Shown piece after piece: positions 1 to 64,000 of a stretch of DNA of 64,000 bases. Positions within the stretch are counted from its first letter, which is position 1. Every line of letters starts with the position of its first letter. The position numbers and the translations under genes were made by a program. The stretch covers positions 348,324-412,323 of the forward strand of contig NZ_KB908454.1 in the NCBI RefSeq assembly GCF_000381965.1, read 5' to 3'. The notes under the pieces were generated by a model, which saw only the letters and a list, made by a program, of their open reading frames with translations, was not told where the DNA came from and made no database searches. The DNA comes from Oceanimonas smirnovii ATCC BAA-899 (GTDB lineage: Bacteria > Pseudomonadota > Gammaproteobacteria > Enterobacterales > Aeromonadaceae).

Positions 1-1
1 T

Positions 2-100
2 CTCGACGAAGATATTCAGCACTACCGTATTGCCTGCTGGGACTTTTGTGTGGATGTGCTGGCGGCTCAGCCGCCGGACGTGTGTATGAACAAGGAGTAA
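2..100 (+). CDS. 3' end of an unidentified gene (partial)
   Basis: An open frame enters from the left edge and stops at TAA 98-100, leaving 32 residues that end in ...PDVCMNKE. Its last codons carry the AAGGAG ribosome site (92-97) of the next gene, so the two are probably co-transcribed. The tail has three cysteines but no motif I recognise, and I assign no function. Confidence 0.5.
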   Translation, partial: LDEDIQHYRIACWDFCVDVLAAQPPDVCMNKE

Positions 101-101
101 C

Positions 102-494
102 ATGAAAGGCTTTATTCTGGTCGCTCACGGCAGCCGGCGGGCGGCTGCCAATGAGGAAATTGCCGGGTTCGCCCAGCGCATGACAGCCGCCATGAAAGGC
201 GGCTTTGATTTGGTGGGTCATGGCTTCTGGGAGCTGGCCGAACCGTCTTTGGGCCAGGTAATTGATGCTCAGGTGGCCGCCGGTGCCAGAGACATTACTC
301 TGTTCCCTTATTTTCTGGCGGAAGGCAAACACGTGGTGAACGACCTGCCATCTGTGCTGACAGAAAAGAAAGAGCAATACCCCGGAGTAAAACTGACGCT
401 GTTACCCCATCTGGGGGCCGTGCCCGGTTTTGATCAGTGGCTGGCAGGGCAGTTGCAGGGCGATGACGAAATCCCACCCCAACCCTCCCCTTAA
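102..494 (+). CDS. cbiX: CbiX-type sirohydrochlorin chelatase, short form
   Basis: This is a single-domain chelatase of 130 residues that inserts Co2+ or Fe2+/Ni2+ into sirohydrochlorin on the cobalamin/sirohaem route. The N-terminal VAHGSR motif carries candidate metal ligand His9, and AEGKHV carries His77; together they form the type II chelatase active site. Short CbiX proteins of this size work as homodimers, with the two halves equivalent to one long CbiX or CbiK. The start has an AAGGAG site four bases upstream. The last eight residues, EIPPQPSP, and the stop codon are encoded by a dispersed C-rich repeat (about 470-548), so the native C-terminus appears to have been replaced. The preferred metal cannot be told from sequence. 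No cobalamin or sirohaem gene is visible next to it. Confidence 0.85.
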   Translation: MKGFILVAHGSRRAAANEEIAGFAQRMTAAMKGGFDLVGHGFWELAEPSLGQVIDAQVAAGARDITLFPYFLAEGKHVVNDLPSVLTEKKEQYPGVKLTLLPHLGAVPGFDQWLAGQLQGDDEIPPQPSP

Positions 495-549
495 AAAGGG
501 GAGGGAGTTTTTACTCCTCCCCCTGACAAGGGGGAGGCCGGGAGGGGGT
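468..549 (+). repeat. C-rich/G-rich palindromic repeat, copy 1
   Basis: Two adjacent stem-loops are visible. CCCTCCCC-TT pairs with AAGGGGAGGG, and CTCCCCC-TGA-CAAGGGGGAG follows, ending in GGGAGGGGGT. The reverse complement matches the repeat at 5568-5656 almost throughout, and the second half matches 9422-9461. It overlaps the last codons of cbiX. Confidence 0.8.
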
Positions 550-553
550 AAAA

Positions 554-577
554 AAACGGGGCCAGTCGGCCCCGTTT
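554..577 (-). terminator. Rho-independent terminator of purHD
   Basis: A perfect 10-bp stem (AAACGGGGCC / GGCCCCGTTT) with a 4-nt loop lies just downstream of purD on the minus strand. On that strand it is followed by a run of T. The symmetry may also stop cbiX transcription arriving from the left. Confidence 0.85.
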
Positions 578-589
578 CACTTTCAGCTT

Positions 590-1876
590 TTATTTCGCCT
601 GTTCCCGCGCTATCGCCCGCCAGGCGATGTCGTTGCGGAAGAAGACACCATCCCACTTTATTTGATGAGTCAGCCCATAGGCATTGGCCTGAGCCTGGCT
701 CACGCTCTCGCCCAGGGCGGTGGCGCACAGTACCCGGCCGCCGGCGGTGACCACGTCCTCGCCCTTGAACTGAGTGCCGGCATGGAACACCTTGGCACCT
801 TCAGCTTCGGCGGGAATGCCGGTGATTACATCGCCCTGGCGGTAAGCTCCGGGGTAACCGCCGGCGGCCAGCACCACGCCTACGGCGGCGCGCTGGTCGA
901 ACTCGGCGGTGGCTTTATCCAGCTCGCCTTTGCAGCCGGCCAGGCACAGCTCCACCAGGTCGGACTTGAGCCGCAGCATAATGGGCTGGGTTTCCGGATC
1001 GCCAAAGCGGCAGTTGAACTCAATCACCTTGGGCTGACCAGCCTGGTCGATCATCAGACCGGCATAGAGGAAGCCCTTGTAGACATGGCCTTCGTCCGCC
1101 ATGCCGCGCACCGTGGGCATAATGACCTGCTCCATAATGCGATCGTGGATTTCCTGAGTCACCACAGGTGCCGGGCTGTAGGCACCCATGCCGCCGGTGT
1201 TGGGGCCGGTGTCCTTGTCGCCCACGCGCTTGTGATCCTGGCTGGTGGCCATGGGCAGCACATGCTCGCCGTCCACCATCACGATGAAAGAAGCTTCTTC
1301 ACCTTCCAGAAACTCTTCAATCACCACCCGGCTGCCGGCATCACCAAAGGCGTTGCCCGCCAGCATGTCGCGCACCGCGGCTTCGGCTTCTTCCAGCGTC
1401 ATGGCCACAATCACGCCCTTACCCGCGGCCAGGCCATCGGCCTTGATCACTATGGGGGCACCCTGCTGACGCAGATAGGCCAGCGCCGGCTCCACCTCGG
1501 TAAAGTTCTGGTAGGCGGCGGTAGGAATTTGCTGGCGGGCCAGAAAATCCTTGGTAAAGGCCTTGGAGCCTTCCAGCTGGGCGGCACCGGCAGTGGGGCC
1601 GAAAATGGCCAGACCTTCCGCTTCAAAGGCATCCACCACGCCCGCCACCAGGGGCGCTTCCGGGCCGACGATGGTCAGCTCCACTCGCTCCTGCCTGGCA
1701 AAGGCCAGCAGGGCGGGAATATCGGTGGCGGAGATGGCCACGTTGGTCAGCTGAGGCTCAAGCTCGGTGCCGGCATTGCCCGGAGCTACAAACACCTTGC
1801 TCACCTTGGGCGACTGGGCGGCTTTCCAGGCCAGAGCGTGTTCACGACCGCCACCGCCAATTACCAATACGTTCAT
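590..1876 (-). CDS. purD: Phosphoribosylamine-glycine ligase
   Basis: GAR synthetase (EC 6.3.4.13) joins glycine to 5-phosphoribosylamine using ATP, the second step of purine synthesis, in the cytoplasm. The 428 residues match the family's usual length. The N-terminus has the nucleotide-binding [11 protein letters not shown] loop (about residues 7-17). The ATP-grasp core includes [11 protein letters not shown], the conserved DHKR segment with [10 protein letters not shown], and the metal-binding [12 protein letters not shown] segment. It follows purH with a 15-base gap and is evidently co-transcribed with it, ending at the hairpin at 554-577. No defect is seen. Confidence 0.98.
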
Positions 1877-1891
1877 GCTGTGTCCTCGCTA

Positions 1892-3475
1892 TCAGTGGCG
1901 GAAGTGGCGCATGCCGGTAAATACCATGGCCATGCCGTGCTCGTCGGCGGCCTGGATCACTTCCTCGTCGCGCATGGAGCCACCGGGCTGAATAACACAG
2001 CTGATGCCGGCGGCAGCGGCGGCGTCGATGCCGTCACGGAAGGGGAAGAAGGCGTCGGATGCCATCACTGAACCTTCTACTTGCAGGCCTTCGTCGGCGG
2101 CCTTGATGCCGGCGATTTTGGCGGAGTATACCCGGCTCATCTGACCGGCACCCACCCCTATGGTCTGGCTGCCCTTGGCATAGACAATGGCGTTGGATTT
2201 AACGAACTTGGCGACTTTCCAGCAGAACAGCAGGTCTTTCAGCTCTTCCTCGGTGGGCTGGCGCTTGGACACCACCTTGAGATCGCTCATGTCCACCATG
2301 CCCTGATCCCGGTCCTGCACCAGAATGCCGCCGTTCACCCGTTTGATGTCGAGGCTGCCGGTCCGGCTGTTCCACTGGCCGCATTCCAGCAGGCGCACGT
2401 TTTTCTTGTCGGCCACGGCGGCCTTGGCCTCGGCGCTGATGGACGGGGCGATGATCACTTCCACAAACTGGCGCTCGATAATGGCGCGGGCAGTGGCTTC
2501 ATCCAGCTCGCGGTTAAAGGCGATGATGCCGCCAAAGGCAGAAGTGGGATCGGTCTGGTAGGCGCGGTTGTAGGCTTCCAGCAGGTTCTTGCCCAGGGCC
2601 ACACCGCAGGGGTTGGCGTGCTTGACGATAACACAGGCCGGCTCATCGAATTCCTTCACGCACTCAAGTGCTGCATCGGTGTCGGCGATGTTGTTGTAGG
2701 ACAGCTCCTTGCCCTGCAGCTGAGTGGCGGTGGCCACGGAGGCTTCGTCGACGTTGTTTTCCACGTAGAAGGCAGCGCTCTGGTGGCTGTTTTCGCCGTA
2801 GCGCAGATCCTGCTTCTTGGTGAACTGGTAGTTGACGGTGCGCGGGAAGGTCGAACCTTCGGCGGCCTGGTGATAGGCCGGTACCATGGTGCCGAAGTAG
2901 TTGGCGATCATGCCGTCGTACTGAGCGGTGTGCTCAAAGGCGGCAATGGCGAGATCAAAGCGGGTAGCCTGAGTCAGGCTGTTATTGTTGCCATCCAGCT
3001 CTGCCAGCAGGCGGTCGTAGTCACTGGCGTTTACTACGATGGCCACATCGTTGTGGTTTTTGGCCGCGGCACGCACCATGGTGGGGCCACCGATGTCGAT
3101 GTTTTCAATCGCATCTTCCAGGCTGCAGTCTGCCTTGGCTACTGTGTTGGCGAAAGGATAGAGATTGACCACGACCATGTCGATGGGCGCAATGCCGTGC
3201 TCGTTCATGATGGCGTCGTCCTGGCCACGACGGCCAAGAATGCCGCCATGCACCTTGGGGTGCAGGGTTTTTACGCGGCCGTCCATCATTTCCGGAAAAC
3301 CGGTATAGTCGGATACTTCGGTCACGGGCAGGCCTTGTTCCGCCAGCAGACGGGCGGTACCGCCGGTAGACAGCAGCTCCACGCCACGGGCGTGCAGCCC
3401 CTGGGCAAATTCCACAATACCTTGCTTGTCGGACACACTCAGCAGAGCACGGCGAATGGGTCGGGCAGTTTCCAT
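1892..3475 (-). CDS. purH: Bifunctional AICAR formyltransferase / IMP cyclohydrolase
   Basis: PurH (EC 2.1.2.3 and 3.5.4.10) performs the last two steps of IMP synthesis. At 527 residues it is full length. The N-terminal MGS-like cyclohydrolase domain (about 1-190) has the STGGTA phosphate-binding motif and the GRVKTLHPK motif. The C-terminal formyltransferase domain has the catalytic Lys-His pair in [10 protein letters not shown] and a RYGENSHQ segment. It is the promoter-proximal gene of purHD. Its leader contains an 11-bp inverted repeat (3508-3552), and I could not see a convincing PurR operator. Confidence 0.98.
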
Positions 3476-3507
3476 TATGTTCTCGTTCCTTTAACGATTC
3501 ATCGGGG

Positions 3508-3552
3508 GGTTTGGTAAAATCGGCGAAACACGGCCACCGGCTTTACCAAACC
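3508..3552 (-). promoter_or_regulatory. Inverted repeat in the purH upstream region
   Basis: GGTTTGGTAAA (3508-3518) and TTTACCAAACC (3542-3552) form a perfect 11-bp inverted repeat with a 23-nt centre, ending about 33 bases ahead of the purH start. It could be a leader hairpin or a two-site operator. No T-run follows on the purH strand, so it is not an ordinary terminator. Confidence 0.4.
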
Positions 3553-3674
3553 GCCTGGTACGCCAGAACGGAAGGCGGCATATTCTACCCGTTTTTGCCG
3601 TCCCTTGCCGGACTATTTGGTTTGGAGTCAAGAGGCTTTATGTGTAATTAAACCGGTGCAGAAAGGAGACATGA

Positions 3675-4103
3675 ATGTATCGCATTGGCGAACTGGCCAG
3701 GGCCTTTGGCATTAAGCCCGACACCCTGCGTTTTTATGAAAAAGAAGGCCTGCTGGTGCCCAGCCTGCGCACCCCCACCGGTTACCGGCAATACAGTGAA
3801 GACGATAAAAAGCGGCTGCATTTTATTCTGCGCAGCAAGAAGGTCGGCTTTTCCCTGAAAGACATTGAAGAGCTGCTGGCCCTGCGCATCAGCAGCTGCC
3901 GGGTGACCTGCCGGGAAGTAAAAGCCGTGGCCGACACCAAGCTGGCAGAGGTGGAAGAGCGCATTCGAGAGCTGGAGCAGTTTCGCCGCTCTTTGCGGCA
4001 ATTGTCGGACGCCTGCTGCGGCGGGCAGGAAAGCGCCGAGCATTGCTCCATTCTGGAAGCGCTGGACGGCAAGCTTGAGAATACCGACAATAACGCCCGT
4101 TAA
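3675..4103 (+). CDS. zntR: Zn(II)-responsive MerR-family regulator ZntR
   Basis: This is a 142-residue MerR-family activator that in enterics turns on the zinc exporter zntA by untwisting a promoter with an overlong spacer. The N-terminal winged helix has MYRIGELARAFGIKPDTLRFYE. A long dimerisation helix spans about residues 82-112. The metal site has Cys75, Cys79, Cys114, Cys115, His123 and Cys124, with the DACCGG and HCSILEAL segments characteristic of ZntR rather than CueR (which has CxGxxxxDCP). The start has AAAGGAG six bases upstream. No zntA is adjacent, so its target must lie elsewhere unless it acts on transporters in this window. The copper ATPase at 15.8 kb is an unlikely target. 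Confidence 0.9.
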   Translation: MYRIGELARAFGIKPDTLRFYEKEGLLVPSLRTPTGYRQYSEDDKKRLHFILRSKKVGFSLKDIEELLALRISSCRVTCREVKAVADTKLAEVEERIRELEQFRRSLRQLSDACCGGQESAEHCSILEALDGKLENTDNNAR

Positions 4104-4115
4104 GCCCCCTGAAAG

Positions 4116-4132
4116 GGCCGCCACCGGCGGCC
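4116..4132 (+). terminator. Hairpin after zntR
   Basis: GGCCGCC / GGCGGCC forms a 7-bp stem with a 3-nt loop, 12 bases after the zntR stop. The tract after it (TGTCTTTGCTTT) is only moderately T-rich, so this is a modest terminator candidate. Confidence 0.5.
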
Positions 4133-4281
4133 TGTCTTTGCTTTGCCTGCAGAAATGGTAGGTGCCGCTTTAGCCGGCGCAATTATGTAGACATCTGAGT
4201 TATAAGGCGTGCGTTGCACGCCCTGCCGGCTGAAGCGGCAGCTACGGCGTTTTCTTCATTTTTCATTACAGGAGATTTTTC

Positions 4282-5568
4282 ATGCGACACCACCTGGGGT
4301 GGGGGCTGAGCGTGACTCAGTGGTTTGTGTTTTTGCTGGCCAATGCGCTGGCGCTGCCCATTGTGCTGGGCCAGGCCTTTGGGCTGGACAGTGCCGGGGT
4401 GGCCGGTCTGGTGCAGCGCACTCTGCTGGTGGTGGGATTAAGCTCAGGATTACAGGCCTGGCTGGGGCACCGTTATCCCATTGCCGACGGCCCCGCCGGA
4501 TCCTGGGCTATTGTGTTTGTGGTGATGGCTTATATCGGCCGTGAGCAGGGTCTTGACAGCCTCGACACCCTGCGGCTGCTCTCCGGCGGCGTGCTGGTGG
4601 CCGGGCTTATTATGCTGGTGCTGGGCGTGGCAAGGCAGGTGCACCGTCTGCTGTTTTTGTTTACGCCCCTGGTCACCGGCTGTTTTATCCTGCTGCTGGT
4701 GGTGCAGCTGGCCGGGGTGTTTGTGCGTGGCATGGTCACGGATCCGCGCACCGGTACCATGAGCTTGCCGGTGCTGCTGATTGGTCTGCTGGTTTTTCTG
4801 GGAGTACTGTTGTGCTCTTTCAGCCGCAATACGGTGTTGCGCACCTATGCGGTGCTGGTGGGCATAGTGCTGGGCTGGCTGGCATTCTGGTTGTTTGGTT
4901 TGTCTGGCGGGACGGCTGCCAATAACGCCGGGCTGGGTTTGCCCGAGCTGTTTGCCTGGGGCCTGCCAAGGCTGGATGCAGGCATGCTGGTGGTGGCGGT
5001 GCTGTTTTCCCTGCTGTTGTTTTCCAACCAGATAGCGGCGGTTACCGCTGTATCGGCGGTGGTCACCGAGCGCCAGCGTGATGATAACGCTGTGATTAAC
5101 CGTAGCAGCTGGGCATCCGGTATCAGTCATGGCCTGGCAGGCAGCTTTGCCACCATCGCCGTGGTGCCGCTGCCGGTAACTGCCGGTTTTATTCAGCTGA
5201 GCGGCGAAGACAGACGCGCGCCCTTTATTCTGGCCTGTGCCTTGCTGGCGCTGGTGGCGCTGTTTCCGGATGCGGTAGGGGTGCTGTCGCTGCTGCCGGC
5301 ACCGGTGGCCAACGCCGCCCTGCTGGCCACCTTTATCAAGCTGGTGAGTCTGGCGTTTCAGCTGATTACCAAAGAAGGCATGGACAACCGCACCAGCACC
5401 ATAGTGGGCGTGGCCCTGTTGCTGGGCGTGGGCTGCATGTTCCTGCCCGCCGGCCTGTACCGCCATTTTCCCAGCATGGCGCAATACCTGCTGGGCAACG
5501 GCCTGCTTACCGGCACCCTGCTGGCGCTGGCCATGGAGCAGCTCTGGCCGAGAGGCCGGAGTAATTAA
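4282..5568 (+). CDS. NCS2-family nucleobase permease (xanthine/uracil type)
   Basis: A 428-residue inner-membrane protein with about 12-14 hydrophobic segments, resembling the nucleobase:cation symporter 2 (UraA/XanQ) family. The family takes up uracil, xanthine or uric acid with protons. The GPAGSWAIVFV segment in the N-terminal part and the later SGISHGLAGSFATIAVVPLPVTAGFI segment (written here in family terms, about residues 274-299) correspond to the substrate-binding TM3/TM10 regions. The sequence is divergent, so the substrate is not assigned. The ribosome site is CAGGAG about 9 bases before ATG 4282. The gene is monocistronic and ends directly against a dispersed repeat. A purine substrate would fit the nearby pur genes, but this is only suggestive. 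Confidence 0.8.
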   Translation: MRHHLGWGLSVTQWFVFLLANALALPIVLGQAFGLDSAGVAGLVQRTLLVVGLSSGLQAWLGHRYPIADGPAGSWAIVFVVMAYIGREQGLDSLDTLRLLSGGVLVAGLIMLVLGVARQVHRLLFLFTPLVTGCFILLLVVQLAGVFVRGMVTDPRTGTMSLPVLLIGLLVFLGVLLCSFSRNTVLRTYAVLVGIVLGWLAFWLFGLSGGTAANNAGLGLPELFAWGLPRLDAGMLVVAVLFSLLLFSNQIAAVTAVSAVVTERQRDDNAVINRSSWASGISHGLAGSFATIAVVPLPVTAGFIQLSGEDRRAPFILACALLALVALFPDAVGVLSLLPAPVANAALLATFIKLVSLAFQLITKEGMDNRTSTIVGVALLLGVGCMFLPAGLYRHFPSMAQYLLGNGLLTGTLLALAMEQLWPRGRSN

Positions 5569-5656
5569 CCCCCTCCCAATCTCCCCCTTGAACAAGGGGG
5601 AGGGGAAACGTCTGTAGCTCCCTCCCCTTGGATAAGGGGAGGGCAGGGGTGGGGTT
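5568..5656 (-). repeat. C-rich/G-rich palindromic repeat, copy 2
   Basis: It starts at the NCS2 permease stop codon. ACCCCCTCCC is followed by the stem CTCCCCCTTG / CAAGGGGGAG, then CTCCCTCCCCTT / AAGGGGAGGG and GGGGTGGGG. The order and sequence are those of copy 1 (468-549) in reverse complement, so the element is mobile or recurrent rather than a chance terminator. It probably also serves as a terminator between the convergent permease and stress-protein genes. Confidence 0.8.
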
Positions 5657-5663
5657 GGAGCTC

Positions 5664-6086
5664 TTACCGCACCACCAGCACGGCGCAGTCGGCGTGGCGC
5701 ACCACCTTGGAGGAATTGGAGCCCAGCAGGTAGGTTTCGGCCCCGGGACGGGATGCGGGCATAATAATCATGTCGATTGCCAGCTTCTTTGCCCGGGCCA
5801 GAATGGTGTCATATACCACACCGTGGCGTACCTCCATACGGCCCTGATGTTCGGCAGGAATATAAGTCTGCATAAAGCCGGATAACTGATCTCTTATCGC
5901 CTCATCCTGCTTTTCCAGCAGCTCTTTTGAGTAAAAAGGCGCGGCGGCATGATGTACCCGGGACGGGTTCACATATAACAGATGAATACGTCCTTGCGGG
6001 TGGCACAAGCGCAGTGCCGACTCCACCACCCGGGCGGTAAGATATTCGTGCTCAAAATCGAGCGGCAGTAAAATTTCCTTGAACAT
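5664..6086 (-). CDS. Universal stress protein (UspA family) of the TRAP operon
   Basis: A 140-residue single Usp domain. The N-terminal ILLPLDFEHEY strand-loop and the C-terminal G-x9-GS ATP-binding signature (GAETYLLGSNSSKVVRHA) indicate an ATP-binding UspA-type protein. It lies five bases after the TRAP large permease on the same strand, the position of TeaD in the Halomonas ectoine TRAP operon teaABCD, where the Usp protein modulates transport. By analogy it may sense ATP and tune this transporter. The TRAP proteins themselves do not look specific for ectoine. Confidence 0.88.
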   Translation of the reverse strand: MFKEILLPLDFEHEYLTARVVESALRLCHPQGRIHLLYVNPSRVHHAAAPFYSKELLEKQDEAIRDQLSGFMQTYIPAEHQGRMEVRHGVVYDTILARAKKLAIDMIIMPASRPGAETYLLGSNSSKVVRHADCAVLVVR

Positions 6087-6091
6087 ATTCG

Positions 6092-7408
6092 TTACCCCAT
6101 CAGTTTATTGGGCAGCCAGGTCACAATTTCCGGCACCAGCATACACAGGATCAACACGCCCAGTTTGAGCGCCACAAAGGGCAGAATGGACTTGTAAATA
6201 TCCATCATGGTCACCCCGGGAGGCGCTATGCCCTTGAGGTAAAACAGCGCAAAGCCATAGGGTGGAGTCTGCACCGCTATCTCAATGTTCAGAATCATCA
6301 GAATGCCGAACCAGATAGGGTCATAGCCCAGGCTGACGGCAATAGGGGTAAACAGTGGCGCACAGATCAGTACGATGATCATTTCATCAATAATGAAGCC
6401 AAGCAGCAGCATGACCACCTGCATCATGATGATGATGGCAATGGGGGGCAGATCCAGGCCGGCGGCAAAGTCAGCCACCATGCCCTGCACGCCCATCAGC
6501 AGGTGAAAATTACTGAATACCGAGGCACCCAGTACAATCCAGATGGCCACGCTCACCAGCAATGCGGTTTCGGCACCGGAGCGTTGCATCATTTTCAGTT
6601 TGAAGCGTTTATAGAGCATGGCCAGCAGCAGGGCACCCACTACACCAATGGCACCGGACTCGGTCGGTGTGGCCACACCGCTGATAATGCTGCCCAGCAC
6701 CAGGGCAATCAGGCCCAGAGCCATAAAGCCGTCACGCAGTGTGATTAACTTTTCCCGCTTGTTTTTGGGCACGTCCAGCGCATGGCCCATGGGCGCGCGG
6801 CCGGGGTTGAGTTTGCAGGAGATGATCACATACAGCACCATCACGGTGATCGACAGCAGGGCCGGGATCAGGGCGGCAATAAACATTTTGCCTACTGAAT
6901 TCTGGGTGGTGGAGCTGAACAGTATCATGGGAATGCTGGGCGGAATAAGAATGCCCAGGCCACCGCCGGCCATAATCACCCCAAGAGCCAGCTTTTTGTC
7001 GTAGCCGCGCTCCAGCATGGGGCGCAGGGCAATGCTGCCCGAGGTCATGATGCCGGCCCCGATAATGCCCACCATGGCACCGATCATGGAGCAAACGCCA
7101 ATCACGCTGATGGCCAGCGACCCGCGAATACGGCCAATCACCAGCTGGCTGGCCTTGAACATGGCATCGCCAATGCCGGAGCGGGTCAGCAGCTGGCCCA
7201 TGTAGATATAAAGCGGAATGGCCAGCAGCACAAAGCTGAACAGGGTGCTTTCTATGGTGGTGGGCACAATATTAAAAATGCCTTCACCCCAGGTGGCATA
7301 GCCCAGCAACATGGCCACGCCGCCCAGTGCCAGGCCTACCTGAGCACCCATAATAAAGGACACCAGCACGCCCAGCAGCAGCAGGCCGGTGATCAGTTCA
7401 ATACTCAT
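6092..7408 (-). CDS. TRAP transporter large permease (DctM family)
   Basis: A 438-residue inner-membrane protein, the main translocation subunit of a tripartite ATP-independent periplasmic transporter driven by Na+ or H+ gradients. About 12 hydrophobic segments are present, with typical DctM stretches such as ESTLFSFVLLAIPLYIYMG near residues 53-71, GAGIMTSGSIALRPM, GGGLGILIPPSIPMI and TPPYGFALFYLKG. The start codon overlaps the stop of the small permease gene by four bases (ATGA). It belongs to an operon of binding protein, small permease, large permease and Usp protein. Confidence 0.95.
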   Translation of the reverse strand: MSIELITGLLLLGVLVSFIMGAQVGLALGGVAMLLGYATWGEGIFNIVPTTIESTLFSFVLLAIPLYIYMGQLLTRSGIGDAMFKASQLVIGRIRGSLAISVIGVCSMIGAMVGIIGAGIMTSGSIALRPMLERGYDKKLALGVIMAGGGLGILIPPSIPMILFSSTTQNSVGKMFIAALIPALLSITVMVLYVIISCKLNPGRAPMGHALDVPKNKREKLITLRDGFMALGLIALVLGSIISGVATPTESGAIGVVGALLLAMLYKRFKLKMMQRSGAETALLVSVAIWIVLGASVFSNFHLLMGVQGMVADFAAGLDLPPIAIIIMMQVVMLLLGFIIDEMIIVLICAPLFTPIAVSLGYDPIWFGILMILNIEIAVQTPPYGFALFYLKGIAPPGVTMMDIYKSILPFVALKLGVLILCMLVPEIVTWLPNKLMG

Positions 7409-7938
7409 GGTTGTTCTTCCTCGTTCATCAGGGTATCACCGGTCACCAGCTGCCAGGCGTCCTTGATCATGTCTGCAGACAACTGCATTAAAAACAGCAC
7501 GGCAGCTGCCGTGACCATAATCCAGAAATGACTGATGGACGGGGCCCATTCAGACTGACGGGTATAACCGAACTCCATGGCCTCTACCGCCTTTTCCCAG
7601 CCCTTGCTGGCAATGACCAGCAAAAAGAAGCCGCCCAGGGTATTGGCCAGCAGATCAAAAATGTTTTTCCAGCGCTGGGAGACCGCCAGATAGGCAATAT
7701 CCACATTGATATGAGACTTTTTCAGCTGAGCATGAGCGCCGCACAGGGCACCGATATAGCCGAATAAAAACAGCGACACGTCATAGGCCCAGAGGGTAGG
7801 GCGGTCGAGTACATAACGGGAGAACACCTCAAAGGCAACCGTGCCTGCCAGCAGGGGAAGCGCCAGAGAAATGGTATGGCTGGTGGCCGCCACCAGCCAG
7901 CCGGTGCCTCTGCACCAGAAGCGAAGCAGTGTTTTCAT
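7405..7938 (-). CDS. TRAP transporter small permease (DctQ family)
   Basis: A 177-residue membrane protein with four hydrophobic segments (about 22-42, 58-75, 96-114 and 136-157), the accessory membrane subunit that pairs with DctM. The segment EVFSRYVLDRPTLWAYDVSLFLFGYIGALCGA resembles the conserved first half of DctQ proteins. The C-terminus is cytoplasmic and acidic (NEEEQP). It overlaps the large permease gene by four bases and lies 58 bases after the binding-protein gene. Confidence 0.93.
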   Translation of the reverse strand: MKTLLRFWCRGTGWLVAATSHTISLALPLLAGTVAFEVFSRYVLDRPTLWAYDVSLFLFGYIGALCGAHAQLKKSHINVDIAYLAVSQRWKNIFDLLANTLGGFFLLVIASKGWEKAVEAMEFGYTRQSEWAPSISHFWIMVTAAAVLFLMQLSADMIKDAWQLVTGDTLMNEEEQP

Positions 7939-7996
7939 GATACATCCGGATGAGGGTTGTGCAGGCTGCCCCGCAGCCGCGGGGCAGTGGTCAGGC

Positions 7997-9004
7997 TTAC
8001 TTCATCAGCTCAACAAGGCGAGAGCTGTATTTATCGGTTTTACCATAGTGGGCCCAGACTGCTTCAGCAGCTTGCTGCCACTGTTGTTTGTCGGCATCGG
8101 ACGCTGCGGGGCTCCAGGTAAGGCCTTGTTTTTCCATATCGGCTACCGCTTCCTGCTCCCACAGGGCCGATTTTTCGGCCTGTTGCTCTGCATGCCATTT
8201 GGCAGCGTTGCGGACCACGTCTTTCAGGTCGTCCGGCAGCTTGTTCCAGGCATTTTTGTTGACCAGCACCGGCAGCGCCTGAGCACTCGACACCGGCACC
8301 GGATACATAAACTTGGCCACCTCGGCAAAGTTGCCGTCGCGGTGGTCGATCAGGTTGGAGCCGATGGTGCCGTCAATCACGCCGGTGGCCAGGCTGGTGT
8401 AGGTTTCACCCCAGGTCAGGTTAACCGGAGAGGCACCCAGCTCGCGGAAGAAGCGGCCATAAGCACCGGGCGCGCGAATTTTCAGGCCCTTAAAGTCGGC
8501 AATGGATTCAATTTTTTCTTTGGTGATGACATAAACACCAGGCTGAAAGTAAGGAGCCAGCCACACCAGGTTGTGACGGTCATAGGCTTCGGTCAGCACT
8601 TCATTCCAGCCTTTTTCATGAAACAGCTGGTTCAGCTCTTCCAGGCTGCCGTTGGAGCCGGGCAGACCGACTTCTACCACGCCAAAGGGAATTTCACCGG
8701 CATGCATGGGCTGAAATGGAGCGGCCATGTCGAGCAGGCCGGATTTGGTGGCGCTGACAATACCTTTGGTGTCTACGCCTTCGCCGGCATAGAGCATGTT
8801 GATTTTCATGCGGCCGTTGGAGTCGGCTTCAATTTTGTCGGCAAAAGACTGATATACATCGCCAAAGGCGGTGCCACGGGAGTAAAGGTTGGTAAAGCGC
8901 CAGGTTACGTCGGCGGCCATGGCTTCCATGGTGACGCCCATGCCGGCAACGGCAATCAGAGAGGCGGCAATCTTGGTGCGGGCAGTGCTCCAGAGTCTGT
9001 TCAT
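7997..9004 (-). CDS. TRAP transporter substrate-binding protein (DctP family)
   Basis: A periplasmic solute receptor of 335 residues. I start it at ATG 9004, with AAGGGA nine bases upstream, rather than at a GTG 24 bases earlier. A Sec signal peptide (about 1-30, ending MEAMA) precedes ADVTWRF. The DctP fold shows in AFGDVYQSFADKIEADSNGRMKI, in the DFKGLKIRAPGAYGRFFRELGA segment with the conserved Arg that usually clamps a substrate carboxylate, and in WGETYTSLATGVIDGTIGS. It is the first gene of the TRAP operon. Neighbouring gabD, gabT and a LysR regulator suggest a four-carbon amino or carboxylic acid substrate, but this is inference. Confidence 0.93.
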   Translation of the reverse strand: MNRLWSTARTKIAASLIAVAGMGVTMEAMAADVTWRFTNLYSRGTAFGDVYQSFADKIEADSNGRMKINMLYAGEGVDTKGIVSATKSGLLDMAAPFQPMHAGEIPFGVVEVGLPGSNGSLEELNQLFHEKGWNEVLTEAYDRHNLVWLAPYFQPGVYVITKEKIESIADFKGLKIRAPGAYGRFFRELGASPVNLTWGETYTSLATGVIDGTIGSNLIDHRDGNFAEVAKFMYPVPVSSAQALPVLVNKNAWNKLPDDLKDVVRNAAKWHAEQQAEKSALWEQEAVADMEKQGLTWSPAASDADKQQWQQAAEAVWAHYGKTDKYSSRLVELMK

Positions 9005-9111
9005 GTTGTAAGTCCCTTGTGTTATCACGTTCCGTTGATGTCGGGCCTGGCCCGAAGCGGGTTAGGTTTGACGGAAAGAAGTCTGCGTCAGGTTAACGTC
9101 CGGTTAAATTC

Positions 9112-9146
9112 ACTCAAGCGAAACTTGAGTTTGACGACAGTCAAAC
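9112..9146 (-). promoter_or_regulatory. Two adjacent inverted repeats upstream of the TRAP operon
   Basis: ACTCAAG/CTTGAGT (9112-9130, 5-nt centre) is followed directly by GTTTGAC/GTCAAAC (9129-9146, 4-nt centre), overlapping by two bases. They lie about 110-140 bases ahead of the binding-protein start, a plausible place for a dimeric regulator to control the operon. A sequence close to a CRP box (TGTGA-N6-TCATA, 9225-9240) lies further upstream. The rest of the 456-base gene-free stretch 9005-9460 has no ORF I would support. Confidence 0.45.
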
Positions 9147-9308
9147 AAAAATCGGAAAGTCCTTGTGTATACAGCAGTTAGCACTGTTTCTGACTGTTTT
9201 GTCAGCAGCAGCAAAGGCGCGAACTGTGAGTGTGATCATATTGTTATAGCGATACCTGGACGCCTTTATTGTTGGGATTCGCTGCGTTCCCCCCGACCTG
9301 CAGCTTTT

Positions 9309-9438
9309 CAAGGGGAAGGGAAATCAAGTGCTCCTCACTCTTTTCAAGGAGGCTCCTCACTCTTTTCAAGGAGAAGGGAAACCAAGTGCTCCTCCCCCTT
9401 TTCAAGGAGAAGGGAAATTAAATACTCCTCCCCCTTTT
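9309..9438 (+). repeat. Tandem 36-bp repeat array
   Basis: Four head-to-tail units run 9309-9344, 9345-9366 (a 22-bp deleted version), 9367-9402 and 9403-9438. Each begins CAAGGRG and ends CTCCTCMCYCTTTT. The array leads directly into the third copy of the dispersed palindromic repeat, so it looks like local amplification of half of that element. Confidence 0.8.
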
Positions 9439-9461
9439 TAAGGGGGAGGTCGGGAGGGGGT
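9422..9461 (+). repeat. C-rich/G-rich palindromic repeat, copy 3 (partial)
   Basis: ACTCCTCCCCC-TTTTTA-AGGGGGAGG followed by TCGGGAGGGGGT matches the second half of copy 1 (about 510-549). It abuts the stop codon of the LysR gene and may act as that gene's terminator. Confidence 0.75.
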
Positions 9462-10387
9462 TAACTGTTCAGCTGCGCTTTCAGCAGCTGCAAAAACAAC
9501 TGCCGAATGCGGCTCTGGCGGCCGTGGCTGCGGGTAATGGCAGAAATGCCCAGCAGGTGGGTTTTCTGGCGGGGCAGCAGCGGACGCAGGCGGCCTGTGT
9601 CTACCCAGCGGCGGGCGTAGCTTTCGGGCAAAAAGCCGATGTACTGACCGGAAAGAATAAGGGCCGCGCGGGGCTCGTAGTGGTAGGCCCTGCCGGCCAG
9701 TTGCATGCCCGCCAGCTGGGCGCTGGTTTCCGGGTTGGTATGAATGCCCGGGTGGATCAGCTTGAATTCGGGCAGGCGTCCGGCAATCTCGGTATCATTC
9801 TGCTCGGTAAACAGCGGGTGACGATCGCTGCAGTAAAGAAAACAGCGCACCTGATAGAGATGATGATAATCCAGCCCTTCCAGATCCCTGTGGTAGTGAA
9901 TAAAGCCAATATCGGCTTCTTCGCTCAGCACCCGGCGTTCAATTTCGCCCATGTAAGCCACATCCACGCTCACGTTTACATCCGGTGCCTGTTCACCCAG
10001 GGATGCAAATACCTCCACCATGGAAAATTCATCTTCCAGCCAGATACTGTCACTGGACACAATTCTCAGCTCGCCGCTGAGCTGCTCATGCAGTTCGTTT
10101 ACTGTGTAGCGAAACTCTTCCAGCCGGCTGAACAGCCGCTTGGTGGAGTCGTAGATCACTTCTCCGTCATCGGTCAGTGAAAAACCCGAGCGGCCCCGGC
10201 GGCACAGCTTGAGCTTGAGCCGGCTTTCCAGGTTGGCCATGTGCACACTGATGGTGGAACGACTGATATTGAGCTCGGTTTCCGCTGCGGAAAAACCGCC
10301 GCATTCCACCACGGTTTTAAACAGTTTCAGCAGGCGAATTTCATAGTCGCCAATCTGGCTGAGAACGGGTCTGTTGGTCTGGCTCAT
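9461..10387 (-). CDS. LysR-family transcriptional regulator, divergent from gabD-gabT
   Basis: A regulator of about 308 residues. The N-terminal winged helix (about residues 13-72) reads IRLLKLFKTVVECGGFSAAETELNISRSTISVHMANLE. The effector-binding domain follows from about residue 95. I prefer ATG 10387 (MSQTNRP), because the longer frame to 10456 has no ribosome site and starts far from the HTH. It reads away from gabD across a 157-base gap and is followed on the same strand by the TRAP operon. A LysR protein usually controls its divergent neighbour, so GABA or semialdehyde catabolism and possibly the TRAP operon are likely targets. The effector is unknown. Confidence 0.88.
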   Translation of the reverse strand: MSQTNRPVLSQIGDYEIRLLKLFKTVVECGGFSAAETELNISRSTISVHMANLESRLKLKLCRRGRSGFSLTDDGEVIYDSTKRLFSRLEEFRYTVNELHEQLSGELRIVSSDSIWLEDEFSMVEVFASLGEQAPDVNVSVDVAYMGEIERRVLSEEADIGFIHYHRDLEGLDYHHLYQVRCFLYCSDRHPLFTEQNDTEIAGRLPEFKLIHPGIHTNPETSAQLAGMQLAGRAYHYEPRAALILSGQYIGFLPESYARRWVDTGRLRPLLPRQKTHLLGISAITRSHGRQSRIRQLFLQLLKAQLNS

Positions 10388-10544
10388 AGTTTGAACTGCT
10401 TCAATGTGTATGTTGAGAGGGGGTGATTTACCGGACTTTGCGCCGGGGGCTAGCATGTTGTCAAACAGTGGCCCGTGCCGTTGTGGCGCTGCTCACGGCA
10501 ATTGGACTTGCGGGCGAGGATGGACTCAAGATGAGGCAGCTTAA

Positions 10545-12008
10545 ATGAGCATTTCTGCAGTAAACAGCACCCTGGTAAGAGAAAGCGGTTATATCGACGG
10601 CCGCTGGTGTCAGGCCGGCAGTGGCAACACCATTGCTGTCTATAACCCCGCCAACGGCGATCATCTGGGCCAGGTGCCCGACATGGGCGAAACCGAAACC
10701 CGCGCTGCCATTGATGCCGCCAGCCGGGCACTGCCGGCCTGGAGTGCGCTTAACCCCAAAGAGCGGGCCCGCCTGCTGCGCAACTGGTTTGATCTTATTA
10801 TTGAGCACAAAGAAGATCTGGCCCGGCTGATGACCCAGGAGCAGGGTAAGCCCCTGTTTGAAACCCGTGGCGAGGTGCTGTACGGTGCCTCCTACATTGA
10901 GTGGTATGCTGAAGAAGCCAAACGTGCCTACGGCAAGGTGTTCTCTGCCCCCACCGGCGACAAGCGGGCGCTGAGCATTCAGCAGCCCATTGGTGTGGTG
11001 GCGGCCATTACTCCCTGGAACTTTCCCAACGCCATGATTACCCGCAAGCTGGCCCCGGCGCTGGCGGCGGGCTGCACCGTGGTGGTCAAGCCATCTGAAG
11101 AAACCCCGTTTTCTGCCCTGGCGCTGATGGCGCTGGCCGAGCAGGCAGGCATTCCGGCCGGCGTGATCAACATGATCACCTCCAGCCAGGCGGCAACAGT
11201 AGGGAATGTGCTGACCAGCGATTCTCGCGTGCGCAAGCTGTCGTTCACCGGCTCTACCCGGGTGGGCAAGCTGCTTTATGGCCAGAGCGCCGACACCATG
11301 AAAAAGCTCAGCCTGGAGCTGGGTGGCAACGCGCCTTTTATTGTGTTCAACGACGCCGATCTCGACGCCGCCGTCACTGGTGCCATTATCTCCAAATACC
11401 GTAACGCCGGTCAGACCTGTGTCTGCGCCAACCGCATTCTGGTGCAGGATGGCATTTACGATGAATTTATGGCCCGCTTCAAGGCGGAAGTGGAAAAGTT
11501 TGTTATTGGTAACGGTCTTGATGCGGCCACCACTCTTGGCCCTGTGATCAACAAGGCTGCCGTCGACAAGATTGCCGGCATGGTAGACGCTGCCCTGAGC
11601 GAAGGTGCCACCCTGGTCACCGGTGGCCGCCGTCATTCAGCCGGCGAGCTGTTCTATGCGCCTACTATTCTCGGTAATGTGACCCAGCAAATGGCCATTG
11701 CCAATCAGGAAATTTTTGGCCCGGTGGCACCGGTGATCCGCTTTAAGGATGATGCCGAGGCCGTGGCCATTGCCAACGACACCCCCTATGGTCTTGCCGC
11801 CTATTTCTATACTGAAAGTCACAGCCGCATCTGGCGCATTGCCGAGCAGCTGGAATACGGCATGATCGGCATTAATGAGGGCATTCTGTCCAACGAAATT
11901 GCCCCCTTTGGCGGCGTGAAGGAGTCCGGTCTGGGCCGGGAAGGCTCCGCCGAAGGGCTGGCGGACTATATGGAAACCAAATATCTGTGCATGGGCGGCA
12001 TTCGCTGA
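10545..12008 (+). CDS. gabD: Succinate-semialdehyde dehydrogenase, NAD(P)+-dependent
   Basis: A 487-residue aldehyde dehydrogenase oxidising succinate semialdehyde to succinate, the second step of GABA breakdown. Seen: ITPWNFP with the oxyanion-hole Asn159, VVKPSEETPFSA, the NAD loop FTGSTRVG, the general base Glu258 in LELGGNAP, and the catalytic thiol Cys292 in NAGQTCVCANR. Its Cys-x-Cys pairing with Cys294 is typical of redox-regulated GabD proteins. The length equals that of enterobacterial GabD. gabT starts 23 bases after its stop, so the two form an operon. A glutarate-semialdehyde role is possible in the same subfamily. Confidence 0.93.
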   Translation: MSISAVNSTLVRESGYIDGRWCQAGSGNTIAVYNPANGDHLGQVPDMGETETRAAIDAASRALPAWSALNPKERARLLRNWFDLIIEHKEDLARLMTQEQGKPLFETRGEVLYGASYIEWYAEEAKRAYGKVFSAPTGDKRALSIQQPIGVVAAITPWNFPNAMITRKLAPALAAGCTVVVKPSEETPFSALALMALAEQAGIPAGVINMITSSQAATVGNVLTSDSRVRKLSFTGSTRVGKLLYGQSADTMKKLSLELGGNAPFIVFNDADLDAAVTGAIISKYRNAGQTCVCANRILVQDGIYDEFMARFKAEVEKFVIGNGLDAATTLGPVINKAAVDKIAGMVDAALSEGATLVTGGRRHSAGELFYAPTILGNVTQQMAIANQEIFGPVAPVIRFKDDAEAVAIANDTPYGLAAYFYTESHSRIWRIAEQLEYGMIGINEGILSNEIAPFGGVKESGLGREGSAEGLADYMETKYLCMGGIR

Positions 12009-12031
12009 GCGTGAATAAAAGGAGCATTATC

Positions 12032-13312
12032 ATGAGCAAGAATCAGCAACTTCAGCAACGCAAAGACGCCGTCTTTGCCCGTGGCATGGGCAACATGGCC
12101 CCGGTTTATGTCGATCGTGTCAAAAATAATGAAATCTGGGATGTGGAAGGCAACCGCTTTATCGACTTTGCCGCCGGCATTGCCGTGGTCAACACCGGCC
12201 ACAGCCACCCGCGCATTGTGGCTGCCGTTAACGAACAGCTGCAGCGCTTCAGTCACACCTGCGCCATGGTGACTCCCTACGAGAGTGTGGTGGCGCTGGC
12301 CGAGCGTCTGGTAACACTGGCTCCGGGCCCCACTGCCAAAAAAGCCATTTTTGTCACCACAGGTGCCGAGGCAGTGGAAAACGCGGTGAAAATTGCCCGT
12401 GCTCATACCAAACGCAGCGGCATTATTGCCTTTAACGGCGGCTTTCATGGCCGTACCAATATGGCCATGGGCCTGACCGGCAAGGTTGCCCCTTACAAGG
12501 CAGGTTTCGGACCTTTCCCGAATGAGATTTATCACCTGCCGTACCCGAATGCCTATCACGGCGTTACCGAAGAGCAGTCGCTCAAGGCCCTGGATGAGCT
12601 GTTTCATTGTGATATCGAGCCAGGCCGGGTAGCAGCGCTGATCATAGAGCCGGTGCAGGGAGAAGGTGGTTTTTATCAGGCACCGGCGTCGTTCCTGCAG
12701 AAACTGCGTGCCATCTGTGATCAGCATGGCATTGTGCTGATTTGTGATGAAATTCAGACCGGTTTCGCCCGTACCGGCAAGCTGTTTGCTACCGAATATG
12801 CCGGTATTGAACCGGATCTGATGACCATGGCCAAGGGCATTGCCGGCGGTTTTCCGCTGTCTGCCGTGGTCGGCAAGGCCGACATCATGGACGCTGCCAA
12901 CCCGGGCGGTCTGGGAGGCACCTACGCCGCCTTTCCGCTGGCCTGTGCCGCCGGTCTGGAAGTGCTGAACATTATTGAAGAAGAGCAGTTGTGCGACAGA
13001 GCCCTGGCCATTGGCGAGCTGATGAACAAGCGTCTGAGCGAGCTGCAGAGCAAATATCCTCACCACATCGGCCAGGTGCGTAACCTGGGTGCCATGGTGG
13101 CGATGGAGCTGGTACACAACGGGGATGTGGATCAGCCCAATCCGGAGCTGACCAAAGCCGTGGTGGCGAAGGGAATCGAGAAAGGTGTGATTTTGTTGTC
13201 TTGTGGTGTACGCGGCAACGTTATTCGCTTTTTGCCGGCCCTGACTTCACCGCTGGAGGTGGTCAGCGAAGGTCTGGACTTGCTTGAACAGGTACTTTGC
13301 GAACTCGTTTAA
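12032..13312 (+). CDS. gabT: 4-aminobutyrate aminotransferase
   Basis: A class III PLP aminotransferase of 426 residues converting GABA and 2-oxoglutarate to succinate semialdehyde and glutamate. ATG 12032 has AAAAGGAG seven bases upstream; a longer frame into gabD has no support. Seen: FVTTGAEAVENAVKIARAHT (phosphate-binding GA motif), FHGRTNMAMGLTGK, IIEPVQGEGGF, ICDEIQTGFARTG with the cofactor-binding Asp, and the PLP lysine in MTMAKGIAGGFPLSAVVG. It is co-transcribed with gabD and followed by a strong terminator. 5-Aminovalerate may also be a substrate. Confidence 0.95.
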   Translation: MSKNQQLQQRKDAVFARGMGNMAPVYVDRVKNNEIWDVEGNRFIDFAAGIAVVNTGHSHPRIVAAVNEQLQRFSHTCAMVTPYESVVALAERLVTLAPGPTAKKAIFVTTGAEAVENAVKIARAHTKRSGIIAFNGGFHGRTNMAMGLTGKVAPYKAGFGPFPNEIYHLPYPNAYHGVTEEQSLKALDELFHCDIEPGRVAALIIEPVQGEGGFYQAPASFLQKLRAICDQHGIVLICDEIQTGFARTGKLFATEYAGIEPDLMTMAKGIAGGFPLSAVVGKADIMDAANPGGLGGTYAAFPLACAAGLEVLNIIEEEQLCDRALAIGELMNKRLSELQSKYPHHIGQVRNLGAMVAMELVHNGDVDQPNPELTKAVVAKGIEKGVILLSCGVRGNVIRFLPALTSPLEVVSEGLDLLEQVLCELV

Positions 13313-13344
13313 GCCGGTTGATACGTCGATGTCAAAGTAGCTTT

Positions 13345-13369
13345 GGCGGGCCCTGTGCCCGCCTTTTTT
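13345..13369 (+). terminator. Rho-independent terminator of gabDT
   Basis: GGCGGGC / GCCCGCC forms a 7-bp GC stem with a 5-nt loop, followed by six T. It lies 33 bases after the gabT stop and is a textbook intrinsic terminator. Confidence 0.93.
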
Positions 13370-13443
13370 GTGCGCGTGAGTATTAGCCATCACGCTGGAG
13401 TGCTAAAGTGAATGATATATTCCTTTGTATAAAGGCTTAAGCT

Positions 13444-14985
13444 GTGGCCGCATTTCACTCTTCAAAAATTGCACTGTTACTTTTTTTGTTGCCAGTGTTG
13501 TTGTTTGTGCTGGCAATGCCCGCACTCATTTCGCCGCTAAGCACATATTTGTTAGAGCAGAAAATGAGAGAGGTGACAGCGTACCTGGATACTCGCTCAC
13601 AGGCTGTTGATAATATTATTACCAGGCAGCTTGCAGGCCTTCGTTTTGACTGTGGGCTGGGAGACATGGCCCTGTTGCGGGAGCCTAAATACTACAGTCG
13701 TTATATACGCATGACAGGTGTAAGCAATGCTGAAAATATCAGTTGCTCAAGTGTGGGCATGCCGTTTGACAGCGAGTATCTTCAGGCACCGGCTGCTGAC
13801 GGATTCACCTTGAAAAATACTCCCCGTTATGAAGGAACCGACAGTGAACTGATGGTACGTTACCAGATGCAGGGCAATATCGCATTCTGGGTATTGGACA
13901 GCAGTTGGGTGTGGGAGCTGATCGAGAGAGATTGTACCGGTTGTTTTCTGCTTTCCTTTCACTATCCGGGTTCCGGTATCGACAGCCTTGAACGGGGTAA
14001 TACAGCCATACCGCGAGAGCAGGGTGCCATGTTGATAGAGCAGGAAAAAATTCAACAGCACATTGGTCAACCTCCTGTTGTTAATCAGCAACAATTATGG
14101 GGAGGACAAATACTGCAAGAGCATGCTCAGGCATTGTTATGGCGATGGGGGGGAGGTGGCAGTGTTGTTTTCTCGTTAATACTGGCAGCAGGCTACCATC
14201 ACTCCCGTCGCTACCGTAATACTATTGGTGGCCTGATCAGGCAAAGTGTGAAGGATGAGGACTTTATTCCTTATTATCAGCCGGTAGTCGATAGCCGAAG
14301 CCAGAAAGTCGTTGGCTATGAAGTGCTGGTTCGCTGGAAAAAGGGAGGAGAGTTAATCACACCGGATCAGTTTATTCCTGCTGCAGAAACAGAAGGACTG
14401 GTGGGTGAGATAACCATGCAGTTATTGAACCATGTACTGCATGATCTGGAGCAGCTTGATAAGACACACTGGGTAAGCATTAATCTGGTTGCCGAGCATG
14501 TTGAGACTGACTGCCTCTTTCGCTGGCTTCAGGAGCGGCAATGGCCATGGTCTGACCGCATTAAATTTGAATTAACAGAGCGGGTTCCCATTAAAAACCT
14601 GCATCATGCAGATAAACATATTACTGCGCTGATTGAGCGGGGATATCAATTCAAGATAGACGATTTTGGAGTGGGTTACGGAGGTTTTGTTTATCTTCAG
14701 AAGTTAAATGTAGAAGGAATAAAAATAGATAAAATCTTTATTGATACTATTGGCACCAGTGATGCCAAACGCAGGGTGCTGGACTCCATCATTATATCTG
14801 CGCATCAGGTTAATATGTCGGTTATTGCTGAGGGGGTTGAAACGTTTTCTCAGGTTGATTATCTGGCACAACGTCATGTTTATCTGATTCAGGGATATGT
14901 ATATTACCGCCCTATGGCTATCTCTTCTGTTCTCGGTTTACCAGAGCGTGCTCAGGGCGCAACCAGATCGCAGCCGGCTGAATAG
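13444..14985 (+). CDS. Membrane CSS-motif EAL-domain c-di-GMP phosphodiesterase
   Basis: A 513-residue protein starting at GTG. One membrane helix lies at about 9-30, then a periplasmic CSS domain with Cys70 and the CSS triplet at 101-103, a second helix at about 231-250, and a cytoplasmic EAL domain from about 258 to the end. Catalytic signatures are present: YEVLVRW (Glu283, an EVL version of EAL), SINL, ELTER, IDDFGVGYGG, KIDK, AEGVE and QGYVYY. It therefore looks active and would hydrolyse c-di-GMP to pGpG. The architecture matches the E. coli PdeB/C/D/G/N group, where periplasmic thiol redox state (DsbA/B) controls activity. It stands alone behind the gabDT terminator. Lower c-di-GMP would favour motility, which ties it conceptually to the riboswitch at 27.4 kb. 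Confidence 0.9.
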   Translation: MAAFHSSKIALLLFLLPVLLFVLAMPALISPLSTYLLEQKMREVTAYLDTRSQAVDNIITRQLAGLRFDCGLGDMALLREPKYYSRYIRMTGVSNAENISCSSVGMPFDSEYLQAPAADGFTLKNTPRYEGTDSELMVRYQMQGNIAFWVLDSSWVWELIERDCTGCFLLSFHYPGSGIDSLERGNTAIPREQGAMLIEQEKIQQHIGQPPVVNQQQLWGGQILQEHAQALLWRWGGGGSVVFSLILAAGYHHSRRYRNTIGGLIRQSVKDEDFIPYYQPVVDSRSQKVVGYEVLVRWKKGGELITPDQFIPAAETEGLVGEITMQLLNHVLHDLEQLDKTHWVSINLVAEHVETDCLFRWLQERQWPWSDRIKFELTERVPIKNLHHADKHITALIERGYQFKIDDFGVGYGGFVYLQKLNVEGIKIDKIFIDTIGTSDAKRRVLDSIIISAHQVNMSVIAEGVETFSQVDYLAQRHVYLIQGYVYYRPMAISSVLGLPERAQGATRSQPAE

Positions 14986-15028
14986 CTAATTTAATCAGTC
15001 CGGGTACGCGCTTCTGCAGATGACAGTA

Positions 15029-15074
15029 ATGTCATGATGATGTCAGTTTTTCGTCAGTATCTCCTTGTTATGCT
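15029..15074 (+). promoter_or_regulatory. Three 11-bp-spaced direct repeats with a -10 box (phosphate-box-like promoter)
   Basis: ATGTCAT (15029-15035), ATGTCAG (15040-15046) and TCGTCAG (15051-15057) are 7-bp units separated by exactly 4 bp. This is the geometry of PhoB-type boxes (CTGTCAT-N4-CTGTCAT). A -10-like TATGCT (15069-15074) follows 11 bp after the last unit, and no -35 box is needed in such promoters. An OmpR/PhoB-family regulator is therefore likely. PhoB itself is a guess. Confidence 0.55.
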
Positions 15075-15116
15075 TTTGCCATTAACAAAGCACACTCACT
15101 CTGCGAGGAAATACAT

Positions 15117-15491
15117 ATGCGTAAGCTCAGCACCCTGATGATTGCCCTGACCACCGTGGTCATGCTGCCCCAGGCGGCGCTGGCATCAGCCGCTCAAACT
15201 CCGGCTCACGTTTGCCTGAGTAACGTTAACATGTTCACTGATGGTGTCGATCTGTTTCATGCCAAGCTGGCCCAGCGTCGTGCCGGCAGTGCCGGGCTGG
15301 AATGTACGCCTGCTCATGTCTTTCTGAACGGTGGCAGTAACGGCACTGATGGTGTGGATCATTTTCAGGATCGCATGGATCCTGATGCTGCCGCCAATCC
15401 TGGCTCAAAGGCAAGGGTGTACCTTTCCAAAGGAAACGATGGCACCGATGGGGTTGATCTGTTTCAGCGTCGCCGGACCGGTGATTCCTGA
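15117..15491 (+). CDS. Secreted protein with three 21-residue TDGVD repeats, function unknown
   Basis: A 124-residue protein with a Sec signal peptide (about 1-25: MRKLSTLMIALTTVVMLPQA then ALASA). The mature part is mostly three repeats: residues 30-50, 66-86 and 99-119. Each follows the pattern A-(H/R)-V-x-L-(S/N)-x-x-(N/S)-x-x-TDGVD-(L/H)-F, then basic residues. Linkers are 15 and 12 residues. Cys33 and Cys63 are the only mature cysteines. I do not recognise a family. The ATG has AGGAAA eight bases upstream. It has its own promoter-like region with 11-bp direct repeats and is followed by hairpins, so it is probably monocistronic. It precedes copZ-copA, but there is no Met/His-rich copper motif. 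Acidic TDGVD loops might bind cations; that is speculation. Confidence 0.8.
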   Translation: MRKLSTLMIALTTVVMLPQAALASAAQTPAHVCLSNVNMFTDGVDLFHAKLAQRRAGSAGLECTPAHVFLNGGSNGTDGVDHFQDRMDPDAAANPGSKARVYLSKGNDGTDGVDLFQRRRTGDS

Positions 15492-15530
15492 AGGTGTCAG
15501 GAGCGCTGACACTGGTACACAATAAAGTGG

Positions 15531-15561
15531 TTGACCTTACCGTGGCGGTAACCCTGATACT
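15531..15561 (+). promoter_or_regulatory. MerR-type promoter candidate for copZA
   Basis: TTGACC (15531-15536) and GATACT (15556-15561) are separated by 19 bp. The spacer contains the perfect dyad TTACCG-TGG-CGGTAA (15537-15551). An overlong 19-bp spacer with an internal dyad is the hallmark of promoters activated by MerR-family metal sensors such as CueR. The position ahead of copZ fits. The dyad is not the usual CueR box, and the region overlaps the hairpin at 15543-15573, so this is tentative. Confidence 0.45.
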
Positions 15562-15573
15562 GGGTTACCGCCA
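15543..15573 (+). terminator. Hairpin between the repeat-protein gene and copZ
   Basis: TGGCGGTAACCC / GGGTTACCGCCA is a perfect 12-bp stem with a 7-nt loop, followed by TGTTTATT. It would terminate the upstream gene or structure the copZ leader. A second, weaker hairpin (GTGTCAG/CTGACAC, 15494-15512) lies just after the upstream stop. Confidence 0.6.
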
Positions 15574-15597
15574 TGTTTATTAAAGAAGGAAACCACC

Positions 15598-15789
15598 ATG
15601 ATAACTCTGATTATTCCTGATATGACCTGTGGCCACTGTGTGGGTGTTATTTCGGGCATTCTTACCGGGCTGGACCCGGATTGTGAGCTGAACTTTGAAC
15701 TGGCTTCCCGCAAAGTGAGCATCAGCTCCGGCCTGCCCCGGGAAGAGATTATCGAGGCGCTGAGCGACGCCGGTTACGACTGCGAGTAA
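15598..15789 (+). CDS. copZ: Copper chaperone, heavy-metal-associated domain
   Basis: A 63-residue single HMA domain (beta-alpha-beta-beta-alpha-beta) with the Cu(I)-binding motif MTCGHC at residues 9-14. It delivers Cu(I) in the cytoplasm to the ATPase encoded 14 bases downstream, whose N-terminal domains have the same fold. The acidic C-terminal half (about 28-63) is normal for docking to CopA. AAGAAGGAAA precedes ATG 15598. Confidence 0.93.
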
Positions 15790-15803
15790 CAGCGGAGGCA
15801 ACC

Positions 15804-18257
15804 ATGAGCACTAAATCAGCAGAGCTGCGTTTGCTCATAGAGGGCATGAGCTGCGCGTCTTGCGTCTCCCGGGTTGAAAAGGCCCTGGGCGGTGTGCCGG
15901 GAGTGCGTTCGGTCAGTGTCAACCTGGCGTCGAACCGTGCCGAGCTGGTGCTGGACAAGGGCACCGCCGCCGGTGAGCTGGCAGCAGCAGTGAACAAGGC
16001 CGGCTACCAGTGCCCGACCGAGCAGGCGGAGCTGGTGATTGGCGGCATGAGCTGTGCGTCCTGCACTGGCCGGATAGAAAAAGTACTCAGCCGGCTGCCC
16101 GGTGTGCTGTCGGCCAGAGTCAATCTGGCCGCCGAGCGGGCGTATGTGGAGTGGCTTGCCGGCAGTCAGGATATCAGTGCTCTGACGGCGGCGGTGGAAA
16201 AAGCCGGCTTTAGTGCCGAGGCCGCCGATGATGCGCCTGCGGCCGACGAGGGTCATGGCCGCGAGCGGGAGCGGCAATCGCTGAAACGCTCGCTGATCAT
16301 GGCTGCTGTGCTTACCCTGCCGGTGTTTGTGCTGGAAATGGGCGCGCACTTTGTGCCCGGCATGCATGAATGGATTAACAACACCCTGGGGCAAGCCCTG
16401 AACTGGCGCATTCAGTTTGTGCTGGCCAGTCTGGTGCTGTTTGGCCCGGGCTTGCTGTTTTTGAAAAAAGGGCTGCCGGCGCTGCTGCGCGGGGCCCCCG
16501 AAATGAATTCGCTGGTGGCGCTGGGGGGCCTGGCCGCCTGGGGCTATTCCACCGTGGCTACCTTTGCCGGACACTGGCTGCCCGCCGGCAGCCGGCAGGT
16601 ATATTTCGAGGCGGCGGCGGTGATCGTCACCCTTATTTTGCTGGGGCGTTTTCTTGAGGCGCGGGCCAAAGGCCGCACCGGCGAGGCCATTGAAAAGCTG
16701 CTCGGCCTGCAGGCACCCAGCGCCAGAGTAGAGCGGAATGGCAGCACCGAAGAGGTGCCTCTTGAACAGGTGAGAGTAAAAGACAAAGTGCGGGTACGCC
16801 CGGGTGAGCGCATTCCGGTAGACGGCACCGTCGTGGACGGCGCTTCCTGGGTAGATGAGTCCATGCTGACCGGTGAACCCGATCCGGTAGAAAAGCAGAA
16901 GGGCAGTGAGGTCACCGGCGGCACGGTTAACAACAAGGGCTCGCTGCTGGTGGAAGTCACGCAAGTGGGCAAAGAGACCCGGCTTTCGCAAATTATTCGC
17001 ATGGTGGAGCAGGCTCAGGGGGCCAAACTGCCTATTCAGGCGCTGGTGGACAAGGTGACCGGTGTGTTTGTGCCCGTGGTGATGAGCCTTTCCTTGCTCA
17101 CCTTTGTGCTCTGGTGGTGGCTGGGGCCGGCACCGGCGCTCAGTTTTGCCCTGGTTAACGCCGTGGCGGTGCTGATCATTGCCTGCCCCTGTGCCATGGG
17201 GCTGGCCACGCCCACCTCCATTATGGTGGGCACCGGCCGGGCCGCCGAGCTGGGCGTGTTGTTTCGCAAGGGCGAGGCACTGCAGGCCCTGCGCGGCGTC
17301 AAGGTGATCGCCTTTGACAAAACCGGTACCCTCACCGAAGGCAAGCCTGAGCTCACCGATCTGCAGGTGAGTGACGGCCTGGATAAAGACACTGTGCTGG
17401 CGCAGATTGCCGCCGTGGAGCAGCGCTCCGAGCATCCCATTGCCGATGCCCTGCTGGCGGCGGCACGAGAACGGGACCTTAATCTGCCTGAAGTAAGCGA
17501 GTTCGACACCGTTACCGGCATGGGCGTAAAGGCAAAGATCGACGGCGTGCGAGTGGAGGTGGGGGCGGATCGTTACCTGAAATCCCTTGATATGGACTTG
17601 TCGGTATTTGCCGACACCGCTCACAAGCTGGCTGATGAAGGTAAAACGCCGCTTTATGCCGCCATCGACGGCAAACCGGCCGCCATTCTGGCGGTGGCGG
17701 ATCGCATCAAGGAAGGCACCGCCGATGCCATTACCGCCCTGCATGAGCAGGGGCTGAAAGTGGCCATGATCACCGGTGACAACAAGGGCACGGCCGAGGC
17801 CATTGCCTCACAGCTGGGCATTGATGCCGTTGAGGCGGAAGTCATGCCCGATGGCAAGGTGGAAGCCCTGGAGCACCTGCGCCAGCAGCACGGCACAGTG
17901 GCGTTTGTGGGCGACGGCATTAACGATGCCCCGGCACTGGCGGCGGCGGATGTGGGGCTGGCCATTGGCACCGGCACCGACATTGCCATTGAGGCGGCCG
18001 ACGTTGTGCTGATGCGCGGCGATCTGCGGGCCGTGCCTCAGGCGCTGGCCATCAGCCATGCCACCCTGCGCAATATTCGCCAGAACCTGTTCTGGGCCTT
18101 TGCCTACAATGTGTGTCTTATTCCGGTGGCGGCGGGTGTGCTGTATCCGGCTTTTGGTCTGCTGCTCTCGCCCATGCTGGCCGCCGGTGCCATGGCGCTG
18201 TCGAGCGTGTTTGTGGTGAGCAATGCCCTGCGGCTGAAACGGTTCAGGGGCGCATAA
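15804..18257 (+). CDS. copA: Cu(I)-exporting P1B-type ATPase
   Basis: An 817-residue inner-membrane pump expelling Cu(I) from the cytoplasm. Two N-terminal HMA domains carry GMSCASC (about residues 14-20 and 81-87). Eight membrane helices follow. The transport site is Cys461-Pro-Cys463 in IACPCAMG, followed by the TPTSI stretch. The phosphorylation site is Asp505 in DKTGT. The TGEPDPVEK actuator loop, the SEHP nucleotide-binding motif and the GDGINDAP hinge (about 703-710) are all present. The C-terminal helices have the Cu(I)-ATPase pattern (AYN, then [15 protein letters not shown]). The first two glycines of the actuator TGE loop are intact. It is in an operon with copZ. Confidence 0.97.
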
Positions 18258-18268
18258 CAGACCCGAGT

Positions 18269-18277
18269 TGTTATAAT
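18269..18277 (+). promoter_or_regulatory. Extended -10 promoter of purT
   Basis: TGTTATAAT (18269-18277) matches an extended -10 (TGnTATAAT) 11 bases past the copA stop and about 32 bases before the purT ATG. I see no good -35, which extended -10 promoters can lack. Confidence 0.55.
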
Positions 18278-18308
18278 GCGCGCTTTCTCACAAAACAGGA
18301 CTTCTGTT

Positions 18309-19490
18309 ATGACAACTCTGGGTACCCCCCTCTCGGCAACTGCCACCCGGGTTTTAATGTGCGGCGGCGGTGAGCTGGGCAAGGAAGTAGTCATTGAGCT
18401 GCAGCGACTGGGCGTTGAAGTGATAGTGGTGGATCGCTATGCCAACTCGCCGGCCATGCAGGTGGCTCATCGTTCCCATGTGATTTCCATGCTCGACGGT
18501 GCCGCCCTGCGTGCCGTGATAGAACAAGAGCAGCCGCATTTTATCGTGCCGGAAATTGAGGCCATTGCCACCGATACGCTGGCCGAGCTTGAACGGGAAG
18601 GCTTTAACGTGGTGCCCACTGCCCGGGCCACTCAGCTCACCATGAACCGGGAAGGCATTCGCCGGCTGGCAGCGGAAGAGCTGGGGCTTGCCACCTCGCC
18701 TTATCGCTTTGCCGGCACGCAAGACGAGTTTCGCGCCGCCGTGGCCGAGATTGGCCTGCCCTGTGTGGTCAAGCCCATTATGAGCTCGTCGGGCAAGGGC
18801 CAGAGCACGGTGAAAACCGAGGCCGATATCGACGCCGCCTGGCATTATGCGCAGGAAGGCGGCCGCGCCGGCGGTGGCCGGGTGATAGTAGAAGGTTTTG
18901 TGGAATTCGATTACGAAATTACCCTGCTCACCGTGCGCCATGCCGGTGGTACTCGCTTCTGTGCGCCTATTGGTCATGTGCAGGTAGACGGCGATTATCG
19001 CGAGTCCTGGCAGCCTCAGGCCATGAGTCCGGCGGCGCTTTCGGCGGCCGAAGCCATGGCGGAAAAAGTCACCAGCGCCCTGGGCGGCCTGGGTCTGTTT
19101 GGCGTGGAGCTGTTTATTCGCGGTGATGAGGTGTTGTTCAGCGAAGTCTCGCCCCGGCCTCACGACACCGGCATGGTGACCCTGATTTCCCAGAACCTGT
19201 CGGAGTTTGCCCTGCACGCCCGGGCCATTCTCGGCCTGCCTATTCCCGCGATTCGCCAGTACGACCCGGCGGCCTCGGCGGTGATACTGCCACAAGGGGA
19301 GTCCAGCCAAACCACCTTTGGCAACCTGAGTGAAGCCCTGGCCCAGCCCGATACGGATTTGCGCCTGTTCGGCAAGCCGGAAATCAACGGCCGCCGCCGT
19401 ATGGGCGTGGCCCTGAGTCTGGCCGACAGCATTGACGCCGCCCGGGAAAAGGCCCGCCGCGCCGCCGCCGCAGTTAAAGTAGAGTTTTAA
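18309..19490 (+). CDS. purT: Formate-dependent phosphoribosylglycinamide formyltransferase
   Basis: GAR transformylase 2 (393 residues) uses ATP and formate to formylate GAR, the folate-independent alternative to PurN at the third purine step. ATG 18309 (MTTLGTPLS) is preferred to an upstream ATG at 18276, because family members start at this point. It has the ATP-grasp features: [11 protein letters not shown] (about 18-28), [10 protein letters not shown] (ATP loop), [14 protein letters not shown] (metal site) and GVELF. With purH and purD it makes three purine genes in this window, in separate transcription units. Confidence 0.97.
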
Positions 19491-19522
19491 GTTCTTAATC
19501 GTCTGTAGGTACGGGAAAACGT

Positions 19523-19627
19523 AGGCCAAAGGAACCACTTCGCGACACGCTTCAGGCCCCTCCCTGGGGCGCTCGACAAATGCCATCCATGGCATTTGAT
19601 CGGTCGCGAAGCGGCCACCTTTGGCCT
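19523..19627. repeat. Long imperfect palindrome between purT and chrA
   Basis: Left arm 19523-19546 and right arm 19603-19627 pair over about 24 bases with a few mismatches; shared cores are AGGCCAAAGG/CCTTTGGCCT and CTTCGCGAC/GTCGCGAAG. Inside lies a second hairpin, AAATGCCA-TCCA-TGGCATTT (19578-19597). The size and nested structure exceed a simple terminator and suggest a small mobile or REP-like element that may also terminate the convergent genes. Confidence 0.65.
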
Positions 19628-19672
19628 CCTTTATAGAGGCCGGCACCACCCTAATCCCTAATCCCCTTGCAC

Positions 19673-20803
19673 TTACAACCACACCCCCAGCAGCATAAAG
19701 GCCGGGATCAGTACCAGCAGCGGGCAACGGAACACGCGCAGTGCCAGCAAACCCAGCGCCGCCGCGGCGAGCGCCGGCGCACCGGTCACACTGGCCACAA
19801 ACACCGGCTGATACAGGGCCGCCAGCAATAATCCCACCACAGCCGCATTCACTCCGGCAATGGCACCGGCCATGCGCGGACTGGACGCCAGCGCCTGCCA
19901 GCCATTAATAAACGCCAGCACCAGTAAAAAGCCCGGCAAAAAGAGGCCAAAGGTGGCTACCAGTGCGCCCAGCAGCGGGCTGGCGGGTAATAACTCTGCG
20001 CCCAGAAAGGTGGCAAGGGTAAACATGGGGCCGGGCATGGCCTGGGCTGCGCCGTAACCGGTCAGAAACACTTCACTGGAAAGATCGTTTGCCAGCAGGT
20101 TCTGCAGCAGGGGCAGCACCACATGGCCGCCGCCAAACACCAGGCTGCCGGCCTGATAAAAGTCGGCAAACAGCCCCGCCGAGCCACCATGGGCCAGCAG
20201 CGGCAGACCCACAAACAAGGCGGCGAACAACAATAAAAACGGCCAGTTAATAAAGGCCTTGCGCACTGGCTCGCCGCTGTCGCGGGTAAGCAATATGGCT
20301 CCGACCACGGCGGCGGCCAGCAGGGCAATAAACTGGGCCAGCAGCCCGGGCCAGAGCCAAAGCCCCGCGGAGGTTCCCACCGCCAGAGCCAGAGTCAGGC
20401 GCCGGCGACAGAACTGGCCGGCCATGGTCAGCACCGCATCGGCCACCACTACCAGGGCAAACAGCTTAAGGCCGTTTACCACTGCTGAGGTAACGGGTGA
20501 GTCGGCAAAGTGCCTGCCCAGCATGGCCAGTGCCAGCATCAGCACAAACGAGGGCAGGGTAAAACCGATAAAAGCAGCAATGGCCCCGCCCAGGCCGGCG
20601 CGCTGGTAGCCGATGGCAAAGCCCAGCTGGCTGGAGGCAGGCCCTGGCAGGAACTGGCACAAGGCCATCGTCGAGGCAAAGCGATCCTGAGGAATCCATC
20701 CCAATTTTTGTACAAAGTGGCGCTGAAAGTAGCCGATATGGGCAGCAGGACCACCAAAACTGACACAACCCAGCAGTAAAAATTGCCAAAATACGGACAG
20801 CAT
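19673..20803 (-). CDS. chrA: Chromate efflux transporter ChrA
   Basis: A 376-residue membrane protein with two homologous CHR domains. The first begins FLLLGCVSFGGPAAHIGYFQRHFV with the later LPGPASSQLGFAIGYQRAGLGGA motif. The second has SLVFGGGHVVLPLL and AQAMPGPMFTLATFLG. Family members expel chromate from the cytoplasm, and the length fits the long-chain ChrA group. The ATG has GGAG seven bases upstream. It reads away from the flagellar cluster and is not part of it. No chrB regulator is next to it. Orthologues without a demonstrated chromate role exist, so the substrate is by family. Confidence 0.93.
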   Translation of the reverse strand: MLSVFWQFLLLGCVSFGGPAAHIGYFQRHFVQKLGWIPQDRFASTMALCQFLPGPASSQLGFAIGYQRAGLGGAIAAFIGFTLPSFVLMLALAMLGRHFADSPVTSAVVNGLKLFALVVVADAVLTMAGQFCRRRLTLALAVGTSAGLWLWPGLLAQFIALLAAAVVGAILLTRDSGEPVRKAFINWPFLLLFAALFVGLPLLAHGGSAGLFADFYQAGSLVFGGGHVVLPLLQNLLANDLSSEVFLTGYGAAQAMPGPMFTLATFLGAELLPASPLLGALVATFGLFLPGFLLVLAFINGWQALASSPRMAGAIAGVNAAVVGLLLAALYQPVFVASVTGAPALAAAALGLLALRVFRCPLLVLIPAFMLLGVWL

Positions 20804-20889
20804 AAATGGCTCCGGTTAATCACGATGGGGTCATCATACTATCCCCATGATGACAGTTCATGTGCCGATTATTTATCTGTCTGAATGTG

Positions 20890-20907
20890 TTGGAACAGTT
20901 ATTGCTT
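20890..20907 (+). promoter_or_regulatory. Sigma-54 promoter of fliM operon
   Basis: TTGGAAC-N5-TTGCTT places GG at 20892-20893 and GC at 20904-20905, the invariant 12-base step of -24/-12 promoters. It differs from the consensus TTGGCAC-N5-TTGCW at one position. It lies 92 bases before the fliM start and would be fired by LafK, encoded in the same cluster. Confidence 0.8.
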
Positions 20908-20999
20908 AACCCTGCTCGCAAACGTCGCTAAACGTATTGGTTCCCACCATCTGCTTTGGTAGTTATTCAGGTGAGGCAGCCGCCCCGGAGGTAAAGGCA

Positions 21000-21878
21000 G
21001 TGAGTAATAAGCAGCGAACCACACAAACGCAGTTCGCGCCATTGAGCGGAAAAATTCACCTGACAGGGGAAGAGGTATTTCCCCCCTATGATTTTTTTCA
21101 GCAAGAGTCTCCGCGCGAGCAGCAGCGTGAGCGCCTGCATAAGGCCATAGAGAGCTGCCGGGATGGCTGGCGACGCCGGCTTGAAGCCATGCTCTGCCGC
21201 AGTGAACTGAGCCTGAGCTGCCGTTTGCTGACGCAGGCCGAAGACGATGCCGAGATGCTTTATTTTGTGATGGAGCATCAATGGGATGGCCGGCTGCAGC
21301 GCTCTGCAGCCCTCTATATAGAGCACGCCACCCTGTATCAGCTGGCAGAAATGACCTTTGGCGGCATGCCCACAGACAGAGCAATGACATTGCGGGGGGT
21401 CTCTGAAACCGAGCGCCGGCTGGGCAACAGTTTATTGTCCATGTTGACCGATAACCTGGTGGCACGAATATTGCCAGAAGCGGTACCGGCAAGCCCCCGT
21501 ATGTTGGGATTCAAACCTGACATAGCGGCAGTGAGTTACCTGAAGTTCGAGATTCATTTTGCCGGCCGTCAGCTGAGTTGGGTGCTGGCACTGCCAGCAC
21601 TGGAGGTTGCCCCTCAGGCACAGAACGAGCCGGTTATTACAGGGCTGGCGGTTGAGCTGAATGCCGGTTTGCCCGGGCTTAATACCCGTTTGTCAGTGCC
21701 CCTGGCCAGCTTTGAACTGCCTCTTGGCAGGCTGGCAGAACTGCGCGAAGGGGATGTGCTGCCCATTCATCTGCTGCAGGAGGTGGTGGCCCGGGCCGGC
21801 GATTTGCCGGTGCTGAAAGGGCGGGTGGCCGAGCGCGATGGCATGCTGGTGTTTGCCAGTCACGGATTCATAGATTGA
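21000..21878 (+). CDS. fliM: Flagellar motor switch protein FliM (lateral type)
   Basis: A C-ring switch protein, part of the rotor that sets rotation direction. GTG 21000 has GGAGGT seven bases upstream; a frame from 20937 lacks a ribosome site. This gives 292 residues, shorter than the roughly 330 of polar or enteric FliM. The middle domain includes AEMTFGGMPTDRAMTLRGVSETERRLGNSLLSML, and a C-terminal SPOA domain occupies about the last 75 residues (LASFELPLGRLAELREGDVLPI). The N-terminal CheY-binding motif (LSQxEIDALL) is absent. First gene of fliMNPQRflhBA under a sigma-54-type promoter. Confidence 0.88.
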   Translation: MSNKQRTTQTQFAPLSGKIHLTGEEVFPPYDFFQQESPREQQRERLHKAIESCRDGWRRRLEAMLCRSELSLSCRLLTQAEDDAEMLYFVMEHQWDGRLQRSAALYIEHATLYQLAEMTFGGMPTDRAMTLRGVSETERRLGNSLLSMLTDNLVARILPEAVPASPRMLGFKPDIAAVSYLKFEIHFAGRQLSWVLALPALEVAPQAQNEPVITGLAVELNAGLPGLNTRLSVPLASFELPLGRLAELREGDVLPIHLLQEVVARAGDLPVLKGRVAERDGMLVFASHGFID

Positions 21879-21900
21879 GCTGTAACGGAGCAGTAAACAG

Positions 21901-22278
21901 ATGAGCGAAATACAACATCAGGACATGGGACTGTTGCCGGGAGACGATCTGGACAGCCTGTTCAATGAAGCCGCCATGGAGGCAGAAGAAGCGGCTGCAC
22001 CGGCTGCAGAGCAGCGGGGGCTGGATTATTTTCAGCAGTTGCCGGTCAGGGTATCGCTGGAAGTGGCCAGCGCCGAAGTGAGCCTGGGGGAGCTGATGCA
22101 GGCGGGTGAAGGTGCCGTGATTGAGCTGAATAAGGCCGTGGGTGAGCCGCTGGATCTTAAGGTGAACGGTACTCTGCTGGCGCAAGGGGAAGTGGTGGTG
22201 GCCAATGGCCGTTATGGCGTACGCCTGACCCGTATTGTAAACCGGCCCGCACATCAGGCTGGAGCCAATGAAGCATAA
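21901..22278 (+). CDS. fliN: Flagellar motor switch protein FliN
   Basis: A 125-residue C-ring component. The N-terminal 45 residues are acidic and low in structure, with the DLDSLFNEA segment. The C-terminal SPOA domain (about 48-118: LPVRVSLEVASAEVSLGELMQAGEGAVIELNKAVG and so on, ending GRYGVRLTRIV) dimerises and binds FliM and the FliH export complex. It starts 22 bases after fliM and overlaps fliP by 11 bases. Confidence 0.95.
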   Translation: MSEIQHQDMGLLPGDDLDSLFNEAAMEAEEAAAPAAEQRGLDYFQQLPVRVSLEVASAEVSLGELMQAGEGAVIELNKAVGEPLDLKVNGTLLAQGEVVVANGRYGVRLTRIVNRPAHQAGANEA

Positions 22279-23011
22279 GCCCTGGCTGGTTCTGCTTCTG
22301 GTCACTGTGCTGGTACTTCTGCCGGGGCAGGCTTTGGCCGATATGCCCTTGTTATCGGTTACCGGCCCTGACGGCGAAACGGAATACAGCCTGAAAATTC
22401 AGATTTTACTGCTGATGACGGCGCTGGGGCTGCTGCCGGCGTTTTTGCTGATGCTCACCAGCTTTACCCGCATTATCGTGGTGCTGGCAGTGCTGCGTCA
22501 GGCCCTGGGCCTGCAGCAAAGCCCGCCCAACCGAGTGCTGATCGGCATTGCCCTGTCGCTGACGTTGCTGATTATGCGGCCGGTATGGCAGGACATTTAT
22601 CACAACGCCTTTGTGCCCTATGACAATGGTGATATCGGCTTTGAGCAGGCGCTGGTGACGGCAAAAGCGCCGCTGCAGACCTTTATGCTGGCCCAGACCC
22701 GGGAAACGGATCTGGAGCAGATCCTCAATATCGCTCAGGAGCCCACCGACCTGGCCCCCGAGGAGGTGCCTTTTGAGGTGCTGATCCCGGCTTTTGTGCT
22801 GAGCGAGCTGAAAACCGCCTTTCAGATTGGCTTTATGCTGTTTATTCCCTTTCTGGTGATCGATCTGGTGGTGGCCAGCGTACTCATGGCCATGGGTATG
22901 ATGATGCTGTCGCCCCTGGTGATCTCGCTGCCGTTCAAGCTGATGCTGTTTGTGCTGGTGGACGGCTGGGCCATGACGGTGGGCACCCTGGCCCGCAGTT
23001 TCGGAGGCTGA
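22268..23011 (+). CDS. fliP: Flagellar type III export gate protein FliP
   Basis: A 247-residue inner-membrane protein that forms the FliP5-FliQ4-FliR1 export gate. A cleaved signal sequence (about 1-25, ending GQALA) is typical of FliP. Then come TSFTRIIVVLAVLRQALGLQQSPPN, the conserved periplasmic region, and the C-terminal helices with MMLSPLVISLPFKLMLFVLVDGW. fliP follows fliN directly and no fliO is present, as in other lateral systems. Confidence 0.97.
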   Translation: MKHKPWLVLLLVTVLVLLPGQALADMPLLSVTGPDGETEYSLKIQILLLMTALGLLPAFLLMLTSFTRIIVVLAVLRQALGLQQSPPNRVLIGIALSLTLLIMRPVWQDIYHNAFVPYDNGDIGFEQALVTAKAPLQTFMLAQTRETDLEQILNIAQEPTDLAPEEVPFEVLIPAFVLSELKTAFQIGFMLFIPFLVIDLVVASVLMAMGMMMLSPLVISLPFKLMLFVLVDGWAMTVGTLARSFGG

Positions 23012-23278
23012 ATGACGCCCGAGCAGACGGTGGACATTATCAGTCAGGCGGTGCTGACCATTATCGCCATGGTCAGCGTGCTGATCATTCCCGGTATGGT
23101 GGTGGGGCTGGTGGTGAGTATTATTCAGTCGGCCACGCAAATTCAGGAGCAGACCCTGAGCTTTTTTCCGCGGCTGCTGGTCACCCTGCTGATGCTGATC
23201 TTTGCCGGCCACTGGCTGCTGCGGGAGCTGATGGAGCTGTTCGATATGCTCTACACCATTATTCCCGGAAGTCTGTGA
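23012..23278 (+). CDS. fliQ: Flagellar export protein FliQ
   Basis: An 88-residue protein with two membrane hairpins (about 15-38 and 52-70), normal FliQ length. It has the conserved QSATQIQEQTLSFFPR loop, which contributes to the gate's cytoplasmic opening. It begins at the base after the fliP stop, and its own stop abuts fliR. Confidence 0.95.
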   Translation: MTPEQTVDIISQAVLTIIAMVSVLIIPGMVVGLVVSIIQSATQIQEQTLSFFPRLLVTLLMLIFAGHWLLRELMELFDMLYTIIPGSL

Positions 23279-24058
23279 ATGACGCCTTTGCTCAGCCTGA
23301 CCACTCCCGAGCTGATGGCCTGGATAGGCAAGGGCTGGTGGCCCTTTTGCCGGCTGGCGGCATTTTTCTGGGTGCTGCCGCTGTTTGGTGACGGCCACCT
23401 GAGTCCGCAAATCAGGCTGCTGTTTGCTTTTTCTCTGGCCATGGTGCTGATGCCGCTGCTGCCACTGGGACCGGCAATAGATCCGTTTTCTTTTGCTACT
23501 CTGGTGATCACTCTGGAGCAGCTGTTGTTCGGTGCCCTGCTGGCGCTGATGCTGCAGCTGCTGTTTACCGTGGTGACCATGGCCGGACAAATCCTGTCGA
23601 TGCAGATGGGACTGGCCATGGCGGTGATGAACGATCCGGTGAACGGCGGCTCGGCACCGCTGATCGGCCAGTTGTTGTGGATCTTTGTGGCCTTGCTGTT
23701 TCTGGCCTGGAACGGTCATTTGCTGGCGCTGGATGTGATTGTAGAGAGCTTTCGCAGCTGGCCTGTGGGCCATAGTCTGACCGAGCTGGATTTGTCAGTG
23801 CTGGTGAATCTCGCCGGCTGGATGTTTGGTGCCGCCCTGCTGCTGGCGCTGCCGGCGGTGATTGCCATGCTGCTGGTCAATATCACCTTTGGCGTGATGA
23901 ACCGCAGCGCGCCTTCGCTCAATATCTTCGCCCTCGGCTTTCCCATGACCATGATGCTGGGGTTGGTGTCGCTGCTGCTGATGCTGGCCAATATTCCTCA
24001 GCGTTATCTGGAATTCAGTCAGGACGTGTTTGATCTCATGCGCCAGTGGAGTTTGTAA
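23279..24058 (+). CDS. fliR: Flagellar export protein FliR
   Basis: A 259-residue membrane protein with about six hydrophobic segments, the single-copy subunit of the export gate. Seen: the FWVLPLFGDGHLSPQIRLLFAFSLA segment near the start, QILSMQMGLAMAVMNDPVNGGSAPLIGQL in the middle, and FGVMNRSAPSLNIFALGFP near the C-terminus, which is strongly conserved in FliR/YscT. It abuts both neighbours with no spacer. Confidence 0.96.
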   Translation: MTPLLSLTTPELMAWIGKGWWPFCRLAAFFWVLPLFGDGHLSPQIRLLFAFSLAMVLMPLLPLGPAIDPFSFATLVITLEQLLFGALLALMLQLLFTVVTMAGQILSMQMGLAMAVMNDPVNGGSAPLIGQLLWIFVALLFLAWNGHLLALDVIVESFRSWPVGHSLTELDLSVLVNLAGWMFGAALLLALPAVIAMLLVNITFGVMNRSAPSLNIFALGFPMTMMLGLVSLLLMLANIPQRYLEFSQDVFDLMRQWSL

Positions 24059-25189
24059 ATGGCCGGGCAGGATTCTTCTCAGGATAAAAGTGAGCAGCCT
24101 ACCGAGCAGCGCAAGCGCAAGGCCCGTCGTGAAGGCCAGATAGCCCGCTCCAAGGATCTCAATACGTTGGTATTGCTGTTGCTTGGCGGTGTGGTGATCT
24201 GGTGGCAGACGGCGGCGCTGGGGGCGTTTTTCCGCCGGTTATTTACTTCGGCGATGGAGCTGCCGGCGGCGGCCACGCGGGAGCCGGCGCGTATGCTTGA
24301 GCTGCTGGAGCAGGCACTGATGGCCACCCTGTGGGCGCTGCTGCCGGTGTTTCTGACTATTTCCGTTTTGCTATTGCTGTCGGGGCTGGTGCCCGGCGGT
24401 CTGCTGTTTTCCTGGGACAGTCTGCAGCCCAAACTGAGCCGGCTTAATCCGCTCTCCGGGCTTAAGCGTATGTTTTCAAAGCAGACGCTGGTGGAGTTGT
24501 TCAAATCCATGCTCAAGGTCACTCTGCTGGGGGGCACGCTGGGTGTGCTGCTTTACAGCCAGTGGGAACGACTGGTATTTCTTGGCCGCATGCCGCTGGA
24601 AACCGGTTTTGGTCAGGGTCTGGGGCTGCTGGTGCTGGCAGTGTTGAGTCTGTGCGCGGCGCTGGCGCTGATTGCCGTTATCGATGTGCCCTTTCAGAAA
24701 TGGTCGATGAACCAGAAGCTGAAGATGACCAAACAGGAAGTAAAGGAAGAGCAGAAAAACACAGATGGCCGCCCCGAGATTAAGCAACGCATTCGCCAAA
24801 TTCAGTTTCAGATGGCCACCGGCCGCATCGAGCAGCGAGTGCCCGATGCCGATGTGGTGATTGTTAACCCCACCCATTACGCGGTGGCACTCAAGTATGA
24901 TCCCGAACGGGCCGACGCTCCCTTTGTGATTGCAAAGGGCACCGATGCGCTGGCCGCGCGTATTCGCGAACTGGCCCGGTTGCACGATCTGGAGATCATT
25001 AGTCTGCCGCCCCTGACCCGTGCTCTGTATTACTCTACCCGGGTGGATCAGCAGGTGCCGGCGGGTCTGTACAGTGCCGTGGCCTATGTGCTGACCCATG
25101 TGCTGCAGCTCCAGGCCTGGCGGGACGGGCGAGGGCGCAAGCCCGGTGCTCTGCCTGATTTCAGTATTCCCAAGAAATATCAACATTAA
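24059..25189 (+). CDS. flhB: Flagellar export switch protein FlhB
   Basis: A 376-residue membrane protein that changes export specificity from rod/hook to filament proteins. The N-terminus carries QDKSEQPTEQRKRKARREGQIARSKDL. Four membrane helices follow, then a cytoplasmic domain with the autocleavage site NPTH (about residues 269-272) in VIVNPTHYAVALKYD. The C-terminal tail is longer than the cleavage core by about 100 residues, normal for FlhB. It works with the ruler protein FliK at 50.8 kb. Confidence 0.97.
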   Translation: MAGQDSSQDKSEQPTEQRKRKARREGQIARSKDLNTLVLLLLGGVVIWWQTAALGAFFRRLFTSAMELPAAATREPARMLELLEQALMATLWALLPVFLTISVLLLLSGLVPGGLLFSWDSLQPKLSRLNPLSGLKRMFSKQTLVELFKSMLKVTLLGGTLGVLLYSQWERLVFLGRMPLETGFGQGLGLLVLAVLSLCAALALIAVIDVPFQKWSMNQKLKMTKQEVKEEQKNTDGRPEIKQRIRQIQFQMATGRIEQRVPDADVVIVNPTHYAVALKYDPERADAPFVIAKGTDALAARIRELARLHDLEIISLPPLTRALYYSTRVDQQVPAGLYSAVAYVLTHVLQLQAWRDGRGRKPGALPDFSIPKKYQH

Positions 25190-25199
25190 GAGGTGAAGT

Positions 25200-27278
25200 G
25201 TGAACTGGAAAGGCCTTAGCCGTCCTTATATGGCCGTCCCCCTGCTGCTGATTGCCGTGCTCGCCATGGTGATTCTGCCGCTGCCGCCCTGGCTGCTGGA
25301 CGCCCTCTTTACCTTTAATATTGTGCTGGCGATCATGGTGTTGCTGGTAGCTGTATCGGCGCGCCGGCCGCTGGATTTCTCGGTATTTCCTACCGTGCTG
25401 CTGGTCGCCACCCTGATGCGGCTGACCCTGAACGTGGCCTCGACCCGGGTGGTGCTGCTCAGCGGCCATGAAGGGGCGGGGGCCGCTGGTAAGGTGATCG
25501 AAGCCTTTGGCGAGGTGGTGATCGGCGGCAACTATGTGGTGGGCATGGTGGTGTTCGTGATTCTGATGATCATCAACTTTGTGGTGATCACCAAGGGCGG
25601 CGAACGCATCTCGGAAGTAGCGGCCCGCTTTACCCTGGACGCCCTGCCCGGCAAGCAGATGGCCATTGATGCCGATCTGAATGCCGGTGCCATCGATCAG
25701 GAGCAGGCCCGTAACCGCCGGCAGGAAGTGGCCCGGGAAGCAGACTTTTACGGCTCCATGGACGGTGCCTCCAAGTTTGTGCGCGGTGACGCCATTGCCG
25801 GCCTGTTGATCCTCTTTATCAACCTGCTGGGCGGCTTCATGATTGGCATGTTCCAGTATGAACTGAGCGCCGCCGAGGCTTTTCAGCGCTTTGCCCTGCT
25901 GACCATAGGTGATGGTCTGGTGGCCCAGATACCCTCATTGCTGCTGGCCACCGCCGCCGCCATTATCGTGACCCGGGTCAATGACGACAGCGATATGTCC
26001 ACTCAGGTGGGCCAGCAGCTGCTGGCGTCGCCCCGGGTGGTATGGACCGGGGCGGCCGTTATGCTCATTCTGGGGCTGGTGCCCGGCATGCCGACCTTTG
26101 TGTTTCTGCTGTTTGCCGCGGTGCTGGGGTATGTGGCCTGGCGACTGCAGCAGGCCGATGGGGCAGCCGATGATTCGCTGGAGCAGGCGGAGCAATTACT
26201 GGCGCGGGAGCAGGATACTTATCCTGCTCTGGGCTGGCAGGATCTGCCCCAGGTTGATCTGCTGACCCTGGAGCTGGGCTACCGGCTGGTCAATCTGGTG
26301 CATGAAGAGCAGGGGGCTCCGTTGCTGGGGCGTATTCGCGGCGTACGCAAGAGCCTGTCTGAACAGGCCGGTTTTTTGTTGCCCGAAGTGCGGGTGCGCG
26401 ACAACCTGCAACTGGCACCGCAGGAATACCGCATCAAGCTGGCCGGGGTGGTGATGGCCAGTGGCAGCGCCGACGGTGAGCGCATGCTGGCCATTAACAA
26501 GGGCGAGACCTATGGCGAAATAGACGGTGAACTGACCCAGGAGCCCGCCTACGGCATGCCGGCAGTATGGATTGAGCCGGGTAACAAGGCCAAGGCCCTG
26601 AACTACGGTTATGCGGTGGTCGATTCCGCCAGTGTGGTGGCCACCCATGTCAGCAAGCTGATGCGCGAGCACCTGCCGGAATTACTGGTGCTGGATGATG
26701 TGACTCACTGGCAGGAGCGGCTGCAGCAGCAGGCACCCAAGCTGGCGGGCTTGCTGACAGAAGCACTGCCGCCGGTGCTGCTGCTCAAAGTCTTCCGTGC
26801 GCTGCTGAAAGAGCAGGTCAGTCTGGCAGATGTGGTGACCATTGCCACCGCTTTGGTGGAAGGGGCTGGTATTACACAGGACCCGGTATTGCTGGCGGCG
26901 GATGTGCGCTGCGCCCTGAAGCGGGTAATAGTGCGCCAGATTATGGGCGAGCGTGACGTATTAAGCGCCTTTACCCTGGCCGACACCCTGGAGCAGACCC
27001 TGCTCAGTGCCCTGAGTCAGGCCCAGCAGCAAAATGCCAAAACCAGTATCGACAGTTTTCCGGTAGAGCCCAACCTGCTGTCTCAGCTGCAGCAAAAAAT
27101 GCCGTCGGTGACAGAAACGTTACAGGAGCAGGGGGTGCCGGCAGTGCTGCTGGTGATACCTCAGCTACGTCCGTTGCTGGCCCGCTATGGAGCTGTCTTT
27201 GCCAAGGGGCTGAAAGTGCTTTCCTATAATGAAGTACCCGAGCATATTCAGATTGATGTGGTAGGTACGCTGGGATGA
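25200..27278 (+). CDS. flhA: Flagellar type III export protein FlhA
   Basis: A 692-residue export channel subunit starting at GTG with AGAGGTGA about six bases upstream. The N-terminal half (about 1-320) has eight membrane helices, including the conserved FHIPEP-like cytoplasmic loop, here around RFTLDALPGKQMAIDADLNAG with the charged residues that handle protons. The C-terminal domain docks chaperone-substrate complexes. It is the last gene of the operon, and a new regulatory region begins eight bases past its stop. Confidence 0.97.
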   Translation: MNWKGLSRPYMAVPLLLIAVLAMVILPLPPWLLDALFTFNIVLAIMVLLVAVSARRPLDFSVFPTVLLVATLMRLTLNVASTRVVLLSGHEGAGAAGKVIEAFGEVVIGGNYVVGMVVFVILMIINFVVITKGGERISEVAARFTLDALPGKQMAIDADLNAGAIDQEQARNRRQEVAREADFYGSMDGASKFVRGDAIAGLLILFINLLGGFMIGMFQYELSAAEAFQRFALLTIGDGLVAQIPSLLLATAAAIIVTRVNDDSDMSTQVGQQLLASPRVVWTGAAVMLILGLVPGMPTFVFLLFAAVLGYVAWRLQQADGAADDSLEQAEQLLAREQDTYPALGWQDLPQVDLLTLELGYRLVNLVHEEQGAPLLGRIRGVRKSLSEQAGFLLPEVRVRDNLQLAPQEYRIKLAGVVMASGSADGERMLAINKGETYGEIDGELTQEPAYGMPAVWIEPGNKAKALNYGYAVVDSASVVATHVSKLMREHLPELLVLDDVTHWQERLQQQAPKLAGLLTEALPPVLLLKVFRALLKEQVSLADVVTIATALVEGAGITQDPVLLAADVRCALKRVIVRQIMGERDVLSAFTLADTLEQTLLSALSQAQQQNAKTSIDSFPVEPNLLSQLQQKMPSVTETLQEQGVPAVLLVIPQLRPLLARYGAVFAKGLKVLSYNEVPEHIQIDVVGTLG

Positions 27279-27285
27279 GTAAAAG

Positions 27286-27315
27286 GTGAACACAAAATGC
27301 GCAAATTGTGTTCAC
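27286..27315. promoter_or_regulatory. 30-bp palindrome just after flhA
   Basis: GTGAACACAA (27286-27295) and TTGTGTTCAC (27306-27315) are perfect 10-bp arms around a centre containing TGCGCA, itself palindromic. No T-run follows. It is either a hairpin ending the flhA transcript or a two-fold symmetric operator ahead of the motY-lafK unit. Confidence 0.55.
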
Positions 27316-27351
27316 TCCGGTAATAGCCGCACTAAAAATGTTGTATTAGGC

Positions 27352-27380
27352 TTGCAACCATCCGGTTTATTTAGTCAAAT
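27352..27380 (+). promoter_or_regulatory. Possible sigma-70 promoter of the riboswitch transcript
   Basis: TTGCAA (27352-27357) and TCAAAT (27375-27380) are separated by 17 bp, each matching consensus at four of six positions. It would start transcription a few bases before the riboswitch. A -24/-12 reading of the same stretch fails because the GG is missing. Weak. Confidence 0.3.
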
Positions 27381-27397
27381 GCTGACGCACTAAAATA

Positions 27398-27496
27398 CTG
27401 TTGCTGATGACAAGGGCAAACTGCGTGAAAACGCAGGACGCAAAGCTTCCGGTCTAAGGGAAATTACTTCCTATGATAGCGGGGTCGCCAAGGCAG
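27398..27496 (+). ncRNA. c-di-GMP-I (GEMM-I) riboswitch
   Basis: The stretch carries the GEMM-I core in order. First is GGGCAAAC (27413-27420 and next base). The P2 hairpin follows, CTGCGT-GAAA-ACGCAG (27421-27436) with its GAAA tetraloop. Next come GGACGCAAAGC, the CCGGTCTAAGG tetraloop receptor, a short hairpin GGAA/TTCC, then ATGATAGCGGGGTCGCC. The outer P1 is probably CTGTT (27398-27402) with GGCAG (27492-27496). It binds the bacterial second messenger c-di-GMP. It lies ahead of motY-lafK, so it would control the lateral flagellar activator LafK and the fliEFGHIJ genes behind it. The downstream hairpins and T-run fit a transcriptional switch. Confidence 0.93.
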
Positions 27497-27503
27497 GTTA
27501 CCT

Positions 27504-27580
27504 TTCTGGCGTTTCGCCACCTGTAAAACCTTTCTCAGCGTTATTCTCATCCTGGCTTCTGGCCGGGCCGGTGTTTTTTT
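27504..27580 (+). terminator. Expression platform with terminator-like hairpin and T-run
   Basis: A hairpin TGGCG-TTT-CGCCA followed by CCTG (27508-27523) can extend by pairing CCTG with CAGG of the riboswitch P1 strand. A second hairpin, CTGGC-CGG-GCCGG (27559-27571), is followed by TGTTTTTTT (27572-27580), ten bases before the motY ATG. Competition for the P1 3' strand would link ligand binding to termination. On or off polarity cannot be read by eye. Confidence 0.6.
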
Positions 27581-27590
27581 GCCGGTTTAA

Positions 27591-28451
27591 ATGACACAAC
27601 ACAAGATGAATAAGCTAGCAATACTTAAAGGCATCGCCTGCCTGAGTGTATTGCTGGGCAGCGCTGCAAGTCTGGCTAATTACGTGACCGAGCTGGATCA
27701 GGCTGTCTGGCATGCCGAGCGAAGAGCATCTCGCTGCGTACTTGAACATGTCATCCACAATGTCGCCCGTGCCCGTTTCAGTCCCGGCTCCGACAAGCAT
27801 CCTTTACTGACAGTGACCTGGCATGCCCGTGGCATTCAGGGCGGGCCGGCTGTACTGACCGTTGTGCCTGCACCCTGGCAACAGCTGCCGGAGCTAAGCT
27901 TGAGTCAAAGCCAATGGCAGAACCAGACACTGATCTTCAGCCAGCAGGTGCCTGATGCACTGACTGCATTGGCCAACGGTCGCTGGCTGGCCATTACCGA
28001 GCCGGGCAATCCGCGTCGCATTGTGATTCCCAGTATTCATTTTCAGCAGGCTTACAGTGAATATCGCCGGTGCCTTGGCACCGGCAGTGCAGAGCCTGTT
28101 GCAGATGACAGTGGCCTTATCCTGAATTTTCAGTCTGGTGCCCGCGAATTGAGTGCCGGGCAGCAGCATCAGATTGCGGCACTGGCGTCGCGCATTAACA
28201 CGAACGAGCCGGTTTCCCTGCTGCTGGAGTCTTATACCGACAACAGCGGCTCCGCGTCACTTAATCTTGAATTATCCCGTCAGCGGGCGGAACAGGTGGC
28301 AGCTGAATTGCGCCGTTTTCATCCTGCTCTGCCTATCACCATTCGTGCGTTTGGCGAGGCTTATCCGTTAGCCGAAAACACCACTCCTGCCGGACGTTAT
28401 CAAAACCGACGTCTTGTTATTTCTCTGCTCAAGGTGGAAAAAGCATCATGA
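27591..28451 (+). CDS. motY: MotY-like T-ring protein with OmpA domain
   Basis: A 286-residue exported protein with a signal peptide (about 1-29). The N-terminal domain resembles MotY, with Cys49 and Cys161 placed like the conserved MotY disulfide. The C-terminal OmpA-like peptidoglycan-binding domain (about 175-280) contains LLLESYTDNSGSASLNLELSRQRAEQV and YQNRRLVISL. In Vibrio, MotY forms the periplasmic T-ring that holds stators. Neither ATG 27591 nor ATG 27606 has a clear ribosome site; translation may depend on the riboswitch platform. It overlaps lafK by four bases. Confidence 0.85.
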   Translation: MTQHKMNKLAILKGIACLSVLLGSAASLANYVTELDQAVWHAERRASRCVLEHVIHNVARARFSPGSDKHPLLTVTWHARGIQGGPAVLTVVPAPWQQLPELSLSQSQWQNQTLIFSQQVPDALTALANGRWLAITEPGNPRRIVIPSIHFQQAYSEYRRCLGTGSAEPVADDSGLILNFQSGARELSAGQQHQIAALASRINTNEPVSLLLESYTDNSGSASLNLELSRQRAEQVAAELRRFHPALPITIRAFGEAYPLAENTTPAGRYQNRRLVISLLKVEKAS

Positions 28452-29800
28452 ACTCAAGTTGTTACTCTTCCTCTTTGCTCTGGCTGATCTCCAACAGTGG
28501 TATGCCTGACAAGTGCTGTGATGCCTTACGCAAGGCGGGCTACCAGTCTGAGCAGGCCACAGTGCAGACACGCAGTGAACACAAGCCTGCGGTGATCCTG
28601 ATGGACAGCGACCTGGGAGCCGGTTTTATCGAGCAGATCCAGTTACTGAGCAGCCGGTTTCCGCAGGCAGTGATCCTGGCCATGGTGGAGCAGGGTGAAA
28701 GTGCGCTGGCCGGAGAGGCCCTGCGCGCCGGCGCCAGTGATTATGTGCTCAAGCCGTTTCAGCCCAGTCAGCTGCTCAGAGTGCTGGGCCAGAGCCTGGC
28801 GCTGCGCAATAGTACCGGTGACATGGTGGTACGCTCGCGGGCCGGTTTGCAGGTGCTGCAACTGGCGTACCGGGCCGCACAAACTCCCGCTGCCGTGCTG
28901 ATAGGCGGCGAATCGGGGACCGGCAAAGAATGTCTGGCCCGTTATATCCATCAGGTTTCCGATCGCAGTGAAGGGCCCTTTGTGGCGGTCAACTGCGCCG
29001 CCATTCCCGAAAGCATGCTGGAGGCGGTGCTGTTTGGTTACAGCAAGGGGGCTTATACCGGTGCGGCTCAGGCTCAGGCGGGCAAGTTCGAGCTGGCCAA
29101 CGGCGGCACCCTGCTGCTGGATGAAATTTCCGAAATGCCTCTGGCGCTGCAAACCAAGCTGCTGAGGGTATTACAGGAAAAGGAAGTGGAGCGGCTGGGC
29201 AGTCATCAGAAAGTTAATCTGAATGTGCGCATTATTGCAGCCTGCAACAAGGATCTGCGGGAAGCGGTCAGCGCCGGCGAGTTCCGGGAAGATCTGTTCT
29301 ACCGGCTGGATGTATTGCCACTGAGCTGGCCGGCACTGAGAGAGCGGGCGGAAGATATTATGCCCCTGGCACGTCACTTTCTGCACAAATACGGCCAGGG
29401 TGAGTCGTTTAGCTTCACCGTGGAAGCAGAGCGGGCGCTGCTCAGCTATCCCTGGCCCGGTAATATTCGTGAGCTGGAAAACGTGATTCAGCGGGCACTC
29501 ATTCTGGCCCGCAGCGCCATTATTGATATACCGGATCTGATGCTGCCCGATGCTGGCCAGGGCCGGGCTGCCAACGTCTTGCTGCCGCTCAGTCAGCCGG
29601 TAGCGGAAAAGGTGGCTGACGGACTGCAGGCCAGCCGTCAGCGTGCCGAGTTCGACTATGTGCTGCAGATATTGCGCCAGCACAGCGGGCATCGCTCCCG
29701 CACCGCAGAAGCCCTGGGGCTGACCACCAGAGCACTACGCTACAAGCTTGCAGCCATGCGTGAGCAGGGCATTGATATTGACCGCGCCTTAGGAGCCTGA
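28448..29800 (+). CDS. lafK: Sigma-54-dependent lateral flagellar activator LafK
   Basis: A 450-residue enhancer-binding protein of the FlrA/FleQ/LafK group. The N-terminal receiver-like domain (about 8-118) keeps Asp53 and Lys102 but lacks the usual acidic pocket after the first strand (LWLISN), so it is probably not phosphorylated normally. The AAA+ domain has Walker A GGESGTGKE (153-161), the sigma-54 loop GAYTGA (201-206) and Walker B LLLDE (222-226). A Fis-type helix-turn-helix ends the protein (RTAEALGLTTRALRYKLAAM). It is translationally coupled to motY behind a c-di-GMP riboswitch. Likely targets are the -24/-12 promoters before fliM and flgB. Some relatives bind c-di-GMP directly; that is not judged here. 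Confidence 0.9.
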   Translation: MNSSCYSSSLLWLISNSGMPDKCCDALRKAGYQSEQATVQTRSEHKPAVILMDSDLGAGFIEQIQLLSSRFPQAVILAMVEQGESALAGEALRAGASDYVLKPFQPSQLLRVLGQSLALRNSTGDMVVRSRAGLQVLQLAYRAAQTPAAVLIGGESGTGKECLARYIHQVSDRSEGPFVAVNCAAIPESMLEAVLFGYSKGAYTGAAQAQAGKFELANGGTLLLDEISEMPLALQTKLLRVLQEKEVERLGSHQKVNLNVRIIAACNKDLREAVSAGEFREDLFYRLDVLPLSWPALRERAEDIMPLARHFLHKYGQGESFSFTVEAERALLSYPWPGNIRELENVIQRALILARSAIIDIPDLMLPDAGQGRAANVLLPLSQPVAEKVADGLQASRQRAEFDYVLQILRQHSGHRSRTAEALGLTTRALRYKLAAMREQGIDIDRALGA

Positions 29801-29802
29801 CC

Positions 29803-30126
29803 ATGACTATTTCCCCCGAAAGCGCCCAGCAGGCCATGCTGGTTCGTCTTAATCAGCTGCAGCATCAGGCTCAGGGCGGGGTCACTATTACCCCTGCCGC
29901 AGAGCAGGGCAGTTTTGGTGACATGATGAAAACCACGGTACGTGCCATTAATCATGAGCAGATGCAGGCGGCCAGTCTGATGACGGCGGTGGAAACCGGT
30001 GCCAGTGAGGATCTGGTGGGCGCCATGCTGGCCAGCCAGAAGGCGGGCCTGAGTTTTTCTACCCTGGTGCAGGTGCGTAATAAAATGATGACGGCGTTTG
30101 ACGACATCATGCGCATGCCGCTGTAA
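29803..30126 (+). CDS. fliE: Flagellar hook-basal body protein FliE
   Basis: A 107-residue protein joining the MS ring to the rod. The C-terminal pattern ASEDLVGAMLASQKAGLSFSTLVQVRNKMMTAFDDIMRMPL is the FliE signature (residues about 67-107). It lies two bases after lafK, which suggests that lafK and the basal body genes share one transcript. Confidence 0.95.
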   Translation: MTISPESAQQAMLVRLNQLQHQAQGGVTITPAAEQGSFGDMMKTTVRAINHEQMQAASLMTAVETGASEDLVGAMLASQKAGLSFSTLVQVRNKMMTAFDDIMRMPL

Positions 30127-30135
30127 GGAGTTGTG

Positions 30136-31830
30136 ATGGCACAAGCAAGCACACTGATGGCTGCCGGCCAGCCGTTTAAAACCGGATTTGGCAAGGCCCG
30201 TTCCCGCTGGCAGAGATTGTCTGATCATCATCGGCAGGTGATTTTACTGGGTAGTCTGGCACTGATGATAGCCGTCGCTGTGGTGGTGTTTCTGTGGCAG
30301 GCGGGGCGCAGTTTTGTTCCGCTTTACGGCAAGCAGGAACTGTACGATCAGGCACGCATCGTGGAGGTGCTGGAGCAGGAGCAGATTCCGTTCCGGCTGG
30401 ATGCTCACAGTGGCCAGATCCTGGTAGATGAAGCGCTGCTGGGACAGGTACGAATGCAGCTGGCCGCTCAGGGGGTTAAGGCCATGCTGCCTGCGGGCAT
30501 GGACGAGCTGGCTCAGGGCACCGGGTTTGGCACCAGTCAGTTTATGGAAACCCGCCGTTATCGCCATGCCCTGGAAGGCGAGCTGGCGCGCACTATTATG
30601 GCGCTGGACTGGGTGCGGCAGGCCCGGGTGCATCTGGCCATGCCCGAACGAACCCTGTTTATTGGCCGGGCCGAGCAGACTCCCACCGCTTCCGTGATGC
30701 TGGATGTGGTACCGGGGCACGGGCCGGATCCGGCGCAGGTAGAAGGGATTGTCAATCTGGTGTCCGGCAGCGTGCCGGGCATGACGCGTGATAAGGTGTC
30801 GGTGATTGATCAGCGTGGCCGGGTGCTCAGTGATGAGCTGACCATGAACGGCCAGAGCCGCGGCCTGAGCCTGCGCCAGGTGGAATACAGCCGCCAGCTG
30901 GAGCAGCAACTGGCCCAGCGCGCGCGGGATATGTTGTATCCGGTGCTGGGTGGGAATAACTTTCGCGTGCAGGTCACTGCCGATCTCGACTTTAACGCAG
31001 TGGAAGAAACCCGGGAAAGCCTGGATAAAACACCGGTATTGCTGCGGGAAACCGGCAGTGAAAACCGCACTCAGAACAGCCTGGAACTGGGTATTCCCGG
31101 CGCGCTTTCCAACACGCCGCCGCAAACCGACGCCGAGAGTGAAAATACCGACAGCAAAGACAACCAGAGCCAGCGTGAACAGCGGGAATATCAGCGCCAG
31201 TTCGAGAGCGGTCGCTCGGTGGTGCACACCCGTTATCAGAGTGGCCGTATCAAGCAGCTGAGTATTTCCGTGTTGCTGAACCAGAGCGCGGCACCGGAAG
31301 GCGGCTGGGATCAGCAACAGCTGACTCAGCTGGGGCAAATGGTGCAGGGGGCGGTAGGGTTCAGCCAGGCGCGCGGCGACAGTTTTGCTTTGTCCAGTTT
31401 TGATTTCGCGCCGCAAGCCGTGCTTACCGAGTTTCCGGAGCAGCTGGCCTGGTGGCAGCAGCCACAAACTCAGGCTTATGCCCGTTATCTGATCGGTGCT
31501 TTTATGGTGCTGGCGATATTGCTGCTGGGCGTGCGGCCATTGATACGCCACCTGGGCACTAATCAGAAAGCGGCGGCCCTGCGTGAGCTGCAGGCAGCGC
31601 TGCCCGACGCTGGTGAGCATGGTGCCTCGGCCGCTCTGCCGGGGCAGATGGCGTCTGTTGAGCGGGCAGGACCACACACCACACTACCCTGGGAAGCGGA
31701 TGAGCGGGAGTGGCAGCTGCCGCCGCCGGGCAGTGAACTGACAGTGCAGGTTACTCACCTGCAGCTGCTGGCCGAGCGTGAAACCGACAGAGTGGCGGAA
31801 GTTATCAAACACTGGATTAAAACATCATGA
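30136..31830 (+). CDS. fliF: Flagellar MS-ring protein FliF
   Basis: A 564-residue inner-membrane ring protein. AAGGAG (30125-30130) is five bases before ATG 30136, so I prefer it to GTG 30133. Two membrane helices (about 33-53 and 456-475) flank the periplasmic ring-building motifs. The N-terminal YscJ-like part (VPLYGKQELYDQARIVEVLEQEQIPFRL) and the C-terminal cytoplasmic tail that docks FliG are present. Overlaps fliG by four bases. Confidence 0.96.
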   Translation: MAQASTLMAAGQPFKTGFGKARSRWQRLSDHHRQVILLGSLALMIAVAVVVFLWQAGRSFVPLYGKQELYDQARIVEVLEQEQIPFRLDAHSGQILVDEALLGQVRMQLAAQGVKAMLPAGMDELAQGTGFGTSQFMETRRYRHALEGELARTIMALDWVRQARVHLAMPERTLFIGRAEQTPTASVMLDVVPGHGPDPAQVEGIVNLVSGSVPGMTRDKVSVIDQRGRVLSDELTMNGQSRGLSLRQVEYSRQLEQQLAQRARDMLYPVLGGNNFRVQVTADLDFNAVEETRESLDKTPVLLRETGSENRTQNSLELGIPGALSNTPPQTDAESENTDSKDNQSQREQREYQRQFESGRSVVHTRYQSGRIKQLSISVLLNQSAAPEGGWDQQQLTQLGQMVQGAVGFSQARGDSFALSSFDFAPQAVLTEFPEQLAWWQQPQTQAYARYLIGAFMVLAILLLGVRPLIRHLGTNQKAAALRELQAALPDAGEHGASAALPGQMASVERAGPHTTLPWEADEREWQLPPPGSELTVQVTHLQLLAERETDRVAEVIKHWIKTS

Positions 31831-32852
31831 GCGAGCAGCAGACTGAACAGATCACCGGCCTGAATCTGGAAGATATTGAAAAAGCAGCGGTATTGCTGCT
31901 GAGCATGGGAGAGTCTGCCGCCGCCCGGGTGCTGCAGCGCCTCGACAGGGATGAAGTCAATCAGGTGACTACCGCCATGGCCCGCCTGAGCGGGGTCTCG
32001 GCAGACTCTGCCCGGGGGACGCTGCAGGAGTTTTTTGATCTTTACCGGCAGCAGAGTGGCATTAATTCGGCATCGCGGGAATACCTTGAGCGAACCCTGG
32101 ATCTGGCGCTGGGTGAAAAGCTGGCCCGCGGCTTGCTGGACTCCATGTACGGTGATGTGGTGCGCCATGAGATTCAGCGCTTGCAGTGGGTACAACCCGA
32201 GCTGCTGGCACGTTTTCTGCAGCAGGAACATCCCCAGATGCAGGCGGTGATCCTGGCATTTTTGCCTGCCGACTCTGCTGCTGCCGTTCTGTCTTTGCTG
32301 CCCGGGGAGAGCCATGACGAGCTGCTGCTGCGTGTGGCCAACCTCAACGAGGTGAGTGAATTCGTGGTGGTGGAGCTGAAGGCGGCGCTGGCCCGCTGTA
32401 TGGAGTTTGTGGCGCACAATGCCGGTGCCCGGGTTGACGGGGTGCGGCAGGTGGCTGACATCGTCAATCGCTATCAGGGTAACCGGGGCGAGCTGATGGA
32501 GCTTATCAAGCTGCATAATGCGGAAAAAGCCGGCGATATTGAACGCAATATGTATGACTTTACCAGCCTGGCCAGGCAAACACCGGAAACCCTGCAACGC
32601 ATTGTGCAGGATCTGCCGGTGGAGGTGCTGGGGCTGGCGCTGAAAGGTGCCGAGAGCCAGGTGCGCCGGGCCATGCTGGAAGCCATGCCCAGACGCATGG
32701 CGCAGCAGATGGAGCAGGATATGCTGCGTCAGGGGGCCGTGGCGGTAAGCCGGGTAGAAAATGCCCGTCAGGACGTGATGAACCTGGTGCGTGAGCTGGC
32801 TGAACAGGGCGAGCTGGAATTCCAGCTGTATGAAGAGCAGGTGGTGAACTAG
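31827..32852 (+). CDS. fliG: Flagellar motor switch protein FliG
   Basis: A 341-residue rotor protein that contacts the stators. The N-terminal FliF-binding part begins at LEDIEKAAVLLLSMGE. The middle domain has the conserved EHPQ motif (QQEHPQMQAVILAFL, about 133-136). The C-terminal domain carries the charged torque helix (GAESQVRRAMLEAMPRRMAQQMEQDM). Length and motifs are normal. It sits between fliF and fliH with overlapping ends. Confidence 0.96.
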   Translation: MSEQQTEQITGLNLEDIEKAAVLLLSMGESAAARVLQRLDRDEVNQVTTAMARLSGVSADSARGTLQEFFDLYRQQSGINSASREYLERTLDLALGEKLARGLLDSMYGDVVRHEIQRLQWVQPELLARFLQQEHPQMQAVILAFLPADSAAAVLSLLPGESHDELLLRVANLNEVSEFVVVELKAALARCMEFVAHNAGARVDGVRQVADIVNRYQGNRGELMELIKLHNAEKAGDIERNMYDFTSLARQTPETLQRIVQDLPVEVLGLALKGAESQVRRAMLEAMPRRMAQQMEQDMLRQGAVAVSRVENARQDVMNLVRELAEQGELEFQLYEEQVVN

Positions 32853-33562
32853 TGAAACGACACTTCCGAAACGGGAATATGCCGGTTGCCTACCGCCGTT
32901 ATCGCTTTCCGCCGCTTTATGGGGAGCCTCAGCAACCGGAGGCCAGTCAGGAGGAAGAGCAGGCGGCTTACAGCGAAAGTCTGGAGCAGGGTTATCAAGA
33001 TGGTCTGCAGCAGGGACATGCCGCTGGTCTGGAGCAAGGCCGGCAGGAAGGACTCAGGCTGGGAATGGAGCAGGGCATTGAGCAGGGCCGGCAGCAGAGT
33101 CTGGCTCAGCTGCGGGAGTTACAGCAAAATCTGGCTGATGAGCTGCGTCAGTGGCAAAGCAGCGCCGAGCAACAATGGCAGCAAGTGTCGTTGTCAGCAC
33201 TGCACCGCCAGCGGGAGCAGTTGTGCCAGCTGGTGGAAGAAGTATCACGGCGGGTGATCCGCTCCGAGCTGACACTGAATCCGCAGCAGGTGCTGGTGAT
33301 AGTGGAAGAAGCCCTGAGCGGCATCGACAGCCGCACCCAGGAGCTGCAACTTTTTGTGAACCCGGATGATCGCGCCCGGCTGAAGGAAATCGGCATCACC
33401 GAGTGTCAGGGCTGGGCGCTGCATGAAGATGCGGCATTGGCGCCGGGAGATTGTCGCATCGAAACCGAAACCCTGACCCTGGAAGCGCTTACCGAAGAGC
33501 GTCTGCAAAAGGGCATGGCGCGGGTGGCCCGAAGCCTGGAAAGCAGTGATGAGCCTGCTTGA
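32852..33562 (+). CDS. fliH: Flagellar export ATPase regulator FliH
   Basis: A 236-residue FliH starting at GTG, which overlaps the fliG stop by one base. A Gln/Gly-rich coiled coil (about 38-100) shows repeated GxxxG-type spacing (GYQDGLQQGHAAGLEQGRQEG), typical of FliH. The C-terminal part (VEEVSRRVIRSELTLNPQQVLVIVEEAL) binds FliI. It ties the ATPase to the C ring through FliN. Confidence 0.9.
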   Translation: MKRHFRNGNMPVAYRRYRFPPLYGEPQQPEASQEEEQAAYSESLEQGYQDGLQQGHAAGLEQGRQEGLRLGMEQGIEQGRQQSLAQLRELQQNLADELRQWQSSAEQQWQQVSLSALHRQREQLCQLVEEVSRRVIRSELTLNPQQVLVIVEEALSGIDSRTQELQLFVNPDDRARLKEIGITECQGWALHEDAALAPGDCRIETETLTLEALTEERLQKGMARVARSLESSDEPA

Positions 33563-34895
33563 GCACCGGCTGCAGCTGGCCCGGGCGGCACTCAATGACG
33601 AGCTGGATATCGGGCAGGTGTATGGCCGCCTGCTGCGGGTAACCGGTAATTTACTGGAGGTATCCGGCTGCCGGCTGGTGATGGGGCAACGCTGCTTTAT
33701 CGATACCGACGGCGGCGGCGAGCTGGAAGCCGAAGTGGTGGCGCTGGATCGGGAACAGGCCATGCTGCTGCCGCTGGGTACCACTTCGGGTCTGTATGCC
33801 GGTGCCCGGGTGCGCCCCTGTGCCAGTGAGGCCAGCATACCGGTGTCGTCTCTGGCGTTAGGCCGGATTGTTGACGGCCTGATGCGGCCGCTGGATGGCC
33901 TGCCTGCCATCAAGGGGCAGCCGGTGCCCTGGCAGTCCGCCATTCCTAATCCGCTGTTGCGCCGGCGGGTAAGCGAGCCTCTGGATGTGGGGGTGCGTGC
34001 CATTAATGTCCTGCTGACACCGGGCAAGGGCCAGCGGCTGGGACTGTTTGCCGGCCCCGGCGTGGGCAAGAGCGTGCTGCTGGGCATGATGGCCCGTTAC
34101 ACTCAGGCCGATGTGGTGGTGGTGGGACTGATTGGCGAGCGGGGCCGGGAAGTGCGTGAATTTATTGATGACTGCCTGGGTGAGCAGGGCAGAGCCAAAA
34201 CCCTGGTCATTGCCGCTCCGGCGGATCAAAGCCCTCTGCTGAGAGTGCGGGCAGCGGAAAGTTGCCACCGGGTAGCGGAGTATTTTCGGGATCAGGGCAA
34301 GGATGTGCTGCTGCTGATGGATTCACTGACCCGTTATGTGCAGGCCCGGCGCGAGATTGGACTGGCGGTGGGAGAGCCGCCGGTGGCCCGGGGGTATCCG
34401 CCTTCTGCCTTCAGCGCCCTGACCGGGCTGGTGGAGCGGGCCGGCAATGGCGAACAGCAAAGCGGCAGCCTGACCGCGTTTTATACGGTGCTGGCGGAAG
34501 GTGACGATCAGCAGGATCCGGTGGCTGATGCGGCACGGGCCATTCTGGACGGTCATGTGGTACTCAGCCGGCAACTGGCGGAGCAGGGGCATTATCCGGC
34601 TATTGATATCGGTGCGTCGATCAGCCGGGTAATGAGCAAAGTAGCCACTCCTGAACACCTGGCGCAGGCGGTGCTGTGCAAGCGCTGGTTTGGGCTTTAT
34701 CAGCAGGTACGGGAGCTGCTGCCCCTGGGCGGCATTCAAAGTGGTAAAAGCCGGGAAACCGATGAAGCCATTGCAGCTTATCCGGCTCTGGCGGCGTTTT
34801 TGCAACAGAGCGAGCACGAGCCGGTCAGCCTGCAGCAAAGTTTGCAGCAACTGGCGGAACTGACAGGTAACCACAATGCGCAGACACCTGATTAA
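33549..34895 (+). CDS. fliI: Flagellum-specific ATPase FliI
   Basis: A 448-residue hexameric ATPase of the F1-beta type powering flagellar export. ATG 33549 has GGAAAG five bases upstream; GTG 33546 is the alternative. Walker A is GLFAGPGVGKSVLLG (about 164-178), followed by GLIGERGREVREF with the catalytic Glu, and Walker B DVLLLMDSLTRYV. It overlaps fliH by 14 bases and fliJ by 20. Confidence 0.96.
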   Translation: MSLLEHRLQLARAALNDELDIGQVYGRLLRVTGNLLEVSGCRLVMGQRCFIDTDGGGELEAEVVALDREQAMLLPLGTTSGLYAGARVRPCASEASIPVSSLALGRIVDGLMRPLDGLPAIKGQPVPWQSAIPNPLLRRRVSEPLDVGVRAINVLLTPGKGQRLGLFAGPGVGKSVLLGMMARYTQADVVVVGLIGERGREVREFIDDCLGEQGRAKTLVIAAPADQSPLLRVRAAESCHRVAEYFRDQGKDVLLLMDSLTRYVQARREIGLAVGEPPVARGYPPSAFSALTGLVERAGNGEQQSGSLTAFYTVLAEGDDQQDPVADAARAILDGHVVLSRQLAEQGHYPAIDIGASISRVMSKVATPEHLAQAVLCKRWFGLYQQVRELLPLGGIQSGKSRETDEAIAAYPALAAFLQQSEHEPVSLQQSLQQLAELTGNHNAQTPD

Positions 34896-35286
34896 CCAAC
34901 AGAAAGAGCAGCTCACCAGCCTTATTCAGCAGCGCGATAACCTGCAGCAGCGGGCACAACAGCTGCAGCATCAGCACCAGGCGCTGTTACAGGCCAGAAG
35001 CGGACTGGCGGCAGTGCCGGCGGGCGGGGCACTGGGCTTGCTCAATCAAGGTCATATACGACAACAGCTGAATGCTGTGATTGACGGCCACCGGCATCAG
35101 CTGGCTGCAGCACAGCAGGACAGCGAGCGCCTGCAGCGGCTGAGCCGGCAGCAGGCGGGTAAAATCAAGGGGCTGGAATTACTGGAGCAAAAACGGGCGG
35201 AGCAGTATCACCGCGAACAGCAGCGGCGGGAATGGGAGGCTCAGCTGGAGTGGTGTGTCAGGCCGGCTGATAAACGGCCTCGGTAA
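34876..35286 (+). CDS. fliJ: Flagellar export chaperone FliJ
   Basis: A 136-residue, Gln-rich, almost wholly alpha-helical coiled coil, usual for FliJ, which inserts into the FliI ring and engages FlhA. Identification rests on size, composition and position after fliI. Its 3' end overlaps the convergent flgN by 29 bases, so the two transcripts can pair. Confidence 0.88.
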   Translation: MRRHLINQQKEQLTSLIQQRDNLQQRAQQLQHQHQALLQARSGLAAVPAGGALGLLNQGHIRQQLNAVIDGHRHQLAAAQQDSERLQRLSRQQAGKIKGLELLEQKRAEQYHREQQRREWEAQLEWCVRPADKRPR

Positions 35287-35668
35287 CGCCCAGGCGATGC
35301 TCCAGCCACTCTTTCTGACTGGCCAGCAGGCGGCCGTTGCTGTCGTTGAGGGCACGACACAGGCGCGCTTGCTGCTGTAACGACTGCCAGAGCCGGTCCA
35401 GTTTTTCCGCCAGCGGAGCGGGCAGGGACCGGCACAATTGCTCGGGAGAGACGACACCCAGTCCGGCCTGCAGCGTTTCCCGTCTCGCCGCCAGGGCAGC
35501 CAGCTGGCTGGTCAGGGTCATTTGTTTGGGGTTGTGGCTCAGCAGCCCCTGATGATCCTGGCCGGTAAGCAGACGGGCCTGATGTTGCAACATGCGGTGC
35601 AGGCGCTGATAGCCCTCCAGCTCCTGTTGCAGGGCCTGCCAGATTTCTTTCAGGATCTGTTTGCTCAT
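35258..35668 (-). CDS. flgN: Flagellar chaperone FlgN
   Basis: A 136-residue helical protein, the export chaperone for hook-filament junction proteins FlgK and FlgL. The C-terminal half (KEWLEHRLGVTEAVYQPA) and helical pattern fit FlgN, and it sits directly after flgM with four-base overlap, as in other flagellar loci. It converges on fliJ. Confidence 0.85.
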   Translation of the reverse strand: MSKQILKEIWQALQQELEGYQRLHRMLQHQARLLTGQDHQGLLSHNPKQMTLTSQLAALAARRETLQAGLGVVSPEQLCRSLPAPLAEKLDRLWQSLQQQARLCRALNDSNGRLLASQKEWLEHRLGVTEAVYQPA

Positions 35669-35940
35669 CGGCGATGCAGCTCCAGTACCGCCTCAGACAG
35701 GGCATCCAGATCCAGCGGCAGTTCGCCGTTGGCAATGGCCTGACGTAATCGGGTGACCTTGTCCATGTCCACTTCCGGCAGTTCGTTCAGGGTTGCTTTG
35801 GCCTGCTGCAGCAGGCCCAGCTCCGGGCTGAAGGCGGTTTGCTCTGTAGAAGCGGCAGCAGCTTTGCCGGTGCTGCCCGCCGGTGCGTCACGCTGTGGTA
35901 CCAGACTCAGTGGTGCAATACGGTGAGGGCTGATTTTCAT
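35665..35940 (-). CDS. flgM: Anti-sigma-28 factor FlgM
   Basis: A protein of about 91 residues holding LafS (FliA) inactive until it is exported through the completed hook. The C-terminal helix-forming part (VDMDKVTRLRQAIANGELPLDLDALSEAVLELH) is the conserved sigma-binding segment. I choose ATG 35940, with GGAAA eight bases upstream, but ATG 35952 is also possible. It has its own sigma-28-type promoter at 35972-36002, inside the end of flgA. Confidence 0.9.
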   Translation of the reverse strand: MKISPHRIAPLSLVPQRDAPAGSTGKAAAASTEQTAFSPELGLLQQAKATLNELPEVDMDKVTRLRQAIANGELPLDLDALSEAVLELHRR

Positions 35941-35973
35941 ACTATTTTCCATGATTAATACGGCTGTTAATAA

Positions 35974-36001
35974 TGAACGACCGGGTCAGAGCAAAACTTT
36001 A
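35974..36001 (-). promoter_or_regulatory. Sigma-28 promoter of flgM-flgN
   Basis: On the minus strand TAAAGTTT (36001-35994) is a perfect match to the classical FliA -35, and GTCGTTCA begins at 35981, 20 bases from the T. Aligned from AAAG, the step is 19, the same as at the flagellin and fliD promoters. It lets FlgM be made late as well as from the flgA transcript. Confidence 0.65.
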
Positions 36002-36751
36002 ACGCAAGCTTTGCACCCGGTTTTCGGCCACGACCCGGGCCTGAATGACCGTTTGTGAGCCGACATTGCGCACTCTGATCAGTTCTCCTTTGCTGCCATT
36101 TTCCAGCGCCAGCCCCGTGGTGGTAACAACAAATCCTTCGCCGCCGGCGGCAATGATTACCTGCTCGTTCTTCTTCACCATCCATAAAGGGGCCAGCAGT
36201 GCCGGATACAAAGGGGCACCGGCAGGCAGATCCCGCAACAGTCGTTGCCGGGGCGGTTTGCGCCCGGCCACAAAACCACGATACAGCCGCTCGAGACTCA
36301 GACTTTGCAGGCGCACTGCTGCCGGTGTCAGCTCCTGATCCCGGCGTAGACGCTCTTTGGCCACCCATACCGGCATTTGCACATTGACTTCCACCCGTGC
36401 CCGTGTGCTCCAGCCCGACTTATCGGGGCAGTGGATCAACCAGGGCACCCGCCCCCAAGGCTCATCATCTGCCCGGGCTGCTTCAAACTGCAAGGCCTGA
36501 GTACATTCCGGCAGATGTTCAGCCCCTGCAGGCAGCCAGGGGCTGAATTGAGCCTGATAAGGCAGCCAGTCCCGTTCGGCAGCATAGTCAGCCAGCCGTT
36601 GTTCGGCTGCCCTGACCAGTTCATTGGCCAGCTCAGCACGGACTGAAAAACTGAGCATGAGCATCAGCACCAGCAGGTACTTTCCGGGGGGAAAACGCCT
36701 TTCCCGAAGTAAGCCGGGAATGGCGTTGGTATGTTTATAAGTGTTTGTCAT
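35999..36751 (-). CDS. flgA: Flagellar P-ring assembly chaperone FlgA
   Basis: A periplasmic protein of about 250 residues that helps FlgI polymerise into the P ring. I take ATG 36751 (MTNTYKHT); the frame extends to 36874 but would run into the flgB promoter. The hydrophobic signal segment KYLLVLMLMLSFSVRA comes after a long basic N-region. The SAF-like C-terminal domain has VWVAKERLRRDQELTPAAVRLQS and GFVVTTTGLALENGSKGELIRVRN, typical of FlgA. It is divergent from flgB. Confidence 0.9.
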   Translation of the reverse strand: MTNTYKHTNAIPGLLRERRFPPGKYLLVLMLMLSFSVRAELANELVRAAEQRLADYAAERDWLPYQAQFSPWLPAGAEHLPECTQALQFEAARADDEPWGRVPWLIHCPDKSGWSTRARVEVNVQMPVWVAKERLRRDQELTPAAVRLQSLSLERLYRGFVAGRKPPRQRLLRDLPAGAPLYPALLAPLWMVKKNEQVIIAAGGEGFVVTTTGLALENGSKGELIRVRNVGSQTVIQARVVAENRVQSLR

Positions 36752-36767
36752 TAAAGGTTTTTTATAT

Positions 36768-36785
36768 TTGGCATAAAAATTGAAA
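36768..36785 (+). promoter_or_regulatory. Weak sigma-54-type promoter of flgB operon
   Basis: TTGGCAT-N5-TTGAAA has GG at 36770-36771 and the -12 element exactly 12 bases on, but GA replaces the nearly invariant GC. Position (44 bases before flgB) and the laf regulatory pattern support it. Confidence 0.45.
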
Positions 36786-36828
36786 GACAATGGTGAAATC
36801 AATATGAGTGACGTGAAAGGTACAGCAA

Positions 36829-37194
36829 ATGGCACTGGGATTCGACAAGGCGCTGGGTATTCATCCCCATGCATTATCGCTCAGGATGGACAGAACACAA
36901 TTACTGGCCGGTAATCTGGCCAATGTGGATACCCCCGGTTACAAGGCCAGGGATATTGACTACAAAGCCGTACTGCAACAGACCGAGAGTGCCTTGCGTG
37001 AGGGCGTGAGCCAGCCGGGCCTGGCGTCCGGGCCTCTGTATCGTGTGCCCTATCAGCCGTCTCAGGACGGCAACACGGTAGAGCTTTCCGTTGAGCAGAC
37101 CGCCTTTGCCGAAAATGCCATGGACTTTCAGACCAGTCTGACCTTTATGAACATCAAACTACGGGGCCTGCAGCAGGCCATAGAAGGACGGTAA
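36829..37194 (+). CDS. flgB: Proximal rod protein FlgB
   Basis: A 121-residue rod protein. The N-terminal rod motif is LAGNLANVDTPGYKARDIDYKAVL (about 25-48), and the C-terminus (NAMDFQTSLTFMNIKLRGLQQAIEGR) is the usual helical rod segment. First gene of flgBCDEFGHIJKL; two-base gap to flgC. Confidence 0.96.
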   Translation: MALGFDKALGIHPHALSLRMDRTQLLAGNLANVDTPGYKARDIDYKAVLQQTESALREGVSQPGLASGPLYRVPYQPSQDGNTVELSVEQTAFAENAMDFQTSLTFMNIKLRGLQQAIEGR

Positions 37195-37196
37195 TT

Positions 37197-37616
37197 ATGT
37201 CGTTTAGCGGAATATATGACATAGCCGGCAGCGCCCTGCAGGCGCAGACCAGTCGTATGAATACAGTGGCGTCCAACCTGGCTAATGCCGGCTCGGTGGC
37301 GGCCAGTGAAGAGGAAGCCTACCGTGCTATCAAACCGGTGTTTGCCACTTTGTATCAGCAGACCCAGGCCGGTGATCTGGCTGGTGCCAAAGTGAATATA
37401 GCGGGTGTCTTGCCCTCGGATCGCCAGCCCGAGCAACGTTATCAGCCGGATCATCCTCTGGCCAATGCCGACGGCCATGTGTATTACGCCGGCGTGAACG
37501 TCATGGAAGAAATGGCCGACATGATGTCTGCCTCGCGCAGTTTTGAGTCGGCGGTGGAAGTGATTGGCCGGGTGAACAGCATGCAGCAGGGTCTGCTGAA
37601 TCTGGGGCAGCGTTAA
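37197..37616 (+). CDS. flgC: Proximal rod protein FlgC
   Basis: A 139-residue rod protein with the motif ALQAQTSRMNTVASNLANAGS near the N-terminus and the C-terminal NVMEEMADMMSASRSFESAVEVI segment. Length and motifs are normal. Tight spacing to flgB and flgD. Confidence 0.96.
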   Translation: MSFSGIYDIAGSALQAQTSRMNTVASNLANAGSVAASEEEAYRAIKPVFATLYQQTQAGDLAGAKVNIAGVLPSDRQPEQRYQPDHPLANADGHVYYAGVNVMEEMADMMSASRSFESAVEVIGRVNSMQQGLLNLGQR

Positions 37617-37618
37617 TC

Positions 37619-38284
37619 ATGGCACTGGCAAGCATTAACGGCCTGGACAGCGCCGTCAGCAACCCGAAAAACGGCATAGCGCCTGCCGCCGGTGGTGGCG
37701 GTGTCAGTGATCTGCGCAGTGAATTTCTGCAGATGATGGTAGCCCAGATCAACAATCAGGATCCCCTCAACCCGCTGGATGGCACCCAGTATGTGACCCA
37801 GCTGGCGCAGTTCAGCATGGTGGAAGGCATTGAGCAGATGAAAATGCAGGCCCAGCAGCAGGCTACCCTGCTCGACACTCTGCAGGTGCTGGGCAGCACC
37901 TCCCTGATGGGGAAAAAGGTAACGGTACCGGTGCAGTCCATCAGTCTGGCGTCGGCGGAAAGCCTGAGCGGCACCATACCGGTGCCGGCGGGTACCGAGC
38001 AGCTTTCTCTGGAAGTTTATGACCAGAGCGGGCAGCGGGTTCATCAGCAGGAATGGCGCAATCCCGCCGGTGATCAGGACTTCAGCCTTGCCGAGCTGCC
38101 GGCGGGTGAGTACGAATTTAAGGTAGTGGCCAGCCGTAAGGGAGAGAGCCTGTCGTTATCACCCCATATGGCACGCACCGTTGAAAAAGTCAGCCTGCCT
38201 GCCGGTGGCGGCGACATCATGCTGGGGCTGGCGGGTGTGGGCCAGATGTCATTGTTCCAGGTGACCGAGTTCGGTCAGTCTTAA
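37619..38284 (+). CDS. flgD: Hook-capping protein FlgD
   Basis: A 221-residue scaffold that caps the growing hook. The N-terminal export and capping region has LRSEFLQMMVAQINNQDPLNPLDGTQYVTQLAQFSMVEGIEQM (about 30-72). The C-terminal Ig-like part follows (QLSLEVYDQSGQRVHQQEW). Normal length. Confidence 0.95.
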   Translation: MALASINGLDSAVSNPKNGIAPAAGGGGVSDLRSEFLQMMVAQINNQDPLNPLDGTQYVTQLAQFSMVEGIEQMKMQAQQQATLLDTLQVLGSTSLMGKKVTVPVQSISLASAESLSGTIPVPAGTEQLSLEVYDQSGQRVHQQEWRNPAGDQDFSLAELPAGEYEFKVVASRKGESLSLSPHMARTVEKVSLPAGGGDIMLGLAGVGQMSLFQVTEFGQS

Positions 38285-38303
38285 TCGCTTAAGGAAATCA
38301 GTT

Positions 38304-39569
38304 ATGTCCATGAGTATCGGCCTTAATGGTCTGCGGGCCACCAGCGAGTCGCTGGGAGTAATCAGCCACAATATTGCCAACGTATCCACCGCCGGTTTCA
38401 AGAGCGCCCGGGCGGAATTTGCTGCTGTTTATGGTGGTGGTCAGCCAAGTGGAGTAGAGGTCAGTAATGTTACTCAGAATTTTGAACGGGACGGTGATGT
38501 AGTGAACACCGGCCGCGCCCTGGATCTGGCCATTTCCGGCAATGGTTTCTTTATGACCAGTCTGAACGGCCAGACGGCCTTTACCCGGGCCGGTACCTTT
38601 AACCGGGATGCTAACAATTATATCGTCAGCGGCAACGGTATGCGCCTGCAGGGCAACATGGTCAATGAGGCAGGCCAGTTGCAGCAGGGCGTGATTGAGG
38701 ATTTGCGGGTTGACGGAGCAGCTTTACCAGCCAAGGCCAGCACCCGGGTAGAATTCAGCGCTAACCTGAAGGCGGATGCGGAAATTCCGGAGGCAACTTT
38801 TGCTCCAGATGATGCTACCAGTTACAACTTTTCTCAGTCCAGTGAAGTGTTTGATTCACTTGGTTCCCGGCATGTGCTGACCCAGTACTTTGTTAAAACC
38901 GGTGCCAATGAATGGCAGCAGCACTTTTATGTGGATGGTGAGCCTCTGAATAAAGACCCGGCTTCACCACCGCCACCGGAAGCACCAATGTCGTTGCCCG
39001 GCGCAACCTTAAGTTTTGGCAGCGACGGTAAGTTCACTGGTGTTACCGGTACTAATGCTGTGATTGATGCCGATAATGCTCGGCTCAGCAAGATTGCGCT
39101 GGCCTTTACACCGGAAGGTGCCGAGCCGGTCAATATCACTCTTACTCCTGCTGACATGACCCAGTATGCGAGTGAATTCACCGTGTCCCGCAACCAGCCC
39201 GACGGTTATACCGCCGGTGAGCTGGCGGGCATTCGCTTTGAATCCAACGGTGATATGTATGCGGTATTTACCAACGGTCAGGATCAGATCAAGGGCAAGG
39301 TAGTCATGGCCAACTTTGCCAACCCCAATGGCCTGCGCCAGGGAGATAACACCAGCTGGCACCAGAGCTTTGCTTCCGGCGCGGCGGTCATGGGGGATCC
39401 GGGTACCGGTACTCTGGGCACCCTGACCGCCGGTGCCTATGAAGGCTCCAACGTCGATCTGACCGGTGAGCTGGTCAACCTGATGACCGCCCAGCGTAAC
39501 TATCAGGCCAACTCCAAAAGCATCAGCGCCGCCGACAAGATGACGCAGGTGCTGTTCAACTCCTTCTGA
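38304..39569 (+). CDS. flgE: Hook protein FlgE
   Basis: A 421-residue hook subunit. The N-terminus has SMSIGLNGLRATSESLGVISHNIANVSTAGFKSARAEF, and the C-terminus has NVDLTGELVNLMTAQRNYQANSKSISAADKMTQ. The middle D1/D2 region is unique, as is usual. AAGGAAATCAG lies before ATG 38304. Confidence 0.96.
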   Translation: MSMSIGLNGLRATSESLGVISHNIANVSTAGFKSARAEFAAVYGGGQPSGVEVSNVTQNFERDGDVVNTGRALDLAISGNGFFMTSLNGQTAFTRAGTFNRDANNYIVSGNGMRLQGNMVNEAGQLQQGVIEDLRVDGAALPAKASTRVEFSANLKADAEIPEATFAPDDATSYNFSQSSEVFDSLGSRHVLTQYFVKTGANEWQQHFYVDGEPLNKDPASPPPPEAPMSLPGATLSFGSDGKFTGVTGTNAVIDADNARLSKIALAFTPEGAEPVNITLTPADMTQYASEFTVSRNQPDGYTAGELAGIRFESNGDMYAVFTNGQDQIKGKVVMANFANPNGLRQGDNTSWHQSFASGAAVMGDPGTGTLGTLTAGAYEGSNVDLTGELVNLMTAQRNYQANSKSISAADKMTQVLFNSF

Positions 39570-39578
39570 GGCCGCTGA

Positions 39579-40310
39579 ATGGATCGTTTGCTTTATACCG
39601 CCATGTCCGGGGCCCAGCACGCCATGATGGCTCAGGGCATTCGCGCCAATAACCTGGCCAATGCCAATACACAGGGCTTTCGGGCTGATTATGAGCAGGC
39701 CTCGGCCCGCTTTCTTGAGGGGGATGGGCTGCATACCCGGGCACTGGCCCAGAGTCTGCCCGCCGGCACCAATATGGCGGCCGGGCTCCTGCAGCAAACC
39801 GGCCGGGATCTCGATATCGCCATTCAGGGAGAAGGTTTTATCGGGGTTCAGAGCGGGGATAACAACGAAGGTTATACCCGGGCCGGCAATATGCTGATCA
39901 GCCCGGAAGGTGAGCTCACTATTAACGGCTATGCGGTCATGGGAGAAGACGGCCCTCTGGTGCTGCCCGAGTTCAGCAAACTGGAAATCGGCAATGACGG
40001 CACCGTCAGCCTGACCCCGCCCGGAGGCGGAGCTCAGATTGAAGGCGGCCGCATCAAGCTGGTACGCCCTGAAGAAGGGCAGCTGAAAAAGGGGCTGGAT
40101 GGTCTCTTTTATGCCGACCAGCCCGGTCCATTGCCCGTGGATGAAAATATAGTGCTCAAGCAGGGCTATCTGGAAGGTGCCAACGTCAATGTGGTGGAAG
40201 AGATGGTACAGACCATGGCACTGGGCCGGCAGTTTGAGCTGCAGGTGCGCGCCATGAAAACCGCCGATGACCAGGCCCGGGCCGGTGCCCGCCTGATCCG
40301 CGGCAGCTGA
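39579..40310 (+). CDS. flgF: Distal/proximal rod protein FlgF
   Basis: A 243-residue rod protein with IRANNLANANTQGFRADYEQA near the N-terminus, FIGVQSGDNNEGYTRAGNMLISPEGELTINGYAVMG, and the C-terminal NVNVVEEMVQTMALGRQFELQVRAMKTADDQA. The length is typical of FlgF, and it precedes flgG as in all flg operons. Confidence 0.95.
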   Translation: MDRLLYTAMSGAQHAMMAQGIRANNLANANTQGFRADYEQASARFLEGDGLHTRALAQSLPAGTNMAAGLLQQTGRDLDIAIQGEGFIGVQSGDNNEGYTRAGNMLISPEGELTINGYAVMGEDGPLVLPEFSKLEIGNDGTVSLTPPGGGAQIEGGRIKLVRPEEGQLKKGLDGLFYADQPGPLPVDENIVLKQGYLEGANVNVVEEMVQTMALGRQFELQVRAMKTADDQARAGARLIRGS

Positions 40311-40349
40311 GCTCCGGTCATTTAACGAATTGAAACAGGATACATAATC

Positions 40350-41135
40350 ATGCATGCAGCCCTGTGGGTAAGCAAAACCGGTCTGAGCGCACAGGATGCG
40401 CGCATGACCGCCATTTCCAATAACCTGGCCAACGTCAACACGGTAGGTTTCAAGCGTGACCGCGTGGCCTTTGAAGATCTCTTTTATCAGGTGCAGCGTC
40501 AGCCCGGTGCGGCGGCGGATCAGCAAAACCAGATCCCTACCGGTATTCAGATGGGGAACGGCGTCAAGGTGGTGGGTACCCAGAAAGTATTTACTACCGG
40601 CAGTTTTCAGAATACCGGCCAGGAGCTGGATATGGCCATTGTGGGGCAGGGCTTTTTTCAGATTGAGCGCCCCAACGGTGAGCTGGCATACACCCGTAAC
40701 GGCCAGTTTCACCGTAATTCTGAAGGGCTGATGGTGAATACCGACGGTCTGCCGCTGGTGCCTCAGATTGAGATTCCGGAAAACGCCATCAATGTGACAG
40801 TAGGTACCAATGGTATCGTCAGTGCCACTCTGGCTGGCCAGGCCGAGCCCCAGGAACTGGGTCTTATCACCCTGGCCAATTTTTCCAATCCGGCCGGACT
40901 TGAGGCCATGGGCGGTAACCTGTATCGCCAGACCGGCGCCTCCGGTGAGCCGATGGAAGGGCAAGCCGGTGATGAAGCACTGGGCACCCTCAAGCAAGGG
41001 ACGCTGGAAGGCTCCAATGTGAACGTGGTGGAAGAAATGGTGGACATGATTACCACTCAGCGCTCCTACGAGATGAACGCCAAGGTGGTCTCGGCGGCGG
41101 ATCAGATGCTGAAGTTCGTCAGTCAGGCATTGTGA
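40350..41135 (+). CDS. flgG: Distal rod protein FlgG
   Basis: A 261-residue rod protein, the most conserved of the axial family. It has WVSKTGLSAQDARMTAISNNLANVNTVGFKRDRVAFEDLFYQ, the FGTQQVFTTGSFQNTGQELD-like segment, and NVNVVEEMVDMITTQRSYEMNAKVVSAADQML at the end. Its stop overlaps the flgH start. Confidence 0.97.
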   Translation: MHAALWVSKTGLSAQDARMTAISNNLANVNTVGFKRDRVAFEDLFYQVQRQPGAAADQQNQIPTGIQMGNGVKVVGTQKVFTTGSFQNTGQELDMAIVGQGFFQIERPNGELAYTRNGQFHRNSEGLMVNTDGLPLVPQIEIPENAINVTVGTNGIVSATLAGQAEPQELGLITLANFSNPAGLEAMGGNLYRQTGASGEPMEGQAGDEALGTLKQGTLEGSNVNVVEEMVDMITTQRSYEMNAKVVSAADQMLKFVSQAL

Positions 41136-41806
41136 TGAACATATTGCGCCATTTGCCGGCGGTCGCGCTGCTGATACTAAGCGGCTGCACCACCTATGAG
41201 CTGGTTCCGCCAAAGCCGGGTGAGGATGACTGGGCGCCCACACCGCCCACAGTGCCGGCTCATCAGCAGGCCCGTCATGGCAGTGCTTTCAGCAACGGCA
41301 CCATGATTGCCCTGTTTCAGGACAGACGTGCCTTTCGGGTGGGTGACATGCTGACGGTGCTGCTGCAGGAGCGTACTCAGTCCAGTAAAAAAGCCGACAC
41401 CAGCCTCGATAAAAGCAGCAGCATTGATATTCCGGTGCCGCTGGTGGGGCGCAAGCTGCGCACCAACCTGACCGCCGAGGCCAGTGCCGACCGTGACTTC
41501 AGTGGCTCAGCCAGTACCAGCCAGCAGAACACTCTGTCCGGCTCCATTACCGTCACCGTCTCGGAAGTGCTGCCCAACGGCGTGTTGCGGGTAAAGGGAG
41601 AGAAGTGGATTCGGCTGAACCAGGGGGATGAATATGTACGTCTGCAGGGGCTGGTTCGCCTTGATGATATTGACAGCCAGAACCGGGTGCCGTCTCAGCG
41701 GCTGGCCGATGCCCGCATTACCTATGCCGGTCGCGGTGCGCTGGCCGACAGCAATCAGGCGGGCTGGCTGTCGCGGTTCTTTAACAGCAGCTGGTTTCCT
41801 CTGTAG
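41135..41806 (+). CDS. flgH: Flagellar L-ring lipoprotein FlgH
   Basis: A 223-residue outer-membrane lipoprotein. ATG 41135 overlaps the flgG stop (TGATG). The signal peptide ends at the lipobox LILSGC. The L-ring core contains GTMIALFQDRRAFRVGDMLTVLLQERTQSSKKADTSL and a C-terminal RLADARITYAGRGALADSNQAGWLSRFFNSSWFP, both FlgH signatures. Confidence 0.96.
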   Translation: MNILRHLPAVALLILSGCTTYELVPPKPGEDDWAPTPPTVPAHQQARHGSAFSNGTMIALFQDRRAFRVGDMLTVLLQERTQSSKKADTSLDKSSSIDIPVPLVGRKLRTNLTAEASADRDFSGSASTSQQNTLSGSITVTVSEVLPNGVLRVKGEKWIRLNQGDEYVRLQGLVRLDDIDSQNRVPSQRLADARITYAGRGALADSNQAGWLSRFFNSSWFPL

Positions 41807-41815
41807 GAGCTGAGA

Positions 41816-42919
41816 ATGAAGTATTCGTTTTTGATCATACTGAGCCTGCTGCTCAGTGCCCTGACGGCGCAGGCCAGTGAGCGGCCGCTGCTGGATGTGG
41901 TGGACGTGCAGGGCATTCGTGACAATCAGCTGGTGGGTTATGGTCTGGTAGTGGGCCTGTCGGGCACGGGCGATCGCAGTCAGGTGAAATTTACCGGCCA
42001 GTCCATGACCAATATGTTGCGCCAGTTTGGTGTGCAGCTGGAAGACGGCACGGATCCCCGGCTGAAAAACGTGGCGGCGGTGTCGGTGCACGCCACTCTG
42101 CCGGCGCTGGCCGGTCGCGGCCAGACGCTGGATGTGACTGTGTCTTCCATCGGCGATGCCAAAAGCCTGCGCGGCGGCACTCTGCTGCTGACCCCGTTGC
42201 GTGGCGTGGACGGCCAGGTGTATGCCGTGGCCCAGGGCAATCTGGTGGTGGGCGGCCTGAAGGCAGAAGGTAACAGCGGCTCTTCCATTACCGTTAACGT
42301 ACCCACAGCCGGGCTGATCCCCAACGGTGCCTTGATCGAGAATGAAATTCCTTCCAGCTTTGTCAGTGAGCCGGTGGTGACCCTGAATCTCAAGGATGCC
42401 AACTTTCGCAGTGCCCGTAACGTGGAGCAGGCCATTAATCAGGTGTTTGGCCCTGATGTGGCTCAGGCCACCGGCCCCCGTGCCATTGAGGTAAGAGCAC
42501 CGGCAGATGCCCGCCAGCGGGTCACTTTTATGTCAATGCTGGAAGATGTGCGGGTTGATATGGGGCCAAAGCGGCCCAAGGTAGTCTTCAACAGCCGCAC
42601 CGGCACAGTGGTGGTGGGACAGAATGTCAAGGTGCGGGCCGCTGCGGTCAGCCATGGCAATCTGACCGTGACCATTACCGAGCGATTTAATGTGAGCCAG
42701 CCCAATGCTTTCTCGCAAGGGCAAACTGCGGTCACGCCCGAGTCGGATCTCAAGGTGGAGCAGGAGCCGGGCGAGATGTTTGTATGGCCCGAAGGCACAG
42801 AGCTGAATGAGATAGTGCAGGCGGTGAACAGTATCGGTGCCAAGCCGGATGATCTGATGTCGATCTTGCAGGCGCTGGACGAAGCCGGTGCCCTGGAAGC
42901 TGAGCTGGTCGTGTTGTAA
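41816..42919 (+). CDS. flgI: Flagellar P-ring protein FlgI
   Basis: A 367-residue periplasmic ring protein with a cleavable signal (about 1-20, ALTAQA). It has the conserved segments [38 protein letters not shown] and [38 protein letters not shown]. It needs FlgA for assembly. Confidence 0.97.
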
Positions 42920-42931
42920 GGAATAAAAATA

Positions 42932-43318
42932 ATGAAAACCGAACAGAGCCAATACCTTAACTGGCAGGGGCTGGATAGCATCAAGCGCCAGTCACCGGAG
43001 CAGGGCTTGAAGCAAGCCGCCGAACAGTTTGAAGCGATGTTTCTGCAGATGGTACTGAAAAACATGCGTTCCGCCACCGATGCCTTACGGGATCCCGACA
43101 GCCCTTTTGCCCCAGGCCCGCAGCAGACCATGATGCGCGACTGGCACGACGGCCAGATTGCCATGAACCTGGCTTCCCGTGGGCAGACCGGGCTGCGGGA
43201 GCTGATGGTGAATCAGCTGGGGGGCCTGTTAAAGACACCGGCTGCCACGGTCGCTAATAATGGAGAGACTTCCCTTGCCGCCTTCAGCCAGCCGCTGCGG
43301 GTGGCCAAAAACGGATAA
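42932..43318 (+). CDS. flgJ: Rod-cap protein FlgJ, short form without muramidase domain
   Basis: A 128-residue protein matching only the N-terminal rod-capping domain of FlgJ (SPEQGLKQAAEQFEAMFLQMVLKNMRSATDAL and PGPQQTMMRDWHDGQIAMNLASRG). Enteric and polar FlgJ proteins are about 310 residues and carry a C-terminal glucosaminidase that opens the peptidoglycan for the rod. There is no frameshift or remnant of that domain here: flgK begins within a few bases. A separate lytic transglycosylase at 55.0 kb may supply the activity. Confidence 0.92.
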   Translation: MKTEQSQYLNWQGLDSIKRQSPEQGLKQAAEQFEAMFLQMVLKNMRSATDALRDPDSPFAPGPQQTMMRDWHDGQIAMNLASRGQTGLRELMVNQLGGLLKTPAATVANNGETSLAAFSQPLRVAKNG

Positions 43319-43330
43319 CCAGGAATGGCG

Positions 43331-44644
43331 ATGATCAATAACGGCCTGTCGGGCCTGCAGGCAGCCCAGGCGGCGCTGAATACCATGAGTCAGAACGTGG
43401 CCAACGTAAATGTGCCCGGCTATACCCGCCAGGAAGTGCAGCTGGCAGCCCGGCAAAGCGGCTTTGGTGTCATGGGTGGCAGTGGTGTACAGGTCACCGG
43501 CATGCGCCGGGTGGCGGATGAGTTTCTCACGGCTCAGTTGTGGCGGGCCGAATCTGAAGCCGGCGAGCGCCGGCAGGTCAGTGATTATCTTGGCCAGATG
43601 GAAACCGTGCTGGGCAGCGAGGACAGCAGTCTGCTGCCCGGTCTTAATCAATTCTTTGCCGCCCTTAACGGTGCTGCCGAAACGCCCCAGAGCATGGCTC
43701 CCCGCCAGCAGATTATTGCATCGGCCAAAGCCCTGACTCAGCGTTTCAATCATCTTGGCAGTCAGCTGGATGCCCAGGAGCGCCGGGTGCTGGATCAACT
43801 GGATGCGACCAACAGCCAGGCCAACAGTCTGTTAACTCAGGTGGCGGAGCTGAACCAAAAAATCAAGTCGGTGGGTGCCAGGGGCGGTAACGCCGGTATT
43901 CTTCAAGACAGCCGCGATGAAGCGTTGCGTCAGCTGGCCGGACTGGTGGATATTCGTACCGCTCAGCAGGCCGATGGCACTATTAATGTGAGTCTGGAGC
44001 AGGGCCAGCCGCTGGTGCTGGGTAGCCAGGCTGCACAAATCAGCCGGGACGATACGCGCGTATCGGTCCATTTCAGCGGTCAGGATTACCCGCTTGACGG
44101 CAGCACAGGCGGCAGCCTGGGAGGCCTGATGCTGCACCGGGAGCAGCAACTGCAGCCGGCCCGCAATGAAATGAACCGCATTGCCGAAGAATTTGCCACT
44201 CAGGTCAATCAGCAGCTGGCCAAGGGAGTGGATCTCAATGGCCAGCCCGGTGCCCCCCTGTTTGAGTTTACCGCCGGTGATGCTGCCGGCAGCCTGAAGG
44301 TGCCCGATGATCTGACGCCGGAGCAGCTGGCGCTGGCCGCGGGGGCTGGCGGCCCGGGCAATAATGATAATCTGCAAACGCTGCTGGGGCTGGAAGATGC
44401 CAGTTATGAAAGTTATCGCTCGCTGGTGGGTGATCTGGCCATTACCAGTGCCCAGTGGCAGGCCGATGCCGCTGCATCCGATAATATTCGTACCGAGGCT
44501 CAGGCCCGTCGTGACGGTGTCAGTGGTGTTAACCTGGATGAAGAAGCCATGAACATGATGAACTATGTGCAGAATTATCAGGCCAATGCCAAGGTGATTG
44601 GTACTGCCGATCAGCTGTTCAATACCCTGCTCAACATGATTTAA
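43331..44644 (+). CDS. flgK: Hook-filament junction protein FlgK (HAP1)
   Basis: A 437-residue junction protein. AGGA lies six bases before ATG 43331, a better start than ATG 43325, which it touches. The N-terminal axial motif is INNGLSGLQAAQAALNTMSQNVANVNVPGYTRQ, and the C-terminal GVNLDEEAMNMMNYVQNYQANAKVIGTADQLFNTLLNMI is diagnostic. It is shorter than enteric FlgK (about 550), as is common in lateral systems. Confidence 0.95.
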   Translation: MINNGLSGLQAAQAALNTMSQNVANVNVPGYTRQEVQLAARQSGFGVMGGSGVQVTGMRRVADEFLTAQLWRAESEAGERRQVSDYLGQMETVLGSEDSSLLPGLNQFFAALNGAAETPQSMAPRQQIIASAKALTQRFNHLGSQLDAQERRVLDQLDATNSQANSLLTQVAELNQKIKSVGARGGNAGILQDSRDEALRQLAGLVDIRTAQQADGTINVSLEQGQPLVLGSQAAQISRDDTRVSVHFSGQDYPLDGSTGGSLGGLMLHREQQLQPARNEMNRIAEEFATQVNQQLAKGVDLNGQPGAPLFEFTAGDAAGSLKVPDDLTPEQLALAAGAGGPGNNDNLQTLLGLEDASYESYRSLVGDLAITSAQWQADAAASDNIRTEAQARRDGVSGVNLDEEAMNMMNYVQNYQANAKVIGTADQLFNTLLNMI

Positions 44645-44655
44645 CGGGAGTATTC

Positions 44656-45552
44656 ATGCGCGTCAGTACAGGACAAATTCAGCGGATCATGATGCAGAGC
44701 ATGCAGCAGGGCGGTGCCGACTATGGCAAGCTGCTGCAGCAAATGGGCAGCGGTGATCGTCTTCTCAAGCCATCGGACGACCCGCTCGCTACTGTGCGGC
44801 TGCAGGGCATCGACAAGGAAATCAGTGCCATCGAGCAGTACGAAAAAAACGCTCTGCAGGTTACCAGCCGGCTGGGCCAGCAGGAAACCCAGATAGACGC
44901 CATGAAGGACATATTGCTGCGGCTGCGGGACATGACAGTTGAGGCGGGTAACGGCACTTATGGGCTGGAAGAGCGCCGGGCGCTGACTCAGGAAATGGAA
45001 TCGCTCAAAGAGAGTCTGCTGGATCTGGTGAATGCCCGTAATGAAGAAGGCCATTACCTGTTTTCCGGCTCCCGCACCGATGTGCCGGCGGTGGCAGAAA
45101 ATCCTGCCGGGGTATTCAGTTATCAGGGGGATGACTATCAGCGTCAGGTCAGCATTGCCAACGGCGTGAGCGTGTCTGCCAACGATACTGCCGAAGGGCT
45201 GATGTTTAACGGCGGCAATCTGCTGCAGGATGTACATGACTTTATTCAGCTGCTGGATACCGCTACCGGCAATATCAGCAATGATGTGGCCGATATGCTC
45301 AGCAGCATGGACAAGGGTATCGGTAATCTGACCCGCACCCTCACCGATATTGGCGGGCGTATCAATGGTCTGGAGCAGGTAGTGGCTACCCATGGCGAAA
45401 TGAAGGTGTTTGGCCAGGGTCTGCATAATGAGCTGTCGGCACTGGACTATGGCGAAGCGGCAATGAATATGCAGCAGATGCTGCTGGCGCTGCAAAGCAG
45501 CCAGCAGGCCTTTGTTAATGTGAACAAGCTGTCGCTGTTTAACGCCCTGTAA
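44656..45552 (+). CDS. flgL: Hook-filament junction protein FlgL (HAP3)
   Basis: A 298-residue protein with the flagellin-like N-terminus (MRVSTGQIQRIMMQSMQQGGADYGKLLQQMGSGDRLLKPSDDP) and the GSRTDVPAVAENPAGVFSYQGDDY segment. The C-terminus reads NMQQMLLALQSSQQAFVNVNKLSLFNAL. It links the hook to the filament and uses FlgN as chaperone. Confidence 0.95.
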   Translation: MRVSTGQIQRIMMQSMQQGGADYGKLLQQMGSGDRLLKPSDDPLATVRLQGIDKEISAIEQYEKNALQVTSRLGQQETQIDAMKDILLRLRDMTVEAGNGTYGLEERRALTQEMESLKESLLDLVNARNEEGHYLFSGSRTDVPAVAENPAGVFSYQGDDYQRQVSIANGVSVSANDTAEGLMFNGGNLLQDVHDFIQLLDTATGNISNDVADMLSSMDKGIGNLTRTLTDIGGRINGLEQVVATHGEMKVFGQGLHNELSALDYGEAAMNMQQMLLALQSSQQAFVNVNKLSLFNAL

Positions 45553-45566
45553 GGATAAATAACATT

Positions 45567-46565
45567 ATGCACGTTGCCAGCACACGTCCGGGCGCGGTCA
45601 ACAGCTCGCTGGAGCCGGCCGGAAATATTGCTGCCGCTCCCGGTCCTGCCGACAAAAAAAATGGTGATAAGACGCTTATCACCGGCCGGACCGGACTGTC
45701 TGCACCGGGGCGTTTTCAGCAGTGGGGCAAGCTCAGTCAGGCTCAGTCCGGCGTGGCCCGGCTGCAGGCAGCGGAGCAGTCGCTGAATCAGGCCTGGCAG
45801 CAGTTGCGTGCTCTGGCCCAGCGGCTGCAGGCATCGGGTATGAATGCTGAGCAGCAGCAGCAATGGGGTGAGCAGCTGAGCCGGCTCAGTGAACAGCTGC
45901 AGCAGCAAGGCAGGCTGGATGCACGGCTGCAGCCCAAGGCGCTGGAAGGTAACGCCGCGCGCCATCGGTTTCAGCTCGACAAGGTTGATCTGCTGAGCGT
46001 AAAAGGCAGCCGCGAGCGTATTACCCTGTTGCTGGCCGGCCAGCAGCAGGCCATGGGTATTACCATTCACCCGGGGCAGCGCCCGGCGGATACCCTTGCC
46101 CAGCTGAACCGTCACCTGAAACCTGTTGGTATTACTGCTGCTGCGGCGCAGGGCAAAGTGCAGCTGGAAGCCAGCGACCGGGCCGAGGCCATATTGCGTC
46201 AGCCTATTTTAATGCAGGGGGAAGGCGTGCGGGTGCCGGCGGGTGAGCCGGTGCTGATCAAACCCACTCCCGAGCCCGATGCGCTGGCACCGTTGCTGCA
46301 GGCAGCCCGCAAGGGCGAGCTGGCCAGTGAGCGGGAACACCTGCAGCGGGTAATGAGCCGCATTCATGACTACAGCGCCCGGCTGCAGGAGCAGCGTCGT
46401 TTTATTTTGCAGCAAATGGCCGACGAATGGCCCGCAGTGCCGGCTCCGGCCAGCAAGGTTCCACTCGAACGCAGCGCCAGCCCTTTTGAGCAGCTGGTGT
46501 CGGCGCTGGTGGCCCAGGCCAATGTGACCCGCCACAATGCGGTGGCACTATTACGCAAGGAATAA
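45567..46565 (+). CDS. lafW: LafW-like flagellar protein of unknown role
   Basis: A 332-residue protein between flgL and the flagellin genes, where Vibrio and Aeromonas laf clusters carry lafW, described as a putative hook-associated protein. The N-terminal half is Gln-rich and helical (about 55-120: SQAQSGVARLQAAEQSLNQAWQQLRAL). The middle has alternating beta-like segments, and the C-terminal part is helical again (about 285-332). There is no signal peptide and no flagellin signature. Identification is mainly by position, and the function is not known. Confidence 0.55.
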   Translation: MHVASTRPGAVNSSLEPAGNIAAAPGPADKKNGDKTLITGRTGLSAPGRFQQWGKLSQAQSGVARLQAAEQSLNQAWQQLRALAQRLQASGMNAEQQQQWGEQLSRLSEQLQQQGRLDARLQPKALEGNAARHRFQLDKVDLLSVKGSRERITLLLAGQQQAMGITIHPGQRPADTLAQLNRHLKPVGITAAAAQGKVQLEASDRAEAILRQPILMQGEGVRVPAGEPVLIKPTPEPDALAPLLQAARKGELASEREHLQRVMSRIHDYSARLQEQRRFILQQMADEWPAVPAPASKVPLERSASPFEQLVSALVAQANVTRHNAVALLRKE

Positions 46566-46600
46566 GTTGCGCAAGGAATAAAAATTTTTACCTTTTCTTT

Positions 46601-46627
46601 TAAGTTGTCCAAATCAGCCGCCGTTTT
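46601..46627 (+). promoter_or_regulatory. Sigma-28 promoter of first flagellin gene
   Basis: TAAGTTGT at 46601 and GCCGTTTT at 46620 are 19 bases apart from start to start, the spacing of FliA promoters (TAAAGTTT-N11-GCCGATAA). It lies 46 bases before the flagellin ATG. The -10 is GCCGTTTT, shared with the next flagellin gene. Confidence 0.8.
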
Positions 46628-46673
46628 AATTGAGTGAACCAAGCACCTCATGCTTTTTTACAAGGAAACGATT

Positions 46674-47531
46674 ATGGGCCTGTCCATTCATACCAATTAC
46701 ACCTCTCTGGTTACCCAGAACACCCTGAACAGCACCAACAAGATGCTGGGCACCGCCATGGAGCGCCTGGGCACCGGTTTTCGTATTAACTCCGCCGCCG
46801 ACGACGCCGCCGGCCTGCAAATTGCCGTGCGCCTGCAGGCCCAGACCAACGGTCAGGGTGTGGCCATGCGTAACTCCCAGGATGCCATCTCCATGATGCA
46901 GACTGCAGAAAGTGCGTTTGATGAAATGACCAACATCGCTCAGCGCATGAAGGATCTGGCCACTCAGGGTGCTAACGGCACCAACTCTGCTGCGGAAAAC
47001 ACTGCGCTGAACACGGAATATCAGCAGTTGGGTGAAGAACTGGCCAATATTATGGCCAACACCAGCTACGGCGCTGGTACCAATCTGTTTGCTGCTGCTG
47101 GTAAGTTTGAAGCAGCGGGCGGTGTTAAATTTCAGATTGGCGCTGGAACGACAGAAACCCTGACCGTTGATGTCAGCACCGAAGTGAAGGCGCTTAACAC
47201 TGATATCGGAGCAGCCGGTGCTGTCACTCTGGGCGATCTGACCAATCAGGCTAATTCGACTACTGCGATTACTGACATGAACACCTTGCTGGATTCGGTC
47301 AGTGCAGTGCGTGGTAAGCTGGGTGCCAATATCAACCGTCTGGAGCATACCATTACCAACCTGGGCAATATGCGCGAGAATGGTGAAGCTGCCAAGGGCC
47401 GTATTATGGATGCCGACTTCGCCTCCGAAGCGTCCAATATGTCCAAAAACCAGATGCTGATGCAGTCCGGCATGTCGGTGCTGAGCAATGCCAACCAGAT
47501 GAGCGGTCTGGTGATGTCGCTGCTGCGTTAA
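46674..47531 (+). CDS. lafA1: Lateral flagellin 1
   Basis: A 285-residue filament protein. ATG 46674 ([12 protein letters not shown]) has AAGGAAAC four bases upstream; an ATG at 46650 is not used. The conserved N-terminal (about 1-140) and C-terminal (about 215-285, ending [12 protein letters not shown]) coiled-coil domains assemble the filament core. The exposed middle is short, as in small lateral flagellins. It is followed by a terminator and a second flagellin gene with nearly identical ends. Confidence 0.95.
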
Positions 47532-47551
47532 GCTAAGTTTGCTGTATTCAA

Positions 47552-47576
47552 GGCTCCTGTTACCGGAGCCTTTTTT
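47552..47576 (+). terminator. Terminator after first flagellin
   Basis: GGCTCC / GGAGCC stem with a 7-nt loop, followed by six T, 20 bases after the stop. It isolates the two flagellin genes as single-gene units. Confidence 0.9.
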
Positions 47577-47590
47577 ATTGGTGTTTTTAT

Positions 47591-47618
47591 TAAAGTCCCG
47601 CCCTGGCCCGGCCGTTTT
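47591..47618 (+). promoter_or_regulatory. Sigma-28 promoter of second flagellin gene
   Basis: TAAAGTCC starts at 47591 and GCCGTTTT at 47611. Reading the box as AAAG gives the same 19-base step found for the other three sites. It lies 44 bases before the ATG. Confidence 0.75.
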
Positions 47619-47662
47619 GTCATTATGAATCACCCATTCATGCTTTTTACAAGGAAACGATT

Positions 47663-48523
47663 ATGGGATTGTCCATTCATACCAACTACACCTCGCTGGT
47701 AACGCAGAATACGCTGAACAGCACCAACAAGATGCTGGGCACTGCCATGGAGCGTCTGGGTACCGGTTTTCGCATTAACTCCGCCGCCGACGACGCCGCC
47801 GGCCTGCAGATTGCCGTGCGCCTGCAGGCCCAGACCAACGGCCAGGGTGTTGCCATGCGTAATGCCCAGGATGCCATCTCCATGATGCAGACCGCCGAAG
47901 GTGCCTTTGATGAGATAACCAATATTACTCAGCGCATGAAGGACCTGGCCACTCAGGGTGCCAACGGCACCAATTCTGATGCCGAGCTGAAAGCCATGAA
48001 TACTGAGTTTCTTCAGCTGGGCAAGGAAATTGCCAACATTATGGGTAACACCAGCTATGGTGCCGGCACTAATTTGCTGACAGATGGCGGCAAATTTGGT
48101 GCAGCTGCAGTGTCATTTCAGATTGGTGCCAGCACCAGTGAGACCTTAAGTGTGGATATCAGCGCAGCCGTACAGGACATCAATGCTAAATCTGCAATTA
48201 CTGCAGGTCCTCCCGAGACTACCGCATTAGGTAATCTGGAAGCGGATGCATCCGCCGCGATTGATACGCTGAACACCTTTCTGGGGGCTGTAAGTGGAGT
48301 TCGCGGTCAGCTGGGTGCCAATATCAACCGCCTGGAGCACACCATCACCAACCTGGGCAATATGCGCGAGAATGGTGAAGCTGCCAAGGGCCGTATTATG
48401 GACGCCGACTTCGCGTCTGAAGCCTCCAACATGTCCAAAAACCAGATGCTGATGCAGTCCGGCATGTCGGTGCTGAGCAACGCCAACCAGATGAGCGGTC
48501 TGGTGATGTCGCTGCTGCGTTAA
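47663..48523 (+). CDS. lafA2: Lateral flagellin 2
   Basis: A 286-residue flagellin, nearly identical to the first at both ends (first 100 or so and last 60 residues) but different over the central exposed region (about 105-215). AAGGAAAC precedes the ATG. It has its own sigma-28-type promoter and terminator, so dosage or filament composition could be set by differential expression. Confidence 0.95.
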
Positions 48524-48578
48524 TAACCAATAGCTTGTTTGAGGGGCCTGTCCCCGGATTGTGTTCTTTGCTTTTTTT

Positions 48579-48604
48579 AACGGCTCTTTATGAGCCGTTT
48601 TTTT
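48579..48604 (+). terminator. Terminator after second flagellin
   Basis: AACGGCTC / GAGCCGTT is an 8-bp stem with a 5-nt loop followed by TTTTT, 55 bases after the stop. Confidence 0.9.
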
Positions 48605-48627
48605 ATTTTATAAATCTGTTTCCTGTT

Positions 48628-48654
48628 TAAGTCTGTCGCGGTAAGTGCCGTTGT
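48628..48654 (+). promoter_or_regulatory. Sigma-28 promoter of fliD operon
   Basis: TAAGTCTG at 48628 and GCCGTTGT at 48647 have the 19-base spacing of the flagellin promoter. It lies 47 bases before fliD and would serve the late genes through motB, including lafS itself. Confidence 0.78.
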
Positions 48655-48700
48655 TTGAATAAATAAATATGCCTGTTTTTAAGACGCTGCGGAGGTGGCA

Positions 48701-50035
48701 ATGTTTGGAATGAATGGAATGGATCCCTCTTCTATGGCGCAGATGCTGACATCGGCAGACAGAGCGCCCCTGGAAGGTCTGCTGAGAACCCAGCATAACC
48801 AGCTGAGTGCCGAAAAAGAGGCTTACAGCCAGATCAAGAACAAACTGCAGGCACTGCAGGACGCCATCAAGGGGCTGAATGAAAACGGTGGCCTGAGCAG
48901 TCAGTCTGCCACGTTCAGCAGTGAAGGCTATGCCACTGCCACGGTAAAGGCCGGCGCGGCCAATGCCGATTATCAGCTCTATGTCAAACAGTTGGCCAAG
49001 GCAGATCAGTATTCTCTTGCGCTTGATGAGAGCTGGACCGTGCCCACGCAGGGCACTCTGGATATTACGGTGGATGGCCAGACCCTGAGTCTGGATCTGT
49101 CGACCCTTGACTCGGCCAGCGGACTGACCGGTCTGCGTGATGCCATTAACAAGGCAGCCGACAATAATGGCGTGCAGGCTTCTCTGGTGCGTTCCGGTGG
49201 TCAGACTCACCTTATGCTGACCGGCAGCAAAACCGGTGCCAGCCAGGCCATGACCATCAATCTGAGCGGCGGCAACGGCGAGGCCGGCTTTACCCAGCTG
49301 CAAACGGCCATTACCAATAAAACCCAGCTGGCCTCGGCACAGGATGCCGTCATAGAGCTGGGCGGTGCCGGCGGCCTGCAGCTTGCCAGCAGCACCAACA
49401 ACTTTGACGGCCAGATAGACGGTCTCAACCTGACCGTCAGCAAGGCCCATGCTCAGGATGAATTCGGTAACTATACCGATGCGCCGCTTTCGCTCAGCGT
49501 GTCTACCGACCAGACCGCCATTGAGGAGTCGCTCAAGGGAATCGTGGATGCCTACAACAGCCTGGTGGGAGAAGTGCAAAAGCATACTCAAAGCAAGGAA
49601 GGCAGTAAGGCAGTACTGGCCGGCGACAGCATGGCCCGGGGGTTGCTGGGCAGGCTGCGCGGTACTCTTTCTAACCCGCCTGCCGGTGTCAGTCTGGCGG
49701 AGCTGGGCATCAAAACAGACCGCTACGGCAAGCTGTCACTCGACACTGCCGCCATGGCCAGGTTGCAGCAAAATAAACCCGGTGCGCTGGAACAGGCTTT
49801 TACCGGTGAAAATGGTCTGCTCACCCGGCTGGAAGCCGATGTTAAGCCCTATCTGGATCGCAACGGGACTCTGGTGCAGCGCGACCGCAGCCTGCAGAGC
49901 GGACTGGATCGCATTACCGACCGTCAGGAAGCACTGGATAATCGTATGAACAAGGTTTATCAGCGCTATCTGGGGCAGTTTACCCGTATGCAAACATTGG
50001 CACAGCAAATGCAACAGACCATGACCATGTTTTAA
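48701..50035 (+). CDS. fliD: Filament cap protein FliD (lateral)
   Basis: A 444-residue HAP2 cap protein (lafB in laf nomenclature) that helps flagellin fold at the tip. GGAGG is five bases before ATG 48701; the GTG at 48695 overlaps it. The N-terminal part has DPSSMAQMLTSADRAPLEGLLRTQHNQLSAEKEAYSQIKNKLQAL, and the C-terminal part has QSGLDRITDRQEALDNRMNKVYQRYLGQFTRMQTLAQQMQQT. Both are helical FliD ends. Confidence 0.93.
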   Translation: MFGMNGMDPSSMAQMLTSADRAPLEGLLRTQHNQLSAEKEAYSQIKNKLQALQDAIKGLNENGGLSSQSATFSSEGYATATVKAGAANADYQLYVKQLAKADQYSLALDESWTVPTQGTLDITVDGQTLSLDLSTLDSASGLTGLRDAINKAADNNGVQASLVRSGGQTHLMLTGSKTGASQAMTINLSGGNGEAGFTQLQTAITNKTQLASAQDAVIELGGAGGLQLASSTNNFDGQIDGLNLTVSKAHAQDEFGNYTDAPLSLSVSTDQTAIEESLKGIVDAYNSLVGEVQKHTQSKEGSKAVLAGDSMARGLLGRLRGTLSNPPAGVSLAELGIKTDRYGKLSLDTAAMARLQQNKPGALEQAFTGENGLLTRLEADVKPYLDRNGTLVQRDRSLQSGLDRITDRQEALDNRMNKVYQRYLGQFTRMQTLAQQMQQTMTMF

Positions 50036-50053
50036 TAACGCCAGGAGCTGACC

Positions 50054-50449
50054 ATGTTTGATGCCGATTCCGGCCTTGATATTTACCAGCATACCCACAC
50101 CGATGCCCGGGCTGCTCAGGCCTCGCCCCGTGAGCTGGTGCTGATGCTGATGGACGGACTGATGGATGAAGTTGCCCGCGCCGAAGGCCATATTGTTGCC
50201 GGCCGCATGGAGCAAAAAGGTAAATCCATTGCCAAAGCCATTGATATTATTGGAGGTTTGGATAGTTCACTGGATATGGAGAACGGCGGCGAGCTGGCCT
50301 TTAATCTGCATGCGCTCTATGACTTCTGTGGCCGGCAGCTGTTCAGCGCCAGTGTGCATAATGATGCATCTCTGCTGGCACCGGTGAACAAGGTACTGGC
50401 CGATCTGCGGGACGGCTGGCAGGGCATGGGTAACGGAGTACCGGCATGA
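50054..50449 (+). CDS. fliS: Flagellin export chaperone FliS (lateral)
   Basis: A 131-residue helical chaperone (lafC) that holds flagellin monomers in the cytoplasm. It has YQHTHTDARAAQASPRELVLMLMDGLMDEVARAEGH and KAIDIIGGLDSSLDMENGGELAFNLHALYDFCGRQLF, typical of FliS. Overlaps the next gene by four bases. Confidence 0.93.
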   Translation: MFDADSGLDIYQHTHTDARAAQASPRELVLMLMDGLMDEVARAEGHIVAGRMEQKGKSIAKAIDIIGGLDSSLDMENGGELAFNLHALYDFCGRQLFSASVHNDASLLAPVNKVLADLRDGWQGMGNGVPA

Positions 50450-50847
50450 CCAGGCAGCAGGACCCTTCTGTGCCGGCAGCGGAAGCCGCCATTCCTTCCG
50501 CTGCTGCCTTCAAGCCTCATGAACGGTCTGACATTGCGCCTATTTTCGCGCGTCTGCTGATATTGCAGCAACGCACCGAGCAGGCGGTAAAGGCGGGGCA
50601 ATGGGGCTGGCTGAGCGAGCTTGATGGCCAGTTGAGCCTGGTGCTGAGTGATCTCAGGCCCTATCGCGCACAGCTGACCGAGCAGCAAAAAATGCTGCTG
50701 AACCGCTTTGCTGCTCAATATCGTGAACATTTCCGGCTGGTCAGTGAGCAGGCCGGCCTGCTTGAGCAGCAGCTGGGCCAGCTGCGTCAGCAGCATCAGG
50801 GCTCTCTGGCCTATGACTGGATAAGCCAGCTGGAGGAGCAGGCGTGA
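50446..50847 (+). CDS. lafD: FliT-like flagellar protein
   Basis: A 133-residue helical protein in the fliT position (lafD or lafX in other laf clusters). FliT is a chaperone for the cap protein FliD. Similarity is too low for certainty by eye; assignment is by position, size and helical, Gln-rich composition. Confidence 0.6.
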   Translation: MTRQQDPSVPAAEAAIPSAAAFKPHERSDIAPIFARLLILQQRTEQAVKAGQWGWLSELDGQLSLVLSDLRPYRAQLTEQQKMLLNRFAAQYREHFRLVSEQAGLLEQQLGQLRQQHQGSLAYDWISQLEEQA

Positions 50848-52013
50848 TGTCACTGCCGGTCTCTTTGCCGGGCCGAACAGTGAGCACTGTGGTTGGCTTT
50901 GAGCAAAACATCAAAGCAGAGCCGGGCTTTTCTGCTGAAGAAATGCCGGGCTTTGCCGGGTATTTGCCTGACGCCGGGCTGCTGCCAGCTGACACCAGGC
51001 CTGGCTTGGTCAATATCTTGCCGGCCGGACATGAAGGCGAGCCGTCAGCCGAACAAGTAACTGAACCATCAGCCGAGCAACCAGCACAACAGCCGGCTGA
51101 ACAGCCCGATGAGCAAACAGCCGGCTTTGGGCAGTTAGTGGGTGAGTCTCTGCCGGTGCAAGATCATTCCGTAGCGGCCCCCAATGCTGATCTGCCAGAG
51201 TACAGGCAAGCCGGCGATACGCCCGAGCTGACACCGTTCGAAACGGCGCAGTATAGCCCCCTGATAACCACGGATGATGCCGGCGCGTCATCAGAAAAAG
51301 TACCGGTGCAGCTGTGGCGGCTGCAGCAACAGTCGTTGCAACCGGCAGCCCAATATGCCCCCGGGCCGGTACAACCAGCAGTCCAGTATGTACCCGGGCC
51401 GGAGCAATCGGCGTTAAACAAAGCGGCCGTCTCTTTTAATAACGGATTGGTGCTGCAACGTCTGAACGGAGCTGATGCACTGCCGCCGGCTTCATCTCCT
51501 GCTGCCTCATTAATACCCACTCCCGGCACCGATGGTCATCCGCCGGCCCTTCCTTTTTCGGCAACGAGAGCGCCTGCTGCTGTTCACGAGTGGGCTCCGC
51601 TGCAGGTGCCGGCAGACAAGGCGATGCTGGGCCAGCAGTTGCTGCACACTCTGAAAGACAAGGTAGAGCTGCAGCTGAATCAGCAGGTACAGCAAGCACG
51701 GATCAAGCTGGATCCGCCGGAAATGGGGCGCATGGAGCTGACGGTAAGGCTGGAAGGCGACAGGCTGCAGATACAGATTAATGCCAGCCATGCCGGCATT
51801 CGTGATGCCATTACGGCTCAGGCTGATCGTTTGCGTCAGGATTTGCTGAGCCAGCATGGTGGCGGTGTGGAGGTGAATGTGGGTCAGCAGGGCAAGCATT
51901 CATCTGCGCCGCACGTCATGAATGATGAAACACACATTGGCATGGCCGGTGAACATGATGATGACGCCGCGTTACGCCCCGAAGGGCAGGGCTGGTTTAA
52001 CGCTCTGGTTTAA
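50847..52013 (+). CDS. fliK: Hook-length control protein FliK (lateral)
   Basis: A 388-residue protein (lafE). The N-terminal 240 residues are low-complexity and Pro/Ala/Glu/Gln-rich, with repeats such as PAQQPAEQPDEQ and two near copies of QYVPGPEQ, a disordered molecular ruler. The C-terminal domain (about 250-345) has the Flg_hook pattern (LQLNQQVQQARIKLDPPEMGRMELTVRLEGDRLQIQINASHAGIRDAI). ATG 50847 overlaps the upstream stop. Confidence 0.88.
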   Translation: MSLPVSLPGRTVSTVVGFEQNIKAEPGFSAEEMPGFAGYLPDAGLLPADTRPGLVNILPAGHEGEPSAEQVTEPSAEQPAQQPAEQPDEQTAGFGQLVGESLPVQDHSVAAPNADLPEYRQAGDTPELTPFETAQYSPLITTDDAGASSEKVPVQLWRLQQQSLQPAAQYAPGPVQPAVQYVPGPEQSALNKAAVSFNNGLVLQRLNGADALPPASSPAASLIPTPGTDGHPPALPFSATRAPAAVHEWAPLQVPADKAMLGQQLLHTLKDKVELQLNQQVQQARIKLDPPEMGRMELTVRLEGDRLQIQINASHAGIRDAITAQADRLRQDLLSQHGGGVEVNVGQQGKHSSAPHVMNDETHIGMAGEHDDDAALRPEGQGWFNALV

Positions 52014-52030
52014 CTAAAGGAAACAAGCAA

Positions 52031-52516
52031 GTGGCAAAAAAATCCCGTTCTTATTTACTGATTGGCCTGCTGTTACTGATAACCCTGCTGGCGGGCATGG
52101 GAGCCGGCACCTTTGTGCTGGCCGATTACCGCCAGACGCTGGAAGAAAAGGGCTGGCTGGCCATGTTGCAGCCGGCTCCCGAACCTGAGCCGGTCAGTGA
52201 GCCACAATTTCAGCCGCTGGAGCAGTTTGTTATCGGGCTGGCCGGAGAAGGTCGCAACCACTACATGGTGCTGGAGCTGGCGCTGATGAGTCATCAGCCC
52301 CGGCAGGTGAGCTTGTGGCAGGGCATATTGCCGGCACTGAGAAATACCACACTTGGTTATTTCAGTGGTTTTGACCATGAGCAGGTACAGGCCCGGCTGC
52401 AGCAAATGGACGGATTCGAGACCGAATTGCAGCAGGCGCTGAATCAGCGGCTGCAAAGCTATGGCTATGCGCCCTCGGTAGAGGCGGTGCTGATCACCAA
52501 GCTGGTTATTCAATAG
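52031..52516 (+). CDS. fliL: Basal body-associated protein FliL (lateral)
   Basis: A 161-residue protein (lafF) with one N-terminal membrane helix (about 7-28) and a periplasmic domain. It starts at GTG with AAGGAAAC upstream. FliL surrounds the stators and supports motor torque. The C-terminal ALNQRLQSYGYAPSVEAVLITKLVIQ matches the FliL end. Confidence 0.85.
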   Translation: MAKKSRSYLLIGLLLLITLLAGMGAGTFVLADYRQTLEEKGWLAMLQPAPEPEPVSEPQFQPLEQFVIGLAGEGRNHYMVLELALMSHQPRQVSLWQGILPALRNTTLGYFSGFDHEQVQARLQQMDGFETELQQALNQRLQSYGYAPSVEAVLITKLVIQ

Positions 52517-52525
52517 GAGGCGGGC

Positions 52526-53245
52526 ATGTTAATGGAGCAGCACTGGCCTGAACAGGAAACCGAGCTGGGCTCCCGGGCAGAAAATGAAAGCTATTGGCTC
52601 GAACAGTACATGCCGCTGGTAAAACGGGTGCTGGGCCAGCTCAGAAATCAGGTGAACAGCGTGATGGATGCCGATGACCTGGCTCAGATTGGCATTATGG
52701 GTTTGCTGGAGGCCTTGCGCCGTTATGGTGGGCCGCCTGATGACAGCTTTGCCAGTTTTGCCTTTAAACGGGTACGCGGAGCCATTCTGGATGAGTTGCG
52801 CAGGCATGACTGGCGGCCACGGCTGTTACGCCAGCAAAGTCACCATTGTTCACAAACGGAGCGGGAGCTGATGCGTCGTCTGGGCCGTCGGCCTACAGAG
52901 CCAGAGCTGGCCGAGGCGCTGGGGGTGGATATGGATGAACTGCGCAGCATTCTGTATGCCGGCCAGCTGGCGGAAATGGAAAGCCTGCAGGAACTGCTGG
53001 AACACGGTCACGAACCTGCCAACAACGACGCACTGGGCCGGCTGGATCAGCAGCGTCATATTCGTGCCTTGCTGTCACGCCTGCCCGAACGGGAGCAGCG
53101 GCTGATGTCGTTGTATTACCAGCATGAACTGAACATGAAAGAAATTGCCCTGGTGCTCGATTTGACCGAGTCCAGAGTGTGCCAGTTGCATAAACAATGC
53201 CTGGCTTTGTTAAACCGCGAATTTGCCAGTAGTGGAGAAACCTGA
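52526..53245 (+). CDS. lafS: Flagellar sigma-28 factor (LafS/FliA)
   Basis: A 239-residue sigma factor. Region 2 has YMPLVKRVLGQLRNQVNSVMDADDLAQIGIMGLLEALRRY and FASFAFKRVRGAILDELRRHDW. Region 3 follows, and region 4 is LPEREQRLMSLYYQHELNMKEIALVLDLTESRVCQLHKQ. It reads the four GCCGTT-type promoters of this locus, including the one that starts its own operon, and is restrained by FlgM. AGGAGG precedes ATG 52526. Confidence 0.95.
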   Translation: MLMEQHWPEQETELGSRAENESYWLEQYMPLVKRVLGQLRNQVNSVMDADDLAQIGIMGLLEALRRYGGPPDDSFASFAFKRVRGAILDELRRHDWRPRLLRQQSHHCSQTERELMRRLGRRPTEPELAEALGVDMDELRSILYAGQLAEMESLQELLEHGHEPANNDALGRLDQQRHIRALLSRLPEREQRLMSLYYQHELNMKEIALVLDLTESRVCQLHKQCLALLNREFASSGET

Positions 53246-54111
53246 TGCAGAAGCTGGTAGGACTAGCCGTTATTCTGATCTGTGTGTTTGGTGGTTTTAT
53301 GATGGCCAATGGCAAGCTGGCGGCACTGTGGCAGCCAGCTGAAATTGTCATTATTGTGGGAGCCGGACTGGGCGCGCTGATCCTGGGGAATTCTGCGGCT
53401 GTGTTAAAGGGGATCTGGCAGCAGCTGAAAGCCATTTGTGGCGGGCAGAAAGACGATGCCGAACTGTACCGGCAGTTATTGCCTCTGTTGCACCAGCTGC
53501 TGCAGGAAACCCGGCTGAAGGGACTTAAGGCGCTGGATGGTCATGTAGAGTCGCCTGATACCAGCCCTCTGTTCAGCCGTTACCCCCTGATTATGACCAG
53601 ACCGGAGCTGCTGGGCTTTATTATTGATAATCTGCGCATGCTGGGCATGGGCAAGCTCAGTGCTCACGAGCTGGAAGCCTTGCTGGAGCAGGAGATTGAT
53701 GCCCTGGAAGAAAGCATGCTCAAGCCCTCACATGCCATGGCCAAAACCGCCGATGCCATGCCCGGCTTTGGCATTCTGGCAGCGGTGATGGGTATTATTA
53801 TTACCATGCAGCATCTGGACGGCCCCTTAACCTATATCGGGGTGCATGTGGCCGCTGCCCTGGTGGGCACCTTTCTGGGTATTTTTGTCTGTTATTGTTT
53901 GCTGAGCCCGGCCAGCAACGCCATGGAACAATGGGTGGGCCGGCGGATTACGGCGCTGGAGTGTGTGAAAGCCGTGCTGGTCGCCCATGTGGGTGGCAAG
54001 TCTCCTCTGCTGGCGGTAGATGCCGGCCGCAAGTCGATTGAACAGGACATCAAGCCAGGCTTTATGGATATGGAATCCTGGCTGAACGAAGCAGAAGCGG
54101 ACAGCGTCTGA
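53245..54111 (+). CDS. lafT: Stator protein MotA (lateral, LafT)
   Basis: A 288-residue membrane protein with four hydrophobic segments (about 4-24, 34-52, 170-192 and 204-226). The cytoplasmic loop between helices 2 and 3 carries the motor charges (GLKALDGHVESPDTSPLFSRYPLIM and so on). Together with LafU it forms the ion channel that drives the lateral motor; lateral systems of this family use protons. It overlaps its neighbours by one base (TGATG). Confidence 0.95.
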   Translation: MQKLVGLAVILICVFGGFMMANGKLAALWQPAEIVIIVGAGLGALILGNSAAVLKGIWQQLKAICGGQKDDAELYRQLLPLLHQLLQETRLKGLKALDGHVESPDTSPLFSRYPLIMTRPELLGFIIDNLRMLGMGKLSAHELEALLEQEIDALEESMLKPSHAMAKTADAMPGFGILAAVMGIIITMQHLDGPLTYIGVHVAAALVGTFLGIFVCYCLLSPASNAMEQWVGRRITALECVKAVLVAHVGGKSPLLAVDAGRKSIEQDIKPGFMDMESWLNEAEADSV

Positions 54112-55043
54112 TGCGGGATCAGGGAACCATTATCGTCCGGCGCAAATCGCGCCATAAAGGGGAGGGCAGTCATGGCGGGGCCTGGAAAGTGGCGTTTGCC
54201 GACTTTGCCCTGGCCATGATGGCCCTGTTCATGGTGTTGTGGATACTGGCGGTGTCCAGTGAGCAGGAGCGGGAAACCGTATCCAGCAAGCTGCGCGACT
54301 ATTCGGTATTTGAAGGCAGCACCAGCCCTTACCTGCTGGGAGGAACGCCGTTTCCGGTAGACATGCAGGGGCAGCCGCTGGCACAGATCCCCGGCCAGGC
54401 CACCGAGCTGCAGGACATCAGTCTGGCCACAGAGCCATTGCAAAGTCCTGCCGAGCTGCGCCCGGGCAGGGTAGAAAGCGAACAGGACAAGCAGCAGCTG
54501 GCGGTATTGATTGGTCAGCTGGCCCAGCGACAGGGTATGGAGCAGAACCTGGAGCTGGACATAGTGCCCGAAGGACTACGGATACGTATTCATGATCAGG
54601 CTGACAAGCCCATGTTCAGCCGGGGCAGTGCGCGTATGGAATCGGATTTTGAGCACTTGCTGCGCAGTCTGGCACCGGTATTTGAAAAGGTGGAAAACCG
54701 CCTGGTTATTTCCGGTCATACCGACTCGGTGCGTTATGTCAGTCAGCATTATTCCAACTGGGATCTGTCCGGTGCCCGGGCACAGAATGTGCGCCAGCTG
54801 CTTGAGCTGGCCGGTGTGCCCGGATCCCGGGTGCTGCAGGTGGTGGCCATGGCTGATCAGGCTCCCTTTGATCGTGAAAACCCCACATCCGGCAATAACC
54901 GGCGTGTAGAGCTGCTGATACTCAGCCAGCAGGCAGAGCAGTTGCTGCAGGCGTTATTTGAGGCAGGATTACCCGATGGTATTTTCAATAAGCAGCAGCA
55001 AAGTGCTCAGTTGCAGCAGAGTTCATCCGGTCAGGTTCAGTAA
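54111..55043 (+). CDS. lafU: Stator protein MotB (lateral, LafU)
   Basis: A 310-residue stator with one helix (about 30-48). The ion-binding aspartate sits in FADFALAMMALFMVLWILAVSS, followed by a plug-like region. The C-terminal OmpA domain (about 165-270) has GHTDSVRYVSQHYSNWDLSGARAQNVRQLL and GNNRRVELLILS, which anchor it to peptidoglycan. Last gene of the flagellar run; its end overlaps the convergent transglycosylase gene by seven bases. Confidence 0.95.
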   Translation: MRDQGTIIVRRKSRHKGEGSHGGAWKVAFADFALAMMALFMVLWILAVSSEQERETVSSKLRDYSVFEGSTSPYLLGGTPFPVDMQGQPLAQIPGQATELQDISLATEPLQSPAELRPGRVESEQDKQQLAVLIGQLAQRQGMEQNLELDIVPEGLRIRIHDQADKPMFSRGSARMESDFEHLLRSLAPVFEKVENRLVISGHTDSVRYVSQHYSNWDLSGARAQNVRQLLELAGVPGSRVLQVVAMADQAPFDRENPTSGNNRRVELLILSQQAEQLLQALFEAGLPDGIFNKQQQSAQLQQSSSGQVQ

Positions 55044-55948
55044 AGCCGCCAGCCCGGCGGCGCTGCCTGGCTGAACGCGGGGCCGGATTGCTCAAACAGG
55101 CTGCCGCTGCCTGACAAATCCAGACCGGCGGCCTGAGCGGTGAACAAAGGCTGTGTTTCTATGGAAATGATCCGCTCTTTTCCCGGAGCAGCAGTATGAC
55201 TGACCAGTATGGAGAACTCCCGGTCTGCCGGCAGCTGATGACTTTTGATAGCCAGATTCTGGGCTTTCAATGTTTCCGCTGACACGCCCAGCCGGGCAGC
55301 CAGACTATTCAGTGAGACAGGCCCGGTAATGTTATATTCGGTCACAGAAGACACTCCCCTGACCGGCTCACCCAACAAATACTGTACCGCCAGAAAGCGC
55401 GGCACATAGCGGCGGGTTTCTTCCGGCAGAGGAAGCTGCCAGAAGTCCCGGGTGCCGCTGCGGGCAATGGCCCTGCGCACCCGCCCTTCTCCGGCATTAT
55501 AGGCGGCCAGTGCCAGCAGCCAGTCCTGATCAAAATATTGATACAGCCAGGCTAAATAGTTGATGGCGGCACGGCTGGCACTGAGCGGTGCCAGCCGGCC
55601 ATCGTATTGCTCCGATACCAGAATACCAAAGCGCTCTGCCGTAGCCGGCATCAGCTGCCATAACCCGGCTGCCCCCGCGTGTGACACGGCCCCCGGCAGG
55701 TAGGCACTTTCCACCACCGGTAACCACACCAGCTGAGCAGGCAGTTGTCTGGCCCGTAACAGCGGCAACAGGTGAGGAAGCCAGGGTTCCGCTCTTTGCC
55801 GGCTGCGTTGCAGATATTTAGGATGTTGATGCAGATAATCCAGCTCTTTTTGCACCTGCGGGTGCTGGTACAGCGCCCCGTCAAAGTTAAATGCCTGAGC
55901 AATGCCGCTGTAAAGCCCGATTATCAGTAAAAGCAGTAAGGTTCTCAT
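55037..55948 (-). CDS. Exported lytic transglycosylase (SLT family)
   Basis: A 303-residue protein with a signal peptide (about 1-19, YSGIAQA). The SLT domain has the catalytic Glu80 in VVESAYLPGAVSHAGAAGLWQLMPATA and the later LALAAYNAGEGRVRRAI motif (about 157-171), as in MltD-like enzymes. The C-terminal region (about 210-260) may be a weak LysM-like repeat. It cuts peptidoglycan. Its position against motB, together with the muramidase-less FlgJ, makes it a candidate for opening the wall for lateral flagellar rods; that is inference. Confidence 0.87.
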   Translation of the reverse strand: MRTLLLLLIIGLYSGIAQAFNFDGALYQHPQVQKELDYLHQHPKYLQRSRQRAEPWLPHLLPLLRARQLPAQLVWLPVVESAYLPGAVSHAGAAGLWQLMPATAERFGILVSEQYDGRLAPLSASRAAINYLAWLYQYFDQDWLLALAAYNAGEGRVRRAIARSGTRDFWQLPLPEETRRYVPRFLAVQYLLGEPVRGVSSVTEYNITGPVSLNSLAARLGVSAETLKAQNLAIKSHQLPADREFSILVSHTAAPGKERIISIETQPLFTAQAAGLDLSGSGSLFEQSGPAFSQAAPPGWRLY

Positions 55949-56036
55949 GAGCTGTTTTAAGGCAATTTATGTGCCTGATTTTGTTTTTACTGTGATTCTG
56001 TCGTTATATGAGGGCAGAAAAGCTCAAGGAGCAATC

Positions 56037-56333
56037 ATGAGACGGGAACAGGTAGGCAGGCCTGAACTGGGCAGGCGTCTGCATAAATTCACGCTTTATC
56101 TGATAGTGCTGCAGCCTTTGCTGCTGCTGCTGTACGGCACCAGGGCCAAATGGCTGACATTGCCGGAGTTTGTGCTCACCGGTTGTTTGTTATTGCTGTA
56201 TTCCAGAGTACTGGTCCATCTGCTCTACCGGCAGGCAAAGCGCAGTAATGACGGTTATCTGGTTTATCCGGTGGTGAGTGCGGCCATGATATTGGCATTG
56301 CTGATGATATGGGGTGCCTTAAGTGCTGTCTGA
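56037..56333 (+). CDS. Small membrane protein, unknown function
   Basis: A 98-residue protein with three hydrophobic segments (about 20-40, 48-64 and 78-96). ATG 56037 has AAGGAG six bases upstream; the frame opens earlier at 55947 but without a ribosome site. I recognise no family. It stands between the transglycosylase gene and a small lipoprotein gene whose promoter overlaps its last codons. Confidence 0.75.
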   Translation: MRREQVGRPELGRRLHKFTLYLIVLQPLLLLLYGTRAKWLTLPEFVLTGCLLLLYSRVLVHLLYRQAKRSNDGYLVYPVVSAAMILALLMIWGALSAV

Positions 56334-56357
56334 CACCTGCCCGAAAATCACTATACT
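56330..56357 (+). promoter_or_regulatory. Promoter of entericidin-like gene
   Basis: CTGACA (56330-56335), 16-bp spacer, then TATACT (56352-56357) with C before it (CTATACT), the form favoured by stationary-phase sigma S. This matches the known sigma-S control of ecnB in E. coli. Confidence 0.55.
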
Positions 56358-56387
56358 GGTTAAGCACTCAACTTACGGAGGCAGTCA

Positions 56388-56531
56388 ATGAAATTACATC
56401 AATTAGTATTGTGTTTAACGGCAGCTCTGGTGCTGACTGGCTGTAATACCTTTGCCGGTGCCGGCAAAGACATAGAGCGTGGTGGTGAAGTGGTTCAGGA
56501 TGCGGCAAGAGACGTACAGAAAAAACTGTAA
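56388..56531 (+). CDS. Entericidin A/B-family small lipoprotein
   Basis: A 47-residue lipoprotein. MKLHQLVLCLTAALVLTGC ends in the lipobox Cys (residue 19), followed by NTFAGAGKDIERGGEVVQDAA, the family pattern of small residues and alternating charges (NT-xxG-x-GxDIxxGGxxI). GGAGG lies eight bases before ATG 56388. Entericidins are short outer-membrane lipoproteins with an antidote/toxin history in enterics. There is only one copy here, so no toxin-antidote pair. A strong terminator follows 18 bases after the stop. Confidence 0.8.
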   Translation: MKLHQLVLCLTAALVLTGCNTFAGAGKDIERGGEVVQDAARDVQKKL

Positions 56532-56549
56532 GTTGCCGTTTTCGTGAGC

Positions 56550-56575
56550 GCAGGGCCGGCCATTGCCGGCCCTGC
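56550..56575. terminator. Bidirectional hairpin terminator
   Basis: GCAGGGCCGGC-CATT-GCCGGCCCTGC is a perfect 11-bp stem between the lipoprotein gene and the convergent lyase gene, serving both strands. Confidence 0.85.
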
Positions 56576-56578
56576 TGC

Positions 56579-57412
56579 TTAATGGCGATTATGCTGCAAA
56601 ATACGCCGGGCCCGGGCGACCACCGGACTGTCTACCATATGTTCATTGACCGCCACCACGGCCCCGTTGGTCTGTTCATTGGCCGCCATGACCTTATCTG
56701 CCCAGTTGATTTGCGCCTGAGTAGGGGCCAGCGCCTGAGTGGCCGGAGCCACCTGACGCGGATGCACCAGCAAAACACCGCCAAAGCCCAGTTTCGCCCC
56801 TTCCCGCACATAGTTCTGCAGACCTTCGTCATCGTTAAAGGCGGTATACACCGCATCCAGCGGTGCGGCCAGCTCGTGAGCCCGGGAGGTGACCACCAGC
56901 TGGCTGCGAATGGGCAAAAAAGGGGTTTGATCCTGGGGCTCGCCGGCCGGAGGCGGATAGTCCATGGCCAGATCCAGCGCCATGTCGAGCTGGCCGAACA
57001 GCAGCCGGGCCACGCCATTGGCGGTGGCTATATCATTGAGCAGAGCCAGGGCTCTGGCGGACTCAATAAAAGGCAGCAGGGGTTTGTCGCTGGCATTGGC
57101 CAGTTCAGTCAGGGCATCGGGATCTTCTGCCTTGGGCACCACAATGGCGGCCACCGCATCGGCACGGCACAGGGCGGCATCCTGATTGAACCAGGGGGTG
57201 TCGGTGCCGTTTATGCGCACCAATACCGAGGCCGGAGGTTGCCCGGTAAGCCAGTGGGCCAGGGTGCTGCGGGCAGCATCCTTTTCTGCCGGAGGCACAG
57301 CATCTTCCAGATCGATGATAACGGCATCGGCACCGCTGCTGAGGGCCTTGGCAAACCGCTCGGGGCGGTTGGCGGGAACAAACAGCAGGGTCTGCAGCGT
57401 GTTGATGTTCAT
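56579..57412 (-). CDS. CitE/HpcH-family lyase
   Basis: A 277-residue TIM-barrel C-C lyase of the citrate lyase beta / malyl-CoA lyase family. Seen: LFVPANRPERFAKALSSGADAVIIDLEDAVPPAEKDAAR at the N-terminus, VRINGTDTPWFNQD, VVPKAEDPDAL, LLPFIESARAL with the metal-binding Glu, and FGQLDMALDL. Family members cleave malyl-CoA, citramalyl-CoA or citryl groups. No citD/citF or CoA transferase is adjacent, so a stand-alone (3S)-malyl- or citramalyl-CoA-type role is likelier than citrate lyase. Its upstream region contains the palindromes CTTCGC-GATG-GCGAAG (57431-57446) and GAAGACGTCTTC (57453-57464). Confidence 0.85.
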   Translation of the reverse strand: MNINTLQTLLFVPANRPERFAKALSSGADAVIIDLEDAVPPAEKDAARSTLAHWLTGQPPASVLVRINGTDTPWFNQDAALCRADAVAAIVVPKAEDPDALTELANASDKPLLPFIESARALALLNDIATANGVARLLFGQLDMALDLAMDYPPPAGEPQDQTPFLPIRSQLVVTSRAHELAAPLDAVYTAFNDDEGLQNYVREGAKLGFGGVLLVHPRQVAPATQALAPTQAQINWADKVMAANEQTNGAVVAVNEHMVDSPVVARARRILQHNRH

Positions 57413-57478
57413 AGAAAACTCCGTTTAACCCTTCGCGATGGCGAAGCGATGTGAAGACGTCTTCTGTTTAGATCAAAC

Positions 57479-57506
57479 AAGGCCCGGCTGCAAGCAGCCG
57501 GGCCTT
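57479..57506 (-). terminator. Terminator of hmp
   Basis: AAGGCCCGGCTGC / GCAGCCGGGCCTT forms a 13-bp stem, 20 bases after the hmp stop on the minus strand. Confidence 0.85.
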
Positions 57507-57525
57507 GTATTAGAGAGTGCTGTGG

Positions 57526-58722
57526 TTACAGGCTTTGGTGCGGGCCGAACACTTCATAGTGCAGCTGGTCGTCGGCAATGCCCCAGCCGGACAGGGTTTC
57601 TTTCACCATGGCCATAAAGGGCACGGGGCCACAGAAATAGTAATGAGCACCGGGCTGACAGATGGCGTCTCTGAGCTTGCCGAGATCCATCAGGCCGCTG
57701 GCGTCGTAATCTTCTGCCGGGCGATCGGCCTCCAGCGGCTGCCGGTACCAGACATGGGCTTCCAGATTGGCATGGGCCTGACGGCGGGCCTGAATGTCTG
57801 TTTTGAAGGCGTGCTGAGCGCCGTTTTCACAGGCGTGAAGCCAGTAAACGGGAGCTGTGTGATTCTGGCTCAGCAGCTGGTCCAGCATGGCGCGCATGGG
57901 AGTCAGACCTACGCCGCCGGAAAGCAGTACCACAGGGGTTTGCGGAGTCACGTTCATAAAGAAGTCGCCGGAAGGCGGCAGCACTTGCAGGGTGTCGCCC
58001 ACCTGAACCTGATCGTGCATAAAGCTGGAGGCCACGCCACCCTGCTCGCGCTTCACCGCAATGCGGTAGTTTTCACCATTGGGCGCCTGGCACAGGGAAT
58101 ATTGGCGATATTCATTATGTGCCAGCTGGTCGGAAACCAGGTGCAGGTTAAGGTACTGACCGGGCTTAAAGCCAACCACGGGTCCGCCGTCGGCGGGGGC
58201 CAGCAGAAAGCTGGTGATAAGCTCGCTTTCAACCTGCTTTTCTTTCACTACAAAGTTACGGGTGCCGCGCCAGCCACCGGTCCGGTTTTCGTTCTCTGCA
58301 TAAATCTGCTCTTCCCGGCCAATAAAAATATCGGCCAGGGCACCGTAGGCCTGAGCCCAGGCATCAATCACTTCCGGTGTGGCGGCATCGGGAGCCAGCT
58401 CTTTAATGGTCTCCAGCAGGTGATGGCCCACAATGGCGTACTGCTCCGGCTGAATGGAAAAACCGGTGTGCTTCTGGGCGATGCGCTCTACCGCTGTGCT
58501 CAGTACGGCGGGGTTGTCGATGTTTTTGGCATAGGCCAGCACGGCGGCAAACAGGGCGGCCGGCTGGCGGCCGGTATGCTGGTGGCTGAGGTTAAACACA
58601 TCTTTCAGCTCGGGATTGTCGCGAAACATCCGCTGGTAGAAGTGTTCGGTCAGGGCGGTGTTGGCCGACTCCAGCAGGGGAACGGTGCTTTTCACGATTT
58701 CAATGGTGCGGGCTTCCAGCAT
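57526..58722 (-). CDS. hmp: Flavohaemoglobin, nitric oxide dioxygenase
   Basis: A 398-residue protein converting NO and O2 to nitrate with NAD(P)H. ATG 58722 (MLEARTIEIVKSTVPLL) is the family start and has GAGGT six bases upstream; the frame runs on to 58893 but without support. The globin domain (about 1-138) includes AEHFYQRMF-like, and YAIVGHHLLETIKEL with the proximal haem region. The FAD domain has GFKPGQYLNLHL and EYRQYSLCQAP. The NAD domain has VVLLSGGVGLTPMRAML and YFCGPVPFM. Its promoter holds an NsrR-like operator. Confidence 0.96.
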   Translation of the reverse strand: MLEARTIEIVKSTVPLLESANTALTEHFYQRMFRDNPELKDVFNLSHQHTGRQPAALFAAVLAYAKNIDNPAVLSTAVERIAQKHTGFSIQPEQYAIVGHHLLETIKELAPDAATPEVIDAWAQAYGALADIFIGREEQIYAENENRTGGWRGTRNFVVKEKQVESELITSFLLAPADGGPVVGFKPGQYLNLHLVSDQLAHNEYRQYSLCQAPNGENYRIAVKREQGGVASSFMHDQVQVGDTLQVLPPSGDFFMNVTPQTPVVLLSGGVGLTPMRAMLDQLLSQNHTAPVYWLHACENGAQHAFKTDIQARRQAHANLEAHVWYRQPLEADRPAEDYDASGLMDLGKLRDAICQPGAHYYFCGPVPFMAMVKETLSGWGIADDQLHYEVFGPHQSL

Positions 58723-58742
58723 GAGTACCTCGTTTGCCTTTA

Positions 58743-58765
58743 AAGTTGCATTAAATATGTCACTT
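58743..58765. promoter_or_regulatory. Second, weaker NsrR-like site
   Basis: AAGTTGCATT-N3-ATGTCACTT has the outer AAG/CTT and TGCATT half of the NsrR consensus (AAGATGYATTTTAAATRCATCTT) but mismatches in the right half. It lies between the hmp -10 and start codon, where a repressor could act. Confidence 0.4.
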
Positions 58766-58776
58766 AATGGGGTTGA

Positions 58777-58805
58777 ATGATATAGATACATTTGAAATGC
58801 ATCAA
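58777..58805 (-). promoter_or_regulatory. hmp promoter with NsrR operator
   Basis: On the minus strand TTGATG (58805-58800) and TATCAT (58782-58777) are 17 bp apart. Between and across them lies GATGCATTT-C-AAATGTATC (58803-58785), a near-perfect match to the dyad bound by the NO-sensing [Fe-S] repressor NsrR. NO would lift repression. Confidence 0.75.
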
Positions 58806-58893
58806 TTAATTTTTGCATTTTTTGTGCCTGAGGCTCGAGCAAGCGGGCTGCAGCCGGTATGATTGCGGCCATTGTGAGCAAGGAATTAGCCAA

Positions 58894-59484
58894 GTGACGC
58901 CATCATCGGGTTTTGAGCAAGTTATTCGTGGCATAGATCAAGTGAATGAGCAGGATCCCAACCGTCAGACGGTTGCAGGAAAAGACTGGCCCAAAGAGCG
59001 CCTTTACAGTGAACGCATGACGCAACAACTCAAGATGTTTGCGCCCGATGCCGGCGAGCTGCTGCACATTGCCGCCCGGGCTCAGCATATTCGCCGCTGG
59101 GCCATTCCCCGTTCCGATTACCCCATGGACAGAGCCGGTTATAAGCGCTGGCGCAGTGAACTGGCGCAATATCACGCCGATCTTACCGGTAATCTCATGG
59201 CTGAAGCCGGTTACGATCAAAAAGCCCAACAACGGGTAAGCGCCCTGCTGCTGAAGCAACACCTGAAGCAGGATGCAGAAGTCCAGCTGCTGGAAGATGT
59301 GATTTGTCTGGTGTTTCTGCAGTTTTATCTTGAAGACTTTGCTGCCGGCCACGACGACGCCAAGGTGGTGAGCATTATTGCCAAAACCTGGGGTAAAATG
59401 TCTGCGCAAGGGCAGACGGCAGCGCTGGCACTGCCATTGTCGCCTGCCATGCTGGCATTGATCAAACAGGCACTGGCAGGCTGA
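58894..59484 (+). CDS. DUF4202-type protein
   Basis: A 196-residue cytoplasmic protein resembling DUF4202. GTG 58894 has AAGGA nine bases upstream. Recognisable segments are DPNRQTVAGKDWPKERLYSERMTQQL, LHIAARAQHIRRWAIPRSDYPMDRAGYKRWR and LEDVICLVFLQFYLEDFAAGHDDAKVVSIIAKTWGKMS. The His-rich HIAARAQHIRRW and LEDVICLVFL segments look like a metal-dependent (HD-like) arrangement, but activity is unknown. It is divergent from hmp across a 171-base region carrying NsrR-like sites, so it may share nitrosative control. Confidence 0.7.
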   Translation: MTPSSGFEQVIRGIDQVNEQDPNRQTVAGKDWPKERLYSERMTQQLKMFAPDAGELLHIAARAQHIRRWAIPRSDYPMDRAGYKRWRSELAQYHADLTGNLMAEAGYDQKAQQRVSALLLKQHLKQDAEVQLLEDVICLVFLQFYLEDFAAGHDDAKVVSIIAKTWGKMSAQGQTAALALPLSPAMLALIKQALAG

Positions 59485-59616
59485 ACATGGCCTTAAGGCT
59501 ATGCCAACCATATAGAAACTATATTTATGCTTAATTTGTTATCAATGTTAAATAATTTTTGTGTGTCGGGGCCGATGCACCCTTAACAGGATGTGAGTAA
59601 AAGGGGAGAGGATCCG

Positions 59617-60966
59617 ATGAATGCGATTGTGCTGGCGATTCTGGTAATGGTGGGCCTGTGTCTGGCCCGGGTGTCTGTGGTGTTTTCGCTGGTAGTGGCT
59701 GCTCTGGTAGGCGGGCTCTGGGCCGGCATGTCGGTGGATCAGGTTATTTCCGCTTTTAACGACGGGCTGGGCGGCGGTGCGACAGTAGCATTGGCTTATG
59801 CCACTTTGGGAGCCTTTGCGGTGGCGCTGTCGCGCACCGGCATTACCGCCATGGTATCCGACAAGGCGCTGGCCTGGGTGGGGGCCCGGCGTGGCGCTGG
59901 TGAGCAGACTGCCCCCGGCGGTGTAAAATGGCTGCTGTTTGTCGCGCTGATCCTGGTGGGGGCGGCGTCGGGCACTGTGGTGCCGGTGCATATTGCCTTT
60001 ATTCCCATTCTGGTGCCGCCCCTGCTGGGGCTGATGAACATGCTGCAGCTGGACCGCCGTGCCGTGGCCTGTGTGATCACCTTCAGTATTACCATTATGT
60101 ACATGACCACACCCGTAGGGTTTGGCACCATTTTTCTTAACGATATTCTCACCAACAGCGTGAATCAGGCCGGTGCAGAGCTGGGTATGCAGGTAACCAC
60201 TGCCATGGCTCCCAAGGCCATGCTGTTGCCGGCGCTGGGCATGCTGCTGGGGCTGCTGGTGGCGGTGCTGTTCAGTTATCGCCGCCCTCGCGGCTATCAG
60301 TCGCCACTGAATGAGGTAAAGCAGGATAAAGCCAGCCGGCCGCAGCTCAGCCGCAAACAGCTGATGATGATAGGTGTAGCCATAGTGGGTGCGCTGGTGG
60401 TGCAGCTGACCACCGGCTCCATGGTGCTGGGTGGCTTGCTGGGCTTTGCCTTGCTGTCGATGAACGGCCTGTTCAAGTGGAAGGATCAGGACGATGTGTT
60501 CACTCAGGGCATGCGGCTGATGGCGCTAATCGGCTTTATTATGATTGCCGCCTCGGGCTTTGCCGGCGTGATGAAGGCATCCGGTGCTATCCCTGAGCTG
60601 GTGACCGGCTCGGGCGCGCTGATTGGCAATAATCCGGGACTGGCGGCGCTGGTCATGCTGCTGGTGGGCCTGTTTATTACCATGGGCATCGGCTCCTCGT
60701 TTTCCACCATTCCCATTATTGCCGCCATTTATGTGCCGCTGGCCATCAGTTTTGGTTTCTCGCCGCTGGCTACTCTGGCACTGGTAGGCACCGCCGGCGC
60801 GCTGGGCGATGCAGGCTCACCGGCGTCCGACTCCACTTTGGGCCCCACCGCCGGTCTGAATGCCGACGGCCAGCACGATCACATTCGTGATTCGGTGATC
60901 CCTACCTTTATTCACTACAACATACCTTTGATCCTGTTCGGCTGGATAGCGGCACAGGTGCTTTAA
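59617..60966 (+). CDS. Na+/H+ antiporter-family membrane protein
   Basis: A 449-residue inner-membrane protein with about 11-12 hydrophobic segments, starting at ATG 59617 with GGGGAGAGGA upstream. It resembles the Na+/H+ antiporter family that includes YuiF/NhaC-like proteins (VPVHIAFIPILVPPLLGLMNML, ITIMYMTTPVGFGTIFLNDIL, and GALGDAGSPASDSTLGPTAGLNADGQHDH near the C-terminus). The last motif, with acidic and Ser residues, is conserved in the group. The true substrate could be Na+, an amino acid or another organic ion. Overlaps the convergent hydrolase gene by four bases. Confidence 0.75.
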   Translation: MNAIVLAILVMVGLCLARVSVVFSLVVAALVGGLWAGMSVDQVISAFNDGLGGGATVALAYATLGAFAVALSRTGITAMVSDKALAWVGARRGAGEQTAPGGVKWLLFVALILVGAASGTVVPVHIAFIPILVPPLLGLMNMLQLDRRAVACVITFSITIMYMTTPVGFGTIFLNDILTNSVNQAGAELGMQVTTAMAPKAMLLPALGMLLGLLVAVLFSYRRPRGYQSPLNEVKQDKASRPQLSRKQLMMIGVAIVGALVVQLTTGSMVLGGLLGFALLSMNGLFKWKDQDDVFTQGMRLMALIGFIMIAASGFAGVMKASGAIPELVTGSGALIGNNPGLAALVMLLVGLFITMGIGSSFSTIPIIAAIYVPLAISFGFSPLATLALVGTAGALGDAGSPASDSTLGPTAGLNADGQHDHIRDSVIPTFIHYNIPLILFGWIAAQVL

Positions 60967-61709
60967 TCCAAGCCTTGCTGGTCTGAATATCGGGCCAGCT
61001 TGCTCAGCAGCCAGTCGGGATCGTCGTGGGGCAGATCGTGGCCGGCCCGGGGATGCTGATGCAAGGAGGCGCGCAGGTGCTGTGCCAGTGTCTGGCTGCA
61101 TAATGGATTAACCAGATGATCCTGCAGACCACACAGCACAAGCGGCTTTACAGGCAAGTTGCTGGCCGGCACCCGGTAGCGGGCAGCAGCAACAAGCTGG
61201 CGCACAAAGTTGCTGTGCGCGGTGGGATACTGGTTGGCGTAGTGTATCCAGCCTGGCAGTAAGGTATCGCTATCATGGCGATAATTGCAGGTAAGGCGGT
61301 AGATAAGCCTTTCTCTTTGCGCTCTGCTCATCAGCAGTGCAAGTCCCACTCCCAGCTGGGCCTTGGGCCGAAGGCGCAGCCAGAAGGGGTTAAGAGTGCT
61401 GCTTGAGTTCACCAGAGCCAGACCGGCAACCTCCCGTGGGTAGCGAGCAGCCCATTCAATGGCAATCATGCCGCCCATTGACAGCCCGAGCAGATAAACC
61501 GGCCGGCGTATAGTTACTTCGCGACGCAGCTGGTCGACCATATCCGCTATGAAAGTGGCACTTTTCTGCTGGTGATAAATGCCGTTGCCATAGAGCTCCG
61601 GACACTGCACTTGTGCGTTAAGCCGAGTGGCCAGTTGCTTTGGAAAGTCTCCCCAATAGCGGCACTCCCGGGCCAGCCCGCGCAGCAGTATCCAGCTGGG
61701 GTGAGTCAT
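60963..61709 (-). CDS. Alpha/beta-hydrolase
   Basis: A 248-residue alpha/beta-hydrolase. The nucleophile elbow is GLSMGG with Ser77, and the acid and base are plausibly Asp in GLQDHLVNP and His in RAGHDLPHD. No signal peptide. It resembles BioH-like or lipase-like members, but the substrate is not readable. The LysR gene overlaps its start by four bases on the same strand, so they share a transcript. Confidence 0.82.
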   Translation of the reverse strand: MTHPSWILLRGLARECRYWGDFPKQLATRLNAQVQCPELYGNGIYHQQKSATFIADMVDQLRREVTIRRPVYLLGLSMGGMIAIEWAARYPREVAGLALVNSSSTLNPFWLRLRPKAQLGVGLALLMSRAQRERLIYRLTCNYRHDSDTLLPGWIHYANQYPTAHSNFVRQLVAAARYRVPASNLPVKPLVLCGLQDHLVNPLCSQTLAQHLRASLHQHPRAGHDLPHDDPDWLLSKLARYSDQQGLD

Positions 61710-62611
61710 GGTGCCGTGGTCCTGCCGGTAATCTGCTTCACAAACAGCCGTGCCGGCAACGACAGCGGAAAGTCTGAAGCCCGTGCCAGCACCACCCGCT
61801 GGGGCGGCACATCGTCATGCAGCGGCACACAGGCAATGGGAGCACCGTCGTAGCTTTGATCGCCGGCGGGCCGGGTGCACGACAGCGCCACGCCATGGCC
61901 GTGGGCCACCAGACCGCGCTGCATTTCAAACGACAGTGTGTAATGAATGCGGGCCGGCTGCAGATCCCGGTGCCAGAACAGAGACAAAAAGTATTCCCGG
62001 GTCAGGGGCAGGTCCTGCAGGATCAGGGTGTCAGCGGCCAGTTGCGCCAGACGGATGCCGGGTTGCTGCGCCAGGGGGTGATTGACCGGCAGCAGGGCGT
62101 ACGGCCTGAGCTCATCAAGCACATGAATGTGACACTCTGAAGGCAGACTCAGGCCATAACTGAGCACCAGCTCTGCCTTGCCCTGCTCCAGAAACTCCCG
62201 CACACCGGCCAGATCCTGCTCCTGCATGCTGACCCTCACTCTGGGGTAACAACGCTCAAATTCACTCACCAGGCGGGGCAGATAATAGGGTGCTATATCC
62301 CGAAAGCCGGCAATCACCAGCTGGCCTTCCACCTTATCGGTATCTTCATGCTTATCGTCCAGCAGGTTGTGGGACAGGGTAAGAATATGTCGTGCTTCAT
62401 TAAATAGCGTTTCTCCCCTTGGGCTCAGACTTACCCCCAGACCACGATGACGCTGAAACAGCGGCTGGCCAATCAGGCTCTCCAGCTGATTAATGGCAAT
62501 GGACACGGAAGGCTGAGACACATGTAATGCTCTGGCTGCCCGGCTGATGCTGCCGTGCTGAGCCACTGCCACAAAGTAGCTGAGCTGACGAAAGGTGAAA
62601 GGTATAGCCAT
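61706..62611 (-). CDS. LysR-family transcriptional regulator, divergent from a PhyH oxygenase
   Basis: A 301-residue regulator. The N-terminal winged helix (about 1-60) is FTFRQLSYFVAVAQHGSISRAARALHVSQPSVSIAINQLE, followed by the substrate-binding domain. It reads away from the dioxygenase gene. A LysR-type T-N11-A dyad (62617-62629) lies just ahead of its start, so it probably controls both itself and the oxygenase gene. Confidence 0.9.
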   Translation of the reverse strand: MAIPFTFRQLSYFVAVAQHGSISRAARALHVSQPSVSIAINQLESLIGQPLFQRHRGLGVSLSPRGETLFNEARHILTLSHNLLDDKHEDTDKVEGQLVIAGFRDIAPYYLPRLVSEFERCYPRVRVSMQEQDLAGVREFLEQGKAELVLSYGLSLPSECHIHVLDELRPYALLPVNHPLAQQPGIRLAQLAADTLILQDLPLTREYFLSLFWHRDLQPARIHYTLSFEMQRGLVAHGHGVALSCTRPAGDQSYDGAPIACVPLHDDVPPQRVVLARASDFPLSLPARLFVKQITGRTTAP

Positions 62612-62616
62612 TAACT

Positions 62617-62629
62617 TATAAGCTTTATA
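62617..62629. promoter_or_regulatory. LysR-type T-N11-A box
   Basis: TATAA-GCT-TTATA is an interrupted dyad with T and A 12 bases apart, the form recognised by LysR regulators, in the 95-base divergent region between the LysR and PhyH genes. Confidence 0.5.
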
Positions 62630-62706
62630 TTTAATCTGTATTTTTATGCTATGCAGAAAGGCTGTTAAAGTCGAGCCGTCAACGAATACAGGGGAAGGAG
62701 AGCAAC

Positions 62707-63522
62707 ATGACCGCAGCCACTGCCGGTAACATCTGGCTGACCGACGAGCAGAAAATGGCTTATCAGCGTGACGGTGCCATTGTGATTAAAGGTGTATTTA
62801 AAGACTGGATTGAGCCGCTGCGCGCCGGTTTTGAGCGAGTGCTGCAACACCCCAGCGAACATGGCCGCGAAAACGTAACCGGCACCGATACCGGCTGTTT
62901 CTTTGAAGATTACTGCAACTGGCAGCGCATTCCTGAATTTCGCCAGTGGATAGAGCAGTCGCCCGGCGCCGCCATTGTGGGAGAAGCCACCGGATCGAGC
63001 GCCATTCAGGTATTTCACGAGCATATTCTGGTGAAGGAGCCGGGCACCTCCAAGGCCACGCCCTGGCATCAGGATAATCCCTATTACTGTGTGGACGGCG
63101 AGCAGACCGGCAGTTACTGGATTCCGCTGGACCCCATTACGCCGGAAAATGCCCTGCAGGTGGTGCTGGGCTCCCACCGCTGGCCCAAGCCGGTGCGCCC
63201 GAGCAAGTGGTCCACCAACGCCTCCTGGTATGCCGACGACAGCCCCTATATGGAAATGCCGGATATCGATAATGGTGATTTCGAGATTATGATTCCGGAA
63301 ATGGAATTGGGTGACGCCCTGCTGTTTAACTTTAAAACCGTGCACGGCGCGCCGGGCAACCAGACTCAGAATCGCCGCCGGGCGTTTTCTACCCGCTTTA
63401 TGGGCGACGATGTGCGCTATGTGAACCGCGGCGGCCCTACTTCACCGCCCTTTGACGGCATCAACCTGCAAACCGGCGACCGCATGCGTGAAGACTGGTT
63501 CCCGGTGGTATGGCGGCGTTAA
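62707..63522 (+). CDS. Phytanoyl-CoA dioxygenase-family Fe(II)/2-oxoglutarate oxygenase
   Basis: A 271-residue oxygenase with the iron triad His121-x-Asp123 (in TPWHQDNPYY) and His213 (in TVHGAPGN), and a likely 2-oxoglutarate-binding Arg in NRRRAFSTRF. It belongs to the PhyH family. It lacks the EctD ectoine hydroxylase signature, so the substrate is unknown. GGGGAAGGAG precedes ATG 62707. The divergent LysR gene probably controls it. Confidence 0.87.
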   Translation: MTAATAGNIWLTDEQKMAYQRDGAIVIKGVFKDWIEPLRAGFERVLQHPSEHGRENVTGTDTGCFFEDYCNWQRIPEFRQWIEQSPGAAIVGEATGSSAIQVFHEHILVKEPGTSKATPWHQDNPYYCVDGEQTGSYWIPLDPITPENALQVVLGSHRWPKPVRPSKWSTNASWYADDSPYMEMPDIDNGDFEIMIPEMELGDALLFNFKTVHGAPGNQTQNRRRAFSTRFMGDDVRYVNRGGPTSPPFDGINLQTGDRMREDWFPVVWRR

Positions 63523-63544
63523 TGTCTTCCCGCTTTCGGCTTTG

Positions 63545-63856
63545 TTAAAGCAGTTGCCGCCATAGCGCCGCCGTCAGCACGCCGGCGGCGATGGCCGGCA
63601 GGGGCTTTTTCAGGGTTAACATCACCAGTGCGGTGGCCAGAAGGGCGGCGCGTGCGCCGCCATCGCCGTTCACCGCCTGCGGGGTGAGAATGGCGATCAG
63701 CACGGATCCCGACATGGCGCTGATAAAGTTCTGCACCCGGCGGTTGATGGGAATAAAGGACATCACCAGCACACCGCCCAGGCGGGTGAACAGGGTGACC
63801 ACTGCCATAATGGCGATAATCAGCAGAGTGCCGTTGCCGGCGGTTTCCAGCATCAT
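63545..63856 (-). CDS. azlD: AzlD-family branched-chain amino acid export subunit
   Basis: A 103-residue membrane protein with about four hydrophobic segments. ATG 63856 overlaps the azlC stop (ATGATG), a shorter start than the frame to 63937. The family pattern is TLLIIAIMAVVTLFTRLGGVLVMSFIPINRRVQNFISAMSGSVLIAIL. It pairs with AzlC to export branched-chain amino acids or related metabolites. Confidence 0.85.
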   Translation of the reverse strand: MMLETAGNGTLLIIAIMAVVTLFTRLGGVLVMSFIPINRRVQNFISAMSGSVLIAILTPQAVNGDGGARAALLATALVMLTLKKPLPAIAAGVLTAALWRQLL

Positions 63857-63999
63857 TTGCTTTTCTCCATCCACAGGGCACCCAGCAGACCACCGGACAA
63901 CGCGCCCACTACCACATGGCTGTTTTCCGGCAGCCACCAGTACGCCGCTATCGAGCTGATGCCCGCCACCACCCAGATGGCCAGGGTGCGCAGGTCCTT
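63853..63999 (-). CDS. azlC: AzlC-family protein, 3' end (partial)
   Basis: Reading into the right edge on the minus strand, the last 48 residues (KDLRTLAIWVVAGISSIAAYW ... LWMEKSK, two membrane segments, with the usual GALSGGLLGAL end) match the C-terminus of AzlC, the partner of AzlD. Its stop overlaps the azlD start by one base group. Confidence 0.8.
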   Translation of the reverse strand, partial: KDLRTLAIWVVAGISSIAAYWWLPENSHVVVGALSGGLLGALWMEKSK

Positions 64000-64000
64000 A

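Follow-up and report, generated by a model that had tools for sequence, protein, structure and literature searches.

A candidate c-di-GMP-I riboswitch in the 5' leader of motY-lafK in the lateral flagellar cluster of Oceanimonas smirnovii

The DNA that precedes motY-lafK in O. smirnovii ATCC BAA-899 raises the question of whether c-di-GMP can act directly on the message for LafK, the sigma-54-dependent activator of a lateral flagellar system. In the accessible parts of the literature, c-di-GMP suppresses swarming by Aeromonas as well as the lateral flagella of Shewanella. The Shewanella effect is credited to protein receptors there; for Aeromonas, those texts name no route that leads directly to lafK. 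If the message of the master activator carried a riboswitch, c-di-GMP would have a direct, testable route to the choice between settling and moving. The analysis reported here covers a window of 64 kb (the whole stretch of DNA that was analysed) and a sample of related genomes. It makes it fairly probable that motY-lafK-fliEFGHIJ carry a c-di-GMP-I riboswitch in their 5' leader, which would be off at high c-di-GMP through an anti-aptamer exchange.

The aptamer and the genes that follow it

A covariance-model scan of the window with Rfam detected a match to RF01051 (c-di-GMP-I) with a score of 81.7 bits and an E-value of 1.6e-14. The gathering cut-off of this family is 35 bits, and the match spans the full model (1-87) without being cut off. 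It is the sole Rfam match above threshold in the whole window and the sole RF01051 match detected in the 3.28 Mb genome. No match to c-di-GMP-II was found in the genome, and the control for that search likewise gave no match anywhere. The GAAA-capped P2, the GGACGCAAAGC junction, CTAAGG and GATAGCGGGGTCGCC are all present in the RF01051 alignment of the window aptamer, and CTAAGG in P3 is presumably the receptor of the GAAA tetraloop on P2. The original prediction, which had recognised a c-di-GMP-I aptamer by these core motifs, is thereby borne out. P2 carries compensatory changes within the genus of the window. By its sequence and score, the element is a genuine full-length c-di-GMP-I aptamer, and c-di-GMP binding is predicted.

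The window has G at the position that we take to be G20 of Vc2, which presumably indicates c-di-GMP rather than cGAMP as the ligand. G is found there in 39 of the 40 lateral aptamers as well. The remaining one, located before motY-lafK in genome G309 of family f6 (L179:3778-3867, minus strand), has an A, which we assume to be a mark of cGAMP-type relatives; this aptamer is possibly responsive to 3',3'-cGAMP.

The 3' end of the aptamer lies 113 nt upstream of the conserved motY start, on the same strand. For this start, the in-frame ATG at 27606 is a better candidate than the one at 27591: the former is common to seven of the eight leaders of the genus and the latter is absent from some of them. 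The genes motY, lafK and fliE-J all lie 3' of the aptamer on one strand (Table 1), in the order that had been read from the sequence, and both domains and gene order agree with that reading. The genes fliE-F-G-H-I-J are probably on the same transcript as motY-lafK. FliE and FliF score above their NCBIfam cut-offs, and FliG, FliH, FliJ and the FliI equivalogs score below theirs. For LafK, none of the 25 NCBIfam models shown reached its cut-off; the name is assigned by domains, homology and synteny, i.e., a putative sigma-54 activator gene between motY and fliE.

The lateral flagellin LafA is encoded at 46650-47531 (NF038071, 462 bits vs. a cut-off of 365), and the genome has two FlhA genes, one in the cluster and the other elsewhere. 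Because of this flagellin and the second FlhA, the cluster is a second, lateral system, as originally proposed. A second, distant MotY is also present in the genome. A search of a collection of genome contigs with MotY returned nine loci, all in Pseudomonas-type records, with mainly the C-terminal (OmpA) part matched. Taken together with the strand and distance of motY, the sequence supports the placement of the aptamer in the 5' leader of motY-lafK within the lateral flagellar cluster.

The original prediction also pointed to a CSS-EAL phosphodiesterase gene. The gene is indeed about 14 kb away (13444-14985); its relevance did not hold up, and a role for it was set aside, since no link beyond distance was seen and genes of other function intervene, among them those for a metal-ATPase, PurT and a chromate transporter.

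Table 1. Features of the motY-lafK leader and its surroundings (window coordinates)
Feature	Position	Strand	Basis
flhA (lateral set), gene 5' of the leader	25200..27278	+	TIGR01398, 792 bits
Block TTAGTCAA.T..TG.CGCA, candidate promoter or activator site	27371..27389	+	Letters invariant in 8/8; putative function
Aptamer 5' flank GCUGAUGACAAGG, would form the 5' side of an anti-aptamer helix	27403..27415	+	Invariant in 8/8
c-di-GMP-I (GEMM-I) aptamer	27405..27492	+	RF01051, 81.7 bits, full length; G at the presumed Vc2 G20
Hairpin A, GCAGGU...ACCUGU + inner stem	27493..27524	+	Stem 97.9% paired, nearly invariant
CCUUUCUCAGC, proposed anti-aptamer element	27529..27539	+	Invariant in 8/8; complementary to 27403-27415
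Hairpin B, CCUGGC/GCCGGG	27551..27567	+	93.8% of cells paired; in two species, one pair has changed in a compensatory way
Hairpin C, CCGG/CCGG	27568..27585	+	100% of cells paired; one compensatory change
motY (lateral type)	27606..28451; longest-frame start 27591	+	MotY_N and OmpA domains; conserved in 8 genomes of the genus
lafK, sigma-54-dependent activator	28448..29800	+	Sigma54_activat, Response_reg and HTH_8 domains
fliE-F-G-H-I-J, basal-body and export genes	29803..35286	+	Gene order, NCBIfam matches

Recurrence of the aptamer before lafK

Within the genus, 23 genomes were surveyed. A close MotY homologue (E of 1.6e-55 or better) is present in eight of them; the other 15 have only weak matches, with E of 2e-23 or worse. 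In all eight lateral-MotY genomes an RF01051 match lies 99-149 nt upstream of the MotY match, and a frame with the FlhA C-terminus lies upstream of the leader. RF01051 matches occur in other settings in G003, G007, G015, G016 and G021, which are without lateral MotY, and G018 has a second match besides that in the leader.

The survey was extended to LafK loci (matching the window LafK with E of 1e-118 or better) in 394 genomes that sample the order without exhausting it, supplemented by deeper LafK matches in 75 genomes of the family. Family paralogues at E of about 1e-102 to 1e-113 were left out as polar-type. The loci were read against RF01051 positions and Rfam scans. G172 (f2) was dropped from the counts because its contig ends inside the region; G018 was kept though its motY runs off the contig and its lafK is on another one, as was G140, whose match to RF03167 (57.7 bits) is just below the cut-off of 59. 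Among the 53 lateral lafK loci that could be tested, 39 have an aptamer of the c-di-GMP-I type in the leader of motY-lafK or of lafK by itself, so that the element originally noticed in one genome recurs widely among its relatives. In family f1 the positive loci are distributed as 8/8 in the window's genus (g1), 19/20 in g4, 1/1 in g5, 0/2 in g3 and 0/1 in g2; in other families, as 4/4 in f16, 3/3 in f7, 1/5 in f6, 3/3 testable in f2 and 0/5 in f22. We take g4 to be Aeromonas and f1 to be Aeromonadaceae on the grounds that the g4 leaders of a chitinase-like gene (named by eye) look, on visual inspection, almost the same as that of A. caviae KAM479 (L121); f22 is, as a guess, Vibrio-like. No close LafK was found in A. 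caviae KAM479 (best 43.9%). The lateral lafK leader of V. campbellii LJC015 lacks the aptamer (0/1), which together with f22 gives 0/6 for Vibrio-type systems, unlike the window. This absence offers a natural comparison, and the recurrence elsewhere makes the element a general property of many lateral systems and not a curiosity of one genome.

In the g4 loci the aptamer is followed by lafK with no intervening motY, and the lafK frame has its first ATG 172-196 nt 3' of the GGACGC core of the aptamer (17 loci measured). Since the aptamer sits directly on lafK there, and lafK is common to all loci, lafK appears to be the shared target. The sole aptamer-negative g4 genome, G038, has a match of 28.3 bits (E 0.13) in the right place (L159:1108-1198, plus strand), which is below the cut-off and is an apparent remnant of a decayed aptamer. 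In g5, G026 carries tandem aptamers before lateral lafK (L152:858-949 and 1087-1179, plus strand; 67.4 and 66.4 bits). The tandem pair is followed by a strong hairpin and a T-run, and a third aptamer is located about 7 kb upstream (L192:984-1071).

The gene upstream on the same strand is flhA in 8/8 g1 and 4/4 f16 loci and in G026, G058 (the one positive g4 locus examined for it), G309 and G386. No flhA was found within 1.2 kb upstream in G075 (f2) or, in the longer flanks examined, directly upstream in two f22 and four f6 aptamer-negative loci. The g3 negatives and G038 do have flhA directly upstream, and gene order is therefore an imperfect predictor of the aptamer.

A LafK tree was built from 31 rows that have the aptamer and 11 that lack it (42 in all; G058, G309, G422, G432, V. 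campbellii, f7 and f2 were left out). It requires three label changes, fewer than any of 500 shuffles. This would fit one gain and two losses of the aptamer, with several long branches that leave the deep order unsure. The recurrence at 39 of 53 loci in several families implies that the placement is old and selected; the 14 loci without an intact aptamer indicate that a lateral system can do without one. A wider view, which we hold tentatively and with slightly less than even confidence, is that c-di-GMP-I on lafK is a default, ancient second-messenger input of the lateral systems of this order outside Vibrio. It would have been doubled in tandem in one lineage, exchanged for or turned into the GGC variant in a second and altered at the ligand position (A20, perhaps for cGAMP) in a third, and Vibrio and some others would have lost it and rely on protein receptors. 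If true, the c-di-GMP-I-on-lafK input has outlived the divergence of the remaining leader.

Aptamers of this class were also seen before other genes. Those before 865-aa chitinase-like genes (by eye) are L120:6017-6100 in Photobacterium sp. DA100 and L121:4994-5080 in A. caviae KAM479; neither place has any annotated feature listed, and the KAM479 record is chromosome-sized (4.9 Mb), yet labelled plasmid. At L003, L005, L006, L008-L011 and L017, Aeromonas-type aptamers precede a short, apparently secreted protein (by eye). Downstream in these loci, CCCUUUUCGU is complementary to the aptamer AAAGGGC and to the Shine-Dalgarno region ACGAAAAGG, an arrangement that resembles, as far as complementarity can tell, a translational off switch. 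In G132, a second frame resembling MotY has a lysine riboswitch (L139:442-612, minus strand, 76.1 bits) about 1 kb away.

Leader structure and possible readout

The leader alignment comprises eight rows, i.e., all eight lateral-MotY genomes of the genus, and aligns over its entire length. The order of elements is the TTAGTCAA.T..TG.CGCA block, the aptamer, GCAGG...CCUGU, CCUUUCUCAGC, two hairpins and the start codon. The aptamer 5' flank overlaps the P1/J1-2 region. RNAalifold, unprompted, pairs this flank with CCUUUCUCAGC through 11 bp with two bulges. All these pairs are invariant in the eight rows, so there is no covariation to support the helix. In single sequences the complementarity of the two segments is not exceptional, 49-81 of 500 shuffles being as good in seven species; in G022 another segment pairs better (25/500 shuffles as good). 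The pairing probability of the flank with CCUUUCU in single-sequence ensembles ranges from 0.0 to 0.92 across the eight species. The 5' arm of hairpin A could double, as judged by eye, as the 3' strand of P1 with UUGC at 27401-27404.

The structure tested on this alignment consists of P2, hairpins A, B and C and the CCUUUCUCAGC helix. It is paired in 95.7% of cells vs. 31-47% in slid controls. Six pairs are changed on both sides (three in P2 and one each in the inner stem of hairpin A, in B and in C) against a shuffle mean of 2.9, with 4 of 500 shuffles as high; the covariation score is 0.179 vs. 0.084 in shuffles (0/500 as high). The inner stem of hairpin A is 69-80% paired as aligned, and its length varies between species. 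The window leader shows no exceptional stability (z of -1.53, 15 of 200 shuffles as stable). The three hairpins are conserved and RNAalifold proposes the anti-aptamer helix, but single-sequence folds disagree, and whole-leader single-sequence folding was set aside because its structures are inconsistent among leaders.

The original prediction described hairpins and a T7 run ending ten bases before the first gene. The run is where it was said to be (27574-27580, with ATG at 27591); its function as part of a terminator found no support. That the hairpins before T7 form an intrinsic terminator once c-di-GMP is bound seems unlikely to us, though two terminator-like sites at 27551-27571 are followed by T7, and Cd1 of Clostridioides difficile uses a terminator mechanism according to the available text of a review (PMC6366702). 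The consensus scan gave these two sites in 501 bases vs. a shuffle mean of 0.8 (sd 0.9), i.e., not clearly above chance. A strict scan found no terminator in any of the eight genus leaders, window included, and flagged terminator-like hairpins in 9/17 Aeromonas-type leaders, in one of the four from f16 and in the tandem-aptamer leader of G026; these are raw counts without a shuffle control, and the scan covered these four groups of leaders. In addition, T7 falls inside the loop of hairpin C, the stem of which is kept in relatives while the loop varies: T5 in G009, T4 in G022, TATTCTGATG in G008 and CACTCTGCTG in G010. Because the T-run in the loop is not conserved and both scans are unfavourable, we discarded a terminator as the principal model of the window leader. 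Termination may be used in other lineages, e.g., in Aeromonas-type leaders.

Another possible platform is a single element that pairs with either the aptamer 5' flank or the Shine-Dalgarno sequence; this was evaluated with 200 shuffles per leader. In f7, the number of shuffles as good is 12 for G310, 1 for G386 (the two being near-copies) and 30 for G378; in the four f16 leaders it is 3, 74, 8 and 49. It amounts to 61-160 in seven leaders of the window's genus and 1 in G022, 22-188 in 17 Aeromonas-type leaders, 181 in G309 of f6, and 33, 196 and 29 in f2. In f7 (G310 and G386), either the motY Shine-Dalgarno region or the aptamer AAAAGG is a possible pairing partner of CCUUUUAUUU, and a related pattern occurs in two of the four f16 leaders. 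By this test the element is absent from seven of the eight leaders of the window's genus, and Aeromonas-type leaders have no shared element. The model was rejected as a general platform. Since the results vary so widely by lineage, no single platform explains all lineages; the association of aptamer and gene is kept while the readout is not uniform.

Direction of the switch and known relatives

We infer that c-di-GMP most likely turns lafK off. At high c-di-GMP the ligand would bind and the aptamer would retain its own 5' flank; expression of motY-lafK would drop, and LafK and lateral flagella would not be made. At low c-di-GMP, CCUUUCUCAGC would pair with the aptamer 5' flank and hairpin A would take the 3' flank, so that the message would be expressed. 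The readout would be translation or Rho-dependent termination, an intrinsic terminator being the less likely in the window.

The off direction is favoured because the literature on Aeromonas swarming, S. putrefaciens PdeB and C. difficile Cd1 points to repression. As stated in the accessible parts of the respective papers, GGDEF overexpression inhibits swarming in Aeromonas and EAL overexpression acts oppositely (PMC5247445), the phosphodiesterase PdeB stimulates lateral flagella in Shewanella putrefaciens (PMC9061725), and Cd1 acts as an off switch of the flgB operon in C. difficile (PMC6366702). The Aeromonas and Shewanella findings also weigh against an on switch, in which c-di-GMP would raise motY-lafK expression. 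Such a switch is quite improbable in our estimate, even though c-di-GMP riboswitches of both signs exist, the review cautions in its available text that regulatory traits do not transfer between species (PMC6366702), and lateral flagella of Aeromonas are described, in the part at hand, as also serving adhesion and biofilm formation (PMC5247445). The c-di-GMP effect on lateral flagella of S. putrefaciens is ascribed in the text available to the proteins FlrA2 and MotL (PMC9061725), and this protein route would count against the riboswitch model as a whole. It is less probable still that the aptamer is real but does not control motY-lafK, the main transcript starting downstream or the aptamer belonging to a separate small RNA. 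A consensus scan saw no sigma-70 promoter in 27200-27700, which agrees with such a view; aptamer and gene are nevertheless linked at most of the loci surveyed, in several families, though the intervening sequence differs, and 13 aligned Aeromonas-type leaders share, 3' of the aptamer, the lafK start region and a conserved UGRUUG/CAAUCA hairpin just before lafK.

The RNA class and its use on a flagellar operon are already known from Cd1 (Cdi-1-3), which belongs to the same class and stands in the 5' leader of flgB, an early flagellar operon with a flagellar regulator gene, sigD. Cd1 works by transcription termination in a Gram-positive organism with peritrichous flagella, whereas here the genus of the window has no conserved terminator, and the target is the sigma-54 activator of a second, lateral system in Gammaproteobacteria. 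Vc1 (gbpA) and Vc2 (tfoX/tfoY) of V. cholerae are of the same aptamer class and also from Gammaproteobacteria, but their target genes differ. The c-di-GMP-I riboswitches of Aeromonas on putative fimbrial and chitinase genes are of the same class and presumed genus as 19 of the lateral examples and serve other genes; the accessible text of the review that lists them does not mention the lafK leader (PMC6366702).

The original prediction knew of no earlier account of the placement on lafK, and a search of the open-licence literature, as far as its texts were accessible, likewise brought up no account of lafK under a riboswitch. A lafK mutant is part of a study of A. hydrophila that makes no mention of c-di-GMP in its available part (PMC5013049), and the main text, as available, of a survey of contiguous riboswitches mentions neither flagella nor Aeromonas (PMC12452182). 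The accessible text on A. salmonicida A449 reports 11 riboswitches and a lateral cluster and leaves the genes preceded unspecified (PMC2556355); elements of this kind may therefore be annotated in databases already.

The three f2 leaders (L185, L184 and L181) match RF03167, the c-di-GMP-I-GGC variant, with 61.1, 59.4 and 57.7 bits. The variant occupies the same place before motY-lafK, whereas the window aptamer is a standard RF01051 element; its position in f2 gives a gene context for the GGC variant.
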